Positions 1 through 64,000 of a stretch of 64,000 nt of DNA are shown piece by piece. The DNA is from an uncultured Paracoccaceae bacterium. GTDB lineage: Bacteria; Pseudomonadota; Alphaproteobacteria; Rhodobacterales; Rhodobacteraceae. The notes beneath the pieces were generated by a model. That model did not search any database, was not told the origin of the DNA, and worked only from the letters and a program-made list of their open reading frames with translations. A program made the translations under genes and the position numbers. The stretch spans positions 1 to 64,000 of the forward strand of contig CANMEQ010000006.1 of assembly GCA_947497065.1 (NCBI GenBank), in the 5' to 3' direction. Position 1 is the stretch's first letter; every line of letters starts with the position of its first letter.

Positions 1-81
1 TCGTCATGGTCGTCATGGTCGTCATGGTCGTCATGGTCGTCATGGTCGTCATGGTCGTCATGGTCGTCATGGTCGTCATGG
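1..81 (-). repeat. Nine tandem 9-bp units encoding His-Asp-Asp in znuA
   Basis: The plus-strand unit TCGTCATGG occurs nine times without a mismatch from position 1 to 81 and continues past the window edge. Read on the minus strand in the znuA frame, each unit gives one His-Asp-Asp triplet. The next 45 bases (82-126) hold degenerate His/Asp codons. The identical units suggest recent slippage expansion of the metal-binding loop of ZnuA. Confidence 0.95.
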
Positions 82-494
82 TCGTCGTGATCATCATGTT
101 CGTCGTGGTCATGATCGTGCGCGCCGCCGAAAATGCTGGCATCGCGCAGCATCAAGGCGGGCCAATCTTCGGATTCGAGAAGCGTGAGCCGTGGTGCGTT
201 TGGTGCGAGGCTTTCGAGGGAGCTTTCCAGCCATGGGGTGAGGCCGGTGCCCGCCCAAATGACCAAGTCGGCGTTTTGCACGGCATTGGCCTGGTCGAAC
301 GTGAATTGGAAGTCGTGTGGAGTGGCCCCGCCGGACACCAAGACATCTGGCGTGCCGACGCCCGACATCACTTGGGCCACAAGGCTGTGGATGGGCGCAA
401 TATCAGTCACAACCTTTGGCGCTTCGGCTGCGGCGATTTGGGCGAGGGTGAACGCGGGAAGCGCTGCAAGGGCTGTGGAGAGCGAAAGTCGCAT
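1..494 (-). CDS. znuA: Zinc ABC transporter periplasmic binding protein ZnuA (partial, 3' end beyond the window)
   Basis: This is the N-terminal 164 residues of the periplasmic zinc-binding subunit that feeds Zn2+ to the ZnuBC permease. A signal peptide covers about residues 1-23. H36 and the PHDF motif with H60 match the cluster A-I family's first metal ligands. From about residue 126 the chain enters a His/Asp-rich loop that runs off the left edge as a regular (His-Asp-Asp) repeat. The gene is divergent from zur, znuC and znuB with a perfect Zur-type palindrome between, which fixes the substrate as zinc rather than manganese. The start ATG at 494 is the only one giving a proper signal peptide. 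The second domain and the stop codon are outside the window. Confidence 0.93.
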   Translation of the reverse strand, partial: MRLSLSTALAALPAFTLAQIAAAEAPKVVTDIAPIHSLVAQVMSGVGTPDVLVSGGATPHDFQFTFDQANAVQNADLVIWAGTGLTPWLESSLESLAPNAPRLTLLESEDWPALMLRDASIFGGAHDHDHDEHDDHDDHDDHDDHDDHDDHDDHDDHDDHDDHD

Positions 495-545
495 GGGACG
501 TCCTTTGGATGACTTGTGTTGAAGGTTGCTAGGCGCTATAAAGAA

Positions 546-559
546 TATGTTATAACATA
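546..559. promoter_or_regulatory. Zur box between znuA and zur
   Basis: TATGTTATAACATA is a perfect 14-bp palindrome centred in the 83-bp gap between the divergent starts of znuA (494) and zur (578). Its core matches the alphaproteobacterial Zur operator (ATGTTATA-n-TATAACAT type). Its place suggests zinc-dependent repression of both arms by the Zur protein made next door. Confidence 0.85.
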
Positions 560-577
560 ACAAGAGGCCGTGCGAAA

Positions 578-1057
578 ATGTCTGCCCCCCGTTCAAATGG
601 ATCCGATTTCGAAGCCCATGATCATGGTGTTTGTGTGCGCGATGCCTTGGTGTCTGCGGAGGCGGTGTGCGCGGAGCAATCGCTGCGGCTGACCCCTGTG
701 CGCCGGCGGACGTTGGAGATTTTGCTGGAGGCCCATGAGGCGATGGGCGCCTATGATGTTTTGGCGCGGTTGGATGCTGAAGGGTTGGGGTCGAAGCCGC
801 CTGTGGCCTACCGGGCGCTGTCGTTTTTGGTGGATGCCGGTTTGGCGCACCGGATTGAGCGGCTGAATGCCTTTGTGGCCTGCACCCACCCCGGTTCCGA
901 TCATGATCCTGCGTTTTTGATCTGCAATTCTTGCGGCACGGTGGCGGAAGGCGAGGCACGGGATGCTTTGGCGCCGTCAGCTGTGGCGGCGGGGTTTGAG
1001 ATTGAGCAAACGGTTGTTGAGGCAACGGGGATTTGCCCGGCCTGCAAGGACGTTTAG
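578..1057 (+). CDS. zur: Zinc uptake regulator Zur (Fur family)
   Basis: This 159-aa Fur-family repressor binds zinc and shuts off the znu genes. The winged-helix DNA-binding part covers about residues 30-95. Structural zinc is expected at two CxxC pairs, C116/C119 and C153/C156; H104 and H109 lie in the sensory-site region. The His-rich N-terminus is typical of Zur rather than Fur. The gene is followed after one base by znuC and then znuB, so it is the first gene of its own target operon. A Zur-type palindrome lies about 20 bases upstream, implying autoregulation. Confidence 0.92.
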   Translation: MSAPRSNGSDFEAHDHGVCVRDALVSAEAVCAEQSLRLTPVRRRTLEILLEAHEAMGAYDVLARLDAEGLGSKPPVAYRALSFLVDAGLAHRIERLNAFVACTHPGSDHDPAFLICNSCGTVAEGEARDALAPSAVAAGFEIEQTVVEATGICPACKDV

Positions 1058-1058
1058 C

Positions 1059-1826
1059 ATGTCTTTGATTTCGGCTGAGAATTTAGAGGTGCGCCACGGA
1101 GCAACGCGGGCTGTGTTTGGCGTGTCGATGGCGATTGAGCCAAAAGAGATCGTGACGATTGTTGGCCCGAATGGGTCGGGCAAGTCGACGTTGTTGCGGG
1201 CCTTGATTGGGGCGGTGCATCCGGCGGCGGGCACGATTACGCGGGCGCCGAAGCTGCGCGTGGGCTATGTGCCGCAGAAGTTGCAGATTGATCCGACTTT
1301 GCCGCTGACGGTCCGTCGATTCTTGAATTTGCCCAAGCGGGTGTCGAGCGCTGTGGCGCGCGCAGCTTTGGCGCGGACGGGTGTTGAGGCCTTGGAGGGG
1401 CGGCAGCTTTCGGGATTGTCTGGCGGGCAATTGCAGCGCGTATTGTTGGCGCGCGCGATTTTGAATGATCCGCAATTGTTGGTTTTGGATGAGGCGACGC
1501 AGGGGCTGGATCAGCCTGCATCTGCGGATTTTTACCGCCTTATCGAGACATTGCGCGATGAGCTGGGCTGTGCGGTTTTGATGGTGAGCCACGAATTGCA
1601 CGTGGTGATGTCTGCCACGGACCGTGTGATTTGCATGAATGGGCATATTTGCTGCGAGGGCACGCCTGCGGTGGTGACTGCCGCGCCTGCCTATCGGGAC
1701 TTGTTTGGCACGGGAACGGGCGGCGCATTGGCGTTGTACCGGCACCGGCATGACCATGATCACGGGGCATGCAACGATCCCGATCACCGCCATACCCATG
1801 ACCACGAAGAGCCTGCAACAGTATGA
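1059..1826 (+). CDS. znuC: Zinc ABC transporter ATP-binding protein ZnuC
   Basis: This 255-aa ATPase powers zinc import through ZnuB. It has Walker A at residues 36-44 (GPNGSGKST), the signature LSGGQ at 120-124, Walker B ending in DEA at about 144-146, and the H-loop histidine at 178. The C-terminal 30 residues are rich in His and Asp, as in other ZnuC proteins, and may bind zinc. The ATG at 1059, one base after the zur stop, is preferred over an upstream in-frame ATG inside zur because the family N-terminus begins here. The last four bases overlap the znuB start. Confidence 0.95.
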   Translation: MSLISAENLEVRHGATRAVFGVSMAIEPKEIVTIVGPNGSGKSTLLRALIGAVHPAAGTITRAPKLRVGYVPQKLQIDPTLPLTVRRFLNLPKRVSSAVARAALARTGVEALEGRQLSGLSGGQLQRVLLARAILNDPQLLVLDEATQGLDQPASADFYRLIETLRDELGCAVLMVSHELHVVMSATDRVICMNGHICCEGTPAVVTAAPAYRDLFGTGTGGALALYRHRHDHDHGACNDPDHRHTHDHEEPATV

Positions 1827-2620
1827 CATTATTAGACGATTTTATGGTCCGCGCCCTTTTGGCTGGGGTCGGGACTGCGGTGGCATGCGGGGCGCTGGGG
1901 TGTTTTGTGGTGTGGCGGCGCATGGCCTATTTTGGCGATGCAACGGCCCATGCGGCGATTTTGGGCGTGGCGCTGGCGTTGATGTTTTCCGTGTCGATCC
2001 CGGTTGGGGTTTTGGCGGTTGCGCTTGCGATGGGCTTTTTGATTGGCGCCGTGTCGGGGCAGACCATTGCGCCTGACAGCATGTTGGGCGTGCTGTCGCA
2101 TTCGGCGTTGGCGTTGGGATTGGTGGCCGTTTCGCTGATGCCGTCTGCGCGGATTGATTTGGATGCCTACCTGTTTGGGGATATTTTGGTCGTCAGCCGG
2201 ATGGATTTGTTGGTCATCTGGGGCGGTGCGATTTTGGTGTGCGGTGTTTTGGCGTGGCGGTGGCAGGCCTTGTTAGCGGAGATTTTATCGACGGATTTGG
2301 CCCATGCGGCTGGGTTGTCGCCGCGGCTGGATCGGGTGATTTTGAGCGTTCTGATCGCGACGGTTGTTGCCGTGTCGATCAAGGTCGTGGGCGCGTTGTT
2401 GATCACTTCGATGTTGATCATTCCGGCAGCGGCTGCGCGGCTGATTGCGCGCGGGCCAGAGGCGATGGCGGCATATGCCACTGCGATCGGGGCTGTGGCA
2501 GCGATTGCCGGACTGCACGGCGCGCGGGCATTTGGTACGCCCGCCGGACCATCGGTGATTTGTGCCGCGGCGGGGCTTTTTTGTGTGTCGTTTGTTGTGG
2601 GGCGGTTGCGCGGCAGTTAG
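1823..2620 (+). CDS. znuB: Zinc ABC transporter permease ZnuB
   Basis: This 265-aa inner-membrane permease has about eight hydrophobic segments across its whole length, as expected for the ZnuB/ABC-3 family. It forms the channel that accepts Zn2+ from ZnuA and is driven by ZnuC. Its ATG overlaps the znuC stop by four bases (ATGA), so translation is probably coupled. It ends in a four-base tail-to-tail overlap with dtd on the other strand, which leaves no room for a separate terminator. Confidence 0.94.
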
Positions 2621-3057
2621 CTGTTCGTGTCCATCCAGATGGTCACCGGACCGTCGTTGATGAGGCTGACGGCCATGTCAGCTCCGAACTGGCCTGTTTG
2701 AACAGGCACCAAAGCCCCCAAATCGGCGACGAATTTTTCATAGAGGCGTTTGCCCTCCTCGGGGCGGGCGGCGGCGGAAAAACCGGGGCGGTTGCCGCTC
2801 TTGGTGTCGGCGGCCAAGGTGAATTGGCTGACAACCAGAGCAGACCCGCCAATGTCCAGCAGAGAGCGGTTCATGCGGCCATCGTCGTCTTTGAAAATCC
2901 GTGTTTTTGAGATTTTCGCGGCAAGTTTTGCGGAGAGGTCGTCTGTGTCGCCGTCCATCGCGCAGATGAGCACCAAGAGGCCAGCGTCGCAGGCGCCGAT
3001 CAGGGCGCCGTCGACGTGGACTTGGGCCTGTTTCACCCGTTGGATGAGCGCGCGCAT
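2617..3057 (-). CDS. dtd: D-aminoacyl-tRNA deacylase Dtd
   Basis: This 146-aa protein hydrolyses D-amino acids wrongly attached to tRNA and so protects translation. The family motifs are present: SQFT at residues 77-80 and GPVT at 136-139, the pair that forms the active site across the homodimer. The length is normal for DTD1. The start ATG at 3057 lies three bases after the stop of the upstream sugar kinase, so the two are probably co-transcribed, although their functions are unrelated. Confidence 0.95.
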
Positions 3058-3060
3058 GGG

Positions 3061-3978
3061 TTAGTCGAGCCCGAGTTCAGCAGCGGTGGGCGGGTTCGCG
3101 CCCGCGCGTGACACGGTGACCGCTGCAGCGCGTGCGCCAAGCGTGAGGGCGTCGCGAATTTCATCGGCTGTCAGGGCGGCGATACGGGCTTTGGACAGGC
3201 AGCCCGCCCGTTCCAAACCCGCGAGAACCCCTGCGTTAAAGGTGTCTCCTGCGCCGACGGTGTCGACGACTTCGGCTTTCTCGGCGGCGACGAACACCTC
3301 TTGGGTGGCGGTGTAGCCGGTCACGCCTTTGGAGCCTTCGGTGATGCACACCAATTTAGCGCCTTTGTCGACTAAGCCACGGGCAAGATTGGGCAGGTCG
3401 CCTTCGCCTTCGAACCAGTGCAGGTCTTCGTCGCTGAGTTTGATGATGTCGGCGGCGGCCATCATGCGGTTGATGCGGGCGCGGTAGGTGACAACATCTG
3501 TGATGAAGGATGGGCGAATGTTGGGGTCGATCATGGTCACGCGGGAGGGGGCTTCGCGCAGCATGAGAGATTCGTAGGCCGCGCCGCAGCCATCGCCGAC
3601 CAAGGAGATGCCGCCGAAGAACAAAGTGTCGGCCTCGACCGCGGGCATAGTGACGACGCTACGCATGGCGGAGTTTTCGTCATAAAAGGCATAGGTGGCT
3701 TGGCCGTCGACCAGTTTCACAAAGGCAACGGTGCAGGGCGCCATCATGGAAGGTGAGGGGCTGTGATCGACGCCGGAGGCGGTGAGCGCGTCGCGCAGGA
3801 TGTCGCCCAAGAAATCAGAGGACATGCCACAGAGGAATTGGGTGTTTACGCCGAGACGGCCCAGACCGATGGCGGTGTTGAACACCGCGCCTCCGGGATA
3901 GGGCGCAAAAGCGGCTTCGCCTGCCGCAGTTTCACGCGGCAACATATCAATCAGGGCTTCCCCACAGGCCAGAATCAT
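3061..3978 (-). CDS. PfkB-family sugar kinase (fructokinase-like)
   Basis: This 305-aa ribokinase-fold kinase transfers phosphate from ATP to a sugar. The N-terminal glycine motif (YPGGAVFNTA, about residues 27-36) and the C-terminal DTVGAGD motif (239-245, catalytic D245) are intact. DPNIRP at 151-156 is typical of fructokinases, so fructose is the most likely substrate, but this is inferred from family resemblance. I chose ATG 3978 because a GAGGAG ribosome site sits about six bases before it; an ATG at 3993 would lie inside that site. It precedes dtd by three bases. Confidence 0.85.
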   Translation of the reverse strand: MILACGEALIDMLPRETAAGEAAFAPYPGGAVFNTAIGLGRLGVNTQFLCGMSSDFLGDILRDALTASGVDHSPSPSMMAPCTVAFVKLVDGQATYAFYDENSAMRSVVTMPAVEADTLFFGGISLVGDGCGAAYESLMLREAPSRVTMIDPNIRPSFITDVVTYRARINRMMAAADIIKLSDEDLHWFEGEGDLPNLARGLVDKGAKLVCITEGSKGVTGYTATQEVFVAAEKAEVVDTVGAGDTFNAGVLAGLERAGCLSKARIAALTADEIRDALTLGARAAAVTVSRAGANPPTAAELGLD

Positions 3979-4012
3979 CTCGGTCTCCTCCAAACTTTAC
4001 GCGCGTTAAGTA

Positions 4013-5122
4013 TCACTGTGTTTGCGCTAACACAAACCCAACTGCCGCAGCGGCAATTAAACCCAAGATAACAGCGATTGCGATCTTGATGGCAGAATAG
4101 GGTCGTTCGCCCTGAACACGGCCCGTGCGCCCGTTGACGACGAAGCGATAAGTTTTGCCGCGATATTTGTAGGCGGCCATCCAAACGGGCAGCAGCACGT
4201 GTTTGAAGGTCAATGTGCCGATTTGTGTGTCGACCGATTTAACCCGCTGTTCATCGCCACCGATGTCGAATTTGACGTCGCGGTGAATGACACGGTCCAT
4301 ATAGGCGCGGGCCTCGACGAAGGCGTCTTCCAGTTCGATCTGGTAGCCTTCGGCGCGGAAGCCGGCGAGGTATTGGGGCTGGTAGGGTTCCATTTCCGAC
4401 AGGTCCCACGGCTCGAGCGCGTCGGTGTATTTTTTCGGCAAGGATTTGGAGCCGAGCACCAAGACATCATCAAAGAAGCGCGCCACGCGGCCTGAAGCGG
4501 CACGCCAGCGTGTTTTACGGACGCGGACCTGCTTGCGTTTGCCATCGCGCATGACGGTTTTGGTTTCGTAGTAATGGGTGCCGCGTGAGCCAGTGTAGCT
4601 GCTATTGGTGTCGGCATCGAAGGTCCAATAGGGGACGTAAATGCCGGACATGGAGCGCCCGTTGCGGGCGTAGTCTTGCAGGCCGTTGGGGGCGAACCAC
4701 AGGCTGCCCAACCAATCGGTCATCTTGTCGCGTGCGGTGCGTTCATCGAACGAGAAGGGCAGCAGGCCTTTGGGTTTTATGTGCCGGTGCAGGCCTGTGT
4801 CGGTGACAACAGGGGTCGCGCAGAACGGGCATTCGGCCGAGTGAACGGATTGGTCAAATTCGGTTTGCGCCCCGCAATTGGGGCAGGAGACGACGCGGGT
4901 TTCTTCGATTTCCGTGTCCGGCATCTCGCCAGCGACGGCGGCACGAAAATCGAGTTCGCGTAAGGTGCCGCCGCGCCAAGGGCCGGCGTTGATGTTTTGA
5001 GTATTTCCGCAATGGTCGCAGGTGAGTTGATCGTGTTCTGGATCATAGCGAAAGTCGGACCCGCAATTGTCACAGGGGAACCGGTATTCATCGGCGGGCG
5101 CAGGGGTGTCAAACGAGCTCAT
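4013..5122 (-). CDS. TFIIB-type zinc-ribbon membrane protein
   Basis: This 369-aa protein has two zinc ribbons near the N-terminus (C17/C20/C35/C38 and C80/C83/C98/C101), a long charged middle part, and one hydrophobic segment near the C-terminus (about 345-367). Such proteins are often labelled helicase or replication factor Y by mistake; no helicase motif is present. It sits just downstream of an SPFH-GYF protein, an arrangement seen for this family in many bacteria. The zinc ribbons may bind protein or nucleic acid at the membrane. The function is unknown. Confidence 0.8.
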   Translation of the reverse strand: MSSFDTPAPADEYRFPCDNCGSDFRYDPEHDQLTCDHCGNTQNINAGPWRGGTLRELDFRAAVAGEMPDTEIEETRVVSCPNCGAQTEFDQSVHSAECPFCATPVVTDTGLHRHIKPKGLLPFSFDERTARDKMTDWLGSLWFAPNGLQDYARNGRSMSGIYVPYWTFDADTNSSYTGSRGTHYYETKTVMRDGKRKQVRVRKTRWRAASGRVARFFDDVLVLGSKSLPKKYTDALEPWDLSEMEPYQPQYLAGFRAEGYQIELEDAFVEARAYMDRVIHRDVKFDIGGDEQRVKSVDTQIGTLTFKHVLLPVWMAAYKYRGKTYRFVVNGRTGRVQGERPYSAIKIAIAVILGLIAAAAVGFVLAQTQ

Positions 5123-5228
5123 AACGTATGATTAAGCGATGCCTGTGGCGAGGCCAACACATTGTTGCGTGGGATGCGCGTGATGTGTTGGCCTGATGGG
5201 TGTCGTGCCCGTTTTTGGGGCAGGTGGG

Positions 5229-6344
5229 TTAGATGCCGGGGGGCGGTGGTGGTGGCATGACCGTGAACAGCTGCGCGAGTTCTGCGACCTCGTCGGCGGT
5301 TTTCCAACCGTCTTGGCCCGCGGTCCAGACATGGGTGGCGCGTGTGAGGGTGCCGTCGGCGACCATTTGGCCCATTGCTGCCTTTGAATAGGGGCCTTTG
5401 GTTTGGCCGTTTTCAGCGATGTGCCAGACGTGTTCTACGGGCGGTGGGGGTGGTGCCATGGGGGCGGCGGCGGGGGCCTGTTGTGCAGTGGGTTGGCCCC
5501 ATGGGTTGGCCATTTGTTGCGCCATCGCCATGCCCATACCTGCGCCCATGCCAGCGCCCATCGCGCCAGAGGCTTCGCCGCCTTTGCGCAGGGCTTCGGC
5601 GGCTGCGTATTTCATGTGGGCGTCCAGATCACCAGTGAGGCCGCGGGAGGTACGGGTGTCCAGTGCGGCTTCGACGGCTGGGGGTAGGCTGATGTTTTCA
5701 ATGTAGAATTCAGGGATGGTGATGCCGTATTGCGCCACGGTGTCGGCGATGGCGCCTGCGATCAGTTTGCCCAGATCGGCGGTGTTTGCGGCCATGTCCA
5801 GCACGGGAATACCGGAGGCTGCGATGACGCGGCTGAATTCCTGCACGATGATGTTGCGCACCTGAAAGCTGATTTCATCCATGGTGAATTCGCCGTCTGT
5901 GCCGACGATTTCTGTGAGGAATTTCGCGGGGTCGGTGACCTTGACGGTGTAGGTGCCGAAGGCGCGAATGCGGGTTGGGCCGAATTCAGGATCACGCAGC
6001 ATGATGGGGTTTTTGGTGCCCCATTTCAGGTCGGTGAACCGTGTTGTGTTGACGTAGTAGATTTCGGATTTGAACGGGCTTTTGAAGCCGTGGTCCCAGT
6101 GGTTCAACGTGGTCATGATCGGCATGTTGTTGGTTTCCAACATGTACAGGCCCGGTGTGAACACATCGGCCAATTGACCTTCGTGGACGAAAACGGCGGC
6201 CTGACCTTCGCGCACGGTCAGTTTGGCGCCATATTTGATTTCGTGGCCTTCGCGTTCGAACCGCCACACCATTGTGTCGCGTGTGTCATCCGTCCAGTGG
6301 ATGACGTCAATAAACTGGCCGGAAAGAAAATCGAGAATACCCAT
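5229..6344 (-). CDS. SPFH-domain protein with C-terminal GYF_2 domain
   Basis: This 371-aa protein belongs to the family labelled SPFH or virion core protein. The SPFH/band-7-like part covers about residues 20-235. A Gly/Ala/Met/Pro-rich linker follows (256-305), and a GYF_2 domain (306-360, WHIAENGQTKGPY then GWKT) precedes a run of prolines at the end. GYF domains bind proline-rich peptides, so the tail may mediate self-association or recruitment. The ATG at 6344 follows an AAAGGA site with seven-base spacing; an upstream in-frame ATG at 6392 lacks one. It lies directly upstream of the zinc-ribbon membrane protein gene. Its role is probably membrane-associated scaffolding. Confidence 0.8.
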   Translation of the reverse strand: MGILDFLSGQFIDVIHWTDDTRDTMVWRFEREGHEIKYGAKLTVREGQAAVFVHEGQLADVFTPGLYMLETNNMPIMTTLNHWDHGFKSPFKSEIYYVNTTRFTDLKWGTKNPIMLRDPEFGPTRIRAFGTYTVKVTDPAKFLTEIVGTDGEFTMDEISFQVRNIIVQEFSRVIAASGIPVLDMAANTADLGKLIAGAIADTVAQYGITIPEFYIENISLPPAVEAALDTRTSRGLTGDLDAHMKYAAAEALRKGGEASGAMGAGMGAGMGMAMAQQMANPWGQPTAQQAPAAAPMAPPPPPVEHVWHIAENGQTKGPYSKAAMGQMVADGTLTRATHVWTAGQDGWKTADEVAELAQLFTVMPPPPPPGI

Positions 6345-6418
6345 CGTATCGTCCTTTGTCGCGTTGTCCCTACGGGTGTAGCGCAGGGACAACGCTATGG
6401 CGATGGGAATTTATACGC

Positions 6419-6904
6419 TTACGCGGCCATGGTTTGCAGTTTGCGGGTCAGCAAATGGTGCAGGGCAAAGCCCATCAACCATGCCATGCCGACGTGGGCG
6501 ATAAAGGAAGATTGGGTGTAGGGGCCGAACCCCATCATAAAGCTACGGCCGACGACCGGGGCCAAGATGCCCTGTGCCACGAACCACAAGATCAGACCGC
6601 CCAAGGCACCCGCCCAGACAAGACGCAGGGAGAACGCTTTGTGTAGGGCCCAGACCAGCAATACGAACCCGGCACCAATCACGGTATGCAGGGCAAAGCC
6701 CAGGGCATAGGAAATTTCGAGCCCTGTGAAGATGTTCGTCAGGGCGACTACCAAGTTGGCCGGTTCTAGGGCCGTGCCGAACAGGAAGGGGGAGATCAGC
6801 CACGCGTAGATCTCGAATGCGAATTGCCCGATGGCGCCTGCAATGAGGAGGGGCATGAGGGGAAAGGCCGGGGTGGTTTCGAATTGTGTGAGATTGAGTG
6901 GCAT
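6419..6904 (-). CDS. Unidentified small integral membrane protein
   Basis: I do not recognise this 161-aa protein. It has about four hydrophobic stretches (near residues 16-40, 48-68, 70-92, 95-115) and a fifth region near 135-152, so nearly the whole chain is in the membrane. Histidines lie within or beside hydrophobic segments (near residues 73, 137 and 149). A clear AGGAG ribosome site precedes the ATG. It lies 74 bases upstream of the SPFH gene on the same strand and may belong to the same envelope-related group. Confidence 0.7.
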   Translation of the reverse strand: MPLNLTQFETTPAFPLMPLLIAGAIGQFAFEIYAWLISPFLFGTALEPANLVVALTNIFTGLEISYALGFALHTVIGAGFVLLVWALHKAFSLRLVWAGALGGLILWFVAQGILAPVVGRSFMMGFGPYTQSSFIAHVGMAWLMGFALHHLLTRKLQTMAA

Positions 6905-7075
6905 GTGCGCTCCTGCTGTTGGGATGTTTCAGGAGAGAATTAGCAATGCTGCGGTGCAGAACAATTGCCGGTCACGTGAATGTGCCGACGCCAAGGGGCT
7001 GGGCAACATTGGCGTGATTGGCTGGATCTTTTGGGCGGTGATGTGCGTTAATCCAGCCGGTGTCTGGACGGGGTT

Positions 7076-8062
7076 TTAAGACGCGCCGCTGTCGAGCAGT
7101 TCGGTGGCGATCTGGCGGGCGATGGGGGCGGCTTCGGCGGCTTGCATGCCGGTTGTGAAGCGGTCGTCGTAGAGCATTTTGAGCAACAGTTCGTCGTGGG
7201 TGGTCAGCAGGCCGAATTCTTCGTCGTCGTTGAAGATAGACGGGCGGGCCTGTGGGCTGTCGTTGGCGAGGCCGAGGCCTTGGGCCATTTCTTCGTGGAT
7301 GCACGACAGGCGCATCAGGTCTGGGTGTTCGCCGCGGATGAGGGCGACGGCTTGGTCGTAGGCGGGGCTGTTGTCGCGGCTGAAGGCCAGCACCAGACAC
7401 AGCGTATCGCGCGGGACATCGAGGACAGCTTGCAGCGAGACGGCATCGATGCCCGGCACCAGCGCGCGGATTTCATCGGCGTAGTTCAACCTGTCGTCTT
7501 CGTTGAGCACCAGCACGTGAAAGTTGGGATCGGTGTCGGACATGGACATGGGCAGGCCGCTGACGCGGGACAGGCGGCTCACGTAATTGCGGATGTTTTG
7601 CGTGTCTTGAATGCGCTGGTCTTCGGGGATGGTTGCACCAAAGTCGACAGAGACACGCACGGGTTTTTCCCAGCGGCGCAGGCGGCTGATGGTGGGCTGT
7701 GCGCGCAGGCCCGTGGGGGTTGCGATGAATTCATCGAACAGGGCGATGCGCACGAAATTGCGGGCCAATATGGTGTTTGTGAAGGTGGTGTCGGGGCCGC
7801 CACCGTCGGTGCGCAGAAGGCCGCGGGCGACGAGATCGTTTTGGACACGCTGGTAATGGGTGGAGAGCGCGAGGCTGGCGTCTGATCGTTGGATCGGGGC
7901 GGGTTCGGGGACCGGATCGGGCTGTGGTGCGATCAACGTGTCGGGCCGGACCGGCGGAATGGGGGAGGGGGTGACGGGGGTTAGCATGTCACAGGCAGCG
8001 AGCGACAGCAGGGCCAAAGCCCCGACTGCCGTTTTCAAAGTGCCGCCTGTGACGTTGATCAA
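7076..8062 (-). CDS. DUF2927 lipoprotein
   Basis: This 328-aa protein starts with a lipoprotein signal peptide ending in the lipobox LAAC, so the mature protein would be lipidated on C24. A proline-rich spacer follows, then the DUF2927 domain from roughly residue 120 to 290. Its function is unknown. The best start is a TTG at 8062, immediately after the telA stop codon with no base between; no in-frame ATG or GTG gives a signal peptide. This means tight translational coupling to TelA. A GGA about ten bases upstream, inside telA, could serve as the ribosome site. Confidence 0.8.
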   Translation of the reverse strand: MINVTGGTLKTAVGALALLSLAACDMLTPVTPSPIPPVRPDTLIAPQPDPVPEPAPIQRSDASLALSTHYQRVQNDLVARGLLRTDGGGPDTTFTNTILARNFVRIALFDEFIATPTGLRAQPTISRLRRWEKPVRVSVDFGATIPEDQRIQDTQNIRNYVSRLSRVSGLPMSMSDTDPNFHVLVLNEDDRLNYADEIRALVPGIDAVSLQAVLDVPRDTLCLVLAFSRDNSPAYDQAVALIRGEHPDLMRLSCIHEEMAQGLGLANDSPQARPSIFNDDEEFGLLTTHDELLLKMLYDDRFTTGMQAAEAAPIARQIATELLDSGAS

Positions 8063-9265
8063 TTATTCAGATCCAACAGCTGCGCCGATGTTGTGGCCAG
8101 ACGCAGTGCCGCGTGCGGTTGCTGCGGCCAAGGTTGTTTTGAGTTCGGCTTCCATGGTCTGGAGCTCTTTCTCGGCTTCGGCGCGCTTGCGTTTGCCTTC
8201 GTCGGCGATTTCCAAGCTTTCCTGGATCGTGCCAATCAGGTCGGCGTTGGCCTTTTTGATGGCTTTGATGTCGAATACGCCGCGTTCCATTTCGGTGCGG
8301 ATTGTTTTGTTCGCCTGACGCAGGTTTTCGGCGTTTGCTGTGAGCAATTCGTTGGTCAGATCATTGGCGTCGCGCACGGCCATGGCGGCTTCGGCAGAGC
8401 GTTGGATGGTCACGGCCTGTGCCAGTTGGGTTTCCCACAGTGGCACGGTGTTTATCAGGGTGGAGTTGATTTTTGTGACCAAGGATTTGTCGTTTTCCTG
8501 CACCAAACGGATGGAGGGCAGGGATTGCATGGTGACCTGACGGGTGAGTTTCAGGTCGTGCACGCGGCGTTCCAGATCATCGCGGGCGGCGCGCAGGTCG
8601 CGCAGCTCTTGGGCTTTCATCACGCCGTCTTCTTCGGGGGCGGCGGCGACTTCGGCTTCTTTGGCGGGGATGTCGTTGGCATCCATATCGGCGAGTTTGG
8701 CTTCGCCAGCGGCAATGTAGAGGCCCAGTTCGTCATAGAAGGTCAGGGTTTTGTCATACAAAACATCAAGGCTTTCGATGTCTTTGAGCAGCACGTGTTC
8801 GTGGCGGAGCAGATCATCGGTGACTTTGTCGATTTGGCCCTGAACGGTTTCAAAGCGGGCTGCGAATTTTGCAGCAGGGGCCACGCGGCCCAGAAGTTTT
8901 TCCCACCAAGAGCGTTTGCGGCGCATGTCCAGTTCGGACACGTTGAACCCGCGGATCGTGGTGACGATCTGGCGCAGGCTGTCGCCCGCAGGGCCTACGT
9001 CCTTGTTGCGCACGCCTTGCAGCATGGACTGGGAGATTTCTTGCAGTTCGGCCTGTGCGGCGGACCCGAAGGAGATGATGGAATTGGTGTCTTCCATGTT
9101 CAACTCAGCCATGCGCTTGGTGATTTCAGCGCTTGTCGGTGCGTCGGCGGCGGCGAGCGGGACCAGCTCTGTGCCTGGCTCTGGCAGAACCACGGCTGTG
9201 ATTTTTTCAACGTCTTTCAGGGCGGCCTGCGCGGCTTCCATGTTCTTTGCTACTGTATCAGACAT
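8063..9265 (-). CDS. Toxic anion resistance protein, TelA family
   Basis: This 400-aa, highly charged and largely alpha-helical protein belongs to the TelA (PF05816) family, named from plasmid tellurite resistance but mostly chromosomal and of unclear biochemistry. Long heptad-like helices (about residues 90-370) suggest coiled coil. There is no signal peptide or membrane segment. A strong AGGAGG ribosome site lies just before the ATG. It lies 21 bases after xpaC and abuts the DUF2927 gene. XpaC-TelA pairing is common; the likely role is in envelope stress rather than tellurite in particular. Confidence 0.9.
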   Translation of the reverse strand: MSDTVAKNMEAAQAALKDVEKITAVVLPEPGTELVPLAAADAPTSAEITKRMAELNMEDTNSIISFGSAAQAELQEISQSMLQGVRNKDVGPAGDSLRQIVTTIRGFNVSELDMRRKRSWWEKLLGRVAPAAKFAARFETVQGQIDKVTDDLLRHEHVLLKDIESLDVLYDKTLTFYDELGLYIAAGEAKLADMDANDIPAKEAEVAAAPEEDGVMKAQELRDLRAARDDLERRVHDLKLTRQVTMQSLPSIRLVQENDKSLVTKINSTLINTVPLWETQLAQAVTIQRSAEAAMAVRDANDLTNELLTANAENLRQANKTIRTEMERGVFDIKAIKKANADLIGTIQESLEIADEGKRKRAEAEKELQTMEAELKTTLAAATARGTASGHNIGAAVGSE

Positions 9266-9286
9266 AATGTCCTCCTTGTTGCCCTA

Positions 9287-10165
9287 TTACAGGCCTTCTC
9301 GCTGCAACCGGTCGCGCAGCACTTTGATTTCAATATCCATGTCACTGCGGTCATCGAGCAACATTTTTTCGGTTCGGGCGGCGAAGTTTTGCTCCAGGTC
9401 GACGAGCAGGTCTTCGAAATCTTTGCGTGCCTCTTCGTTGCGCTGACGTTTGTAGAGGTCAGCGAATTTTACGGCCGCATCCCGTGCACCCATCAGGTAG
9501 ACGCCCAAGAATTTGCGTGCGCCGGTCAGATCGCGCGGGTCGTCTTCGACGGTGCGGATCATTTTGCGGGCCATGGCCTGAAACTGTTCGACGCGGTTGT
9601 CGAGGTGGCGGTCGCCGATGTCTGCGATATGGTCTTTCATTGAGGCAAGGTGGGCCTCGGCTTCGTCCACGACGCGGGCGACGCGGTCTTGTTGGAAGGT
9701 GTCGATGCCTTCCATGCGTTTGTCGCGCAGCGGGTCGAGGCCGAAGGCTGTGGTGTGCAGGCCAGCGGCGATGAGGCCGTATAAAACGGCAGCCACGATG
9801 GAGCCGTCGTTGATGGAGGCGGCGAGTGCAACGCCGATCCCGGTCAGGACAGAACCGATGATTTTGCGCGGCAGGGCCGGGCGGCGGGCCACTTTGCGGG
9901 CGTCAAATTCGGCTGTGGCACGCAATCCGTCGCGGGTGAGCCAGGCGGCCAGCGTCAAAATGGCGGCGCCGAGCAGGCCGATGGCCAAGGCAATGGCCCC
10001 TTCGTTGAGGCACAAAAACGCCAGCAAGACGCCGGGCACGAACAACAGATAGGCTTTGCGACCGGCCGCATCGATTTTGCGTTGATCGATCACTGCCTCG
10101 CGCAGTTCATTGGTGGGGCCGCGTTGGCCCGAGGGGCTGAATTTACCGCCAAAGCTTTTGGCCAT
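9287..10165 (-). CDS. XpaC-like protein (5-bromo-4-chloroindolyl phosphate hydrolysis family)
   Basis: This 292-aa protein has two hydrophobic blocks near the N-terminus (about residues 38-76 and 100-140) and a long charged helical C-terminal half. It resembles XpaC, a family named from a Bacillus phenotype whose real activity is unknown. The order XpaC then TelA is widespread, so the two probably act together at the membrane. The ATG lies two bases after the stop codon of a 28-codon gene, and its GGAGGG ribosome site is inside that gene's last codons, so translation is likely coupled. Confidence 0.82.
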   Translation of the reverse strand: MAKSFGGKFSPSGQRGPTNELREAVIDQRKIDAAGRKAYLLFVPGVLLAFLCLNEGAIALAIGLLGAAILTLAAWLTRDGLRATAEFDARKVARRPALPRKIIGSVLTGIGVALAASINDGSIVAAVLYGLIAAGLHTTAFGLDPLRDKRMEGIDTFQQDRVARVVDEAEAHLASMKDHIADIGDRHLDNRVEQFQAMARKMIRTVEDDPRDLTGARKFLGVYLMGARDAAVKFADLYKRQRNEEARKDFEDLLVDLEQNFAARTEKMLLDDRSDMDIEIKVLRDRLQREGL

Positions 10166-10167
10166 GA

Positions 10168-10254
10168 TCAGAGCCCTCCCAGCACGCCGGTGACCACGCC
10201 CAACATGAGCAAGATCAGAAGAATATAGGAAATGGTTCGCGCAGATTTAGGCAT
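10168..10254 (-). CDS. 28-aa single-pass membrane peptide upstream of xpaC
   Basis: This short gene would be missed by a length cut-off. A strong GGAGGGG ribosome site precedes the ATG at 10254. The product starts MPKSARTISY, continues with about 15 hydrophobic residues rich in Leu, Val and Ile, and ends GVLGGL. The positive N-terminus and hydrophobic rest fit a small inner-membrane peptide. It stops two bases before xpaC, and its last codons contain the xpaC ribosome site. I infer that it is a real first gene of the xpaC-telA-DUF2927 operon; whether it acts as a subunit or only as a leader is unknown. Confidence 0.65.
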   Translation of the reverse strand: MPKSARTISYILLILLMLGVVTGVLGGL

Positions 10255-10367
10255 ACACCCCTCCACAACTTAAGAGATGATTTGTTCGTTGGTGTGCAGA
10301 TGGCAGCATCAAAATCCCCACGTTTCGGCTGGTATTACAATGCATACCGCCAGCGTGGGGGCAAGGT

Positions 10368-11183
10368 TCATCTGCGCGGGGATTTCCCCCTTGGCGGTTT
10401 GCCTTTGGTATCGGGTTTTCGAATGCGCTGGGGTTTGGGGCGCTCGCGCAGGCCCATTTGGTCTTTGACGACCCGTTGTTTGACCTCTTCAACCTCGCCC
10501 TGTTTGAGGTGGCCAAGTTGGAAGGGGCCGTAGCTGATGCGGATCAGGCGGTTCACGGTCACGCCTTGGCCTTCCATGACGCGGCGGATTTCGCGGTTTT
10601 TGCCTTCGCGCAGGCCGACAGTGAGCCAGGCGTTGGCGCCCTGCTGGCGATCGAATGTGACTTCCATCGGGGCGTAGTGGATGCCTTCGACGACGACACC
10701 TTTGCGCAGGATGTCCAGCTTTGCTTCGGAGAGAGACCCTTTGATGCGCACGCGGTAGCGGCGCAGCCAGCCAGTGGCGGGCAGTTCCATTTTGCGTTTT
10801 AGCTCGCCATCATTGGTCAGGATGAGCAGGCCTTCGGAGTTGAGATCCAAACGTCCGACGGACACCACGCGCGGCATGTCTTTCGGGAGGGCGCCAAACA
10901 CCGTTTCGCGGCCCTGTTCATCGCGTTCGGTGGTCACGAGGCCTGCGGGTTTGTGGTAGAGCCACATGCGCGGCGGCTCGGCTTCGGCCAAGGGTTTGCC
11001 GTCGACGAGGATGCGGTCTTTGGGAATCACGTTCAGGGCGGGCGTGAGAACGGTTTTACCGTTGACGGTCACGCGGCCTGCTTCGACGATTTTCTCGGCT
11101 TCGCGGCGGCTGGCCACGCCTGCGCGGGCCAAAACTTTGGCGATGCGATCACCGGGAGGGGATTTTTTTGCTTCATCAGTCAT
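10368..11183 (-). CDS. rluB: 23S rRNA pseudouridine synthase RluB-like
   Basis: This 271-aa RsuA-family enzyme converts a specific uridine of 23S rRNA (U2605 in E. coli) to pseudouridine. An S4 RNA-binding domain covers about residues 12-60. The catalytic motif GRLDLNSEGLL carries the nucleophile at D113. The C-terminus is a basic Lys/Arg/Pro-rich tail, common in RluB. It is divergent from tadA, another RNA-modifying enzyme, with a 75-base gap. Confidence 0.9.
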   Translation of the reverse strand: MTDEAKKSPPGDRIAKVLARAGVASRREAEKIVEAGRVTVNGKTVLTPALNVIPKDRILVDGKPLAEAEPPRMWLYHKPAGLVTTERDEQGRETVFGALPKDMPRVVSVGRLDLNSEGLLILTNDGELKRKMELPATGWLRRYRVRIKGSLSEAKLDILRKGVVVEGIHYAPMEVTFDRQQGANAWLTVGLREGKNREIRRVMEGQGVTVNRLIRISYGPFQLGHLKQGEVEEVKQRVVKDQMGLRERPKPQRIRKPDTKGKPPRGKSPRR

Positions 11184-11258
11184 AAGGATCGCCTAATCTC
11201 TCTCGGGCTTGCGCGCAATGGTCTTGCCAAACCATACAGATGCCCGCCAATAACGGGT

Positions 11259-11711
11259 ATGAGTTTTAAGACGCATATGGATGTCGCCCTAAGCGAAGCC
11301 GAAGCCGCGGCTGCCCGCGATGAAGTGCCGGTGGGGGCCGTGATCGTGCGCGAGGGCGTGGTGATTGCCGCGGCGGGCAATCGCACGCGTGAGCTAAATG
11401 ATCCCACAGCCCATGCGGAGGTTTTGGCGATCCGTGCGGCCTGTGCTGCCTTGGGGCAGGAGCGTCTGACGGGCTGCGATCTTTACGTTACGCTTGAGCC
11501 GTGCCCGATGTGTGCGGCGGCCATTTCAAACGCGCGGATTGGGCGGCTGTATTACGGCGCGTCTGATCCGAAGTCGGGTGGGGTGGCGCAAGGGCCGCGT
11601 GTGTTTTCCCATGCGCAATGCCATCATGCCCCCGAGATTTACGAGGGGCTTTCGGCCACAGCCAGTGAGGCGATGTTGAAATCCTTCTTTGCGGGCAAGC
11701 GGTCTGAGTGA
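11259..11711 (+). CDS. tadA: tRNA-specific adenosine deaminase TadA
   Basis: This 150-aa zinc enzyme deaminates adenosine 34 of tRNA-Arg(ACG) to inosine. The cytidine-deaminase-fold motifs are complete: HAE with H52 and the proton-shuttle E54, and PCPMC with C82 and C85. I start at ATG 11259 because the family N-terminus aligns there; an alternative ATG lies six codons later. The longer upstream frame overlaps rluB antisense and is not needed. Confidence 0.92.
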   Translation: MSFKTHMDVALSEAEAAAARDEVPVGAVIVREGVVIAAAGNRTRELNDPTAHAEVLAIRAACAALGQERLTGCDLYVTLEPCPMCAAAISNARIGRLYYGASDPKSGGVAQGPRVFSHAQCHHAPEIYEGLSATASEAMLKSFFAGKRSE

Positions 11712-11776
11712 TGTCGCGCCTTGAAGCCCAGCCAGCGCAAGGGTAAAGCAGACAAAAGTTCATCATGGAGTGACCC

Positions 11777-12064
11777 ATGTCCATCGACACAACCACCGCC
11801 GCCCGCGTGGCCAAATTGGCCCGCATCAAGGTCGAAGAGGCTGATTTGCCTGAATTGGCCAATGAATTCAGTGCTATCCTTGGCTTTATCGAACAGCTTA
11901 ACGAAGTGGATGTTGAGGGCGTTGAGCCGATGACATCTGTGACGCCACAGCGATTGAAGCGCCGCGAGGATGTTGTGACCGACGGCGACCAGCCTGAGGC
12001 CGTGTTGAAAAACGCTCCTGATGCCCGCGAAGGGTTCTTTGCTGTTCCGAAGGTGGTTGAATAA
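11777..12064 (+). CDS. gatC: Asp-tRNA(Asn)/Glu-tRNA(Gln) amidotransferase subunit C
   Basis: This 95-aa protein is the small linker subunit of the GatCAB amidotransferase, which makes Gln-tRNA(Gln) and in some species Asn-tRNA(Asn) from mischarged precursors. The pattern VAKLARIKV near the start and the conserved VEPMTS stretch near residue 53 are typical. Its stop codon overlaps the gatA start by one base (TAATG), so the two are co-translated. gatB is not in the window. Confidence 0.94.
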
Positions 12065-13536
12065 TGTCTGATCTTTCAAAGTTGACCATTTCAGCAGCGC
12101 GCGACGCGTTGAAAAAGGGTGAAATCACATCTGTCGAGTTGACTGAGGCCTGTTTGGCAGAAGTGGACAAGGCCGATGCCTTGGGTGCGTTTGTGCATAA
12201 AACGCCAGAGATCGCGATGGAGCAGGCTAAGGCCGCTGATGCGCGCAAGGATGGCGGCGATCTGAACGGTATCCCGTTGGGGATCAAAGATTTGTTCTGT
12301 ACCAAAGGGGTCGATTCTCAGGCCGCGTCTGGCATTCTGAAAGGGTTCAAGCCCGAGTATGAAAGCACAGTGACGACACAGTTGTTCAACGACGGTGCGG
12401 TGATGCTGGGCAAGTTGAACATGGATGAGTTCGCTATGGGCTCGTCCAACGAAACATCCGTTTACGGCAATGCGGTGAACCCGTGGAAGCCAGGCGATAA
12501 AGAATTGACACCGGGTGGGTCATCGGGCGGTTCCGCATCTGCGGTTGCGGCTGATTTGTGTTTGGGGGCCACGGGCACCGACACGGGCGGGTCTATCCGC
12601 CAGCCTGCGGCATTTACGGGTATTACAGGCATCAAGCCGACATATGGCCGTGTGTCGCGTTGGGGTGTTGTTGCGTTCGCGTCCTCATTGGATCAAGCGG
12701 GCCCGATGACCAAAGACGTGCGCGATGCGGCGATTATGCTGAAATCCATGTCTGGTCACGACCCGAAAGACAGCACATCTGCTGATTTGCCTGTGCCTGA
12801 TTTTGAAGCGGCTTTGACCGGTGATATTCGCGGCAAGACTATCGGTATTCCGAAAGAGTACCGGATGGACGGCATGCCAGCCGAGATTTCCAAATTGTGG
12901 GACAACGGCACGGCAATGTTGAAAGATGCCGGCGCGAAAATCGTCGACATCAGCTTGCCGCACACGAAATATGCGTTGCCTGCGTACTATGTGATTGCGC
13001 CGGCGGAGGCCTCATCGAACCTAGCACGCTATGACGGTGTGCGTTTCGGTCACCGTGCCAAAATGGCTGCGGGCGATGGCATCACTGAGATGTATGAAAA
13101 GACCCGTGCCGAAGGATTTGGTAACGAAGTGAAACGTCGTGTGATGATCGGGACATATGTTTTGTCCGCTGGTTTCTATGACGCGTACTACAACCGCGCC
13201 CGCAAGGTCCGCACGTTGATCAAGAAAGACTTCGAGGATGTGTTCGCGCAAGGTGTGGATGCGATTTTGACGCCTGCAACACCGTCTTCGGCCTTTGAAT
13301 TAGGTGCGATGAAGGATGCGGACCCGGTTCAGATGTACCTCAACGACGTGTTTACAGTCACCACGAACCTGGCCGGTTTGCCCGGTGTCGCCATTCCTGC
13401 GGGCTTGGATGACAAAGGTTTGCCCCTTGGTTTGCAGCTGATTGGGCGTCCGTGGGAGGAGGCAGATTTGCTGAATACAGCCTATGCGCTTGAGACTGCG
13501 GTGCAATTTGTAGCAAAACCGAGCCGGTGGTGGTAA
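12064..13536 (+). CDS. gatA: Asp-tRNA(Asn)/Glu-tRNA(Gln) amidotransferase subunit A
   Basis: This 490-aa amidase-signature protein releases ammonia from glutamine for tRNA-dependent amidation. The Ser-cisSer-Lys triad is present: K75 in GIKDLF, S153 in GGSSGGS and nucleophile S177 in [10 protein letters not shown]. The length is normal for GatA. It directly follows gatC. The presence of GatCA implies that the organism charges tRNA(Gln) indirectly, as most alphaproteobacteria do. Confidence 0.96.
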
Positions 13537-13584
13537 AACGCCAGAAATTCAGGTCCGTATTAGACAGATAGGCAGAGTAGCCCC

Positions 13585-14283
13585 GTGAAAAGCATTCTCA
13601 TTTCAGGTGTCAGCGCAGTGGTGTTGACGGCATGTACAAGCCAGACCGTTCCCGACAGTGGGCAGGGTGTTGGGTTCAACGATTACGCCACCTATGAGTT
13701 GGAGCGCGCCCAGCGTGAAGCTGAGCTGCGGGGCGAGCCTATTCCTACAGGCACCGGAATTATCCCAACCACGACCACCGGTGTGACAAGTTCTGATCTG
13801 GCCGCTGCGGGGATCAACACGGGCGGTACGACTGAGGATGTCACAGCGACAGACACGGGTGCGACGGCTGCGCCATTGGGTGGCAACTCCGAGATTTCTG
13901 ACGAGCAGGATTTTGGCGCGGTGACCAGCCGTGAGAGCATCGAGAGTGATGCGGAACGCCGTGCGCGTCAGGCTGCGGCGTACCAATTGATTGAGGCGAC
14001 GTCTTTGCCGGATCGCAATGGCAATGTGGGCCCGAATATCGTGCAATACGCCTTGCAGGCCCCCAACAATCGCGGTGAATCTGTGTTTGACCGCAGTGGG
14101 TTGTCCGGTGAAAACCGATTTACACGCAATTGCGCCAAATACCGGACACCGGATGATGCGCAGCGTGATTTTATCACCCGTGGCGGGCCACAGCGTGACC
14201 GGTTGGGCATTGACCCTGATGGGGATGGCTTCGCCTGTGGCTGGGACCCTCAGCCGTTCCGCGTATTGGCCTCTGGCAACTGA
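13585..14283 (+). CDS. Lipoprotein with C-terminal excalibur-like calcium-binding domain
   Basis: This 232-aa protein has a lipoprotein signal peptide ending at C17 (LTAC), then a long low-complexity Thr/Gly/Ala-rich region (about 50-110). The C-terminal 55 residues begin with a cysteine in NCAKYR and end with DPDGDGFACGW, which is the DxDxDGxxC pattern of the excalibur domain, thought to bind calcium outside the cell. The start is a GTG at 13585. It lies 48 bases after gatA and just before a peptidoglycan amidase, which suggests an envelope role. The exact function is unknown. Confidence 0.75.
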   Translation: MKSILISGVSAVVLTACTSQTVPDSGQGVGFNDYATYELERAQREAELRGEPIPTGTGIIPTTTTGVTSSDLAAAGINTGGTTEDVTATDTGATAAPLGGNSEISDEQDFGAVTSRESIESDAERRARQAAAYQLIEATSLPDRNGNVGPNIVQYALQAPNNRGESVFDRSGLSGENRFTRNCAKYRTPDDAQRDFITRGGPQRDRLGIDPDGDGFACGWDPQPFRVLASGN

Positions 14284-14287
14284 TCCA

Positions 14288-14965
14288 ATGGGGCTTTCGC
14301 CCAACTTTGGAGAACGGCGCGCAGGCGCTGTGCCTGACATTGTTGTCATTCATTACACTGCGATGCTCGATTGGACCCGCGCGCGGGATTGGCTGTGCAA
14401 TCCGCAGGCCGAGGTTTCTGCCCATTACATCATTTCCCCACAGGGGCAGGTTGAGCGTTTGGTGGAGGAAGCGGATCGCGCGTGGCATGCAGGTGCCGGT
14501 GCCTGGGGCGATATTACGGACGTGAATTCCCGCTCTATCGGGATTGAGCTGTCCAATGACGGATCGTCGCCCTTTGCAGCCCCCTTGATGGATTCGCTGT
14601 GCGCGCTGTTGCCGCGGATTATGGCGCGCTGGGCGATCCCTGCGGAGCGTGTAATTTGCCATTCTGATCTGGCACCGGGGCGCAAGATTGATCCGGGTGC
14701 GCGGTTTGATTGGGCCAGATTGGTGCGCGGGGGGATGGCTGTTCAGGCAGAGCCGGGCGAGGCGGTTGAGGTCGATGCCGCAGTCTTCGTGCGTGACATG
14801 AAGGCGATTGGGTACACGGCCAGTGAAGATGTTGATGTGCTGCTCTCTGCCTTTCGGTTGCGGCACAGACAGGGGCATGTTGGGCCGCTGGATGGCTGGG
14901 ATTGTGCCATTGCCGCTGATCTGGCGCGCAGGTTTCCTATTGCGCAATTTGGCCTGACATCTTAG
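14288..14965 (+). CDS. N-acetylmuramoyl-L-alanine amidase (AmpD/AmiD family)
   Basis: This 225-aa Amidase_2 enzyme cleaves the bond between N-acetylmuramic acid and L-alanine of peptidoglycan or its fragments. Zinc ligands are visible as H22 (VVIHYTA), H125 (ICHSD) and D135 in GRKIDPG; E87 and K133 fit the catalytic pair. A C-terminal helical part (about 165-225) resembles a small peptidoglycan-binding domain. I see no signal peptide from ATG 14288, so a cytoplasmic recycling role like AmpD is more likely than AmiD. It follows the excalibur lipoprotein by four bases and ends about ten bases before rnpB. Confidence 0.85.
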   Translation: MGLSPNFGERRAGAVPDIVVIHYTAMLDWTRARDWLCNPQAEVSAHYIISPQGQVERLVEEADRAWHAGAGAWGDITDVNSRSIGIELSNDGSSPFAAPLMDSLCALLPRIMARWAIPAERVICHSDLAPGRKIDPGARFDWARLVRGGMAVQAEPGEAVEVDAAVFVRDMKAIGYTASEDVDVLLSAFRLRHRQGHVGPLDGWDCAIAADLARRFPIAQFGLTS

Positions 14966-14975
14966 GCGGGCATCA

Positions 14976-15362
14976 CGCGGAGGATCGGATGGCCGCGGGC
15001 AGGGCAACCTGTTCGAGGAAAGTCCGGACTCCATCAAGGCACGGTACCGGGTAACGCTCGGGCAGGGTAACCTGACGGATAGCGCCACAGAGAACAGACC
15101 GCCATTTCTTGAAATGGTAAGGGTGAAACGGTGGAGTAAGAGACCACCGCGGCGGTGGCAACATCGCTGGCATGGCAAGCCCTACCGGGAGCAATGCCAA
15201 ATAGGGGCCGCGTGTGAGGGCAACCTCGCAGGATCGTCTTGATCCGAGCAGGTCCGGGTTGGCAGCTAGAGGGCGGCAGGTAACTGTCGCTTGAGATGAA
15301 TGGTCATCGAATTGTGGGGTACGCCCCACAAGGAACAAAATCCGGCTTATAGATCCTCCGCG
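14976..15362 (+). ncRNA. rnpB: RNase P RNA (type A)
   Basis: This 387-base RNA is the catalytic subunit of RNase P, which trims tRNA 5' ends. The first and last 11 bases (CGCGGAGGATC / GATCCTCCGCG) pair as helix P1. The conserved 5' block with GAGGAAAGTCCGGACTCC (15014 onwards), the ACAGA motif near 15090 and the TCCGGCTTAT block before the 3' end are all present. It lies in the gap between the amidase and the aldo/keto reductase. Confidence 0.96.
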
Positions 15363-15390
15363 TTTTTCTGGGCGAAGGCCCAGAAAAACG
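15361..15390 (+). terminator. 13-bp perfect hairpin at the 3' end of rnpB
   Basis: CGTTTTTCTGGGC and its exact complement enclose a four-base loop (GAAG). The stem contains T5 on the left arm and A5 on the right arm, so it can act as a terminator for minus-strand transcripts and as a processing or end structure for rnpB on the plus strand. Part of the hairpin recurs 85 bases later. Confidence 0.7.
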
Positions 15391-15491
15391 TGTGGGCCCA
15401 GCGCGGTTGCAGAGCAACTGCGCGCCCACTCAGACCTTAAGGTACGCTGGGATTGGGCGAAGGCCCAGAAAAACGTGTGGGCCCAGCGCGG
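15369..15491. repeat. Two exact 38-bp direct repeats behind rnpB
   Basis: The 38-bp segment at 15369-15406 recurs without a mismatch at 15454-15491. Each copy holds a short GGGC-GAAG-GCCC hairpin and ends with a GGGCCCAGCGCGG block. Only the first copy has the full T5/A5 stem. The 47 bases between (15407-15453) include an inverted pair GTTGC-agag-CAACT. No gene is present from 15363 to 15608. Confidence 0.9.
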
Positions 15492-15560
15492 GCCAGTGCC
15501 ACAATGGGACTTTGATGGGCGCCTGAGGCCCTATCTCGCTGAGGCGCATACAATTCCCGG

Positions 15561-15589
15561 TTGACGTAACGGCGCGGCTTGGCATGGTA
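15561..15589 (+). promoter_or_regulatory. Possible sigma-70 promoter of the aldo/keto reductase gene
   Basis: TTGACG (15561-15566) is followed after 17 bases by ATGGTA, a weak -10 match. The start codon of the aldo/keto reductase lies 20 bases further on, after an AAAAGGAGA ribosome site. Confidence 0.4.
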
Positions 15590-15608
15590 GCGCCAAAAGG
15601 AGATCCCG

Positions 15609-16640
15609 ATGACTTATGTTCCAGCCGAAACTCGTTATGACACAATGTCTTATCGCCGCTGCGGTCGGTCGGGGCTGAAGTTGCCTGCGATCAGCTTTGG
15701 TCTGTGGCACAATTTCGGTGGTGAAACGCCCCACGATCTAAAGCGCGACATGTGTCGCACGGCCTTTGATCACGGGATCACCCATTTCGATTTGGCTAAC
15801 AATTACGGCCCGCCTGCTGGCAGCGCCGAAGAGGCCTTTGGGGAGATTTTACGTACAGATTTTGCGGGATACCGGGATGAACTGATCATCAGTTCGAAGG
15901 CGGGGTACAAAATGTGGCCGGGCCCCTATGGCGAGTTTGGCAGCCGCAAGTATCTGATCGCATCGTGTGATCAATCGTTGAAGCGGATGGGGCTGGACTA
16001 CGTGGATATTTTTTATTCGCACCGGTTTGATCCTGAAACGCCGCTTGAGGAAACGATGGGTGCGCTGGATCACATCGTGCGGTCGGGGCGGGCGCAATAC
16101 GTGGGGATTTCGTCGTATAATTCACAGCGCACCCGTGAGGCGGTGGCGATTCTGAAGGACCTGGGCACACCGTGTCTGATCCATCAGCCGTCTTACAATA
16201 TGTTAAACCGTTGGGTGGAACGGGATGGGTTGAAAGACACTTTGGACGAGCTTGGTGTCGGGTCGATTGCGTTTACGCCCCTGGCGCAGGGCATGTTGAC
16301 CAACAAGTACCTGGGCGGCATTCCCGAAGGATCGCGCGCGACGAAGGGCAGCTCGCTTGATGCGGATTGGATCACCGACGAGATGATTGAGGCGCTGAAG
16401 GGGCTCAACGAGATTGCCAAGGCGCGCGGGCAGACCCTGGCGCAAATGGCCATCGCATGGGTGCTGCGCAACGAGGGCATTACGACCGCATTGATCGGTG
16501 CGTCGAAGTCCAGCCAGATCGTGGATTGCGCTGGAGCGGTTGCCAATCTGACGTTTACGGACGCGGAATTGGCTGAAATCGACGGGTTTGCCAAAGAAAA
16601 AGGGCTGAATCGCTGGGCAATGTCATCGGAAGAGGTTTAA
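15609..16640 (+). CDS. Aldo/keto reductase (YghZ / glyceraldehyde-3-phosphate reductase type)
   Basis: This 343-aa NADPH-dependent oxidoreductase has the full catalytic tetrad: D61, Y66, K97 and H138. The long N-terminal part, the NNYGPPAGSAEE motif and the YSHRFDPETP motif place it with YghZ (AKR14), which reduces L-glyceraldehyde 3-phosphate and methylglyoxal. A good AAAAGGAG ribosome site precedes the ATG. It stands alone between rnpB and rpmG. The substrate is inferred from the subfamily. Confidence 0.88.
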   Translation: MTYVPAETRYDTMSYRRCGRSGLKLPAISFGLWHNFGGETPHDLKRDMCRTAFDHGITHFDLANNYGPPAGSAEEAFGEILRTDFAGYRDELIISSKAGYKMWPGPYGEFGSRKYLIASCDQSLKRMGLDYVDIFYSHRFDPETPLEETMGALDHIVRSGRAQYVGISSYNSQRTREAVAILKDLGTPCLIHQPSYNMLNRWVERDGLKDTLDELGVGSIAFTPLAQGMLTNKYLGGIPEGSRATKGSSLDADWITDEMIEALKGLNEIAKARGQTLAQMAIAWVLRNEGITTALIGASKSSQIVDCAGAVANLTFTDAELAEIDGFAKEKGLNRWAMSSEEV

Positions 16641-16654
16641 CGCGCGGATTGCTG

Positions 16655-16682
16655 TTGACTCGGGGGGCAAACCCCTTAGAAG
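16655..16682 (+). promoter_or_regulatory. Promoter of rpmG
   Basis: TTGACT (16655-16660), a 16-base spacer and TAGAAG (16677-16682) form a good vegetative promoter. A G/C-rich stretch follows, as is common at ribosomal and rRNA promoters. The rpmG start is 57 bases downstream. Confidence 0.6.
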
Positions 16683-16739
16683 GCGGGTTCAGATTTAATT
16701 TACGCGCCGCATATTGCCGCGCGAAGCCGGAGACACAAA

Positions 16740-16907
16740 ATGGCGAAGCCAACCACGATTAAAATCCGCCTGAACTCCACTGCAGGCACTGGCCACTTCT
16801 ACGTGACCAAAAAGAACGCGCGTACGATGACGGAAAAGATGGTCGTTAACAAATACGATCCAGTGATCCGCAAGCACGTTGAATACAAAGAAGGCAAGAT
16901 CAAGTAA
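16740..16907 (+). CDS. rpmG: Ribosomal protein L33 (zinc-free form)
   Basis: This 55-aa protein of the large ribosomal subunit begins [18 protein letters not shown] and ends with a Lys-rich tail. It has no cysteine at all, so it is the C-minus form that does not bind zinc. That fits a species with a complete Zur system, where zinc-free paralogues may help in zinc starvation; I see no Zur box near it, though, so it is probably the standard L33. A strong hairpin terminator follows. Confidence 0.96.
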
Positions 16908-16930
16908 GATCGCCTTTTGTTGACTTAGCG

Positions 16931-16966
16931 CAGGCCGCCTACGACACTCTCGTAGGCGGCCTGTTT
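16931..16966 (+). terminator. Terminator of rpmG
   Basis: A perfect 14-bp stem (CAGGCCGCCTACGA and its complement) with a five-base loop is followed by TTTGCGTTT. It lies 23 bases after the rpmG stop codon. Confidence 0.88.
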
Positions 16967-17014
16967 GCGTTTGCGGCCGTGTTTCACGTGGCATTTGGTT
17001 CAGGAGGACATGTG

Positions 17015-17515
17015 GTGCAGGTGCGGATAGCGGAGCAGGGCGATATCGGGGCAGTTGATGCGCTATTGATGCGCGCCTACCCACGGTTGCTGCGCGATGA
17101 TTATGAGGCGGATCTGCTGGCGCGTGCCTTGCCGGTGATCAGCCGGGCGCAGCCTGAATTGGTCACCTGCGGGACCTACTGGGTGGTCGAGGACAAGGGC
17201 GCATTTGTGGGGGCCGGGGGCTGGACACCTGAGACGCCCGGAACAGGGCGTGTGGTGACTGGCATTGGGCATATCCGGCATGTGGTTACCGATGATCGCG
17301 CGGTGCGACGCGGGGTTGGTCGGGCGTTGATGGGGCATGTCGTGGCGCAAGCCAAGATGCATGGCATCGAACAGCTGCAGTGTTTTTCCACTTTAACAGC
17401 CGTCGGGTTTTACGAAGCGATGGGGTTTGTGCAGTGCGGAGGACGGGTGATCCCGTTGGGCCCTGATTTGGGCTTTCCGTCGATGGACATGACCCGAGAC
17501 ATTCGAGACGTTTGA
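17015..17515 (+). CDS. GNAT-family N-acetyltransferase
   Basis: This 166-aa protein has the GNAT fold: the acetyl-CoA loop RRGVGRALM lies near residues 97-105, and GFYEAMGF near the end is the typical motif B. The substrate is unknown. I choose GTG 17015 because an AGGAGG site lies seven bases before it; an ATG at 16979 upstream would overlap the rpmG terminator region. It is convergent with the Bax-inhibitor gene and shares a terminator region with it. Confidence 0.8.
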   Translation: MQVRIAEQGDIGAVDALLMRAYPRLLRDDYEADLLARALPVISRAQPELVTCGTYWVVEDKGAFVGAGGWTPETPGTGRVVTGIGHIRHVVTDDRAVRRGVGRALMGHVVAQAKMHGIEQLQCFSTLTAVGFYEAMGFVQCGGRVIPLGPDLGFPSMDMTRDIRDV

Positions 17516-17528
17516 CGGCGCCGAAAAC

Positions 17529-17556
17529 AAAAAAGGGCCGCCCCGAGGGCGACCCT
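17529..17556 (-). terminator. Terminator of the Bax-inhibitor gene
   Basis: On the minus strand, AGGGTCGCCC and GGGCGGCCCT form a ten-bp stem with one mismatch and a three-base loop, followed by T6. It lies 25 bases after the stop codon of the leftward gene and also lies beyond the end of the GNAT gene. Confidence 0.75.
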
Positions 17557-17580
17557 AAATCTCACAACCGACATGCGGTG

Positions 17581-18357
17581 TTATTCGCGGCTGCCCAAGA
17601 ATTGCAGCAGGAACATGAACATGTTGATGAAGTTGATGTAGAGGCTGAGCGACCCCATGATCGCGGATTTGTCCAACCATTCCTGATCGCCGTGCGCCGC
17701 ATGCGCGATGTATTCGTTCTTGATGCGTTGCGTGTCGTAGGCTGTGAGGCCTGCAAAGATCAGCAAACCAATCACGGATACGGCCCAGCCCAATGCGTCA
17801 GATTGCAACCAGATGTTGACGACAGACGCCACGATCAGGCCGATGACGCCCATGATCAGGAAACCGCCCCAACCGGAAATGTCGCGTTTTGTGGTGTAGC
17901 CCCACAGGGACAGGCCCGCGAATGCGATAGATGTGATTAGGAACACTTGGGCGATGGATGTGCCGGTGAAGGCGACAAAAATCCAAGAGATGGATACGCC
18001 CATTGCGGCTGCAAAGACGTAGAAGAACAGGTTCGCGCCCGCGACCGAAATGCGGTTAATCATGGCGCCAAACAAGAACACCATGCCGAGCGGCAGGAAC
18101 ATCAGGACCCATTTCAGCGGGCTGAGGAACAAGGTTGCGCCCAGGTCGGTCAGGTAGCGGCCTGCGCCGATTGCGTATTGTGTGGGTTCTGTCGAAACAG
18201 TCATTGACCCGATGGCCCAAGCGGCCAGAAACGTCAGGAACAAGCCGCCGGACATCAGCCCGTAAACTTTGTTCATGTGGGTGCGAAGACCCTCATCGAT
18301 GTGAACAGCGCGTGCACCTGTTTGTGCCGCCATCTGTGGATTTCTATAGTCAGCCAT
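17581..18357 (-). CDS. Bax inhibitor-1/YccA family membrane protein
   Basis: This 258-aa inner-membrane protein has about seven hydrophobic helices over residues 35-250, the BI-1 fold. Bacterial members (YbhL, YccA, YetJ) are proton- or calcium-leak channels or modulators of the FtsH protease; which applies here is not visible. I start at ATG 18357, 11 bases after a GGAGGG site. A 176-base region lies upstream before the DUF1127 gene and has several short inverted repeats. Confidence 0.9.
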   Translation of the reverse strand: MADYRNPQMAAQTGARAVHIDEGLRTHMNKVYGLMSGGLFLTFLAAWAIGSMTVSTEPTQYAIGAGRYLTDLGATLFLSPLKWVLMFLPLGMVFLFGAMINRISVAGANLFFYVFAAAMGVSISWIFVAFTGTSIAQVFLITSIAFAGLSLWGYTTKRDISGWGGFLIMGVIGLIVASVVNIWLQSDALGWAVSVIGLLIFAGLTAYDTQRIKNEYIAHAAHGDQEWLDKSAIMGSLSLYINFINMFMFLLQFLGSRE

Positions 18358-18533
18358 GAAAATTCCCTCCAAGGTTGAACGTGACATACGAACGGGCCCC
18401 AGAAACGACCCTTATGATCGTCGGAACTCCCTTGACCCTAATATTGGCACCGATCCCCCGTAGTTCAAGGAAAACCGGAGCCAAAACGCAGTGTTTCCGC
18501 AGAAGATTGTCACGAATGTCACGGCTGATGCAT

Positions 18534-18764
18534 TTATAGGCTGCGCTGTGGCACATCCCAGATCGGGCGAGCGGATTCGCGGGCTGCATCGATGGGGGAT
18601 AGGCCGAGGTCAGCGAGGCGGGTTTCGTCCATTTTCGCGAGGGCGCGCCGTTCTGACCAAACTCGCAGCATGAGCGAAAGAGAGGGCCGTGCGCCATGGC
18701 GTGAGGCGGAGGCCGGGATGCAGGTTGAGGCAGCACGGCGGGGTGTGGTCATTGAAAAAGACAT
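18534..18764 (-). CDS. DUF1127 small protein
   Basis: This 76-aa protein has the DUF1127 pattern near its C-terminus: a helix with RVWSERRALAKMDETRLADLGLS, followed by DAARESARP. DUF1127 proteins in alphaproteobacteria are small Arg-rich proteins linked to RNA turnover and to phosphate or oxidative-stress responses; the biochemical role is unclear. The ATG at 18764 follows an AAAGGAAA site. It is divergent from a LysR regulator with a 114-base gap, so that regulator may control it. Confidence 0.8.
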   Translation of the reverse strand: MSFSMTTPRRAASTCIPASASRHGARPSLSLMLRVWSERRALAKMDETRLADLGLSPIDAARESARPIWDVPQRSL

Positions 18765-18878
18765 TTCATTTCCTTTCGTGATGTAAGTTATGTCTTGCAT
18801 TCGATGTGTTGATATATGCACCCTGAGGGTACATAATGAAAATGAATGTTTGAAAGTTTAAGTATCAAGGATTGTGAT

Positions 18879-19763
18879 ATGGCGAGGAATTTGGATCTGA
18901 CGGCACTGCGGTCTTTTGTGACGGTTGCTGATGCGGGTGGTGTGACGCGGGCGGCGGGATTGCTGAACTTGACCCAATCGGCGGTGTCCATGCAGCTGAA
19001 ACGGCTTGAGGAAAGCCTTGATGTGCCGTTGCTTGATCGATCCAGCCGCCAGATTGGGGTGACGCCGGAGGGGGAGCAACTGCTGAGCTATGCGCGGCGC
19101 ATGTTGGCGCTGAATGATGAGGCCTTGCAAAAGATGACCTCGCAGGATTTCGAAGGTGAGATTTCGCTCGGGGTGCCGCACGACATTATCTATCCCTATA
19201 TCCCGCCTGTGTTACGACGCTTTGCTGCGGATTTTCCGCGGATGCAGATCAAATTGGTATCTGCGCCAACCAAAAGCCTGCGCGAGATGTTTGCGCGCGG
19301 AGAGGTGGACGCGATTTTGACAACGGAAAGCCAGCCGGGTGCTGGGGGCGAGGCATTGGTGACATTGCCGCTGGTGTGGTTCGGCGCAAAGGGCGGCACG
19401 GCGGCACGTCAACGGCCTCTGCCTGTGGCGTTTTGTAAGAATTGTATTTTCCGGTCCGGCGTGTTGCGCCGGATGGATCAGTTGGGGTTTGACTGGACCA
19501 TGGTCGTCGAATCAGAGCTGGACAACGCCGTTGATGCTGTCGTGAGCGCAGATTTGGCGGTGCATGCGGTGATTAAGGGGTTCCAATCCGCCCAGACCGA
19601 GCCCGTGCCGCGCGATGCGGGCCTGCCTGATCCGGGTGAGACGCAGATTGTTTTGTACATGCAAGCCAAGGAAGACCCAGTGCAAATGGCGCTGCATGGC
19701 ATGATCCGGAAATCCTACATGTCTCACTGGTTGCCCGAGGATATTCAGCAACGGAGTGCTTAA
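18879..19763 (+). CDS. LysR-family transcriptional regulator
   Basis: This 294-aa protein has the LysR helix-turn-helix at about residues 18-37 (GGVTRAAGLLNLTQSAVSMQ) and a periplasmic-binding-like effector domain after residue 90. The effector part is shorter than usual in its second lobe. An AAGGA site precedes the ATG at 18879. Such regulators usually act on the divergent neighbour, here the DUF1127 gene, and on themselves. The effector is unknown. Confidence 0.88.
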   Translation: MARNLDLTALRSFVTVADAGGVTRAAGLLNLTQSAVSMQLKRLEESLDVPLLDRSSRQIGVTPEGEQLLSYARRMLALNDEALQKMTSQDFEGEISLGVPHDIIYPYIPPVLRRFAADFPRMQIKLVSAPTKSLREMFARGEVDAILTTESQPGAGGEALVTLPLVWFGAKGGTAARQRPLPVAFCKNCIFRSGVLRRMDQLGFDWTMVVESELDNAVDAVVSADLAVHAVIKGFQSAQTEPVPRDAGLPDPGETQIVLYMQAKEDPVQMALHGMIRKSYMSHWLPEDIQQRSA

Positions 19764-19780
19764 AAATATGGGCCTAAACT

Positions 19781-20737
19781 CTAGGGGCTGACCACGACTT
19801 TGCCCGTGCTTTTGCGGCTGCGCAGCAGCTCTAGCGCGTCAGCCGCTTGGGTGAGGGGCAGGTCGTGGCTGACATGGGGGCGCAGTTTTCCGGCGGCATA
19901 CCAGTCTAGCAGTTCGCCCATGCTGTCGGTCAGCGCCTTTGGGTTAAATTTCAGGTAGCCGCCCCAGTAGAATCCAAGCAGCGAGATGTTTTTGACCAGC
20001 AGGTGATTGGCGCGCACGTTGGGCAAATCGCCGCTCGCGAACCCGATGACGAGGATGCGGCCTTCACGATTGGTTGCTTTGACGGCCGCTGTGAACGCGT
20101 CGCCGCCCACAGGGTCGTAGACAACATCAGCGCCGCCCAAGGCGCGGACTTCGGCGGTGATATCTGCGCTGGCATCCAGTGCGTGATCGGCGCCAGCAGC
20201 TTTTGCGATTTCAAGCTTTTCAGCGCCGCGTGCGACGGCGATGACCCGCGCGCCAAGGGCTTTGCCCACTTCGATTGCCGTAAGCCCGACGCCCCCAGCC
20301 GCGCCCAAGACCAAAAGCGTTTCACCGCGCTGCAAATTGGCGCGGCGGGTGAGCGCCAAGTGCGACGTTCCGTAGGCCACCTGAAAACCAGCAGCCTGTG
20401 CCGAAGGCATGCTATCGGGCACGGCGCGACATAAATCGGCCGGAAAGACGCCTTTGTCCGCCAATCCGCCCTGGCCGCCAAAAACCGCGACCCGTGTTCC
20501 AATTGCAGGCGTGGTGACGCCCTGGCCCAGAGCCAATACGGTGCCGCAGACCTCCATCCCCAAGGTGAAGGACGGCGCGGGAGTGTCTTGGTAGGTGCCT
20601 TTCGCCATCAAGAGGTCCGCAAAATTCAGGCCGCAGCTTTCTATCTGCAGCAAGACCTCGCCCGATTTGGGGGCGGGGATCGGAATTTCGACCAGTGCGG
20701 GCGGGGCATCGAACGCGGAAACTTGAAAGGCGCGCAT
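19781..20737 (-). CDS. NADPH:quinone oxidoreductase family protein
   Basis: This 318-aa medium-chain dehydrogenase/reductase of the quinone-oxidoreductase group has the nucleotide-binding motif GAAGGVGLTAIEVGKALGA at about residue 145 and no structural-zinc cysteine cluster. It probably reduces quinones or enoyl compounds with NADPH. I start at ATG 20737 because an AGGAGA site lies 7-12 bases upstream; earlier in-frame ATGs have none. It is convergent with the LysR gene, 17 bases apart. Confidence 0.85.
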   Translation of the reverse strand: MRAFQVSAFDAPPALVEIPIPAPKSGEVLLQIESCGLNFADLLMAKGTYQDTPAPSFTLGMEVCGTVLALGQGVTTPAIGTRVAVFGGQGGLADKGVFPADLCRAVPDSMPSAQAAGFQVAYGTSHLALTRRANLQRGETLLVLGAAGGVGLTAIEVGKALGARVIAVARGAEKLEIAKAAGADHALDASADITAEVRALGGADVVYDPVGGDAFTAAVKATNREGRILVIGFASGDLPNVRANHLLVKNISLLGFYWGGYLKFNPKALTDSMGELLDWYAAGKLRPHVSHDLPLTQAADALELLRSRKSTGKVVVSP

Positions 20738-20927
20738 AACAGCTCTCCTAGATATATGGTGATCACAGCGGTGACCGATGACCACCATGAGGTCAAGTTT
20801 CATCAGCAAAAAACTAGCTTTTCCCAACAACGCTGCGTTTTCAGAAATGCGTAACCTTGCGAGCCTATCCTTTTAGACAGTAAAAGAAGGTGCAACCCTT
20901 GCGTGTTTGGGTTAGGGGTGTGAATGA

Positions 20928-20945
20928 GTTTTACGCGCGTAAAAC
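20928..20945. promoter_or_regulatory. 18-bp perfect palindrome upstream of the PraR-like gene
   Basis: GTTTTACGCGCGTAAAAC is its own reverse complement. It lies 74 bases before the start of the XRE-family regulator and is likely an operator for it or for another dimeric regulator. A related but imperfect sequence (CTTTACGCGCGTTAAG) lies upstream of the PfkB-type kinase at about 3995-4010. Confidence 0.6.
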
Positions 20946-21018
20946 GCGCACAGGATAAATATTTGCGTGCGGTCCCGGCTTTGGAGCCGGTTTTCGCGCC
21001 GAAGAGTTAGGAGAAACT

Positions 21019-21387
21019 ATGAAACACCCTGTCGATGTACACGTTGGTAAACGTATTCGTCACCGCCGTTGGGTTAGTGGCACAACACAACAACAGCTTG
21101 CTGATCAGGTTGGGATTAAATTCCAACAAATCCAGAAATACGAAACAGGCATGAACCGCGTCAGCGCGTCTCGCCTTTGGGACATTGCGCACGCATTGAG
21201 CGTCGACGTGTCGTTTTTCTTCGAAGGCCTTGAGGGTGAACAAATGGATGTGGCGATGGAAGGCATGCCAAGCGACATCTTGTCTGACAAAGAAGCGTTG
21301 GAGCTTTTGCGCAGCTATTACGCGATCCCAGAAAACCAGCGCCGCCGCCTGTTCGATCTGGCGCGCGTGCTCAGCGAAGCGGCCTAA
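21019..21387 (+). CDS. XRE-family regulator (PraR-like)
   Basis: This 122-aa protein has a cro/C1 helix-turn-helix at about residues 8-62 (VGKRIRHRRWVSG, then FQQIQKYETGMNRVSASRL) and a short helical tail. The start VDVHVGKRIRHRR and the FQQIQKYE block match the PraR/PhrR group of rhizobia, which control surface polysaccharides, biofilm and symbiosis genes, and whose homologues are common in Roseobacters. A TTAGGAGAA site precedes the ATG. The 281-base gap upstream contains an 18-bp palindrome. The target genes are unknown. Confidence 0.82.
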   Translation: MKHPVDVHVGKRIRHRRWVSGTTQQQLADQVGIKFQQIQKYETGMNRVSASRLWDIAHALSVDVSFFFEGLEGEQMDVAMEGMPSDILSDKEALELLRSYYAIPENQRRRLFDLARVLSEAA

Positions 21388-21474
21388 ACGCTTTTGCTTA
21401 CGTCTTCCTGCTCTTGACCTTTGGTCTGTCGGCCCGCTACCGCTGGGACGGCAGACCAAGGCAGGGCAAGAACG

Positions 21475-22281
21475 ATGCACACACATTCTTTAGACAGCAA
21501 GACGCAAGACCAATTGCGCGCTTGCGCCCATCAGATGGCAGACGCTGCGCGCGAGGCCATCTTACCGTTGTTTAGAACGGGCCTGATTTCTGACAATAAA
21601 GATGCGGACGGGTTTGACCCCGTCACCCAAGCAGACCGTGCTGCTGAGCTGGCCATGCGCGATGTGTTGGCACGGGTGCGGCCCGATGATGGCATTTTCG
21701 GCGAAGAATTTGGCCAATCCGCTGGGTCGACTGGCCTGCAGTGGGTGCTGGACCCAATTGATGGCACGCGTGGATTTATCAGCGGCACGCCGACATGGGG
21801 TGTTTTGATTTCGCTGCGCGATCAGGTGGGGCCGTTTTACGGGATCATTGACCAGCCCTATATTGGCGAGCGGTTTGAAGGCGGGTTTGGCCATTCCGAA
21901 CTGGTCGGCCCGTTGGGGACCCGCGCGCTGTCGACCTCGGCCACGACCACATTAGCGGAAGCGACCATTTTGACGACATTCCCCGAAGTGGGCACGCCGG
22001 AAGAGGGCAAGGCGTTTCATGCTGTGGCCGAGCGGTGCAAGCTGACGCGCTATGGCATGGATTGCTATGGCTATGCTTTGGTCGCGGGGGGGCAGGTGGA
22101 GCTGGTCATTGAGGCGGGGCTGAGCGCGTATGATATCCAAGCGCCGATTGCCGTGGTTCAAGCCGCGGGCGGGATTGTGACCGATTGGACCGGTGGGCCA
22201 GCCCATGAGGGCGGGCGGGCGATTGCGGCGGCAAATGCTGACATTCATGCGCAAGCTTTAGACATTTTATCGCGCGTTTAA
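21475..22281 (+). CDS. hisN: Inositol-monophosphatase-family phosphatase (HisN-type histidinol-phosphatase)
   Basis: This 268-aa Mg-dependent phosphatase has the family motifs DPVTQADRAAE, GEEFG and LDPIDGTRGF (metal ligands), plus YDIQAPIAVVQAAGG near the end. The PIDGTRGFISG form and the size are typical of HisN, which removes phosphate from histidinol phosphate in the last-but-one part of histidine synthesis. Inositol or CysQ-type activity is the alternative. No other his gene is close. The ribosome site is weak; ATG 21475 is the best family start. Confidence 0.75.
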   Translation: MHTHSLDSKTQDQLRACAHQMADAAREAILPLFRTGLISDNKDADGFDPVTQADRAAELAMRDVLARVRPDDGIFGEEFGQSAGSTGLQWVLDPIDGTRGFISGTPTWGVLISLRDQVGPFYGIIDQPYIGERFEGGFGHSELVGPLGTRALSTSATTTLAEATILTTFPEVGTPEEGKAFHAVAERCKLTRYGMDCYGYALVAGGQVELVIEAGLSAYDIQAPIAVVQAAGGIVTDWTGGPAHEGGRAIAAANADIHAQALDILSRV

Positions 22282-22416
22282 GTCTTTTCGCGAGGCGGTT
22301 GGAATATCGTTCAAGAACCATTGGACGTAGCGCGGTGCTGCGCATAATTTGTCTTTGTCGCGTCCTTTCCTGTTCTGGCGACACATAAACACCGAACAGG
22401 ATCGAAAGGGGGCAGT

Positions 22417-23754
22417 ATGCCAGATGTTTTGATCAAGGGCGCGGATGTTGTCGTGACTATGGACGATACGCGGCGCGAGCTGGCGGGAGCAGATGTGTTG
22501 CTGTCAGATGGTGTGGTTGCGGCGATTGGGGTGGGGTTGGACGCGCCAGAGGCGGAGGTCGTGCTTGCTGCGGGCTGTGTCGTGACGCCAGGATTGGTGA
22601 ACACCCATCACCATTTGTACCAAACATTAACCCGCGCGGTGCCCGGTGGGCAGGATGCGCTTTTGTTTGGGTGGTTGCAGCGGCTCTACCCGATTTGGGC
22701 GCGGTTTGGGCCTGAAGAGATGTTTGTTTCGGCTCAAATTGGTTTGGCTGAATTGGCCTTGTCGGGCTGCACGATGACGTCTGATCATTTGTATTTGTAC
22801 CCCAATGGCGCGCGGCTGGACGACACGGTCGCGGCAGCCTCTGAGGTTGGGTTGCGGTTTCATCCGACCCGTGGCGCCATGAGCATTGGTGAAAGTGACG
22901 GGGGCCTGCCGCCCGACAGTTTGGTGGAAAACGAAGCGGCGATATTGGACGATTGTATCCGCGTGATTGACGCCCATCATGATGCGTCCGAGGGGGCGAT
23001 GGTGCGCGTGGGCGTGGCGCCATGCTCGCCGTTTTCGGTCAGCCGCGAATTGATGCGCGATGCGGCGGTTTTGGCCCGTGATAAAGGGGTTATGCTGCAC
23101 ACGCATCTGGCCGAAAACGATGAAGACATCGCCTACAGCGAGGCGAAATTCGGGTGCCGCCCGGGCCAGTATGCTGAAGATTTGGGGTGGACAGGGCCTG
23201 ACGTTTGGCACGCCCATTGCGTGAAGTTGGACGGCCAAGAGATTGATCTGTTTGCGAAATCAAAAACAGGGGTGGCCCATTGCCCCTGTTCCAATTGCCG
23301 CCTTGGATCTGGAATTGCGCCGGTTCGGGCGATGCGCGATGCGGGGGTGCCAGTTGGGCTTGGGGTGGATGGTTCGGCCTCCAATGATGCGGCCAGTTTG
23401 GTGGGCGAGGCGCGCCAAACTATGTTGTTGCAACGGGTCGCACTGGGGGCAGACGCGATGTCTGCGCGTGAGGCGCTCGAGATTGCCACGCGCGGTGGTG
23501 CGCAGGTTTTGGGCCGCGAGGATTGCGGGCAAATCGCTGTTGGCAAGCGGGCCGATATCGCGATTTGGGACGTGTCTTCGGTGCAGTCCGCCGGATCTTG
23601 GGACCCAGCCGCGATTGTGTTGGCTGGCCCCACGCAGGTGCGTGATCTGTTCGTCGAGGGGCGTCGCATTGTGGCCTCTGGGCAGGTTGTCAGTTTTGAT
23701 TTGAACCGAGCGATTGTGCGGCAAGGGCAGTTGGTGCAAACTCTACAAGACTAA
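22417..23754 (+). CDS. 8-oxoguanine deaminase (amidohydrolase family)
   Basis: This 445-aa metal-dependent hydrolase resembles the 8-oxoguanine deaminases once labelled hydroxydechloroatrazine ethylaminohydrolase (AtzB). The metal-binding HxH is H64/H66 in NTHHHLYQT; later motifs are HTHLAEN, HAHCVKLD and GVDGSASND with the catalytic Asp. It would convert 8-oxoguanine to urate plus ammonia. A guanine deaminase lies 500 bases further on the other strand, which supports purine salvage or breakdown. Confidence 0.82.
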   Translation: MPDVLIKGADVVVTMDDTRRELAGADVLLSDGVVAAIGVGLDAPEAEVVLAAGCVVTPGLVNTHHHLYQTLTRAVPGGQDALLFGWLQRLYPIWARFGPEEMFVSAQIGLAELALSGCTMTSDHLYLYPNGARLDDTVAAASEVGLRFHPTRGAMSIGESDGGLPPDSLVENEAAILDDCIRVIDAHHDASEGAMVRVGVAPCSPFSVSRELMRDAAVLARDKGVMLHTHLAENDEDIAYSEAKFGCRPGQYAEDLGWTGPDVWHAHCVKLDGQEIDLFAKSKTGVAHCPCSNCRLGSGIAPVRAMRDAGVPVGLGVDGSASNDAASLVGEARQTMLLQRVALGADAMSAREALEIATRGGAQVLGREDCGQIAVGKRADIAIWDVSSVQSAGSWDPAAIVLAGPTQVRDLFVEGRRIVASGQVVSFDLNRAIVRQGQLVQTLQD

Positions 23755-23769
23755 CACAGGAGACGGGTT

Positions 23770-24252
23770 ATGAGGATCGTGCAGCCATTCACTTGGGGCA
23801 TTCTTGCGCTGGCCTTGGCGGCTTGCGGGGGGGCGCCTGCGCCCTCGAACACCTCATCTGCTGGGGCTGTCCAGCCTGTGGCGATCCAATCCACGAGTGA
23901 GATGATGTCTTTGTTGAATTTTCAGCGGGCCTCTCAAGGTTTGGGGCCGGTGCAGGAGGATGCGCGGCTTAGCCGATCGGCCCAAGCCCATGCGGCTGAC
24001 ATGGAGGCGAATGGCTATTTTTCGCATCAGGGGCAAAATGGATCGCGGTTTTATGAGCGTGCGGCGGCGGCGGGATATGCCTGTGCGGCGGCTGAAAATA
24101 TCGCGTCGGGCCAGCCCAGCGAAGACATTGTCGTGCGCGGATGGATGGGGTCGGACGGTCACCGGCGCAATATTTTGCTGTCTGATGCGACCGAGTTCGG
24201 GATCGGACGGGCAGGCAACGTTTGGGTGTTGGTGATGGGGCGCGGCTGCTAA
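23770..24252 (+). CDS. CAP/SCP-domain lipoprotein
   Basis: This 160-aa protein has a lipoprotein signal with the lipobox LAAC (C19), then a CAP (cysteine-rich secretory protein/PR-1) domain from about residue 45: MMSLLNFQRASQGLGP, SRSAQAHAADM, GYFSHQG and WMGSDGHRRNIL. Bacterial CAP proteins are extracytoplasmic and of mostly unknown role. It starts 15 bases after the 8-oxoguanine deaminase gene, so it is co-transcribed, and overlaps the guanine deaminase gene by four bases tail to tail. Confidence 0.85.
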   Translation: MRIVQPFTWGILALALAACGGAPAPSNTSSAGAVQPVAIQSTSEMMSLLNFQRASQGLGPVQEDARLSRSAQAHAADMEANGYFSHQGQNGSRFYERAAAAGYACAAAENIASGQPSEDIVVRGWMGSDGHRRNILLSDATEFGIGRAGNVWVLVMGRGC

Positions 24253-25535
24253 ACCGCTTGCCCCGCCACGTAGACCTGCGTGATTGCGCGGTCGTCGCCC
24301 ATCATCAGCGTTGGAAACAGGGCTTCCCACAGATCATTGGCGCGCGTGCTGCGCTGCGCGATGGCGGTGGTGGAGGCCAGATCAAGCACGGTGATGTCTG
24401 CCATTGCACCCACATTTAGCGAACCGATTTCACCCTTCATGTGCAGGGCCTGCGCTGATCCTTCGGTGGCGAGCCACATAAGATGCGCGGGGTGCAGGGC
24501 GGTGCCGCGCAGCTGCCCGATTTCATAGGTGGCGGCCATCGTGCGCAGCATGGAAAACGAAGATCCGCCGCCTGTATCGGTTGCAAGCCCCGTGCGAATG
24601 CCGCGCGCTTTCATACCGGCCATGTCAAAAAGGCCCGAACCGATAAACGTGTTCGAGGTGGGGCAGTGCACGACGGCGGCGTTCACCTCGGCCAGCCTGT
24701 CGATCTCGCGCGGGGTGAGGTGGATGGCGTGGCCGTAAAGCCCGCGTTCGCCCAGCAGCCCGAAGGCTTCGTAGGTATCGAGGTAGTCGCGCGCTTGTGG
24801 GTAGAGACCCTTGACCCATTCGATTTCATCGGTCTGTTCGCTCAGGTGGGTTTGCATCAAGGCGGTAGGATGTTCCCCCCACAACGCGCCCAATGCGGCC
24901 AGTTGTTCAGGCGTGGAGGTGGGCGAAAAACGGGGTGTGATGGCGTAGGTCGCGCGGCCCGTTCTGTGCCATTTTTCCAGCAGGGTTTTGCTGTCGTCAT
25001 AGGCGGAGTTTGCAGTGTCGCGCAGGCCGTCCGGGGCGTTGCGGTCCATGCAGGTTTTACCGGCGACAACGGCCATATTGCGCGCGGCGGCGTTTTCAAA
25101 AAAGGCGTCGACGCTGGTGGGGTGGATCGTGCAAAAACTGGTGAGGGTCGTGGTGCCGTTGGAAAGGGCAAGATCCAAAGTGCGCCCTGCAATGTCATCA
25201 GCATAGCACGGGTCTGCGAACTGCATCTCTTCGGGGAAGGTGTAGGTGTTCAGCCAATCGATCAGGCGCTTGCCCCATGACGCGATCATCGCCGTTTGAG
25301 GGTAATGCATGTGGGCGTCCACGAAACCGGCTGTGATCAGGGCATCGCCATGATCAATCACGCGCGCCTGCGGGTAGGCGCGGCACAGATCGTCGCCCGT
25401 GCCGGTTTGCGCAATGCGCCCATCGCGCACCAAAATACCACCGTGGGTTTCGATCACGGCAGCGTCTTCAATGGGGGTGTTGAACGGGTCGGCCTCAAAC
25501 CGCAGGGTCTGGCCGCGTAAAATAAGATCAGTCAT
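24249..25535 (-). CDS. guaD: Guanine deaminase
   Basis: This 428-aa amidohydrolase converts guanine to xanthine and ammonia. Motifs: GFVDAHMHYPQT (zinc His pair), MQTHLSEQ, GHAIHLTPRE and ATDTGGGSSFS. The length suits GuaD. I use ATG 25535, seven bases after an AGGA site; a GTG at 25541 would lie directly against that site. Together with the 8-oxoguanine deaminase at 22.4 kb it suggests purine breakdown, though xanthine dehydrogenase genes are not in the window. Confidence 0.9.
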   Translation of the reverse strand: MTDLILRGQTLRFEADPFNTPIEDAAVIETHGGILVRDGRIAQTGTGDDLCRAYPQARVIDHGDALITAGFVDAHMHYPQTAMIASWGKRLIDWLNTYTFPEEMQFADPCYADDIAGRTLDLALSNGTTTLTSFCTIHPTSVDAFFENAAARNMAVVAGKTCMDRNAPDGLRDTANSAYDDSKTLLEKWHRTGRATYAITPRFSPTSTPEQLAALGALWGEHPTALMQTHLSEQTDEIEWVKGLYPQARDYLDTYEAFGLLGERGLYGHAIHLTPREIDRLAEVNAAVVHCPTSNTFIGSGLFDMAGMKARGIRTGLATDTGGGSSFSMLRTMAATYEIGQLRGTALHPAHLMWLATEGSAQALHMKGEIGSLNVGAMADITVLDLASTTAIAQRSTRANDLWEALFPTLMMGDDRAITQVYVAGQAV

Positions 25536-25672
25536 CGCCACATCCTATGCCCGCACCGGGCAATGGTAAATTGTGAAACGGCCCCGTTTTCGGGTGACGT
25601 GATGTGAATTGCTGTTTGACGGCTTGAGGGTGCGCACCAGTTGGGTAAGGTGCACGCAACGGAGGGCCGCAT

Positions 25673-27046
25673 ATGTCAGAAGCCATCGAAATAGTCGAAG
25701 ACGATGAAGGCTTGCCCAAAAACCTCGTGGCAGAGGTGTTGGAGGCTGTGGCCGAGCTGAACGCGCTGGCGTTGGATGCCCTGCTGGACCCGTTGCACCC
25801 TGCGGATATCGCCGATTTGATGGAACAGATCGACCAGCGTGACCGGACCGCCTTGCTGGGGCTTTGGAAAGGCGGGATGGACGGGGATATCCTGTCTGAA
25901 CTGGGCGATGATCTGCGCGAAGAGGTGATAGACACCTTGGGGCCGGTTGAGCTGGCGGATGCGGTGCGCGATCTGGAATCCGATGATGTGGTCGACTTGG
26001 TCGAAGATCTTGGGACCGACCAGCAAGAGCAGATTTTGGATGCGCTGGATGCGGGCGACCGCGTGGCCGTAGAAAAGGCATTGGCCTACCCCGAAGAATC
26101 AGCCGGTCGTTTGATGCAGGTCGAGGTGGTGCGTGCACCGTCGCATTGGACAGTGGGCGAGACGATTGATTTCTTGCGTGCGTCTGACGATCTGCCAGAG
26201 CATTTTTACCATGTCGTTTTGGTTGATCCGCGCATGAAACCAGTGGGCTATGTGACGCTGGGCCGTCTTTTGGGCACGCCGCGCCCCATTCATATGACCG
26301 AGCTGATGGAGCCGTCTTTTCGTACGTTCCGCGTGGATCAAGACGAAGAAGATGTGGCCTATGCGTTCAATCAATATCACCTGATTTCGGCCCCCGTCGT
26401 CGACGAGGATGACCGTTTGGTGGGTGTGATCACGATTGATGATGCGATGATCGTGCTGGATGAAGAGCATGAAGAAGATATTTTGCGACTGGCTGGTGTG
26501 GACGGGGAATCGAGCCTGACCGACAAGGTGATCGCAACAACCAAACGTCGGTTCCCATGGTTGGCGGTGAACCTTGTGACGGCGATTTTCGCGTCCCTCG
26601 TGATTTCGATGTTCGAAGAGGTGATTGCCGGTTTGGTGGCTTTGGCGGTGTTGATGCCCATCGTGGCGTCGATGGGGGGCAATGCGGGCACGCAATCCTT
26701 GACCGTTGCTGTCAGGTCGATCGCGACCAAAGATTTGACCGGTGCGAACGTGTGGCGGGTGATCCGGCGCGAGGTTTTGGTGGGTCTTGTCAACGGGGCG
26801 ATCTTTGCGGTGGTGATGGGGCTGGTGGGGTATGTCTGGTTCGGGCAGCCGATGCTGGGCGTGGTGATTGCCATGGCGATGGTGATCAACATGGTTGTCG
26901 CTGGCCTTGCGGGCACCGCGATCCCCGTTGTGCTTGAGAAATTTGGCGTCGACCCGGCGCTTGCCTCTGGCGCCTTTGTGACCACGGTGACGGATGTTGT
27001 CGGGTTCTTCGCCTTCTTGGGGCTGGCCGCGGTGATGTTGCTGTGA
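25673..27046 (+). CDS. mgtE: Magnesium transporter MgtE
   Basis: This 457-aa Mg2+ channel has the N-terminal helical sensor domain (about 10-130), two CBS domains (about 130-260) and five membrane helices (about 290-455). Acidic residues in the N and CBS domains are expected to bind Mg2+ and close the pore. A GGAGGG site precedes the ATG. No Mg-sensing riboswitch is visible in the 137-base gap upstream. The stop overlaps the next gene by four bases. Confidence 0.95.
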   Translation: MSEAIEIVEDDEGLPKNLVAEVLEAVAELNALALDALLDPLHPADIADLMEQIDQRDRTALLGLWKGGMDGDILSELGDDLREEVIDTLGPVELADAVRDLESDDVVDLVEDLGTDQQEQILDALDAGDRVAVEKALAYPEESAGRLMQVEVVRAPSHWTVGETIDFLRASDDLPEHFYHVVLVDPRMKPVGYVTLGRLLGTPRPIHMTELMEPSFRTFRVDQDEEDVAYAFNQYHLISAPVVDEDDRLVGVITIDDAMIVLDEEHEEDILRLAGVDGESSLTDKVIATTKRRFPWLAVNLVTAIFASLVISMFEEVIAGLVALAVLMPIVASMGGNAGTQSLTVAVRSIATKDLTGANVWRVIRREVLVGLVNGAIFAVVMGLVGYVWFGQPMLGVVIAMAMVINMVVAGLAGTAIPVVLEKFGVDPALASGAFVTTVTDVVGFFAFLGLAAVMLL

Positions 27047-27597
27047 CGGTGCAGGCGCGAAAAGAGGCCGCACGCAAAGCGGGGTTCGCCGCGCGCAAGG
27101 CGGCGCATATGTTGGGGCTGGGTCATGCGGGGCATTTGTCGTCTGTTTTGGCAGGATATCGCGGTGTTCCGGTTGCGGGCTATGCGCAGATGCGGACCGA
27201 AATCGACCCGACAGCGGCCATGGAAGAGGCTTCGGCCCATGGGCCCGTTTGCTTGCCTGTGATTGAAGCCGCCCATCAGCCGTTAAAGTTTCGCAGCTGG
27301 ACGCCAGGCTGCGCCATGGTGCCGGGTGCATTTGGCGCGCAGATCCCAGACGAGGGCGAGTGGATCACGCCCGAAATCCTCATCGTGCCGCTGGTGGCGT
27401 TTTCGCGCGGAGGCGGGCGGTTGGGTTACGGCGGCGGGTTTTACGACCGCACGTTGGAGCTTTTGCGTGCTGCGAAGCCGACGTTGGCCATCGGCTTTGC
27501 CTATGCTGCGCAGGAGTTGGATGATCTGCCACTGGAGCCGACAGACCAACCGCTGGACATGATCGTCACGGAACAGGGCGTTATCGAGACCAACTGA
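27043..27597 (+). CDS. 5-formyltetrahydrofolate cyclo-ligase
   Basis: This 184-aa enzyme (YgfA/MTHFS family) uses ATP to convert 5-formyl-THF to 5,10-methenyl-THF. The ATP-binding motif RLGYGGGFYDRTL lies at about residues 126-138, and the N-terminal basic helix is normal. The start is a GTG at 27043 that overlaps the mgtE stop (GTGA), so it is translated by coupling. In many proteobacteria this gene follows the 6S RNA gene; here mgtE leaves no space for one. Confidence 0.93.
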   Translation: MTVQARKEAARKAGFAARKAAHMLGLGHAGHLSSVLAGYRGVPVAGYAQMRTEIDPTAAMEEASAHGPVCLPVIEAAHQPLKFRSWTPGCAMVPGAFGAQIPDEGEWITPEILIVPLVAFSRGGGRLGYGGGFYDRTLELLRAAKPTLAIGFAYAAQELDDLPLEPTDQPLDMIVTEQGVIETN

Positions 27598-27641
27598 TTT
27601 CCCCTCTTGCCCATTTGCTGGGTTATTGGTCTACCCGACCT

Positions 27642-28457
27642 ATGAAAATACTCTTTCTTGGCGACGTCATGGGCCGTGCAGGCCGAACTGCAATCACCGA
27701 ACGGCTTCCGAAGCTGCGCGAGGAATGGAAGCTGGATTTCGTGGTGGTGAACGGCGAAAACGCCTCCAACGGGATGGGGCTGACTGCGGCGCACGCGCGG
27801 GTGTTGCTTGCGGCGGGGGCTGATGTTCTGACGCTGGGGGACCATGCGTTTGACCAGAAAGACATGATGCAGTTTTGCGAATCCGAGCCGCGCATCATTC
27901 GCCCGTTGAATTTTTCCAAAGCCGCGCCGGGCAAAGGCGCGCGGGTGTTTGAAGCCACGCGAGGGCGCAAAGTGTTGGTCGCCCAAGTTTTGGGGCAGGT
28001 GTTTATGAAACGCGCCTTTGATGATCCGTTTTCCGCTGTCGATGCGGTGATGCGTGCGCATCCAATGGGCGGTGCCGTGAACGCCAGCTTGATTGATATC
28101 CACTGTGAAGCCACGTCCGAGAAAATGGCGATGGGGCATTATTGCGATGGTCGTGCCAGCATTGTGGTGGGGACCCACACCCACGTGCCCACTTCTGACA
28201 CGATGATATTGCCCGGCGGGACGGCGTTCCAGTCTGATGCGGGGATGTGTGGCGACTACAATTCGGTGATCGGGATGCACAAGGAAGAACCCTTGCGCCG
28301 GTTCATCACAGGTATGCCCAAGGCGCGGTTTGAACCGGCCAAGGGGGAGGCCACGCTGAGCGGTTTGTATGTTGAGACGGATGATCGCACAGGCAAAGCC
28401 ACCCGCGTGGAGGCCGTGCGCCAAGGTGGTCGGTTGAGCCAACAGGGCCCGCAATGA
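27642..28457 (+). CDS. Metallophosphoesterase, YmdB family
   Basis: This 271-aa protein belongs to the TIGR00282/YmdB group of phosphodiesterases, some of which hydrolyse 2',3'-cyclic nucleotides. Metal-site residues are D8 in GDVMGR, E39 and N40 in NGENA, H68, and the histidines of VGTHTHVPTSD. The usual NH pair is DH here (D67/H68). The ATG at 27642 begins the family motif KILFLGDV. It lies 44 bases after the folate gene and overlaps the next exporter by four bases. Confidence 0.88.
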   Translation: MKILFLGDVMGRAGRTAITERLPKLREEWKLDFVVVNGENASNGMGLTAAHARVLLAAGADVLTLGDHAFDQKDMMQFCESEPRIIRPLNFSKAAPGKGARVFEATRGRKVLVAQVLGQVFMKRAFDDPFSAVDAVMRAHPMGGAVNASLIDIHCEATSEKMAMGHYCDGRASIVVGTHTHVPTSDTMILPGGTAFQSDAGMCGDYNSVIGMHKEEPLRRFITGMPKARFEPAKGEATLSGLYVETDDRTGKATRVEAVRQGGRLSQQGPQ

Positions 28458-29359
28458 CCAAACACCCGTTTTTGCCGTGGGTCGCATTGTTGACGTTCGG
28501 CGCAGGGTGGGGGGCGATGCAGCCTGCAAACAAATTGGTGGTCGGCGGCGGGTTTGAACCCTTTGGCATCATGGTGTGGCAAGGTATGATCACCTTGATT
28601 TTGGCTGGCACATTGGCACACCGTTTGGGTTGGCCGCGCGGGCGGGCGCAGTGGGGCGTTTGTGTCCAGATCGCCGTTTTGGGCACGCTGATCCCGCATT
28701 TTGCATCCTTCACGGCCGTGGCGCATTTGCCCGCAGGGCTGATGGCGATCATCTTGTCTTCGATCCCGGTGTTCGCCTTGGCCATGGGGCTTGGGCTGGG
28801 GCGCGATGTTTTGACCGTTCGTTTGGCGCTGGGCCTGTGTTTGGGGCTGGCTGCGATGGCGGTGATTGCTCTGTCGAGCGGTTCTTTTGCGGGCGGGTCG
28901 CTTTGGGCTGTTTTGGTCGGGCTTTTGGCCCCTTTGTGCTACGCGGCAAATTCGACGGTTCTGGCGGCGCGCGGGATGTCGGGGTTGCATCCGTTGCAGG
29001 CCTTCGCGGGGGCGGCTGTGCTGTTTCTTCCTGTGTCAGTCATTGCGGCAGCGGTCACTGGGCAGTTGCGCATGATTGGGTTTGATATTCCCAGCCTCGC
29101 TTTGGTTGCCTCAGCGGTTGGGCACACCCTGATTTACACAGGCTTTTTGTGGCTGGTGACACAGGCGGGTGCCGTATTCGCCAGCCAAACCGCATACCTT
29201 GTGACCGGGTTTGGGATCATTTGGTCGATGCTGATTTTAGGCGAACGGTATAGTGCGGCGGTTTGGGTTGCCCTTATTTTGATGTTTGCGGGCCTCAGTC
29301 TGGTGCGCCCGGTCACCAAGACTGTTGCACCTGCGCGTGTCTCGGGCGAGATTAAGTAA
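28454..29359 (+). CDS. EamA/DMT-family exporter
   Basis: This 301-aa inner-membrane protein has about ten hydrophobic helices arranged as two EamA repeats, typical of drug/metabolite transporters. The substrate cannot be told from the sequence. The ATG overlaps the stop of the phosphodiesterase gene (ATGA), so they are translated together. It is the first of three DMT-type proteins in the window (see also 35.6 and 53.7 kb). Confidence 0.85.
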   Translation: MTKHPFLPWVALLTFGAGWGAMQPANKLVVGGGFEPFGIMVWQGMITLILAGTLAHRLGWPRGRAQWGVCVQIAVLGTLIPHFASFTAVAHLPAGLMAIILSSIPVFALAMGLGLGRDVLTVRLALGLCLGLAAMAVIALSSGSFAGGSLWAVLVGLLAPLCYAANSTVLAARGMSGLHPLQAFAGAAVLFLPVSVIAAAVTGQLRMIGFDIPSLALVASAVGHTLIYTGFLWLVTQAGAVFASQTAYLVTGFGIIWSMLILGERYSAAVWVALILMFAGLSLVRPVTKTVAPARVSGEIK

Positions 29360-29378
29360 AACCGTTTAAGAGGCCAGT

Positions 29379-31160
29379 GTGGTTGAAATTTTTGGGATAA
29401 CGCAAACCGGTCAGGCCATTCTGACCTTGGTTGTTGTGGGCATCATGTTCGTCTTGTTTGTGCGTGAGACCTACCCGACGGAGGTCGTCGCGATGACGGG
29501 GGTGTCGTTGTTGTTGGCATCTGGGGTGTTGCCCTACGAGTCTGCATTGCAGGTGTTGTCGAACCCCGCTCCTTGGACCATTGCCGCGATGTTTATCGTG
29601 ATGGGCGCGCTGGTGCGGACCGGATCGCTTGAGGCGCTGACGGGGGTGGCCGAGCGCAACGCGAAAGAGCGGCCGATCATGGCCTTGGCGGTTTTGATGG
29701 GATTTGTGGTGTTGTCTTCGGCGATCGTGTCGAACACGCCGGTGGTTGTTGTGATGATCCCGATCTTTGTTCAGCTGGCGAAATCCATGGGGTTGAGCGC
29801 GTCAAAGTTGCTTATTCCATTGTCCTATGGGGCTATTTTAGGCGGAACGCTGACATTGATTGGCACATCGACCAACCTGTTGGTGGATGGTGTGGCGCGG
29901 TCTCAAGGGTTGGAGCCGTTCAGTATTTTTGAGGTCACGCCTCTTGGCATTATTTTGGTGATCTGGGGCATGGTCTACCTTGGCGTGATTGCGCCAAAGC
30001 TGCTGCCGGATCGGGATAGTATGGCCAATCTTTTGTCGGACCGCTCGAAAATGCGGTTTTTCACCGAGGCCGTGATCCCGCCGGACAGCAACCTTGTGGG
30101 GCGTGAAGTGACCGGTGTGCAGCTGTTCAAACGCGACGGGGTGCGATTGGTGGATGTGGTGCGCGGTGATGTGTCGTTGCGCCGTGATCTGGGGGACGTA
30201 GCATTGCAGGTGGGTGACCGTGTGGTGCTGCGCACGGCGATGACCGAATTGTTGTCGTTGCAGCGCAACAAAGAATTGCGCCGCGTCGATCAGGTGTCTG
30301 CGGTTGAAACGCAAACGGTGGAGGTGCTGATCACGCCGGGCTGCAAAATGGTGGGCCGCACCTTGGGCGCCCTGCGTTTGCGGCGCCGGTTCGGTGTTTA
30401 CGTGTTGGCGGTGCACCGTCGCAATCAAAACATCGGTCGCCAGCTGGATGATTTGGTGGTGCGCGTGGGCGATACATTGCTGCTCGAAGGTGGGGCCGAA
30501 GACATTCAACGGCTTGCCGCTGAGATGGAGCTGGTGGATGTCTCGCAGCCCTCAGCGCGTGCATTCCGCCGCTCGCACGCGCCCGTGGCACTGTGCGCTT
30601 TGGTCGGGATCGTGGGGTTGGCGGCCTTTGGGGTCGCGCCGATTTTCTTGCTGAGCGTTCTGGCCGTGACGTTGGTTTTGGTGACACGCTGCATCGACGC
30701 AGAGGAAGCATTTTCCTTTGTGGATGGCCGTTTGCTGGCGCTGATTTTTTCTATGTTGGCCATTGGGGCTGCCTTGGAAGCCTCTGGCGCGGTGTCTTTG
30801 ATCGTGGGCGGGGTTGCGCCTGCTTTGGGGCTGTTGCCGCCGTTTTTGATCATCTGGGCGGTTTATCTGCTGACCTCTGTTCTGACCGAGATGGTCAGCA
30901 ACAATGCGGTGGCTGTGGTTGTAACGCCGATTGCGATTGGGTTGGCGTTGGAGCTGGGCATGGACCCGCGCCCGTTGGTGGTGGCTGTGATGGTCGCCGC
31001 ATCGGCCAGTTTTGCGACGCCTATCGGGTATCAGACCAACACATTGGTCTATGGGCCGGGGGGCTATAAATTCAGCGATTTCTTGAAGGTTGGCGTGCCC
31101 TTGAACCTGAGCATTGGTCTTTTGGCGTCAGCGGTTATTCCGTATTTCTGGCCGCTTTGA
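29379..31160 (+). CDS. SLC13-family permease with two RCK_C domains
   Basis: This 593-aa transporter has membrane helices at both ends (about 10-205 and 405-590) and two TrkA-C/RCK_C-like domains between (about 225-300 and 313-390). SLC13/DASS members move dicarboxylates, sulfate or similar anions with Na+. The motif SNTPVVVVMIP in the first half and the matching MVSNNAVAVVVTPIA in the second are the substrate/Na+ site repeats. The start is a GTG at 29379 with an AGAGG site. A paralogue of similar length faces it end to end. Confidence 0.88.
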   Translation: MVEIFGITQTGQAILTLVVVGIMFVLFVRETYPTEVVAMTGVSLLLASGVLPYESALQVLSNPAPWTIAAMFIVMGALVRTGSLEALTGVAERNAKERPIMALAVLMGFVVLSSAIVSNTPVVVVMIPIFVQLAKSMGLSASKLLIPLSYGAILGGTLTLIGTSTNLLVDGVARSQGLEPFSIFEVTPLGIILVIWGMVYLGVIAPKLLPDRDSMANLLSDRSKMRFFTEAVIPPDSNLVGREVTGVQLFKRDGVRLVDVVRGDVSLRRDLGDVALQVGDRVVLRTAMTELLSLQRNKELRRVDQVSAVETQTVEVLITPGCKMVGRTLGALRLRRRFGVYVLAVHRRNQNIGRQLDDLVVRVGDTLLLEGGAEDIQRLAAEMELVDVSQPSARAFRRSHAPVALCALVGIVGLAAFGVAPIFLLSVLAVTLVLVTRCIDAEEAFSFVDGRLLALIFSMLAIGAALEASGAVSLIVGGVAPALGLLPPFLIIWAVYLLTSVLTEMVSNNAVAVVVTPIAIGLALELGMDPRPLVVAVMVAASASFATPIGYQTNTLVYGPGGYKFSDFLKVGVPLNLSIGLLASAVIPYFWPL

Positions 31161-31180
31161 GCTGTGCTGGATTGGGGCAT

Positions 31181-31211
31181 GCCCCCGATGTCTGATGTGA
31201 TCATCGGGGGC
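31181..31211. terminator. Shared hairpin between two convergent permease genes
   Basis: GCCCCCGATG pairs perfectly with CATCGGGGGC across an 11-base loop. It lies 20 bases after one stop codon and 15 bases after the other on the opposite strand. There is no long T-run, so termination strength is uncertain. Confidence 0.55.
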
Positions 31212-31226
31212 GCTTTGGTGCGTGGG

Positions 31227-33005
31227 CTAGAGGGGCCAGAACACCAGGATTGATGGGATAGACACCGCCACGACAAGGATTTCGAGGGGCAGGCCCATGC
31301 GCCAGTAATCCCCGAAAGAATAGCTGCCGGGCCCTAGGATCAAGGTGTTGTTTTTGTGGCCAATGGGGGTCAGGAACGCGCTGGAGGCGGCGACGGCCAC
31401 AGCCATCAAGAATGGGTCCGCCGAGACGCCCAAAGAGTTGGCCATCTGAATCCCCACAGGGGCGGCGACGATGGTGGTGGCGGTGTTGTTCAGAACGTCT
31501 GACAGGGTCATCGTGACGATCATAAGCACCGTTAAAATCATCCACGGGGCAAGCCCTTCGGTCAGGCCGACAAGGGCGCCTGCGATGAGCTCGGTCCCGC
31601 CTGAGGTTTCGAGGGCGGCGCCCAAGGGGATCATCGAGCCGAGCAACACGACGACGGGCCATTCGATGTGGGTATAAAGTTCGGAGAGGGGCACGATTTT
31701 CGCCAAAACATAGGCGATGACGACCAGCCCGAGTGCGATGGGCAAATAGATCAGGCCAAAGCTGGCCAAGGCCACGGCACCGGCGAACAGGCCGATGGCC
31801 AGCCAGACTTTGGAGTTGGCGGTGACGGCCACGCCGCGGTCAGCCAAGGGCAAGCAGCCCAGCCATTCTGTGACGTCGTTGGCGGTGTCGTTGGGGGCCA
31901 ACAACAGAAGAATATCGCCAGTTTGAATGACGGTTTTGCGCATCTGGGATTTGACGTTTTTGCCCCTACGCGACAGGCCCATGAGCACGGTGCGTTGCCG
32001 CCATGCGAGGCCGATCGCCTCGGCTGTTTTGCCATTAATCCGCGAGGTTTCGGTGACGACCACTTCGATGACGGTCAGGCCATCTGAGGCGGCTGAGAGG
32101 ATTTCTTCGCGTTTTTCGTCTGAAAAATCAAGGTTTAAGGCCGCGCGGAATTCATCGAGGGCTTCGGGGGCGGCTTCGATGATGATCGTATCTTGGGCTT
32201 GCAGGGTTGTGTTTTTCGCGGTGCCGTAGCGGCGTTTGCCGTCGCGGATGATGCCCAAAATCGCGACGTCGTTTTTCTCGGCGTCGTCGTAGAGTTCGGA
32301 CAAACGTTTGCCGATCAACTTGCTCTCGGTGGGGACGGTCAATTCGGCCAGATAATCGGTGTAGCTGTCCATGCTGTCGCTGCTTTTGGACGCGTCAGGG
32401 GTGGGGATCAGGCGCCAGCCGATGAGGGCCACAAAGATGAGCCCTGCGATGGCGGTGATGCCGCCCACGGGGGCAAAATCGAACATTTTAAAGGGGGCGC
32501 CCAAGGTCTCTTCGCGGATGGAGGCGATGATGATGTTGGGGGGCGTGCCGATCAAGGTGACCATGCCGCCGAGGATCGTGGCGAAGCTGAGGGGCATCAA
32601 AGACAGTCCCGGTGCGCGGCCTGCTTTGCGCGCGGTCTGAATGTCCACGGGCATCAATAAAGCAAGGGCCGCGACGTTGTTCATGAAGGCGGACAGGACC
32701 CCGCCGATGGCCCCCATAATGGCGATATGGCTGCCCAAGGCGCGGGAGGCATCGACCAAGGTACGGGTGATCAAATAGACCGCGCCGGAGCGGACCAGAC
32801 CGGCGGAGACCACCAAGACCAAGGCCACGATAATTGTCGCGGGATGGCCGAAGCCAGCGAAGGCGTCTTCGGTGGGAACAACGCCCAAGGTGACGCCGAC
32901 CATGAGGGCGGTGAAGGCGACAAGGTCGTACCGGAATCTGCCCCACAACAAGAGTGCGAAGACGGTACCGAACAGCGAAAACAGGATGATTTGATCTTGG
33001 GTCAT
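31227..33005 (-). CDS. SLC13-family permease with two RCK_C domains (second copy)
   Basis: This 592-aa transporter has the same layout as its convergent neighbour: helices at both ends and two RCK_C-like domains in the middle (about 207-280 and 300-375). Substrate-site repeats are FMNNVAALALLMP and VLNNTATTIVAAPVG. The ATG at 33005 begins the membrane part (MTQDQIILFSLFG); the open frame extends 69 codons upstream but with no family-like sequence. The ribosome site is weak. The substrate is likely an anion such as sulfate or a dicarboxylate; this is inferred from the family only. Confidence 0.88.
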   Translation of the reverse strand: MTQDQIILFSLFGTVFALLLWGRFRYDLVAFTALMVGVTLGVVPTEDAFAGFGHPATIIVALVLVVSAGLVRSGAVYLITRTLVDASRALGSHIAIMGAIGGVLSAFMNNVAALALLMPVDIQTARKAGRAPGLSLMPLSFATILGGMVTLIGTPPNIIIASIREETLGAPFKMFDFAPVGGITAIAGLIFVALIGWRLIPTPDASKSSDSMDSYTDYLAELTVPTESKLIGKRLSELYDDAEKNDVAILGIIRDGKRRYGTAKNTTLQAQDTIIIEAAPEALDEFRAALNLDFSDEKREEILSAASDGLTVIEVVVTETSRINGKTAEAIGLAWRQRTVLMGLSRRGKNVKSQMRKTVIQTGDILLLLAPNDTANDVTEWLGCLPLADRGVAVTANSKVWLAIGLFAGAVALASFGLIYLPIALGLVVIAYVLAKIVPLSELYTHIEWPVVVLLGSMIPLGAALETSGGTELIAGALVGLTEGLAPWMILTVLMIVTMTLSDVLNNTATTIVAAPVGIQMANSLGVSADPFLMAVAVAASSAFLTPIGHKNNTLILGPGSYSFGDYWRMGLPLEILVVAVSIPSILVFWPL

Positions 33006-33171
33006 CTCGAGGATGTAGCGCCGAAAAGACGATATGGAAAGGATATGGTTTTGGTATGGGTCCGGTATGGGCGCGATGTTGGCCATGTAAATGGGCGCAG
33101 GGATTGCAGCGCGGTCAGTGTCTGGCCTATAGAGGGCCGCAACACAGGATATTATTTCAGGAGACCCCTCC

Positions 33172-33927
33172 ATGGCAGGCCATTCAAAATGGGCAAACAT
33201 CCAGCACCGCAAAGGTCGTCAGGATAAATTGCGCGGCAAGCTGTTTTCCAAGCTGAGTAAGGAAATCACAATCGCGGCCAAAATGGGTGATCCGGACCCG
33301 GACAAAAACCCGCGTTTGCGTTTGGCCGTGAAAGAGGCCAAGGGCCAGTCGATGCCAAAGGACAACATCGAGCGCGCCATCAAGAAGGCTGTCGGTGGTG
33401 AGGGCGAAGACTACGATGAGATCCGCTATGAGGGCTATGCCTCTGGTGGTGTGGCTGTGATCGTAGAGACGATGACAGACAACAAGAACCGCACGGCGTC
33501 GTCTGTGCGTTCGACGTTCACCAAGGCGGGTGGCAATTTGGGCGAGACGGGATCTGTTGGGTTCATGTTCGACCGCAAGGGCCAGATTCTATATCCGGCT
33601 GAGGTGGGCGATGCCGATACGGTGATGATGGCCGCGATTGAGGCGGGCGCCGAGGATTGCGAAAGCACCGAGGACGGTCACGTGATTATCTGCATGGATA
33701 CGGACCTGCACGAAGTGTCCAACGCGTTGGAAGCGGAGCTGGGCGAGAGTGAAAGTGCGAAGCTGATCTGGAAGCCGAATATTTCTTCCGAGGTTGATTT
33801 GGAAGGTTTGACCAAGGTTATGAAACTGGTCGAAGCGTTGGAAGATGATGATGACGTGCAGACAGTCACCACCAACATCGACGCGTCTGACGAGGTGATG
33901 CAGGCCTACGCGGAAAGCGACGAGTGA
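33172..33927 (+). CDS. YebC/PmpR family protein
   Basis: This 251-aa protein starts with the hallmark [18 protein letters not shown] and has the three-domain YebC fold with an acidic end. Members are described as transcriptional regulators, and more recent work links the family to translation of proline-rich stretches. In many bacteria it sits near ruvC; that is not the case here. A hairpin terminator follows 40 bases later, inside the end of the convergent ArgP gene. Confidence 0.94.
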
Positions 33928-33957
33928 TTTGAATGCCCGCCCCGATTGGGGGGTATT

Positions 33958-34839
33958 TTACGATTGAGAAAGGGTCGCTTTGGCGGCCCTTTTTATTTGC
34001 GCGGTCAGGGGCGCTAAAACGTCTGATGAGACGCGGGCGGTTTGCCAGTAGAGCGGTGTTGTCAGGGGTTGGTCGTCCAACGCGATCAAACGGCCTGTTT
34101 CCAGATCATCGGCGAACGAATGGGTGGGGTTCAGGGCCCAGCCGAGGCCGAGGCGGGCGGCGTGGGTTATGTCGGAGGTGGAGGGGAGGAAGTGCATGGA
34201 CAGACGTGGATTGGGGCCACAGATGCGGCTGGCCCAGCTGTGTTGCAGCCTGTCCTTGCGGTTGAAAATCAGGGCGGGGGCCTGTGCGAGCGCATCGGCG
34301 GTGAGGCCATTTGGGAAATGGCGGTCGATGAAGGCGGGGCTGGCGACGGCGGTGTAGGGCAAGGCGCCCAAGGGGGTTACGTCGCAGCCGCGCACGGGGG
34401 CTGAGCGTGCGGTGATGGCGGCAACCACCGCGCCGTCGCGCAGCCAGCGGTCTGAGTGGTCTTGGTCATCGATTTCGAAGTCGAACAAGATGTCTGGCAC
34501 GGCGGCAAAGGCGGGCAGGGCCCAAGAGGCGATGCTGTCGGCGTTGACGGCGATGCGCAGGGTGGGGCGCGATTTCGCGGGGCCTAAAATGTCGGACAGG
34601 GCGTTTTCGAGAAGGCGCACATCGTTGAAGTGACGCACGAGCCGGTCGCCGTGTTGAGTGAGCGCCACGGGGGAGGTGCGCCGGAGCAAAACGGTGCCGA
34701 GCCTGTCTTCGAACCCGCTGATCCGTTGAGAGATTGCGCCGGTGGTGACGCCTAATGCGCGGGCGGCCAGATCGAAGGAGCCGGTCTGCGCGATATGCGC
34801 GAGGGCTTCGAGGGCGGGATAGTCTGATGAGTTTAACAT
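33958..34839 (-). CDS. argP: LysR-family regulator ArgP
   Basis: This 293-aa regulator has the LysR helix-turn-helix at about residues 19-38 (GSFDLAARALGVTTGAISQR) and an effector domain after residue 90. The sequence and the divergent LysE-type exporter (start 34925) identify it as ArgP/LysG, which senses arginine and lysine and switches on the exporter. The ATG at 34839 gives the family start MLNSSDYPALEALAHIA; an earlier ATG at 34887 would push the gene into the shared promoter region. Its 3' end contains the terminator of yebC. Confidence 0.9.
   Translation of the reverse strand: MLNSSDYPALEALAHIAQTGSFDLAARALGVTTGAISQRISGFEDRLGTVLLRRTSPVALTQHGDRLVRHFNDVRLLENALSDILGPAKSRPTLRIAVNADSIASWALPAFAAVPDILFDFEIDDQDHSDRWLRDGAVVAAITARSAPVRGCDVTPLGALPYTAVASPAFIDRHFPNGLTADALAQAPALIFNRKDRLQHSWASRICGPNPRLSMHFLPSTSDITHAARLGLGWALNPTHSFADDLETGRLIALDDQPLTTPLYWQTARVSSDVLAPLTAQIKRAAKATLSQS
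33967..33994 (+). terminator. Terminator of the yebC-type gene, inside the 3' end of argP
   Basis: AAAGGGTCGC and GCGGCCCTTT form a ten-bp stem with one mismatch and a TTTG loop, followed by further T residues. It lies within the last codons of the leftward argP gene, which stops at 33958. Confidence 0.7.
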
Positions 34840-34924
34840 ATCTAAACAGCTATCAGAAAGATTAGCTGTATTAAACAGATTCTCCACGATAGGTCGGGCC
34901 CGAACAAAGCGGAGGCACGGTGAG

Positions 34925-35530
34925 ATGTGGGCATTTTTAAACGGGTTCGGGTTGTCGCTGTCGTTGATCGTGGCCGTGGGGGCGCAGAATGCGTTTGTGT
35001 TGCGGCAGGGATTGCGGCGCGAACATGTGGGGCCGTTGGTGATATTTTGCGCGATTTCTGATGCGATTTTGATGGCGATCGGGGTGTTTGGTTTTGGCGT
35101 TTTGAATGATGCATTGCCAGCCTTGGCACCTGTTATGGTGTGGTTGGGGGCTGCATTTGTGTTTGTTTACGGGGTGATGAGTTTTCGGCGCGCCTGGCAG
35201 GGGGGCGAGGCGTTGGACCCCGATGTTGCGGGCAAGGGCAGTGTGAAAGCGGCGTTGCTGTTTTGCTTTGCGATCACCTGGTTCAATCCGCATGTTTATT
35301 TGGACACGGTTTTGTTGGTCGGGTCGATTGCGACCAAGTTTGAGGGCGCGCGGGTTGCGTTTTGGGCTGGGGCGTCTGGTGGGTCGGCGGTGTTTTTTAT
35401 CGCGCTCGGCTATGGGGCACGGTTCTTGGCGCCGGTGATGGCGAAGCCGCGGGCGTGGCAGGTTTTGGAGTTTGTAATCGGCGTTGTGATGGTGGCGATT
35501 GCGGCGGGGTTGGTCTGGAGCGCGCTTTAG
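34925..35530 (+). CDS. argO: Arginine/lysine exporter ArgO (LysE family)
   Basis: This 201-aa inner-membrane protein has about six hydrophobic segments and the LysE-family start GFGLSLSLIVAVGAQNAFVLRQG. It exports basic amino acids and protects against excess arginine, lysine or toxic analogues. It is divergent from argP with an 85-base intergenic region, the typical regulator-target arrangement. The motif TWFNPHVYLDTVLLVG is also typical. Confidence 0.92.
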   Translation: MWAFLNGFGLSLSLIVAVGAQNAFVLRQGLRREHVGPLVIFCAISDAILMAIGVFGFGVLNDALPALAPVMVWLGAAFVFVYGVMSFRRAWQGGEALDPDVAGKGSVKAALLFCFAITWFNPHVYLDTVLLVGSIATKFEGARVAFWAGASGGSAVFFIALGYGARFLAPVMAKPRAWQVLEFVIGVVMVAIAAGLVWSAL

Positions 35531-35567
35531 GCTTGTGTCTGCCGGACAAGGGGCGTTTGGTGGCGCC

Positions 35568-36464
35568 ATGAAACGTCAAAATCGTCCCCTTGTTGGTGTC
35601 TTTTGGATGGTCGTCACCGGCCTGAATTTCGTGGCTGTGACCGCGCTTGTGAAACATGTGGGTGCAGATGTGCCAGCCGCACAGGGTGCGTTTTTGCGCT
35701 ATGTTTTGGGGCTAGTGTTTTTGATCCCGATGGTGCGGCCGATTTTGGCGGCGCGGTTGACGGGACGGCAGATGAAACTGTTTGCGGCGCGCGGTGTGGT
35801 GCACACGGTGGCTGTGATTTTGTGGTTCTTTGCCATGGCGCGCATCCCGATCGCGGATGTCACGGCGATGAACTACATGTCGCCGGTCTACATCACCATT
35901 GGTGCGGCGCTGCTGTTGGGCGAGCGGTTGCCGCCGAGGCGCATGGTGGCAGTTGGGTTGGCGTTGATTGGGGCGTTGATTATTTTGCGGCCCGGATTTC
36001 GTGAGATTGATACCGGCCATTTCGCGATGGTTTTCACGGCGATGGGGTTTGCGGCGGGCTATTTGATTGCCAAGCAATTGTCGGGCGAAGTGTCGGCGGC
36101 GGTCATCGTGGGGATGCTGTCGGTGATGGTGACGATCGGGCTTGCGCCGTTTGCCTATGCGGTTTGGGTGCCGGTGAGTTGGGCGGACATCGGGTGGTTG
36201 TTTTTGGTCGCCTGTTTTGCGACGGCGGGCCATTATTCGATGACTTTGGCGTTTGCGGCTGCGCCGCTGACGGTGACGCAGCCGGTCACGTTTTTGCAGC
36301 TGGTTTGGGCCGTGATTTTGGGGGCTGTGGTGTTTTCAGAGCCTGTGGACGGCTGGGTTGTTTTGGGGGGGGCGGTGATTTTGGGGTCGGTCAGTTTTAT
36401 CAGTTGGCGTGAGGCGGTGGCCAAGCGGGCGATCACACCTGCCGTGCATCAAACAAAGGTCTAG
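35568..36464 (+). CDS. EamA/DMT-family exporter
   Basis: This 298-aa membrane protein has two EamA repeats with about ten helices. The motif AMNYMSPVYITIGAALLLGE at the end of the first repeat is typical of the RhaT/EamA group. The substrate is unknown. It starts 37 bases after argO and may share its transcript. I use ATG 35568 because the family N-terminus begins there; an upstream in-frame ATG overlaps argO. Confidence 0.85.
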   Translation: MKRQNRPLVGVFWMVVTGLNFVAVTALVKHVGADVPAAQGAFLRYVLGLVFLIPMVRPILAARLTGRQMKLFAARGVVHTVAVILWFFAMARIPIADVTAMNYMSPVYITIGAALLLGERLPPRRMVAVGLALIGALIILRPGFREIDTGHFAMVFTAMGFAAGYLIAKQLSGEVSAAVIVGMLSVMVTIGLAPFAYAVWVPVSWADIGWLFLVACFATAGHYSMTLAFAAAPLTVTQPVTFLQLVWAVILGAVVFSEPVDGWVVLGGAVILGSVSFISWREAVAKRAITPAVHQTKV

Positions 36465-36531
36465 CGCGGTGAGACGCGAGGTTTAGATTGGGGGTGTAGA
36501 CTCTGGCGGCGTCTGCCCCAATATAGGGTCC

Positions 36532-38517
36532 ATGAGCCTGCCACCCGGATTCCTTGATGAGCTACGCACGCGACTGTCGATAGGGCAGGTCGTGGGACGC
36601 AAGGTAATGTGGGACACGCGCAAGTCGAACCAAGGCAAGGGCGATCTATGGGCGCCGTGCCCGTTTCACCAAGAAAAATCTGCGTCTTTTCATGTGGATG
36701 ACCGGAAAGGGTATTATTACTGCTTTGGCTGTCACGCCAAAGGGGATGCCATTTCGTTTGTGCGCGAGACCGAGAATGTAAGCTTTATGGAAGCGGTGCA
36801 GATCTTGGCAGGAGAGGCGGGGATGACCATGCCGGAGCGTGATCCGCAGGCGCAAAAGAAGGCGGATCGGCGCACGCAATTGGCTGAGGTCATGGAAATG
36901 GCGGTGCAGTTTTACCGGCTGCAGTTGAACACAGGCGCGGGGGCTGAGGCGCGCGATTATCTGGCGGGGCGGGGGCTTTCGGGGCCTGCGTTGGAGCGCT
37001 GGGAAATCGGGATGGCGCCACAGGGCTGGCAGAACCTGTGGGATCATTTGACCGGCAAAGGCGTGGCCGAGGATTTGATTTTGGGCTGCGGTTTGGCCAA
37101 GGCCAGCCAGCAGGGCAAGAAGCCTTATGACACGTTTCGGCACCGCATCATGTTTCCAATCCGCGATGCGCGGGGGCGGGCGATTGCGTTTGGGGGGCGT
37201 GCGATGGACCCCAATGACAACGCAAAATACCTCAATTCCCCCGAGACGGAACTGTTCGACAAGGGGCGCAATCTGTTCAACCTGAAGCCCGCGCGGGAGG
37301 CGGCGGGCAAGGGGCAGCCGTTGGTTGTGGCCGAAGGGTACATGGATGTGATTGCCCTGTCGGAGGCCGGATTTGGGGCGGCGGTTGCGCCGCTTGGGAC
37401 GGCTGTGACGGAAAATCAGCTCCAGATGATGTGGCGCGTGTCGCCGGAGCCTGTGTTGATGTTGGATGGCGATACGGCCGGACAGCGGGCGGCGATGCGG
37501 GTGATTGATTTGGCGCTGCCGCTGTTGGAGGCGGGCAAATCGGTGCGGTTTGCGATGATGCCCGAGGGGCAGGACCCCGATGACATGTTGAAGGCCGCGG
37601 GTGCCGGCGCCATGCGCGACAAGATCGAAGCGGCGGTGCCGATGGTGCAGCTGTTGTGGCAGCGCGAGATTGAGGGGAAGGTGTTTGACAGCCCCGAGCG
37701 CAAGGCCGCGTTGGACAAGTCGCTGCGTGAGAAGATCATGTTGGTCAAAGATCCGTCGATCCGCAGCCATTATGGGCAGGCGATCAAGGATCTGCGCTGG
37801 GAGCTGTTTGGGCAGTCGCGCGGGGGGCGGCAAGACAGCACCTTCGTGGGCACGGCTGGCGGCAAAGGCGGGCGGCGCACGGCATGGTTGCCAAAAGGTG
37901 CCAAGTTGCCAGCGCAAAGCAGCACGAAAGCGTCGGCCTTGGCGGGGGGCACATTGCTGGAGGATCAGCTGCGCGAGGCTGTGATTGTGGCGGTGCTGAT
38001 CCGAAACCCGGAAATTTTGAACGATTTTTACGGAAATTTAGAACGTATGCAGTGTTCTGGCCCCGATGTGGCAGAGATTCGCAATGCGTTGTTGGCCCAG
38101 GAACCGGGCGAAGGGTTGCAGGCGCGGATTTCTGAGGAGATTGGAGAGACGGCCCTTGAAAACCTATTTGCGCAGGCCCATGTGGCCATAACACCAGCCG
38201 TTCGTCGCCCGGACAATGGGGATTTGGCGCGAATGTGTTTGGCGGAGGAATTCGCAAAACTGACGTCCCGAAGGGGGCATGCCCACGAGGTTGAAGACGC
38301 GATTGAGGAATTGTCGTCGGATGTGGCGGATGAGCGGCTGACCAAACGGTTGGCGCAATCGACCGACGCGATGAACAACGCGGGGCGCCAAGATGGGGAT
38401 GATACCGCAGAATACGACACCGGAGACAATGGTGCGCGGATTAAGAAAGAAGAACGCAGTGCATTTGATGCACTTTTAGACCGAATCAACTATGGCAAGG
38501 ACGGCGGCGACGCTTAG
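36532..38517 (+). CDS. dnaG: DNA primase
   Basis: This 661-aa primase makes RNA primers at the replication fork. The CHC2 zinc finger is C43, H46, C64 and C67. The TOPRIM core covers about residues 260-345 (VVAEGYMDVIALSEAG, LDGDTAGQRAA). The C-terminal part after residue 470 is the helicase-binding region, as usual less conserved. It is followed after 137 bases by rpoD, the classic macromolecular-synthesis order. Confidence 0.96.
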   Translation: MSLPPGFLDELRTRLSIGQVVGRKVMWDTRKSNQGKGDLWAPCPFHQEKSASFHVDDRKGYYYCFGCHAKGDAISFVRETENVSFMEAVQILAGEAGMTMPERDPQAQKKADRRTQLAEVMEMAVQFYRLQLNTGAGAEARDYLAGRGLSGPALERWEIGMAPQGWQNLWDHLTGKGVAEDLILGCGLAKASQQGKKPYDTFRHRIMFPIRDARGRAIAFGGRAMDPNDNAKYLNSPETELFDKGRNLFNLKPAREAAGKGQPLVVAEGYMDVIALSEAGFGAAVAPLGTAVTENQLQMMWRVSPEPVLMLDGDTAGQRAAMRVIDLALPLLEAGKSVRFAMMPEGQDPDDMLKAAGAGAMRDKIEAAVPMVQLLWQREIEGKVFDSPERKAALDKSLREKIMLVKDPSIRSHYGQAIKDLRWELFGQSRGGRQDSTFVGTAGGKGGRRTAWLPKGAKLPAQSSTKASALAGGTLLEDQLREAVIVAVLIRNPEILNDFYGNLERMQCSGPDVAEIRNALLAQEPGEGLQARISEEIGETALENLFAQAHVAITPAVRRPDNGDLARMCLAEEFAKLTSRRGHAHEVEDAIEELSSDVADERLTKRLAQSTDAMNNAGRQDGDDTAEYDTGDNGARIKKEERSAFDALLDRINYGKDGGDA

Positions 38518-38654
38518 GTTTTGCCTGAAACCACATCGCAACAGGGTAGAAAAACAACTGTTCTCCCCATTGCGAATCACCGCTGCGCTTGATTGATTCG
38601 AGCAAATGCCGAATCAACCGAATCAGGTGACGACCTGAACCGAAGGGAATGCAC

Positions 38655-40631
38655 ATGGCCGCCAAGGACAACACCGACCAGCAAGACGGCGCAGATGGAG
38701 ATATCTCCATCGATATGAGCCAAGCTGCCGTTAAAAAGATGATCGCCGAAGCGCGTGAGCGTGGCACGATCACTTACGACCAGCTGAACGCGGTTTTGCC
38801 CCCTGATCAGGTGTCGTCTGACCAGATTGAAGATGTGATGTCGATGCTCAATGAAATGGGCATTCAGGTGACCGAGGAAGAAGAATCCGAAGAGGTTGAT
38901 GACGGTACATCCAAAGAGGTGGCGACTGTATCTGGCGGGCGTGAAGTTACGCTGGGTGGGGCCGAGGCTGAAAAGCTGGACCGCACGGATGACCCTGTTC
39001 GGATGTATTTGCGTGAGATGGGCAGTGTGGAACTGCTCTCTCGTGAGGGCGAGATTGCGATTGCAAAGCGCATTGAGGCTGGTCGCAACACAATGATTTT
39101 GGGGCTGTGTGAAAGCCCGCTGACGTTCCAAGCGATTACGATCTGGCGCGACGAATTGCTGTCAGAAGATATTTTGCTGCGTGATGTTATCGATCTGGAA
39201 ACCACGTTTGGGAACCAGATGGGCGAGGACGGTGAGGAAGAAGCCGTGGTTGCCCCTGTGGCCGGTGGTGGTGAGGCGAAGCCGGAGGCCAAGCAAGAGC
39301 TGGATGCGGATGGCAACCCGATTGCCAAGGATGATGATGACGACGAAGATGATGCGGCAAACATGTCTTTGGCGGCGATGGAAGCGACGCTGAAGCCGCA
39401 GGTTTTGGAAACTCTGGACCTGATCGCGCGTGACTTTACCAAGTTGAGCGACATGCAGGACGCGCGGATGTCTGCGACGTTGAACGAGGATGACAGCTTC
39501 TCTGACAAAGAAGAGAAGAAGTACCAGAAGCTGCGTCAGGAAATCGTTGATTTGGTGAATTCGCTTCACCTGCACAACAACCGTATTGAGGCGTTGATTG
39601 ACCAGTTGTACGGCATCAACCGCCGGATCATGCAGATCGACAGCAACATGGTGAAGCTGGCCGACCAAGCGCGTATCAACCGTCGTGAGTTTGTGGATGC
39701 CTATAAGGGCCGCGAGCTGGATCCGACGTGGTTGGAAGAAATGGGCGAGAAAACGGGTCGCGGTTGGCAGATGCTGATTGAGCGTTCTACCACAAAGATT
39801 GAAGAGTTGCGCGCAGAAATGGCGCAGGTCGGTCAGTACGTTGGTGTTGATATTTCTGAATTCCGCCGCATCGTGCAGCAGGTTCAGAAGGGTGAGAAAG
39901 AAGCCCGTCAGGCTAAGAAAGAAATGGTCGAAGCGAACCTGCGTTTGGTTATTTCGATTGCCAAAAAGTACACGAACCGTGGCTTGCAATTCCTTGATCT
40001 TATTCAGGAAGGTAACATCGGCCTGATGAAGGCGGTGGATAAATTCGAATACCGCCGTGGGTACAAATTCTCGACCTACGCAACGTGGTGGATCCGTCAG
40101 GCGATTACACGCTCTATCGCGGATCAGGCGCGCACAATTCGTATTCCGGTGCACATGATCGAAACGATCAACAAGCTGGTGCGGACCGGTCGCCAGATGT
40201 TGCACGAGATTGGCCGCGAGCCGACGCCAGAGGAATTGTCTGCCAAGTTGCAGATGCCGCTGGAAAAAGTGCGCAAGGTTATGAAGATCGCGAAAGAGCC
40301 GATCTCTCTCGAGACACCGATTGGTGACGAGGAAGATTCGCAGCTTGGTGATTTCATTGAGGATAAGAATGCTGTGCTGCCTTTGGACAGCGCCATTCAG
40401 GAGAACCTCAAAGAGACAACAACGCGGGTTCTGGCGTCGCTTACTCCTCGTGAGGAACGTGTGTTGCGGATGCGGTTTGGCATCGGCATGAACACCGACC
40501 ACACGTTGGAAGAAGTGGGGCAGCAGTTCAGCGTGACGCGGGAACGTATTCGCCAGATTGAGGCGAAGGCTCTGCGGAAGCTGAAACACCCAAGCCGGTC
40601 GCGGCGGTTGCGGTCTTTCCTAGATCAGTAA
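38655..40631 (+). CDS. rpoD: RNA polymerase primary sigma factor RpoD
   Basis: This 658-aa sigma-70 factor recognises vegetative promoters. Region 1.1 is at the N-terminus, a long acidic non-conserved region covers about residues 185-235, region 2 has [17 protein letters not shown] and the [15 protein letters not shown] core, and region 4 has the helix-turn-helix [20 protein letters not shown]. The ATG at 38655 is six bases after an AAGGGA site; an ATG at 38649 touches that site. A TTCG-loop terminator follows. Confidence 0.97.
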
Positions 40632-40641
40632 ATAAAATTAG

Positions 40642-40667
40642 GGCCCTGATTTCGATCGGGGCCTTTT
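40642..40667 (+). terminator. Terminator of rpoD
   Basis: GGCCCTGAT and ATCGGGGCC form a nine-bp stem (one G-T pair) closed by a TTCG tetraloop and followed by TTTT. It lies ten bases after the rpoD stop codon. Confidence 0.88.
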
Positions 40668-40685
40668 GCGTTTGGGGATAGAGAC

Positions 40686-40958
40686 ATGTCCATTTTGAAG
40701 AAATTGTTCGGCGGCGGAAAAGCGAAAGCGGCAAAGGCCGTTGGGCACGCCTACAACGGGTATGAGATTTTCGCGGAGCCGATGAAGGAGCCGAGTGGGT
40801 TCCGCATTGCCGCGCGGATCGAGAAAGAGATCGATGGCGAGGTTAAAAGCCATACGATGATCCGCGCCGATATTCTGAACAGCTATGATGAAGCGGTCGA
40901 CGCGACGATTGCGAAAGCGCAAAGTGTGATTGACCAGCAGGGCGATCGGATTTTCTGA
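40686..40958 (+). CDS. HlyU-domain small protein
   Basis: This 90-aa protein starts MSILKKLFGGG and continues with YNGYEIFAEPMKEPSGFRIAARI, the pattern of the HlyU family, named from a Vibrio haemolysin activator. Alphaproteobacterial members are short and of unknown role; the fold is a small winged-helix-like or beta-rich domain. It starts 19 bases after the rpoD terminator and precedes the YjbQ gene by six bases. Confidence 0.8.
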   Translation: MSILKKLFGGGKAKAAKAVGHAYNGYEIFAEPMKEPSGFRIAARIEKEIDGEVKSHTMIRADILNSYDEAVDATIAKAQSVIDQQGDRIF

Positions 40959-40964
40959 GGGCAC

Positions 40965-41363
40965 ATGCAGTTTACCATCAACACCCATGGGCCCGGTTTG
41001 TATGAGTTCACCACGCAGGTGAGGGATGCGGTGCAGGGCACCGGGGTGTTGACGTTGTTTGTGCAGCACACGTCATGTTCGTTGTTGATCCAAGAAAATG
41101 CGGACGCGGAGGTGAAGACGGACCTGACGAATTATTTCCACCGTCTGGTACCGCCCACCACCGATCCGTCGATGTCATATCTGCGGCATACCTACGAGGG
41201 GCCTGACGATATGCCGGCGCATATCAAGGCTGCGATGATGCCGACGAGCTTGCAGATTCCTGTCATTGACGGGCAGATGCAGCTGGGAACTTGGCAGGGA
41301 ATTTACATTTTCGAACATCGAACCGCGCGTCATCAACGCCGCGTTGTGGGGATGCTCCGATGA
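40965..41363 (+). CDS. YjbQ family protein (UPF0047, secondary thiamine-phosphate synthase)
   Basis: This 132-aa protein has the UPF0047 hallmark HTSCSLLIQENAD (about residues 30-42) and ends with the WQGIYIFEHR motif. Some members have weak thiamine-phosphate synthase activity in vitro; the physiological role is unknown. The gene overlaps the next by four bases, forming a small HlyU-YjbQ-hypothetical operon behind rpoD. Confidence 0.9.
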   Translation: MQFTINTHGPGLYEFTTQVRDAVQGTGVLTLFVQHTSCSLLIQENADAEVKTDLTNYFHRLVPPTTDPSMSYLRHTYEGPDDMPAHIKAAMMPTSLQIPVIDGQMQLGTWQGIYIFEHRTARHQRRVVGMLR

Positions 41364-41875
41364 AACTGGCTGTGCCCTTTATTGTGGTGGCAAACACCGC
41401 TTGGGCGGCCTGTGATGCGGGCGAGCAGACGTTTATGTCGTGCCGGATTGAAGACAGCGCCAATGTTTTGCGGGTGTGTTTTGACACCAATGACGTGCAC
41501 TATCGGTTTGGACCTGCCAAGCAGGCGCCGGACCTCGCATTGTCGCAGAGCATTACGGATGTGGCCTATGTGCCGTGGCCGGGCGTTGGGCAGGCGATTT
41601 GGGAAGAGGTGGCATTTCGCAATGGGGCGTACCGCTATACGGTTTGGGCCGGATTCGACCGCATGTTTGACGAGGCAGAGTACAACGCTACGCCGCATCA
41701 CGGGTTTGGTGGGGTGCGGGTCACAACAGTGGCGGATAACGTTGAGGTTGTCACCCTAGAGTGTGAACGGGCGACTGTTGAGTTCGCCTGGGATGACATT
41801 TTGTATCGTGCGAAAAACGCGCGTGGGCTGGTTTGGGATGACCGGACGCGGACCTGGGGACCGCTGGCACAGTAG
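41360..41875 (+). CDS. Unidentified secreted protein
   Basis: I do not recognise this 171-aa protein. A signal peptide of about 16 residues ends in AWA, so it is probably periplasmic. The mature part has four cysteines (near residues 18, 27, 39 and 136) that could form two disulfides, several tryptophans and a beta-rich pattern. The ATG overlaps the yjbQ stop (ATGA), which is why I start here and not further upstream inside yjbQ. The 144 bases after it before nrdR contain a TATAGT that may be a -10 element at 41961. Confidence 0.7.
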   Translation: MKLAVPFIVVANTAWAACDAGEQTFMSCRIEDSANVLRVCFDTNDVHYRFGPAKQAPDLALSQSITDVAYVPWPGVGQAIWEEVAFRNGAYRYTVWAGFDRMFDEAEYNATPHHGFGGVRVTTVADNVEVVTLECERATVEFAWDDILYRAKNARGLVWDDRTRTWGPLAQ

Positions 41876-42019
41876 GGGTGGCTCGGGGCTGGACTGTGGC
41901 CGATGCGACTCACGATGTTGTGGTGTAATTTGCCCTCTACCCAAAACTTATCCCGCGCCCTATAGTGGCTGTGGATAAATGGGGCACAAGACCCCAGAGG
42001 CAGAAAACGAGGACAGGAT

Positions 42020-42487
42020 ATGCGTTGCCCCTTTTGCGGAAACGTCGATACCCAAGTGAAGGACTCCCGCCCAGCGGAAGACCACGTCGCCATTCGGCGC
42101 CGGCGGTTTTGTCCGGCTTGTGGGGGACGGTTTACAACATATGAACGCGTGCAGCTGCGTGATTTGATCGTCATCAAGTCAAACGGCCGTCGTGAGGATT
42201 TTGACCGTGATAAACTGGAGCGGTCGGTGCGGATTTCGATGCAGAAACGCCCGGTTGAGCCGGAACGGGCGGATCAGATGATTTCTGGCATCGTGCGCCG
42301 GTTGGAGAGCATGGGCGAGACGGACATCGATTCCAAACATATCGGTGAGATCGTGATGGAGGCTTTGGCCCGCATCGATACGGTGGCTTATGTGCGATTT
42401 GCCAGTGTTTACAAGAACTTCCAAGCGGCAGATGATTTCGACAAATTCGTCAGCGAATTGCGTCCGCCTGAAAAACTGGACGATTGA
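42020..42487 (+). CDS. nrdR: Transcriptional repressor NrdR
   Basis: This 155-aa repressor of ribonucleotide reductase genes has a zinc ribbon (C3, C6, C31, C34) and an ATP-cone domain (about residues 49-139) that senses ATP/dATP. The length is standard. The stop codon overlaps the ribD start, so nrdR and ribD are translated together, a linkage seen in many proteobacteria. Confidence 0.97.
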
Positions 42488-43596
42488 GTAAAGATCTAGA
42501 TCACAGATTTATGGGCATGGCCCTGTCGCTTGGGCGGCGGGGCCTTGGTCGTGTGTGGCCGAACCCGAATGTGGGCTGTGTGATTGTGAAAGAGGGCCGC
42601 GTGATTGGGCGCGGTTGGACGGCGGATGGCGGGCGACCCCATGCGGAGACGCAGGCTTTGTCCGCCATTGATGCGCGCCGCGAGACGGCGCGCGGTGCGA
42701 CGGCCTATGTGACATTGGAGCCCTGCGCCCATCACGGGAAAACGCCACCCTGTGCGGAGGCTTTGGTTGCGGCGGGTATTGCGCGGGTTGTTGTGGCGGC
42801 GGGGGACCCGGATGTTCGGGTGTCTGGCAAGGGCTACGGCATTTTGCGCGCGGCTGGGATTGAGGTTGTGACCGGTGTGCGTGAGGCGGAGGCCCGTGCG
42901 GATTTGGCTGGTTTCCTGTGTCGGCAGACGCAATCGCGTCCGTTTGTGACCCTCAAGTTGGCCAATTCTTTTGATGGGCGGATTGCGACGGCGACGGGCG
43001 AAAGCAAGTGGATCACGGGTCCGCAGGCGCGGCGATTGGTGCATGCGATGCGTGCGCGCCATGATGCTGTGTTGGTGGGGGCGGGTACGGTGCGTGCCGA
43101 TGACCCCACATTGACGGTGCGGGACATGGGTGCACGGATGCAGCCGGTGCGTGTTGTTGCATCGCGGCGATTGGATATTGAGGCAAAGGCACTGCTGGCC
43201 ACGCAAGATCAGGCGCCGCTCTGGGTGTGCCATGGGCCGGATGCGGATGTGGCGCGGTTTGCGGACGCGGGAGCCACGACCATCGGCTGTTCTGTAGAGG
43301 GACGGCAGGTGGCGCCCCTAGATATGATGGAAAAGCTGGCAGAACGTGGGCTGACGCGAGTGTTCTGCGAAGGCGGCGGCAGTTTGGCCGCGTCGATGTT
43401 GGCGGCGGATATGGTCGACGAGGTTGTCGGGTTTACCGCCGGATTGGTATTGGGCGCAGAAGGCACGCCGGGCATTGGGGCGATGGGATTAGACCGGTTG
43501 GCGGAGGCGCCACGGTTTGCATTGGTTGAGGCGACGCAGGTGGGCGCGGATTTGATGCACCGCTGGGTGCGCGCCTATCGCCACAGGTGCGCGTAG
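42484..43596 (+). CDS. ribD: Bifunctional riboflavin deaminase/reductase RibD
   Basis: This 370-aa enzyme carries out steps two and three of riboflavin synthesis. The deaminase domain (about 1-145) has HAE with H53 and E55, and zinc cysteines C81 and C90 in [11 protein letters not shown]. The reductase domain (about 150-370) starts at [17 protein letters not shown]. The start is probably TTG 42484, which overlaps the nrdR stop (TTGA); ATG 42511 is an alternative nine codons later. Its end overlaps the inverted kpsC gene by 22 bases. Confidence 0.93.
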
Positions 43597-45608
43597 GACG
43601 CGAACAGACCTTGGGCCTTGGCGAGCCATCGGTTGGCCCGTGATGGGCGCGGTATGGTGCCGGTTTCAAGGCGGTCGAGGACCACATCAACGGGGCAGGG
43701 TTGCCCGGTGACCGGATCAAAATATCGCGGATATTGGACCAGCACGGCATGGGCAACCTGCGCCAGACTGGGGCGCGCGATGCGCCGTGTGGAGGGCAGG
43801 GCGCGGTCGTCGGTCAGGCCCCAACCAGCGTAGAACGGGGTGCCAAAACAGGTGACGTCTTTGCCGCGCAAGAGAGCTTCGAACCCGATGGTGGAGGTCA
43901 TTGTCCAGACCTCATCCACGGCATCCAGCGCTGCAATCGGAGAGGTTTTGGTGAGGATCACATCAGCGAAGTCGGTGGCATCTGGGACGTGGCCGTCGCG
44001 CAGGCCGGATTCGACGTCCGGGTGGGGTTTGTAGAGGAGTGTCGCGGCAGGGTTCGCGGCGCGGGTGGCGGCGAGCAGGTCGCGGTTGGTGGTGATGTCG
44101 GTGGTGCCCAGCCGGATCGAGGCATCGTCTTCCACTTGGCCAGGCACGAGGATACGGCGGCCAGTGGGCAGATCTGCGGGGATATCGCCCGCCTCAAGGT
44201 TATATTTGCTGAGGCCTGCGGAGGTGATGCGGCGGATCAGGGCCTCGGCGCGGTAAAGGTCGGCGTTTGTGAGGGTGTCTGATGCGTTGATCAAGGTTTC
44301 AAGGCGGCTTGCTTGCGTGGGGTCGTAGTAAATGCCGAGGTCATCGACGACCAAGGAGAGGGGGGCGATCAGCTCGGCGCCCAATCCGCGAGAGCGCAAA
44401 AAACCGTCTTCGACGCGCAGAGCGCTGTCGTGGCCTACGGACTTTCCGGCCCAGACCATGCGTCCGCGCCCTGTTTTAGCGGCCAGTGCATCGGCTTTGG
44501 CAGGGTCATCTTCGAAGAGGATTTTGCGGTGTTGGCCGAAAACCTTTTGCAACGGCGCGCGTTTCCACAGGCGCATGCCGGAGGCGACCCAGCCCGCGTG
44601 ATCGTCGCGCCAGGCGCGGGTTTGGGCGGCCAGTGTGTCGATTGCGTCTGACAGGGTGCATAGGCGGTCGCGGTAGGGGTCGTACCAGCGCGGATAGAGG
44701 ATCATGGCGGCGGCAAACAATTGGACACGTGTGAGATTGCGTTGGCGGCGATCGAGGGGCTGGCGGTCGTCTGTGAGGCCCCAGCCCATGTAGAAGGGTT
44801 GGCCGAATACCACGGGTTTGTGCCCTGCGAGGATGGCCTCGAACCCGAATTGCGAGGACACGGTGTAGACGGCGACGGCGCCATCCAGCAACGCGTGAGG
44901 GCTGATCGGGTCGGTCAGGAAGTCTGTGTTGGGGGACAGATCGCCATCGCGGTAGTGGCCGCCACGGTGGCCTGCGGCGGTTTCGGGGTGGGTTTTGATG
45001 TAGATTTTGGCTTGGGGGTGCTCTTCGCGGGCGACGAAGAGCATTTCGAGAAAGGTGTTGCGGTCGGCGCGGGAGGCTTTGACCGAGGCATCGCCTGCGG
45101 TTTGGTCGATGATAAGCACGTAGCCTGGATCGGGGGCAGGCGTGGCGGGATCGAAGGCGTTGTATTTACTCAAAGAGAGCTGTTTGAGGCGGGCCATACC
45201 GTCGCGGGCTTGCGAGAGGATATGGGCATCGTCGAGGGGGTCTTCGGCGAGCAGGTGTTCGAGGTCTGAGGGGGTGGAGGGGTCGAAGTGGACGCCGCGC
45301 GTGTCGAGGTGCAGGCCAAGCGGTGGTTCGCCATCGCGGCCGGGCAGAACGGAGCGCAAAAAGGCGTCTTCGACGCGCAACACGGGGACGTTGGTTTTGC
45401 CGGAAACGGCTTCGCCGCGCCAGCTGGTGGGCGAGTGGCCCCAAACGCCGATCAAGTCGTCTGGTGCTGGTTTGCCCAAGGCGATGTCATAGCCGGACAG
45501 CTCGAGGATACGGCGGATGCGCGACTGGGTGAGAAAGCCGCCGTTGTAAACGTAAAGCCGCTGCGAGGGAGACCCCGCAGCGGCTGCCGTGTTCGGCGTT
45601 ACGGCCAT
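43575..45608 (-). CDS. kpsC: Capsule beta-Kdo transferase KpsC
   Basis: This 677-aa cytoplasmic protein is built from two related halves (about 1-335 and 345-677). Each half contains the same FYxGWGLTDDR motif, once near residue 275 and once near 615, showing the duplication. KpsC adds Kdo residues to the lyso-phosphatidylglycerol anchor of group 2 capsules, extending what KpsS begins. It overlaps kpsD by one base and overlaps the end of ribD on the other strand by 22 bases. Confidence 0.88.
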   Translation of the reverse strand: MAVTPNTAAAAGSPSQRLYVYNGGFLTQSRIRRILELSGYDIALGKPAPDDLIGVWGHSPTSWRGEAVSGKTNVPVLRVEDAFLRSVLPGRDGEPPLGLHLDTRGVHFDPSTPSDLEHLLAEDPLDDAHILSQARDGMARLKQLSLSKYNAFDPATPAPDPGYVLIIDQTAGDASVKASRADRNTFLEMLFVAREEHPQAKIYIKTHPETAAGHRGGHYRDGDLSPNTDFLTDPISPHALLDGAVAVYTVSSQFGFEAILAGHKPVVFGQPFYMGWGLTDDRQPLDRRQRNLTRVQLFAAAMILYPRWYDPYRDRLCTLSDAIDTLAAQTRAWRDDHAGWVASGMRLWKRAPLQKVFGQHRKILFEDDPAKADALAAKTGRGRMVWAGKSVGHDSALRVEDGFLRSRGLGAELIAPLSLVVDDLGIYYDPTQASRLETLINASDTLTNADLYRAEALIRRITSAGLSKYNLEAGDIPADLPTGRRILVPGQVEDDASIRLGTTDITTNRDLLAATRAANPAATLLYKPHPDVESGLRDGHVPDATDFADVILTKTSPIAALDAVDEVWTMTSTIGFEALLRGKDVTCFGTPFYAGWGLTDDRALPSTRRIARPSLAQVAHAVLVQYPRYFDPVTGQPCPVDVVLDRLETGTIPRPSRANRWLAKAQGLFASYAHLWR

Positions 45609-46738
45609 TATTCGACGATGCTGGTCGCGGCTTCGACGCCGCTGAGAGAACCGGTGATGGCGGCAATTGTTTTGTTGAACTGGCTGTAAGGCGCTTCGGT
45701 GACATAGACGGTATCGCCGTCACGGATGGCAAAGTCGCGGGCCATGAACATGCCGTTCGGTTCTGTCAAATCCAGAACGTAAACAACACGTTGCGTGCCA
45801 GTCAGGTCATTTCGGCCCACCAGTTGCTTGGCGATTTCTTCGGGTTCGTTGCGGAACACAAAGACGCCTGTTGGGTCAGCGAGGTTGGTGCTGAGGCCAC
45901 CCACTTGGGCGATGGCTTCGATGGCCGAGAGGGATTGGCTTTCGAAGGTGACGCGTGATTGCGTGCCGGTGGCGCCCAGAGCGGTGAAGCTGCGGGTGTC
46001 TTGTTCGACGAAAATACGGTCGCCTGCGCGCAAGGCGATGTCGTGACCGGGGTGATCGTAGAGGTCTTCGAACCAGATTTGGCCGGAGTGACCGCCGCGT
46101 ACAACGGTGACTTGGGCGATGCTGGGCTCAACGCTGACGCCGCCTGCGCGGGCCAGCATGGAGGCCAAGGTGCGTGTGGGGCGTTCGATGGCGTAGACGC
46201 CTTGCGCGCCGACAGCACCGACGATGGAGACGGTTGCACCGTCACCGGCCAAGCGGCGCACCTGAACCTGTGGGTCTGGTGTTTGCTCTTCGAGTTTTGT
46301 GGTGATGATGCGGCGGATGGCTTCGGGTGAGTTGCCAGCGGCGCGAATGCGGCCTGCGTAGGGCACAAAGATAAAGCCGGATCCGTCGACCTGTACCTCT
46401 TCAAGGACGGTTGCGTTTTGGCCTGCGGGGACCAGAAGCGGATCGCGGACGTTTTCCCAGATCGTCAGGCCCAGAGTGTCGCCGGCGCGAATGGTGTCGC
46501 TGCCCAGCTCGCCTGCGTCGCGGAAGCCTGCGGCAAATCCGAGGGCGGGGGTGACGCTGGCCACGAGATTGACGCGGTCGTTGACGAGCAACACGAAAGC
46601 GTCGCCGTCTTCGAGGACGGAGCCGGAAAAGATTTCCTGTTTTGTCGGACCAGAGCGCGGCAAGCCGCATGATGCAACGAGGGCCATAGCGGCCACGACG
46701 GCTGCGCCTTTGACAAGGCGTGCTTGTAGGGTTTTCAC
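45608..46738 (-). CDS. Capsule polysaccharide export protein (Wza/KpsD-type, SLBB domains)
   Basis: This 376-aa periplasmic or outer-membrane protein has a lipobox (VASC, C24), a poly-export domain (about 75-165) with LGLTIWENV, and two SLBB-type repeats (about 175-260 and 265-340). Such proteins form the outer-membrane channel for capsule or exopolysaccharide. Its place between kpsS and kpsC suggests the capsule as cargo. The first in-frame ATG with a proper signal is used. A 174-base promoter region separates it from kpsS. Confidence 0.87.
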   Translation of the reverse strand: MKTLQARLVKGAAVVAAMALVASCGLPRSGPTKQEIFSGSVLEDGDAFVLLVNDRVNLVASVTPALGFAAGFRDAGELGSDTIRAGDTLGLTIWENVRDPLLVPAGQNATVLEEVQVDGSGFIFVPYAGRIRAAGNSPEAIRRIITTKLEEQTPDPQVQVRRLAGDGATVSIVGAVGAQGVYAIERPTRTLASMLARAGGVSVEPSIAQVTVVRGGHSGQIWFEDLYDHPGHDIALRAGDRIFVEQDTRSFTALGATGTQSRVTFESQSLSAIEAIAQVGGLSTNLADPTGVFVFRNEPEEIAKQLVGRNDLTGTQRVVYVLDLTEPNGMFMARDFAIRDGDTVYVTEAPYSQFNKTIAAITGSLSGVEAATSIVE

Positions 46739-46912
46739 TGCTCGGTCTCCTCGACCTGTTACTGTTCTGCCTCAGTTTACTGCGGGCGAATTTGTATTCA
46801 CCTCACCTTTTGCAAGCAAGCTACGGGAATCGCGTTGCAAAATCCAGTTAAACGTTTGGGGGTCGGGAGGGTGTGGCACGGCTGCAACCGCGCATCCTAG
46901 GTGTTGTGGTCG

Positions 46913-48199
46913 CTACTTTACGACACGCAACTGCTGGCGTGGGGGAGCTTTGCCGGAGCGGAGCGCATCGTAGGGGTCGTGGTTGTCGAGCATCATATCG
47001 ACGACTTGGCGCATCAATTGGCGGCGGCCACGGGCGGAGTAAAAGCCGCCCGGAACCTGTGACGTTTCCAGAAGGTAGCGACGGTAGTCTTTGTAGGCGC
47101 GGTTGTCTGGCCGGTCGGGTTGCGCGAAGAATTGATCGACGGGCAGATCAGAAACAAATTCGGGTTTCGCGTAAACGGCGGCGCCGAAGACCTTGAGGGG
47201 GATGCCACGGTGCAAGACCTGCTGGCCTGCGGTGGAGTTTACCGTCACGGCGGTGCGGGCGTGGTCCAACACCTGAGCGAGTTTGCCGCCGCGCAGGTAA
47301 TGGACACGGTCTGCGACGCCCAAGGAAGTGGCCAAGCGGCGCACGATCTGGCGGGTGGGGCTGCGGCCGTTTTCGAGGGGGTGGGCCTTTAGCACGAGGT
47401 GGTGATGTTTCGGCGCGCCTTTTGCGAAGCCCGCGATAATCACGGTCAGGAAGTCCTCCATGCGCGAAAAGGGGCTGTGCATTTGAAAGCTGGCGTCGTG
47501 TTCTAGTTGCAAAAGCGCGATGTGGTAGGGATAGCCGCCGTTTTTGATGCGCTGGGTTGAGAAAATACGGTCGAGAGCGATGAAGGGCATCAGCAGCAGA
47601 CGACGTGTGTAGAGCGCGGTTTCTGTCACCAGTGGCAATTCACGGTGGCGGCGGAACTGGCGGTACTCGCGGTTTCGGAAAAGCACGAACCAATGGTAGA
47701 GCGCGCCGTAGAAGACGTGGTGGCGCATGTCGCCCCAGTGCGTTGGCGCTTCGGGGATGTCGAGATCGGTTTGAGCGAGGGCTTTGCGCATGTCGGCCAC
47801 GGTCGTGGTCATGAGTTTTGAGTGACCGTTGCTGCCGCCGCGTTCGTAGGTGACCCAGAAGGGGCGCAGGTAGCCTTCTTCATAGACGTGGACCGTGAGG
47901 CCCAATTCCCGGGCAGCGGTGACCGCTTGGGCGTGGATGGGGCGCGTGTCGCCGTAGAGCACGATGTCGGTGATCGATTTTTCTGCGACGATGGATTTAA
48001 ATGTCGCGACCCAGTTTTCCTGGCTGTCGCGGTAGGGGATGTAGCCGGCGGCGCCAAACCAGAAGGCGCGGTCGCCTGCGTTAAAGCCCACGCGCCAAAC
48101 CTGTGCACCTGCCGCGCGCAACATTTTTCCCAACCGGTGGAAGAACGGGCCGTGGGGGCCCTGAAGGAATAGAAAGGATTTTGCGGTTGGGTCAGTCAC
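46913..48199 (-). CDS. kpsS: Capsule beta-Kdo transferase KpsS
   Basis: This 428-aa protein matches KpsS/LipB, which adds the first Kdo to the capsule lipid anchor. It begins with FLFLQGPHGPFFHRLGKMLRAAG, and has EEGYLRPFWVT (about residue 110) and a KAHPLENG motif in the second half. With KpsC it makes the poly-Kdo linker. The transporter genes kpsM, kpsT and kpsE are not in the window. It is divergent from ribE with a 162-base gap. Confidence 0.9.
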   Translation of the reverse strand: MTDPTAKSFLFLQGPHGPFFHRLGKMLRAAGAQVWRVGFNAGDRAFWFGAAGYIPYRDSQENWVATFKSIVAEKSITDIVLYGDTRPIHAQAVTAARELGLTVHVYEEGYLRPFWVTYERGGSNGHSKLMTTTVADMRKALAQTDLDIPEAPTHWGDMRHHVFYGALYHWFVLFRNREYRQFRRHRELPLVTETALYTRRLLLMPFIALDRIFSTQRIKNGGYPYHIALLQLEHDASFQMHSPFSRMEDFLTVIIAGFAKGAPKHHHLVLKAHPLENGRSPTRQIVRRLATSLGVADRVHYLRGGKLAQVLDHARTAVTVNSTAGQQVLHRGIPLKVFGAAVYAKPEFVSDLPVDQFFAQPDRPDNRAYKDYRRYLLETSQVPGGFYSARGRRQLMRQVVDMMLDNHDPYDALRSGKAPPRQQLRVVK

Positions 48200-48274
48200 A
48201 AGGATACTCGGGTTTGGACGGGGCGGTTGCCCTAGGGGTAATTGAGCTTCGCGGCGTAATTAAGGCATCTCAAC

Positions 48275-48300
48275 TGTCTTGAGGACATCTAGTTGTCTTG
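48275..48300. promoter_or_regulatory. Paired TGTCTTG sites in the kpsS-ribE intergenic region
   Basis: TGTCTTG occurs at 48275-48281 and again at 48294-48300, 19 bases apart. The first also forms an imperfect dyad with the following GAGGACA (48281-48287). This spacing would put two regulator molecules on nearly the same DNA face. It could be an operator for either divergent gene. No known binding consensus is recognised. Confidence 0.3.
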
Positions 48301-48361
48301 CCCCATGTCAATCAAGCGGTTAGGCGTTGGGTGACGCTGGGAAATAGCAAAAGGATCTGTC

Positions 48362-48961
48362 ATGTTTACTGGTATTATCACCGATGTGGGCCATGTGATG
48401 GCATTGGAAAACCGTGGTGATTTGCGGGCGCGGATTGCGACGGCCTATGACATTTCAGGCATTGATATTGGCGCATCGATTGCGTCAGACGGGGTGTGTT
48501 TGACCGTTGTGGACAAGGGAACGGAGCCGCAGGGCTGGTACGACGTTGATATTTCCGCTGAAACGGTAGGGCTGACCAATATCGAGGCATGGGCCGTTGG
48601 CAAACGTGTGAATCTGGAGCGCGCCCTAAAGGTGGGTGACGAGCTGGGCGGGCATATTGTTTCTGGGCATGTGGACGGGATGGCCAAAATTGTGGCGATG
48701 GAAGATGAGGGCGACAGCACGCGCGTCACGCTTGAGGCGCCCAAGGCCTTGGCGCGGTTCATTGCGCCCAAAGGCTCGGTTGCGCTGAATGGCACGTCGC
48801 TGACCGTGAATGAGGTGGCCGGTGCGCGGTTTGGGATTAATTTCATCCCGCACACCAAAACGGTGACAACTTGGGGCGATGCGCAGGTTGGGGATATGAT
48901 CAACCTCGAGGTGGATACGATGGCGCGGTATGTGGCGCGGTTGCAGGAGTATGGGGGATGA
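48362..48961 (+). CDS. ribE: Riboflavin synthase alpha chain
   Basis: This 199-aa enzyme forms riboflavin from two lumazine molecules, the last step of the pathway. It begins MFTGIITDVG and has two lumazine-binding repeats, each with a VSGHVDG- or FIPHTKT-type end. An AAAAGGA site precedes the ATG. No FMN riboswitch is visible in the 162 bases upstream. The stop overlaps the next gene (ATGA). Confidence 0.96.
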   Translation: MFTGIITDVGHVMALENRGDLRARIATAYDISGIDIGASIASDGVCLTVVDKGTEPQGWYDVDISAETVGLTNIEAWAVGKRVNLERALKVGDELGGHIVSGHVDGMAKIVAMEDEGDSTRVTLEAPKALARFIAPKGSVALNGTSLTVNEVAGARFGINFIPHTKTVTTWGDAQVGDMINLEVDTMARYVARLQEYGG

Positions 48962-49515
48962 CCCACGCAGGCATCGGGCATAATTCGGGGCGTGTTGATG
49001 AGCCGGGTCGGGCGTGGCGCACCCATGTGTGGCGCAAGGCGCGGCAGGAATTGATGCCGAAGTTGCCAATTGAAGTTATTCGCCGCCGTGTGAAGCGGGC
49101 CAAGGAGCTGGGGTTGCCGTATAAAACCTATGCGGGGCTGCGCGCGTCGTCGGGGGATGATCTGATTGGGTTCATGTTTTCGAGCAATGCCTTGGATGTG
49201 CTGCGCACGGCAGATGCTGTGTCTGTGGCGAAGGCCGACCGTTTGGCGGCGTTGGTCGGAGCCACGACGATTGCGGTGACCCATGCGCCGGTGACGGCGG
49301 ATCAGGTGTGCCCACCTGCGGATTATGCAGGGCTGGCGCCGCGCCCCTTGGCGCCTTGGGCGCAGACACGGGTGGCGTTGGGCGAGGTTTTTGCGAAAAC
49401 GCGCACCCCCAGTGGACGCGTTGTGCTGGTCGCGGATTTGTCGATTGAGCGTGACTGGGTGGGTGCAGGCCGCATGGCCGGCGTTTTGACGACGACGGAG
49501 TTTTTTGCGCCATGA
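48958..49515 (+). CDS. Unidentified protein coupled to ribE
   Basis: I do not recognise this 185-aa protein. It begins with a polar stretch, then a basic helix-rich block (about 22-60: a run of Arg/Lys with RRRVKRAKELGLPYKTY), and ends with alternating beta-like segments (about 85-180). It has no signal peptide or membrane helix. The ATG overlaps the ribE stop, and its own stop overlaps the next gene, so three genes are translated as a chain. This suggests a role linked to flavin synthesis or its regulation, but nothing in the sequence shows what. Confidence 0.7.
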   Translation: MTHAGIGHNSGRVDEPGRAWRTHVWRKARQELMPKLPIEVIRRRVKRAKELGLPYKTYAGLRASSGDDLIGFMFSSNALDVLRTADAVSVAKADRLAALVGATTIAVTHAPVTADQVCPPADYAGLAPRPLAPWAQTRVALGEVFAKTRTPSGRVVLVADLSIERDWVGAGRMAGVLTTTEFFAP

Positions 49516-49751
49516 CCGAAGATACACTTGGACCTGAAGACGCGCCTGCCGTTGTTGCCTCGCTCGAAGAGGACAGCGGCGCGTTTTGTGTCGATATTTT
49601 GCAGCACAGTGACGGGACATTTACCTTTGCGGAATATATCCACGAAGAGGATGGCTGGCATTTGACGGACGCGCCTGAAAGCGGTGTGTTTAAGACGCAA
49701 TACGCGGCCTATTTGGCCGCCGTGAAGGCGGTGGATTGGTTGATCGCGTGA
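49512..49751 (+). CDS. Unidentified small acidic protein in the rib series
   Basis: I do not recognise this 79-aa acidic protein. It has a FCVDILQHSDGTFTFAEYIHEEDGWH stretch that reads like a short beta-sheet domain, then a helix YAAYLAAVKAVDWLIA. The ATG overlaps the stop of the preceding unknown gene (ATGA). It is followed by a 151-base gap before ribB, so it may be the last gene of the ribE transcript. Confidence 0.65.
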   Translation: MTEDTLGPEDAPAVVASLEEDSGAFCVDILQHSDGTFTFAEYIHEEDGWHLTDAPESGVFKTQYAAYLAAVKAVDWLIA

Positions 49752-49902
49752 TGGGTGCCCTCGTTGGCGCGTGCCGTTGGGGCGGCGCTTCGTGGGCGGA
49801 AAAGGGCGTGGGAAGGCGTGCGTGAGATGTTCCGCGACGTTGCTGGTCTTTCCAAACGGAGTTGGGCGCTATATTCGCTAGGCAACAGTTGTAAGGACCG
49901 TC

Positions 49903-51033
49903 ATGTCAGAGATGTACGAAAAGCCCGGCCCCGTTGAAACCGATTTGCGCGATGCGATTTCTTCGGTTGAAGAGATTATTGATGACGCGCGAAACGGTCG
50001 TATGTTCGTTTTGGTGGATCACGAAGATCGCGAAAACGAGGGGGATTTGGTGATCCCCGCGCAGATGGCCACGCCGGATGCGATCAATTTCATGGCGACC
50101 CATGGGCGTGGTTTGATTTGTTTGACCTTGCCTGCGGAGCGTTTGGATGCGCTGGGCTTGTCGTTGATGTCGACGCAGAATTCATCGCGCCACGAGACCG
50201 CGTTTACGGTATCGATTGAAGCACGTGAGGGGGTGACGACAGGGATTTCTGCCGCTGACCGTGCGCGTACGGTTTCGGTTGCGATTGATCCGACCAAGGG
50301 GCCGCAAGACATTGCGACGCCGGGCCATGTGTTTCCATTGCGGGCCCGTGCGGGCGGCGTTTTGGTGCGGGCCGGGCATACAGAGGCGGCGGTTGATATT
50401 TCGCGCCTTGCCGGTTTGAACCCGTCTGGTGTGATTTGTGAGATCATGAAGGACGACGGAGAAATGGCGCGGCTGCCGGATTTGGTGGCATTTGCGCAGT
50501 TGCACGGCCTGAAGATTGGCACGATTTCAGATTTGATTGCCTACCGCCGTCGGCACGACAATTTGGTGCGGGTGCAAAGCGAAGAAACGATACAGTCGGA
50601 ATTTGGTGGCGACTGGGACATGAAGATTTACGCGGATGAAACCCATGGCGATGAACATATTGTTCTGACCAAAGGGGATATTTCCGGGGAGACCCCTGTG
50701 CTGGTGCGCATGCATTCGATGGATCCGATGCTGGATGTTGTGGGTGCAGGCCCCAAGGGGCGCACGGCTGAATTTGGCGAAGCGATGAAGCTTGTTGCCA
50801 AAGAGGGGCGCGGTGTTGTTGTGTTGCTGCGCGATACCTCGATGAAGATTGTCGCCGAGGATGAGGTCTCGCCGCAGACATTGCGCCAATATGGGTTGGG
50901 GGCGCAGATCCTCAGCTCGCTTGGACTGTCGCAGATTGAGCTTTTGACCAATTCGCCCAAGCCTAAGATCGTGGGCCTTGAGGCCTATGGGTTGGAGATT
51001 GTTGGAACACGTAAAATTTCGGAGCTTGGATAA
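49903..51033 (+). CDS. ribB: 3,4-dihydroxy-2-butanone-4-phosphate synthase with degenerate GTP cyclohydrolase II tail (RibBX)
   Basis: This 376-aa protein makes the four-carbon precursor of riboflavin from ribulose 5-phosphate. The N-terminal RibB domain (about 1-205) is intact, with DHEDRENEGD at 44-53 and the RAGHTEAAVD motif. The C-terminal part (about 215-376) keeps the GTP cyclohydrolase II fold (GDISGETPVLVRMHS, LLTNSPKPK) but has no cysteine at all in the zinc-site region, so the cyclohydrolase activity should be lost. A separate RibA is required and is not in this window. An AAGGA site precedes the ATG. It overlaps ribH by one base. Confidence 0.9.
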   Translation: MSEMYEKPGPVETDLRDAISSVEEIIDDARNGRMFVLVDHEDRENEGDLVIPAQMATPDAINFMATHGRGLICLTLPAERLDALGLSLMSTQNSSRHETAFTVSIEAREGVTTGISAADRARTVSVAIDPTKGPQDIATPGHVFPLRARAGGVLVRAGHTEAAVDISRLAGLNPSGVICEIMKDDGEMARLPDLVAFAQLHGLKIGTISDLIAYRRRHDNLVRVQSEETIQSEFGGDWDMKIYADETHGDEHIVLTKGDISGETPVLVRMHSMDPMLDVVGAGPKGRTAEFGEAMKLVAKEGRGVVVLLRDTSMKIVAEDEVSPQTLRQYGLGAQILSSLGLSQIELLTNSPKPKIVGLEAYGLEIVGTRKISELG

Positions 51034-51572
51034 TGGCTGGACCTTCGCATTACATCATGCCGCGTGCGGACGTGGATCGCCCGACCAAAGTGTTGATCGT
51101 GATTTCGCCCTACTACAAAGACATCGCAGACAACATGCTGGCCGGTGCGCGGGCCGAGATTGAGGCCGCCGGTGCCACCCATGAGACTGTTGAGGTGCCC
51201 GGTGCGTTGGAAATTCCCACGGCGATTGGCATTGCGGAACGGATGAGCAATTTTGACGGCTATGTCGCGCTGGGCTGCGTTATTCGCGGCGAGACAACCC
51301 ATTATGAGACGGTGTGCAACGACAGCAGCCGCGCCATTCAGATGCTGGGGTTGCAGGGGCTGTGCATTGGCAATGGTATTCTGACTGTCGAGAACAAGAC
51401 ACAGGCAGATGTGCGGGCTGATCCGGCGGATCAGAATAAAGGCGGTGGAGCGGCAGCTGCGGCCTTGCACCTTATCGCGCTGGGTCGTAAGTGGGGCGCT
51501 GCTAAGCAGGGCGTTGGATTCACCAACGACATCTTGATGGCAGGCAAATCGGACGGTTCCACCACAGCATGA
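51033..51572 (+). CDS. ribH: 6,7-dimethyl-8-ribityllumazine synthase
   Basis: This 179-aa enzyme joins the RibB product and the pyrimidine intermediate to form lumazine. Motifs: VPGALEIP (about 55), GYVALGCVIRGETTHYE (about 76-92) and the later catalytic histidine in THYE. The slightly long N-terminus is common in alphaproteobacteria. Its start overlaps the ribB stop by one base and its end overlaps nusB by four, so the last three genes are coupled. Confidence 0.95.
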   Translation: MAGPSHYIMPRADVDRPTKVLIVISPYYKDIADNMLAGARAEIEAAGATHETVEVPGALEIPTAIGIAERMSNFDGYVALGCVIRGETTHYETVCNDSSRAIQMLGLQGLCIGNGILTVENKTQADVRADPADQNKGGGAAAAALHLIALGRKWGAAKQGVGFTNDILMAGKSDGSTTA

Positions 51573-52051
51573 CCCAGACCAATTCAAACCAATCCGGCAA
51601 TCAACGCCGCAAAATGAAATCTGCATCCCGTTTGTATGCGGTGCAGGCGCTGTTCCAGATGGAGCACAGCGGCCAGACGTTTGACGGCGTTGCGGCGGAG
51701 TTTCTGAACTACCGGTTCGGGGAGACCTACGACGGTGTTGAGATGATGGATGGCGACATCACGCATTTCAAAATGCTGGTGGAAAAGGCGGTTTCTAACC
51801 AAGCCAAGATTGACCAAATGACCGACCGTGCTTTGGTTGCGCGTTGGCCGTTGGGGCGGATTGATCCGACGTTGCGGGCGTTGTTCCGTGCGGCAGGCGT
51901 TGAGTTGATTGGCCGTGATACGCCGCCACGTGTGGCGATTTCGGAATATGTGGACGTGGCCAAGGCGTTTTTCGATGACGGTGATGAGCCGAAATTCGTG
52001 AATGCAGTACTTGATCACATGGCGCGCGAAGCGAAACCCGAAGCGTTTTAA
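51569..52051 (+). CDS. nusB: Transcription antitermination factor NusB
   Basis: This 160-aa all-helical RNA-binding protein helps RNA polymerase read through rRNA operons. The pattern SASRLYAVQALFQMEHSG at the start and the VNAVLDHMARE near the end match the family. Linkage of ribH and nusB is widespread in bacteria. Its ATG overlaps the ribH stop (ATGA). Confidence 0.95.
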   Translation: MTQTNSNQSGNQRRKMKSASRLYAVQALFQMEHSGQTFDGVAAEFLNYRFGETYDGVEMMDGDITHFKMLVEKAVSNQAKIDQMTDRALVARWPLGRIDPTLRALFRAAGVELIGRDTPPRVAISEYVDVAKAFFDDGDEPKFVNAVLDHMAREAKPEAF

Positions 52052-52111
52052 GGGCGGTCGCCTCTGGACTCTGGCGTGGCGGTGGCTACGTTAAGGTTAG
52101 GAGGATGGACC

Positions 52112-52438
52112 ATGTCATCACATAATAAATCAGAATTCCTGCGTCTTTGTATGACGAGCGGAGTGATCGGTTTCGTGGTGGCGTTTTTGTTCAACGTGGT
52201 TCTGGTTGGTTTTAACGTGCTGGGCAGTGCGGAGTTGTTGACCACCTTTGGCGGTGCGGCGGCTTTGTTTGTTGTGTGGATGTTGAACGGTCTGGCGTTT
52301 TCGGTTTTGCAGTTCGTGATCGCGGTGTCTGGCCGGGATGACGATGATGATGACCATGATGGCGGGCATTTCGCCCGTGAGTATCTGGCCGAACCTGTTC
52401 TGATACCAATTGAAAAAGACCAACGCCGCCGTCGGTAA
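52112..52438 (+). CDS. Unidentified small membrane protein
   Basis: This 108-aa protein has two hydrophobic helices (about 15-37 and 43-70) followed by an acidic run (DDDDDDHD near 78-85) and a basic end. A strong AGGAGG site lies seven bases before ATG 52112, so an upstream GTG is not needed. It lies 60 bases after nusB but may be separate. If the structured RNA next to it (52.47-52.63 kb) is the 6S RNA, this gene would be in the place of the salt-stress membrane protein gene reported beside 6S RNA in Rhodobacter; I cannot confirm that. Confidence 0.7.
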   Translation: MSSHNKSEFLRLCMTSGVIGFVVAFLFNVVLVGFNVLGSAELLTTFGGAAALFVVWMLNGLAFSVLQFVIAVSGRDDDDDDHDGGHFAREYLAEPVLIPIEKDQRRRR

Positions 52439-52468
52439 GTCATTCTTCGGGCTGATTTGATGAAAAGT

Positions 52469-52631
52469 GGCGGGCCCCGCAGCGACCGTAGGGGTCTGAA
52501 TTCCCGAGGACCTGTATGTACAGGTGGTAGCCAGGTAACGTAACCAGAGCTACGACAGCGCCAGCCACCTCGGATTTGCTTAAGGCCACTGGAATGTTAC
52601 CCCGTGTATACGAGAAGAGCAGAAGCCCGCC
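52469..52631 (-). ncRNA. Candidate structured RNA (6S-RNA-like rod)
   Basis: No gene fits the 424 bases between 52439 and 52862. Positions 52469-52475 (GGCGGGC) pair exactly with 52625-52631, closing a 163-base segment. Inside, GGGGT (52491-52495) pairs with 52599-52603, ATTCC (52500-52504) with 52591-52595, and CGAGG (52505-52509) with 52568-52572, giving a rod with large internal loops and an apical branched part. The minus strand is favoured: closing stem then ACTTTT at the 3' end, and a TTGCAC-17-TACCTC promoter just before the 5' end. Rod shape and length suit 6S RNA; the conserved 6S sequence was not verified. Confidence 0.5.
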
Positions 52632-52638
52632 GTGACTT

Positions 52639-52667
52639 GAGGTAGTGCGCAGGGGGGCGTTGTGCAA
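52639..52667 (-). promoter_or_regulatory. Possible promoter of the structured RNA
   Basis: On the minus strand TTGCAC (52667-52662) is followed by a 17-base spacer and TACCTC (52644-52639). Seven bases later transcription would begin at the first G of the closing stem (52631). The -10 element is weak. Confidence 0.4.
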
Positions 52668-52862
52668 GGGCGCAGTGCACAGGTTGCGGGGAAATCGCGC
52701 GGCGTTGCAGATCTCGTTCGTGAGACAAGAGGGACTACACACGTCACGCGGTGGGTGCCGGGTGTCGAATGTGACCGAGCTGAAGTCCGGAAATTCAGAC
52801 TTGATTTGAAGGCCGGTGTCGGTAACGGTTCTGTTACTACCAATTTAACAAAGGATATTTCT

Positions 52863-53060
52863 ATGAATACGAAGGTTTTGGGTCTCGCGGCCAGTGCAAT
52901 TCTTGCAGCATCTGTCGCGCATGCGGACACGGCAACAACATCCCCGTCTGCGCCATGGTTTGGTGAGGCAACAGGTTTGCAAGGGGCAGCTGGTCCTTTG
53001 GTGCTGGGTCTTGGTGCGATTATTGCCATCGGTGCGATCGCGTCCGGTAGCGATACCTAA
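52863..53060 (+). CDS. Unidentified 65-aa small secreted or membrane protein
   Basis: This short gene begins MNTKVLGLAASAILAAS, a signal peptide ending in AHA (about residue 21), then a short Ser/Thr/Pro stretch, and a Gly/Ala/Ile-rich hydrophobic helix (about 43-60) before a polar end. An AAAGGA site precedes the ATG. The open frame upstream of it shows no protein-like pattern and crosses the structured-RNA region, so ATG 52863 is the start. A good terminator follows. I do not recognise the family. Confidence 0.7.
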   Translation: MNTKVLGLAASAILAASVAHADTATTSPSAPWFGEATGLQGAAGPLVLGLGAIIAIGAIASGSDT

Positions 53061-53092
53061 GCAAGATATCTTTTCGGTTTACGAAGAGTGGG

Positions 53093-53125
53093 AACGGGGC
53101 TGTTGTTGAAACGGCCCCGTTTTTT
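53093..53125 (+). terminator. Terminator of the 65-aa protein gene
   Basis: AACGGGGC pairs perfectly with GCCCCGTT across a 13-base loop, followed by T residues to 53125. It lies 33 bases after the stop codon. Confidence 0.8.
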
Positions 53126-53160
53126 GTTGCGTGCACGGGCGGCGACACGTGTTGACGAAT

Positions 53161-53175
53161 GTTCACGTATTGTTC
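53161..53175 (+). promoter_or_regulatory. LexA (SOS) box of mmcB
   Basis: GTTC-N7-GTTC (53161-53164 and 53172-53175) is a perfect match to the alphaproteobacterial LexA operator. It ends ten bases before the mmcB ATG. A TTGACG at 53152-53157 is a likely -35 element, so the box would sit within the promoter. Confidence 0.88.
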
Positions 53176-53185
53176 ATGTTTGGGT

Positions 53186-53656
53186 ATGGACAGTCAGACG
53201 ACAGACTTTGAACAGACGTTGCAGCCGGGCCAATTGCTGGCGCGCGGCGTGTGCCGCCATTTGCGCAGCTTGGATTTTGTATGTGTGGAAGAGTTGGTGC
53301 CGACGCGCGGGTTGCGGGTGGATGTGATGGCGCTCGGGCCGAAGGGCGAGATCTGGGTTGTGGAGTGCAAATCCAGCCGCGCTGATTTTCAATCGGACCA
53401 TAAGTGGCAGGGCTATTTGGACTGGTGTGACCGGTTTTTCTGGGCGGTGGATGGAGATTTCCCGACCGAACTGTTGCCAGATGAAACCGGGCTGATTTTG
53501 GCCGATGCCTATGATGCGGAAATTGTGCGCATGGGGCCGGAGGCCAAGTTGGCGGCTGCGCGGCGTAAGGTGATGGTGCAGAAATTCGCGCGTACGGCGG
53601 CGATACGGTTGCAGGCGCTGCGCGATCCGACTTCGGGGTTGGGCCGGTCAGGTTAG
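53186..53656 (+). CDS. mmcB: DNA repair protein MmcB
   Basis: This 156-aa protein of the MmcB (formerly DUF1052) family is linked to mitomycin C resistance in Caulobacter as an SOS gene. It has a PD-(D/E)XK-nuclease-like core: D46 in RVDVMAL and E60-C-K62 in WVVECKSS, followed by the conserved FQSDHKWQGYLDWCDRF. A perfect LexA box lies just upstream. I see no ribosome site before ATG 53186, and the -35/-10 spacing would place the transcript start at about the ATG, so the mRNA may be leaderless. Confidence 0.9.
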   Translation: MDSQTTDFEQTLQPGQLLARGVCRHLRSLDFVCVEELVPTRGLRVDVMALGPKGEIWVVECKSSRADFQSDHKWQGYLDWCDRFFWAVDGDFPTELLPDETGLILADAYDAEIVRMGPEAKLAAARRKVMVQKFARTAAIRLQALRDPTSGLGRSG

Positions 53657-53670
53657 AAGAGTCCGCGATG

Positions 53671-54516
53671 CTATCGGCGCGAGAGAGCGAGCGAGGCGAG
53701 GCCGGTGATGAAGATCACGAACAGGCCGAGGATTGTCAGGCCATCGGGCCATTCTGCGAAAACCAACAGGCCGAAGACCGTGGCCGACAGCAATTGCGTG
53801 TAGATCAGCGGGGCGATGACGCTAGAGGGGGTTGTGCGGCTGAGTTGAACCAGCAGCAGATTGCCAAAGGCGGAGCCCAGAGCGCTGATGATGATGAGTA
53901 TCACGGCTGCGAGGGTGAGCGCATCGGGGCGCGCGGCGAGACCGAAGGGGGCCAACATGATCCCGCCTAGGGTCAACTGCGATATCAAGAGGAGACGTGG
54001 CCGATAGAGGGGGGCGATGCTGCGTGTGGTGACGACGTAGCTGCCGTGAAACACGCCAGCCAGTACCGCGAAACCCATGCCGAGCGTTGCGCCGAAGCCT
54101 GGTTTGACGACCATCAGAACACCCATGAAACTAAGGCCTAGGAGGAGGCTGCGAGCTGCTGTGATACGTTCTTTAAGCACCACGGCGGAGAGGACGTAGG
54201 CCACGATGGGGCCGATGAAGAACGCACCGAATGTATTGGCGATGGGTTCTGTGCGCAGGGCCGTGAGGATGCAGCAAATCCCGCCCATGATGAGCAGGGC
54301 GCGCAGCCACACACGCCCGTCACGCAGGGCAGGGGCGTCGGACCGGGTGATCCCCATGAAAGGCAGTAAAACAACAGTGGCGAGGGCGAACCTCGTCCAT
54401 GCGACGAAGATTGGGCTGATGCCGTCTTGCGACAGGACTTTGGCGGCCGTGTCGCCGCCAACGATCAGCGTCATGGACACCAACATGATCGTGCCCACGC
54501 GCCACAAAGGGATCAT
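53671..54516 (-). CDS. EamA/DMT-family exporter
   Basis: This 281-aa membrane protein has two EamA repeats and about ten helices. It is the third DMT-type protein in the window; the substrate is unknown. The ATG at 54516 lies one base after the stop codon of the upstream 62-aa gene, which suggests coupling; an earlier in-frame ATG would overlap that gene. It is convergent with mmcB. Confidence 0.85.
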   Translation of the reverse strand: MIPLWRVGTIMLVSMTLIVGGDTAAKVLSQDGISPIFVAWTRFALATVVLLPFMGITRSDAPALRDGRVWLRALLIMGGICCILTALRTEPIANTFGAFFIGPIVAYVLSAVVLKERITAARSLLLGLSFMGVLMVVKPGFGATLGMGFAVLAGVFHGSYVVTTRSIAPLYRPRLLLISQLTLGGIMLAPFGLAARPDALTLAAVILIIISALGSAFGNLLLVQLSRTTPSSVIAPLIYTQLLSATVFGLLVFAEWPDGLTILGLFVIFITGLASLALSRR

Positions 54517-54517
54517 G

Positions 54518-54706
54518 CTATTTCCGCAAGCTGCGGGCGGCTTGGGCGGCGGCCATGATTTCTTCAGCGATTTCTTCGGCTTCATCCGGCGTGAAGTCCA
54601 TCGGGACTTCGAATTGGCCAGCCTCGATGAACAGGCGGACCTGACCCAAATCGGTCGGGCCGATTTGCAGGTTGGCTTCGAGTTCGCTTTCGTCGTTGAT
54701 GCCCAT
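54518..54706 (-). CDS. Small acidic protein (probably DUF6324)
   Basis: This 62-aa protein begins MGINDESELEANLQIGPTD and has an acidic MDFTPDEAEEIAEEIMAAA helix near its C-terminus. I think it belongs to DUF6324, a short family of Rhodobacterales with no known function, but I cannot confirm the number. A GGAACGC stretch precedes the ATG. It is tightly linked to the downstream DMT exporter. Confidence 0.7.
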   Translation of the reverse strand: MGINDESELEANLQIGPTDLGQVRLFIEAGQFEVPMDFTPDEAEEIAEEIMAAAQAARSLRK

Positions 54707-54803
54707 TGGTCGCGTTCCTTGGATAAGTTCGTTCCGATTTACCGCGCCCGGAGGGGCGATTGCAAGGGCGGTGGAATTCTGTTGGAATTTGCAGGAAAGG
54801 CCC

Positions 54804-54832
54804 TTGCAAAGGGCGGGCTGTCTCGCTAAATC
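54804..54832 (+). promoter_or_regulatory. Promoter of tRNA-His
   Basis: TTGCAA (54804-54809), a 17-base spacer and TAAATC (54827-54832) lie ten bases before the tRNA. A hairpin-like CCCTTGCAAAGGG overlaps the -35. Confidence 0.45.
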
Positions 54833-54841
54833 GAGCCTGTT

Positions 54842-54918
54842 GCCGCCTTAGCTCAGTTGGTTAGAGCACTGGTTTGTGGAACCAGGGGTCCCCCGTTCAA
54901 GCCGGGGAGGCGGTACCA
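54842..54918 (+). tRNA. tRNA-His (anticodon GTG), CCA encoded
   Basis: The cloverleaf is complete: acceptor GCCGCCT/AGGCGGT, D-arm with AGCTCAGTTGG, anticodon loop around GTG, and T-arm CCCCG-TTCAAGC-CGGGG. Position 1 pairs with 72 as G-U, and the discriminator is A73 (54915), followed by CCA. The base before position 1 is T, so the extra G-1 that almost all tRNA-His have is not encoded. This is a known feature of most alphaproteobacteria, matched by a special histidyl-tRNA synthetase. Confidence 0.95.
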
Positions 54919-55036
54919 TCCCCCCCATTTTTTACGCAGTGTTGGGTGTTCGGCATCTCTTGGTGATTTGCGTCCGCTCACGTCTGTTTGATTGGGCGAG
55001 GTGCGATTGCGTTTGTCATTTGGGGTTTGGCATCTA

Positions 55037-55052
55037 GGTTATCCGTATAACC
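55037..55052. promoter_or_regulatory. Inverted repeat before the TPR protein gene
   Basis: GGTTAT-CCGT-ATAACC has perfect six-base arms around a four-base centre and ends two bases before the AAAGGGA ribosome site of the TPR protein gene. It could be an operator or a hairpin that affects translation. Confidence 0.45.
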
Positions 55053-55067
55053 AAAAGGGATTTGCCA

Positions 55068-55601
55068 ATGTTACGCACTATTTTCACATGTTTGATTGCT
55101 TTGCCCAGTGTCGGGTTCGCAGCTGGCACAGCAGAGCCCGCGCCGCCGACACCAACGGAAACGACCACGGTGTGCGAAGAGGGGTATGTGTATGATGACG
55201 CCACGCAGACCTGTACCGTATTGCAGCAAGACAGTTTTCTGGATCAAGATCGCGCCTATGGTGCGGTTCGAGAATTGGCCTATGCAGGGCGCTATGCGGA
55301 TGCGCAATTGATCTTGGCCGCGATGGATCAAGCGGATGACCGTGTGCAGACCTATTGGGGGTTCACCCACCGCAAATTAGGCAACGCGGAAGCGGCGATG
55401 GCGGCCTATGAAGGGGCGTTGGAGATCAACCCTGACAACATTTTGGCACGTTCCTACATGGGACAAGGGTTTGTTGCAGAAGGTGAAATTCACCTGGCCT
55501 ACGTGCAGCTGCAAGACATCAAGGCTCGCGGCGGTTCGGGAACCTGGGCGGCGCAGTCGCTCGAGACGGCTATTCGCACAGGGGCCACCTATAGCTACTG
55601 A
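55068..55601 (+). CDS. Periplasmic TPR-repeat protein
   Basis: This 177-aa protein has a signal peptide (about 1-19, ending GFAAG), a Thr/Pro-rich link with a cysteine pair (C36 and C49), and two or three TPR-like helical repeats (about 62-165: AVRELAYAGRYADAQLIL, TYWGFTHRKLGNAEAAMAAY, NILARSYMGQGFVAEGE). TPR proteins bind other proteins; the partner is unknown. ATG 55068 is seven bases after AAAGGGA. A strong bidirectional terminator follows. Confidence 0.8.
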   Translation: MLRTIFTCLIALPSVGFAAGTAEPAPPTPTETTTVCEEGYVYDDATQTCTVLQQDSFLDQDRAYGAVRELAYAGRYADAQLILAAMDQADDRVQTYWGFTHRKLGNAEAAMAAYEGALEINPDNILARSYMGQGFVAEGEIHLAYVQLQDIKARGGSGTWAAQSLETAIRTGATYSY

Positions 55602-55624
55602 ACAGTCTGAACTGTTTTAAATAA

Positions 55625-55656
55625 AAAAGGCCCACCGGTTGTCCGGTGGGCCTTTT
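55625..55656. terminator. Bidirectional terminator between the TPR gene and icd
   Basis: AAAAGGCCCACCGG and CCGGTGGGCCTTTT form a perfect 14-bp stem with a TTGT loop. It carries A-runs and T-runs on both sides, so it can stop both convergent genes. Confidence 0.9.
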
Positions 55657-55678
55657 GCGTGTGTTGAACCTATCGGGG

Positions 55679-57862
55679 TTAGCCGATGATTTCGTTCAGT
55701 GTCGCAGAAGGGCGCATGACGGCGGCTGTTTTGGCAGCGTCGCCTTTGTAGTAGCCGCCCAGATCAACTGGTTTGCCTGCGCCTGCTTTGAGTTCCGCCA
55801 GAATTGTGTCGGCGTTGTCGGACAGGGCTTTGGCGACGGGTTCAAACGCTGTGGCCAGTTCTGCGTCGTCTGTTTGGGCTGCCATTGCTTCGGCCCAGTA
55901 CATCGCAAAGTGGAAGTGGCTGGCGCGGTTGTCGTCTTGGCCGACTTTGCGGCCCGGAGATTTGCCGTTGGAAAGCAATTTCTCGGTCGCGATGTCGACA
56001 GCGTCGCCGAGCAGTTTTGCTTTGGCTGTGCCCGCGAAACGCAGGGATTCGCCCAAGGCGCAGAATTCGCCCAAGCTGTCCCAACGCAGGTGGTTTTCTT
56101 CCATCAGCTGTTGCACGTGCTTTGGTGCAGAGCCGCCAGCGCCGGTTTCGAATAGGCCGCCGCCCTGCATCAGTTTTACAACCGAGAGCATTTTGGCGGA
56201 TGTGCCGACTTCGAGGATCGGGAAGAGGTCGGTCAGGTAGTCGCGCAGCACGTTGCCGGTGATGGCGATTGTGGTGCGGCCTTCGCGGATTTCTTCGCAA
56301 GAGGCGCGTGTGGCCGGCGTTGGGGCCATGATCTCGAACTTGTCGGACAGGCCTTTTGCTTCGAGCGCAGGTTTCACGTAGGCGATCAGCTCGCGGTCGT
56401 GGGCACGTGTTTCGTCGAGCCAGAAGATCGCACGGCAATCTTCAGCGGCTTGGCGTTCGATGGCCAGTTCGATCCAGTTTTCGATCGGTGCTTTGCGGGC
56501 GGACGCCATGCGCCAGATATCGCCAGCCTCAACATCGTGAGACATCAGAACCGTGTCACCATTCATGACGCGCATTGTGCCTGCGGCGGGCGCCTCGAAT
56601 GTGGTTGGGTGGGAGCCGTATTCTTCGGCTTTTTGTGCCATCAGGCCCACGTTCTGCACGGTGCCGGATGTGGCTGGATCCAAAGCGCCGGTTTCTTTGA
56701 AGTAGTCGATGCTTTCGGAATAGACGCCAGCATAAGAGCTGTCTGGGATGACACAGGTTGTGTCGTCTTCGTTGCCGTCTGGGCCCCAGCCTTTGCCGCC
56801 TGCGCGGATCACCGCCGGCATTGAGGCATCGATGATGACGTCGGATGGGACGTGCAGGTTGGTGATGCCTTTGTCGGAGTTCACCATGTAGAGCGGTGGG
56901 CGGGAGGCCAGTGTCGCGTCGATTTCAGCGAGGATCGCGTCGCCGCCGTCCATTTCGGCGATTTTTTCGAGCATGGTGCCCAAACCGCCGTTGGGGCTGA
57001 TGCCTGCCGCGTCAAATGCTGCGCCGTGCTTTTCAAACACAGGCGCGAGGTACTGGCGCACGCAGTAGCCGAAGATGATCGGGTCGGAGACCTTCATCAT
57101 GGTGGCTTTCATGTGCAAGGAGAAGAGGGTGCCTTCAGATGCAACTTCGGCGATGACTTTGTCGTAGAAGGCTTTGAGGGCGGAGACGGACATGAATGTG
57201 CTGTCGACGATTGTACCCGCTGGCATGGCAAGGCCGTCTTTCATGACGGTCGTTTCGCCGCCCGATACGAATTCGATGCGCAGGTCAGCGGCGTCAGCCA
57301 ATGTGACGGATTGTTCGTTGCTGCGGAAATCGTTGGCGCCCATTGTGGCCACGCGGGTTTTGGATGTTTTTTCCCATTTGCCCATGCGGTGCGGGTTGGC
57401 CTGTGCGAAGGCTTTGACTGCGGCAGGTGCGCGGCGGTCGGAGTTGCCTTCGCGCAGAACTGGGTTCACGGCAGAGCCTTTGATGGCGTCGTAGCGCGCG
57501 CGCACGTCTTTTTCAGCGTCTGTTTGGGGGTCTTCTGGGTAGTCCGGCAGTTTGTAGCCTTGGTCCTGAAGTTCGGTGATGGCTGCAACCAGTTGCGGCA
57601 CGGAGGCCGAGATGTTTGGCAATTTGATGACGTTGGCGTCTGGCGTTTTGACGAGCTCGCCCAGTTCGGCGAGTGCATCGGACTGGCGCTGTGCGTCTGT
57701 CAGGTTTTCAGGGAACGTCGCGATGATGCGGCCGGCCAAGGAAATGTCGCGTGTTTCGACGTTCAGGCCTGCTTCGGCGAGGAAGCGTTCAATGATGGGC
57801 AGCAAAGAGGCTGAGGCCAGCTGTGGCGCCTCATCGACGGTGGTGTAAATGATAGTTGTCAT
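55679..57862 (-). CDS. icd: NADP-dependent isocitrate dehydrogenase, monomeric type
   Basis: This 727-aa enzyme converts isocitrate to 2-oxoglutarate in the TCA cycle and makes NADPH. It is the large monomeric type (IDH-II), not the common dimeric one, shown by its length and by the start [16 protein letters not shown] and motifs [25 protein letters not shown] and [16 protein letters not shown] start at ATG 57862; the frame continues 29 codons upstream without a family-like sequence. It stands alone with a shared terminator. Confidence 0.95.
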
Positions 57863-58007
57863 CGGTTTGATCCCTTTAGATATGGATGTTGGGGTCGGCT
57901 TATCGTCTTTGTATACCGTCGTCCACCGAAACGGTGCAGAACCTGTCAAAGTGGCGCTATTTTTCGGAGAGGGTGACAGCGGGCGAGGGTTGGCCTAAGA
58001 CGCGCGC

Positions 58008-59036
58008 ATGACACAGCAAACAGTTACATTTGAATTGGCGGAAACGCCACCCGCGCGTTTGGATAAAGCGTTGGCGCGCGATGTGCCACCCGATGCCGCG
58101 TTGAGCCGGTCGCGATTGGCGCGCCTTTTGGCAGACGGGGCCGTGCAGGTTAACGGTGCGGTTGTCACCGATCCGCGGGCCAAGCCGCGCGAGGGCGATA
58201 CCGTAGAGATCACGGTGGAGATTGCAGACGATTATCACGTCGCCGCTGAGGACATCCCGTTGGACGTGGTGTTTGAGGATGACGACCTGATCGTGATCAA
58301 CAAGCCCACAGGCATGGTGGTGCATCCGGCCCCTGGCACGCCTGGCGGGACATTGGTGAACGCGCTGCTGCATCATTGCGGCGAGAGCCTGTCTGGGGTG
58401 GGGGGCGAAAAGCGGCCCGGCATTGTGCACCGGATTGATAAAGAGACGAGCGGATTGTTGGTGGCTGCGAAAACCGACCGTGCCCATCATGGGTTGGCCG
58501 GGCAGTTTGAGGCCCATACCGTCGAGCGCCATTACCGCGCCATTTGTTACGGTGTGCCCGACAGCACCGACCCACGGGTGCGCGGTGTGAAGGGCGCATC
58601 TTTTGAGCCGGGCAATATTTTGAAGCTGCAAACGCAATTGGCGCGCCACAAACATGACCGACAAAAGCAGCAGGTTGTATGGCACAACGGGCGTCACGCC
58701 GTGACGCGGGCGCGGATTGTGCAGGCCTTGGGCAAAACGCCCGTGGCGGCCTTGCTGGATTGTTGGTTGGAAACGGGGCGCACGCACCAAATTCGTGTGC
58801 ATTTGGCCCATGCGGGCCACGGGCTTATTGGCGATCCGACCTATGGCGGGCGGCGCAAATTGTCTGAAAAGGCGGTGGGTGAAGCAGGGCGTGAAGCGGC
58901 GCGGGTGTTCCCGCGGCAGGCGTTGCATGCTGCAACTTTGGGGTTTGAACATCCTGTCAGTGGTGACATGTTGCGGTTCGAGGCGCCGATGCCTGATGAC
59001 ATGAATGATTTGATCAAAGCCTTGGGAGGCGCGTGA
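58008..59036 (+). CDS. rluD: Pseudouridine synthase RluD-like
   Basis: This 342-aa RluA-family enzyme has an N-terminal S4 domain (about 15-75), the catalytic motif HRIDKETSGLL with D144, and the RTHQIRVHLAHAGHGLIGDPTYG block. It probably modifies 23S rRNA helix 69 (U1911, U1915 and U1917 in E. coli). The next gene starts one base after its stop. rpoH lies further on; rluD and rpoH are neighbours in many alphaproteobacteria. Confidence 0.92.
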   Translation: MTQQTVTFELAETPPARLDKALARDVPPDAALSRSRLARLLADGAVQVNGAVVTDPRAKPREGDTVEITVEIADDYHVAAEDIPLDVVFEDDDLIVINKPTGMVVHPAPGTPGGTLVNALLHHCGESLSGVGGEKRPGIVHRIDKETSGLLVAAKTDRAHHGLAGQFEAHTVERHYRAICYGVPDSTDPRVRGVKGASFEPGNILKLQTQLARHKHDRQKQQVVWHNGRHAVTRARIVQALGKTPVAALLDCWLETGRTHQIRVHLAHAGHGLIGDPTYGGRRKLSEKAVGEAGREAARVFPRQALHAATLGFEHPVSGDMLRFEAPMPDDMNDLIKALGGA

Positions 59037-59037
59037 T

Positions 59038-59361
59038 ATGCCACAAGCAGACCTGAAATATTCCGCAGATTTGGATATCGATGCGCAGGCGTTGATGGCC
59101 GATATTCAGGCGACGATTGCCAGCCATGACAGTGGGGCGGGCATGTGCAAGGCGCGAGCTTATCCAGCAGCGGTTTTTCAACATACGCATTTCCTGCTGC
59201 ATGTCGCAATTTTGCCGAAAGCGCACCGGGATGCGGCGTTCCGCACAGCATTGCTGGAGGCATTGGTGGGTGTGGTTGATGGGTATTTGCCAAAAGGAAC
59301 CGAACGCGCCGTAGAGCTGGTGTTTTCGAGTGAGAATTACGCGCCTGGCCTTTCTCAATAG
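59038..59361 (+). CDS. CHMI-like protein (5-carboxymethyl-2-hydroxymuconate isomerase family)
   Basis: This 107-aa protein starts with Met-Pro, which would leave the catalytic N-terminal proline of the tautomerase superfamily, and has the overall pattern of HpaF/CHMI (a central FLLHVAILPKAHRD region and a C-terminal LVFSSENYAPGLS). No other homoprotocatechuate gene is nearby, so its real substrate is uncertain. The ATG lies one base after the rluD stop. The call is tentative. Confidence 0.55.
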   Translation: MPQADLKYSADLDIDAQALMADIQATIASHDSGAGMCKARAYPAAVFQHTHFLLHVAILPKAHRDAAFRTALLEALVGVVDGYLPKGTERAVELVFSSENYAPGLSQ

Positions 59362-59477
59362 GAGGGCGTTGAAATATGTGCATGTTTTCAGGCACAATTG
59401 CGTGATTGGCCCGATCTTTTCTGGGAACCAATTTAACGGTTTTTTAGTTTGTCTGTACGAAAACTGAACTGATCAGT

Positions 59478-59506
59478 CTTGAAACGGGCGCATAGTGTAC
59501 CCATAT
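59478..59506 (+). promoter_or_regulatory. RpoH (sigma-32) promoter of rpoH
   Basis: CTTGAAAC (59478-59485), a 14-base spacer and CCCATAT (59500-59506) match the heat-shock sigma-factor consensus (CTTGAA and CCCCATNT). It lies 55 bases before the rpoH start, implying that RpoH amplifies its own synthesis. Confidence 0.75.
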
Positions 59507-59560
59507 CGATGTTAAGGCCGTATACATGTGCGGCAAAAAAAGATGATGGGAGGGGCTATC

Positions 59561-60457
59561 ATGAGCTCTTATGCAAATCTTCCAGCACCGTCACCCGAAC
59601 AGGGGTTGAACCGGTACATGCAGGAAATCCGTAAGTTCCCTATGTTGGAACCGGATGAAGAATATATGTTGGCGAAACGTTGGGTGGACCATGAGGACAC
59701 CGACGCGGCGCACAAAATGGTCACGTCGCACCTGCGCTTGGCCGCGAAAATCGCCATGGGTTACCGTGGCTATGGTTTGCCACAGGCGGAAGTGATTTCT
59801 GAGGCGAACGTTGGCCTGATGCAGGCTGTGAAACGGTTTGACCCCGAGAAGGGATTCCGTTTGGCGACCTACGCCATGTGGTGGATCCGCGCGTCTATTC
59901 AAGAATATGTGCTGCGGTCGTGGTCTATGGTGAAGCTGGGCACAACGTCGGCACAAAAGAAGCTGTTTTTCAATCTGCGCAAAGCCAAAAACCGTATTGG
60001 TGCGTTGGAAGAGGGCGATTTGCGCCCCGAGAATGTAGAGCGCATTGCCAGTGATTTGGGTGTGACCGAGGAGGAAGTGATTTCCATGAACCGCCGGATG
60101 TCCGGTGGGGATGCATCGCTGAATGCCACGGTCGGGTCCGAGGGCGAAGGCACGATGCAGTGGCAAGATTGGTTGGAGGATGAAGATGCCGACCAAGCGG
60201 GCGACTATGAGGCGAAGGATGAGCTTGAGGCGCGTCGTGAGCTGTTGGCTGAGGCGATGGATGTTTTGAATGACCGTGAGAAGGACATTCTGATGCAACG
60301 CCGTTTGGCAGAAACGACGGTGACGTTGGAAGAGCTGAGCGGACAGTACGACGTGAGCCGTGAGCGTATTCGACAGATCGAAGTGCGCGCCTTTGAGAAG
60401 CTACAAACGAAGATGCAGGCTCTCGCGCGCGAGCGTGGGATGTTGGCAACGGCCTAA
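59561..60457 (+). CDS. rpoH: RNA polymerase heat-shock sigma factor RpoH
   Basis: This 298-aa sigma-32 directs heat-shock transcription. The RpoH box QKKLFFNLRKAK is present, region 2 has RLAAKIAMGYRGYGLP, and region 4 has [21 protein letters not shown]. The sequence is closer to RpoH-I than to the RpoH-II paralogue known in Rhodobacter. A GGGAGGGG site precedes ATG 59561; in-frame ATGs upstream are in the leader. The gene has a sigma-32-type promoter of its own. Confidence 0.96.
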   Translation: MSSYANLPAPSPEQGLNRYMQEIRKFPMLEPDEEYMLAKRWVDHEDTDAAHKMVTSHLRLAAKIAMGYRGYGLPQAEVISEANVGLMQAVKRFDPEKGFRLATYAMWWIRASIQEYVLRSWSMVKLGTTSAQKKLFFNLRKAKNRIGALEEGDLRPENVERIASDLGVTEEEVISMNRRMSGGDASLNATVGSEGEGTMQWQDWLEDEDADQAGDYEAKDELEARRELLAEAMDVLNDREKDILMQRRLAETTVTLEELSGQYDVSRERIRQIEVRAFEKLQTKMQALARERGMLATA

Positions 60458-60473
60458 TCATCCATATAGTGAC

Positions 60474-60502
60474 AGGCGCTGACCCCAAGGTCGGCGCCTT
60501 TT
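60474..60502 (+). terminator. Terminator of rpoH
   Basis: AGGCGCTGACC pairs with GGTCGGCGCCT (one T-G pair) around a CCAA loop, followed by TTTT. It lies 17 bases after the rpoH stop codon. Confidence 0.9.
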
Positions 60503-60518
60503 TCGTTTGGGGGATGTT

Positions 60519-61487
60519 ATGACGGTGAATTGGGCCATTTTAGGCGGCGGAAAGTTTGCACGCGATACGATGGGGCCGGCGATCCATGCGGCGTCTGGCG
60601 CGCGGTTGGCGGCAATCGCCACATCCTCGACCGAGAAAGCAGAGCCGTTCAGGCAGTTCGCACCCGACGTTCGGATATATGATACGTATGATGCGGTGAT
60701 GGACGATGCGGATATTCATGCGGTTTATGTGCCCTTGCCCAATCATCTGCATATCCCGTGGGTGATGAAAGCGCTGGAGGCTGGCAAACATGTTTTGAGC
60801 GAGAAGCCCATTGCGTTGCGCGCCGAGGATATTGATCCTGTGATTGCGCGCCGGGATGAGACGGGGCTGCTGGCGAGTGAAGCCTTTATGATTGCGCATC
60901 ATCCACAATGGCATCGGGTGCGTCATTTGATATCGGACGGTGCGATTGGCGCGCTGCAGCATGTGGATGGTGTGTTTACTTACAACAATCCGGACCTTTC
61001 AAACGTGCGGTTTGATCCGGCCAAGGGGGGCGGAAGCCTGCCGGATATTGGGGTCTACACCATTGGCGGGACACGGTTTGCGACGGGGCAAGAGCCGCTG
61101 GCCATCACCCATACGGATATTGATATGCAGGGCGGCGTTGATGTGGCCGCGCGGGTCAGCGCGCGGTTTGACGGATTTACGGCCCATTGGGTGACGGCCA
61201 TGAATATTCAAGCGGCGCAATCAATGACGTTTTTCGGCAGTCACGGGCACATTCGAATGCAGGCGCCCTTTAACCCCGGTAAATTTGCCGAGGCACAGAT
61301 CGAGGTTGTGCAATCGGACGGGTCTGTGCGCATCGAAAGGTGGCCCACGGTGCAACAATATGTGCTGCAAGTTCAGGCGTTTGGTGCAGCGATCGGTGGG
61401 GCAGCCCCGTTTGCATGGACCTTGGAAGATGCGCGCGGCACGCAAAGCGTTATCGATGCCATTTATCGCGCGAACGGCACGCGCTAG
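60519..61487 (+). CDS. Gfo/Idh/MocA-family oxidoreductase
   Basis: This 322-aa NAD(P)-dependent enzyme has a Rossmann N-terminus (WAILGGGKFARDTMGP), the EKP motif with catalytic K96, and GGGSLPDIGVY near residue 173 in the substrate domain. Substrates of this family are sugars, inositols or biliverdin-like compounds; this one is not known. A GGGGGA precedes ATG 60519. It follows the rpoH terminator. Confidence 0.85.
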   Translation: MTVNWAILGGGKFARDTMGPAIHAASGARLAAIATSSTEKAEPFRQFAPDVRIYDTYDAVMDDADIHAVYVPLPNHLHIPWVMKALEAGKHVLSEKPIALRAEDIDPVIARRDETGLLASEAFMIAHHPQWHRVRHLISDGAIGALQHVDGVFTYNNPDLSNVRFDPAKGGGSLPDIGVYTIGGTRFATGQEPLAITHTDIDMQGGVDVAARVSARFDGFTAHWVTAMNIQAAQSMTFFGSHGHIRMQAPFNPGKFAEAQIEVVQSDGSVRIERWPTVQQYVLQVQAFGAAIGGAAPFAWTLEDARGTQSVIDAIYRANGTR

Positions 61488-61513
61488 TCTGAGCGAAACA
61501 AGGAGATTCGATC

Positions 61514-61828
61514 ATGGCCGACCCGCACGAGTTTGACGATGTAATGCCTGAGAACACGGCCCGGCGGGAACCTGAAAAACCCGTGGCAGAAAACCTTTTT
61601 TCGCGGCTGTTCCACATGATTGTTATTGCCTTTATGATCTCTTTCGCGAGCACTGTGATTGGCGTTTTGGCTATTTTGCAGTTCATCGTTTTGGTGGTGA
61701 ACAACAAGCAGCCGAATGAACGGATCGCGGAGCTGGGAACGGATGTTGGGATTTGGGTGGCCAAGGCGACGCGGTACCAAACCGGGGCATCTGAAGTGAA
61801 ACCCTGGCCGTGGACCGAGCTGGATTGA
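61514..61828 (+). CDS. DUF4389 membrane protein
   Basis: This 104-aa protein has an acidic N-terminus, a hydrophobic helix (about 31-57, MIVIAFMISFASTVIGVLAILQFIVL) and the DUF4389-like end (ELGTDVGIWVAKATRY). Function is unknown. It begins 26 bases after the oxidoreductase gene and is convergent with the dipeptidase gene. Confidence 0.78.
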   Translation: MADPHEFDDVMPENTARREPEKPVAENLFSRLFHMIVIAFMISFASTVIGVLAILQFIVLVVNNKQPNERIAELGTDVGIWVAKATRYQTGASEVKPWPWTELD

Positions 61829-61854
61829 AGCGTTAGGGCCGTCTGATCCGTCGA

Positions 61855-63030
61855 TTAGCCCCCGAGGCGCGCGCGCAGGACACGGATCATATTCTCACCC
61901 ATGACTTTGCGAATTTGGTCTTCCGTCAATCCGGCATCCAATAGGGCGGCCGTGACGACGGAAAGTTGAGAGCTGTCGAAAGCTGTCCCCACTGATCCGT
62001 CGAAGTCTGACCCGAGTGAGACGTGATCGACCCCCAGCAGGTCGATGGCGGCTTTAATGGTCACGGCGATTCCCGCTGGGCTGGTGTCGCAGATCGCGGT
62101 GCGCCAGAACCCGATGCCAATGACACCACCGGTTTCGGCGATTTTTACCATCATATCATCTGGCAAATTACGGGCGCTTGGGCAGGCGCCGTAGAGCCCG
62201 GTGTGGCTGACGACGAGGGGGATATCTGTCATTGCGAGAACGTCTTCGACGACTTGGGGGCTGGAATGCGCCAGATCGAGGATCAGATTGCGGCGGACGA
62301 TTTCATCCACAACCGTGCGCCCGAATGCGGTCAGGCCTTGGTTGTTGAGACCATGCAGCGAGCCCCCCAATGCGTTGTCAAAAAAGTGGTGGAGCCCGAT
62401 GAGGCGATGGCCTGCGTCCTCGAGACGTTGCAGGTTTTCAATGTCGCCTTCGAGGGCATGAGCCCCTTCGATGCCGAGGATGCCGCCCACGACGCGCACG
62501 CCATCGGCGCGATCTGCCAATAGCTGGTCGAGGTCTGCGACAGAGGTGATGATGCGCAGCTGGCCGTTTGAGGCCGCTTCGAACCGGTGCAGTTTTTCGG
62601 CTTGATATATGGCGCGTTCGACAAGGCTGCCCCAAGTGCGTGGTGGCCAGAGCTGCCCGACCGCGAGGGGGGTGATGTTGTCGAAAGCATCACTGCTGTT
62701 GGCGTGCACGTTTTGGCCTGCGGGACTTTTGGTGACGGCGGTGAAGACCTGGAGGGCGACGTTGCCCTCGAGCAGGCGGGGCACGTCGACGTGGCCACGA
62801 TCGGACCGGGTGTTGAGGTTGCGTTGCCACAGCAGCGGGTCTGCGTGCCAGTCACCAATGGTGAGGGTGTCGTGCAGCGTTTGCGCGTCGGTGTTTGGAA
62901 TTGGCAGGGTCGACTGCGTGACGAGGTTACGGCTGCGGTCGACGTAGGCGGGGGCGAAGGCCAAAAAGGCAATGATGGCACAGACCCCGAGAGCGAGCAG
63001 CCCAAGGGCAGCTTGTTTGATACGTTTCAT
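61855..63030 (-). CDS. Membrane dipeptidase, M19 family
   Basis: This 391-aa zinc peptidase has an N-terminal membrane anchor (about 8-27) and the M19 motifs: DWHAD (first His and Asp ligands), IEGAHAL with the bridging Glu, GLHHFFDNALGGS, LDLAHSS, VVSHTG and GSDFDG. It would cleave dipeptides, possibly with D-residues, in the periplasm. ATG 63030 follows a GGAGG site; the upstream frame has none. It lies 64 bases after the M3 peptidase gene. Confidence 0.9.
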   Translation of the reverse strand: MKRIKQAALGLLALGVCAIIAFLAFAPAYVDRSRNLVTQSTLPIPNTDAQTLHDTLTIGDWHADPLLWQRNLNTRSDRGHVDVPRLLEGNVALQVFTAVTKSPAGQNVHANSSDAFDNITPLAVGQLWPPRTWGSLVERAIYQAEKLHRFEAASNGQLRIITSVADLDQLLADRADGVRVVGGILGIEGAHALEGDIENLQRLEDAGHRLIGLHHFFDNALGGSLHGLNNQGLTAFGRTVVDEIVRRNLILDLAHSSPQVVEDVLAMTDIPLVVSHTGLYGACPSARNLPDDMMVKIAETGGVIGIGFWRTAICDTSPAGIAVTIKAAIDLLGVDHVSLGSDFDGSVGTAFDSSQLSVVTAALLDAGLTEDQIRKVMGENMIRVLRARLGG

Positions 63031-63094
63031 AAATCCACCTCCGCTTTGGGTGAGTAAAGAGCGCGGAGGTGGATTGTGCAATGCTTAAGCGGGG

Positions 63095-64000
63095 TTAACC
63101 CTCCATCGCTTCCAGTTCGTCGATCATGCTTTCGATCATGCCCAGACCTTTTGCCCAGAACGCAGGATCGGAGGCATCAAGGCCGAAGGGTTTCAGCAGT
63201 TCGCTGTGGTGTTTCGAACCACCAGCCTTGAGCATGTCGAAGTATTTGTCTTTGAAATCATCGCCCATTTCTTCGTAGACCGCGTAGAGCGCGTTTACCA
63301 AGCCGTCGCCGAAGGCGTAGGCGTAGACGTAGAATGGCGAGTGGACGAAGTGCGGGATGTAGCCCCAGAAGGTTTCGTAGCCGTCGATGAAGTTGAACAC
63401 CGGCCCGAGGCTTTCGCCCTGAACGGACATCCACAGGGCGTTGATGTCATCGGGCGTCAATTCGCCATTCGCGCGGGCGGCGTGCAGCTTACATTCAAAG
63501 TCGTAGAAGGCAATTTGGCGCACGACCGTGTTGATCATGTCTTCGACTTTGCCGGCCAGCAGGATTTTACGGTCTTCTTGCGTTTTGGCCTGTGCCAAGA
63601 GTTTGCGGAAGGTGAGCATTTCGCCGAATACGGATGCTGTTTCGGCCAGTGTCAGCGGGGTGGATGACAGCAATTCACCTTGTTCTGCGGCCAGCACCTG
63701 GTGCACGCCGTGGCCCAACTCGTGGGCCAAGGTCATGACATCACGCGGTTTTCCAAGGTAGTTTAGCATCACGTAAGGGTGCACGGTGGTGACTGTGGGG
63801 TGGGCGAATGCGCCGGGGGCTTTGCCGTCTTTGACGCCTGCGTCGATCCAGCCGTCGGTGAAAAACGGTTTTGCGAGGTCGGCCATGCGCGGGTCGAAGG
63901 CGCCGTAGGCCTCCATCACAGTTTTTTCGGCATCGGCCCAATCCACGGTACGCTCGTCTTCCATGGGAAGGGGGGCGTTACGGTCCCAGACTTCCATGGT
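63095..64000 (-). CDS. pepF: Oligoendopeptidase F, M3 family (partial, 5' end beyond the window)
   Basis: About the last 300 residues of a zinc metallopeptidase are visible. The HExxH motif is HELGH, and the downstream glutamate ligand lies in LAETASVFGEML. The family is about 600 residues, so roughly half is missing past the right edge; the ATG near 63997 is an internal methionine. PepF cleaves short peptides in the cytoplasm. It precedes the M19 dipeptidase on the same strand, forming a peptide-breakdown pair. Confidence 0.92.
   Translation of the reverse strand, partial: TMEVWDRNAPLPMEDERTVDWADAEKTVMEAYGAFDPRMADLAKPFFTDGWIDAGVKDGKAPGAFAHPTVTTVHPYVMLNYLGKPRDVMTLAHELGHGVHQVLAAEQGELLSSTPLTLAETASVFGEMLTFRKLLAQAKTQEDRKILLAGKVEDMINTVVRQIAFYDFECKLHAARANGELTPDDINALWMSVQGESLGPVFNFIDGYETFWGYIPHFVHSPFYVYAYAFGDGLVNALYAVYEEMGDDFKDKYFDMLKAGGSKHHSELLKPFGLDASDPAFWAKGLGMIESMIDELEAMEG

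Follow-up and report, generated by a model that had tools for sequence, protein, structure and literature searches.

A minus-strand 6S RNA gene scoring below the Rfam cut-off in a probable Octadecabacter genome keeps its rod by covariation

Using covariance-model searches, covariation analysis and gene-order comparison, we find that an intergenic stretch (52439-52862) of the window, the 64,000-nucleotide piece of Rhodobacteraceae DNA analysed here, is almost certainly occupied by ssrS, the gene for 6S RNA, which lies on the minus strand between about 52633 and about 52465. Found widely in bacteria, 6S RNA binds RNA polymerase and modulates transcription; by mimicking an open promoter it captures the housekeeping polymerase, from which it is freed by the synthesis of a product RNA. 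The RNA described here is an ordinary member of this already known family. A minus-strand 6S RNA had been suggested in the first-pass annotation of this DNA, and that reading is borne out, weakly by Rfam itself and further by a model built without the window, by covariation and by gene order; within 52439-52862 no other Rfam family fits better on the plus strand. The same annotation had called this the only long gene-free stretch, which was loose, as the window also holds a class A RNase P RNA gene (14977-15365, 389 bases, plus strand, 300.8 bits), a second non-protein stretch. Besides ssrS, 52439-52862 takes in the upstream element of the 6S gene and the leader that precedes a small open frame at 52863-53060. 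Table 1 collects the features of the locus.

Table 1. Features at the 6S RNA locus, in window coordinates.
Feature	Position	Strand	Basis
6S RNA gene (ssrS)	52467..52632	-	extent of the match to a covariance model built without the window
Closing stem, 5' arm of the RNA	52625..52631	-	sequence, fold; inner part is consensus helix 1
Closing stem, 3' arm of the RNA	52469..52475	-	sequence, fold; inner part is consensus helix 1
Central region, 5' strand; putative product-RNA template (AAGGCCACUGGAAU start)	52582..52595	-	invariant columns, constraint folds
Terminal stem-loop	52526..52569	-	alignment rows, consensus structure
Hairpin, 3' strand of the central region	52510..52525	-	fold; consensus helix 6, 100% of cells paired
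-35-like element TTGCAC	52662..52667	-	TTG there in 26/31 loci; column conservation
-10-like element CTACCT	52640..52645	-	16 bases from TTGCAC; column conservation
Terminator-like hairpin, then CTTTTTC	52419..52436	-	within the final bases of the convergent gene; no commoner than by chance
Convergent gene, 108-aa protein, candidate sspA counterpart	52112..52438	+	two hydrophobic stretches by eye; position

The Rfam model of 6S RNA (RF00013) aligns to the minus strand of the window over model positions 1-187 with 28 bits, against a cut-off of 46.4 bits that is the curators' reporting threshold and no biological trait. Across the 3.2-Mb genome this is the sole 6S match at E up to 10 (E 0.0011), and in a permissive Rfam scan of 52000-53200 it ranked first of eight matches and was full length on the minus strand; the other seven, at E 0.6 or worse, were set aside as chance. 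A nadA riboswitch candidate at 52931-52954, outside the stretch, reached 14.4 of 37.5 bits (E 5.9) and was rejected, and so was a tmRNA identity, since a search for tmRNA found none. At the curated Rfam cut-offs nothing in 52439-52862 reaches the score, the whole window yielding RNase P RNA and one tRNA only. In a control search, RF00013 produced matches even in an archaeon when E values up to 10 were allowed, and the weak score in the window therefore needed a second test. Of 61 genomes (its own and 60 relatives), 48 were matched by RF00013 at E up to 1, 19 of them above the cut-off; within the family, five of 37 genomes exceed it, and these five align together with the window. A model built without the window, from 19 loci above the Rfam cut-off (five from the same family and 14 from the same class), shows homology to 6S RNA at 104.6 bits, as one match in the window and the single match in the whole 3.2-Mb genome (E 9.1e-18). 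As for a second 6S gene in the same genome, the only candidate was a 66-base match to the family model described below, which at E 0.33 was taken as chance.

The minus strand folds as a rod (-67.5 kcal/mol), as had been proposed, and the two arms of its seven-base-pair closing stem (GGCGGGC and GCCCGCC on the plus strand) are exact reverse complements. Compared with 200 dinucleotide shuffles, of which one was equally stable, the fold has a z score of -2.5; taken alone, the single-sequence fold is only moderately unusual, and the related sequences decide. From an alignment of 31 rows, 29 of them distinct, RNAalifold derives a consensus of 40 pairs in six helices; the first-pass annotation had named three helices besides the closing stem, without coordinates. 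The paired changes that it had suggested looking for in related species are there: both sides are altered in 15 of the 40 pairs, with at least one such pair in each helix, and double-change cells number 97 as against 30.8 in shuffles. Over the 31 rows, 97.7% of cells are paired, compared with 36.7-53.5% when the partners are slid, a contrast that is helped by the derivation of the consensus from the very rows tested, which favours its own structure over slid versions too. None of 500 shuffles, which ignore kinship, reaches any of the five measures. For conserved structure we rely chiefly on the double changes in every helix, and by covariation the 6S rod is kept, with its closing stem, open central region and terminal stem.

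One of these changes has taxonomic value. The outer triplet of the terminal stem reads GGU/ACC in nine of the 31 rows (the window and eight others, all of one genus) and GGG/CCC in the remaining 22, which is a compensatory change that marks part of the genus. A 25-base stretch containing the 5' side of the GGU/ACC change occurs exactly in nine named records, eight titled Octadecabacter and one uncultured Rhodobacteraceae, in a search that may pass over the window's own genome, and because Octadecabacter titles predominate, this is probably the genus of the window. The literature searched on 6S in related bacteria, in listings and by co-occurrence of terms, holds nothing on an Octadecabacter 6S RNA.

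How widely is the gene shared? A family model of 31 rows, with the window's row among them, finds 6S in all 19 genomes of the genus that were searched, among them five where the quicker run with Rfam's model came back empty. With looser filters RF00013 also matches in all 19, at 25.7-46.3 bits, none above its cut-off, which leaves a gap in annotation: a pipeline relying on the cut-off only would be expected to miss the 6S gene in each of them. At E 0.01 the family model matched 188 of 198 family genomes, themselves a sample from a larger group, and a better family model would return a global regulator to many genome annotations. The other ten gave no match at E 0.01, and looser searches of them with two models yielded none below E 0.2 (best E 0.22). 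Several of the ten are fragmented or incomplete, and some are reported to be 97-100% complete; because of the latter, some family members may possibly have lost 6S or hold a strongly divergent one. The genomes reported as 97-100% complete and giving no convincing 6S match with two models are G032, G101, G111 and G156.

Two cases of apparent duplication were also seen. Genome G026, whose assembly is 82% complete, carries on contigs C266 and C260 two 6S-like genes, L065 and L066, which are about 74% identical over 120 bases within otherwise dissimilar flanks and represent either two paralogues or mixed strains. In genome G197, a second copy was discarded: two contig ends overlap identically over 141 bases and were read as a single gene split by the assembly.

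What does the low Rfam score in the window mean? It would be accounted for if the locus held a degenerate 6S remnant that no longer works, but the 19 genomes of the genus are alike in their RF00013 scores, pairing has been preserved through compensatory changes, and the family model, in which the window's row is included, scores the locus at 170 bits; we therefore consider decay very improbable. More likely, the score is low because Rfam's model is ill suited to this lineage.

Upstream of the gene, the alignment columns at and near CCTTG and CTA are conspicuous for their information content across the 31 family loci, and a TTG lies 36-39 bases ahead of the match start in 26 of them and is absent there in five. 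A strict sigma-70 scan of 52000-53200 found no promoter, but the promoter-like element of the first-pass annotation belongs to this recurring TTG/CTA element; transcription of 6S probably starts near 52633. At the 3' end, the reported T-run amounts to four T two bases past the closing stem, and inspection by eye shows no conservation of it among the aligned relatives. A terminator scan found one candidate at the locus versus 1.9 expected, and candidates within 150 bases of 6S occur in six of 31 loci versus about 2.5 in mononucleotide shuffles, which is not convincing, and an intrinsic terminator for 6S was not adopted.

The surroundings of ssrS recur as well. The stop of the convergent gene lies 31 bases from the end of the 6S match, and its 108-aa product matches nothing in Pfam or NCBIfam at E up to 0.1. 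A relative of this gene adjoins 6S in 16 of 31 loci, within 105 bases in 15 of those, and none was detected beside 6S in the other 15. When two of the relatives were scanned against Pfam, one had no match and the other three below-cut-off matches, the best being LPG_synthase_TM (E 0.00027). Further out, mmcB is found upstream of 6S in 21 of 31 loci and nusB convergently downstream in 20, with ribH and ribBA beyond it where the flank reaches; in the window, NusB, RibH and RibBA are each matched in both Pfam and NCBIfam, and MmcB in Pfam alone. Wherever they were found, these four genes and the small membrane gene all lie on the strand opposite to 6S. Of the three neighbours nusB, mmcB and the small membrane gene, one or more are present at 25 of 31 loci and none at six, these gene-order counts being lower bounds from flanks of 0.7-4 kb. 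Gene order is kept in most, not all, loci.

On the other side of 6S, a 65-aa open frame (52863-53060, plus strand) begins, by eye, with a signal-like segment and ends in a hydrophobic one rich in glycine; neither Pfam nor NCBIfam matches it. At locus L042, 24 aa of it are matched across the 6S gene, between 6S and nusB. After this frame, at about 53093-53126 (plus strand), a hairpin followed by a T-run (ACGGGGC...GCCCCGTTTTTT) was noted by eye and is a probable terminator of the frame, which the terminator scan missed, perhaps because of its long loop.

The closeness of the convergent gene (a 31-base interval in the window, and within 105 bases in 15 of the 16 loci that have such a gene) could suggest that the structure serves as 3'-end or antisense control of that membrane-protein gene, or as a bidirectional intergenic terminator, but this is barely credible, as the RNA persists at the 15 of 31 loci where no relative of the gene was detected nearby, has a recurring upstream element of its own and matches 6S models over its full length.

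How would the 6S RNA act? With its closing stem, open central region and terminal stem, the rod would resemble an open promoter and, by analogy with known 6S RNAs, is expected to be expressed and to bind the housekeeping RNA polymerase holoenzyme, which it would retain during late growth or stress, with an effect on the stress response. The polymerase would then use the central region's 5' strand as template for a short product RNA, whereby 6S would be released. A GGCC in this strand is invariant in all 31 aligned rows, and the predicted start of the product RNA, AAGGCCACUGGAAU, is placed from the Rfam alignment and by analogy with E. coli 6S. In folds with the template blocked over 8 bases, the upper part of the structure is altered and the lower rod unaffected, and with 12 or more bases blocked, part of the lower rod opens too; these folds serve as illustration, since blocking the bases by itself opens a helix.

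Could the neighbouring gene be part of this regulation? In Rhodobacter sphaeroides, sspA is convergent to the 6S RNA gene. Deletion of 6S in this species is stated in a review to cause salt sensitivity and raised expression of the downstream sspA (PMC13414033), and a growth defect is also reported (PMC8998176). Conceivably, in part of the Rhodobacteraceae ssrS and the two-helix membrane gene that converges on it act together as a small regulatory unit, in which read-through or collision of transcripts ties the level of 6S to how much of a salt-stress membrane protein is made; the raised sspA in the deletion strain would follow from such coupling, which we nevertheless rate as unlikely. Many loci are now available for asking why a small membrane gene often ends beside 6S.

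In conclusion, the window's RNA shares with alphaproteobacterial 6S/SsrS (RF00013), such as that of R. sphaeroides, its length, its rod with an open central region, the hairpin on the 3' strand, the GGCC ahead of the putative product-RNA start and its occurrence as a single match in the genome. It departs from the RF00013 standard in scoring under the Rfam cut-off, and the GGU/ACC terminal stem sets the window and eight other rows of its genus apart from the rows with GGG/CCC. The likeness to R. sphaeroides 6S is drawn from published descriptions (PMC13414033, PMC8998176). SspA of that species, a putative salt-stress membrane protein encoded beside 6S, has its possible counterpart in the convergent two-helix gene of the window, a likeness of position and of two hydrophobic stretches seen by eye in a protein without a Pfam or NCBIfam match, and it is an attractive parallel that this 108-aa gene may occupy the place that sspA holds in R. 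sphaeroides.
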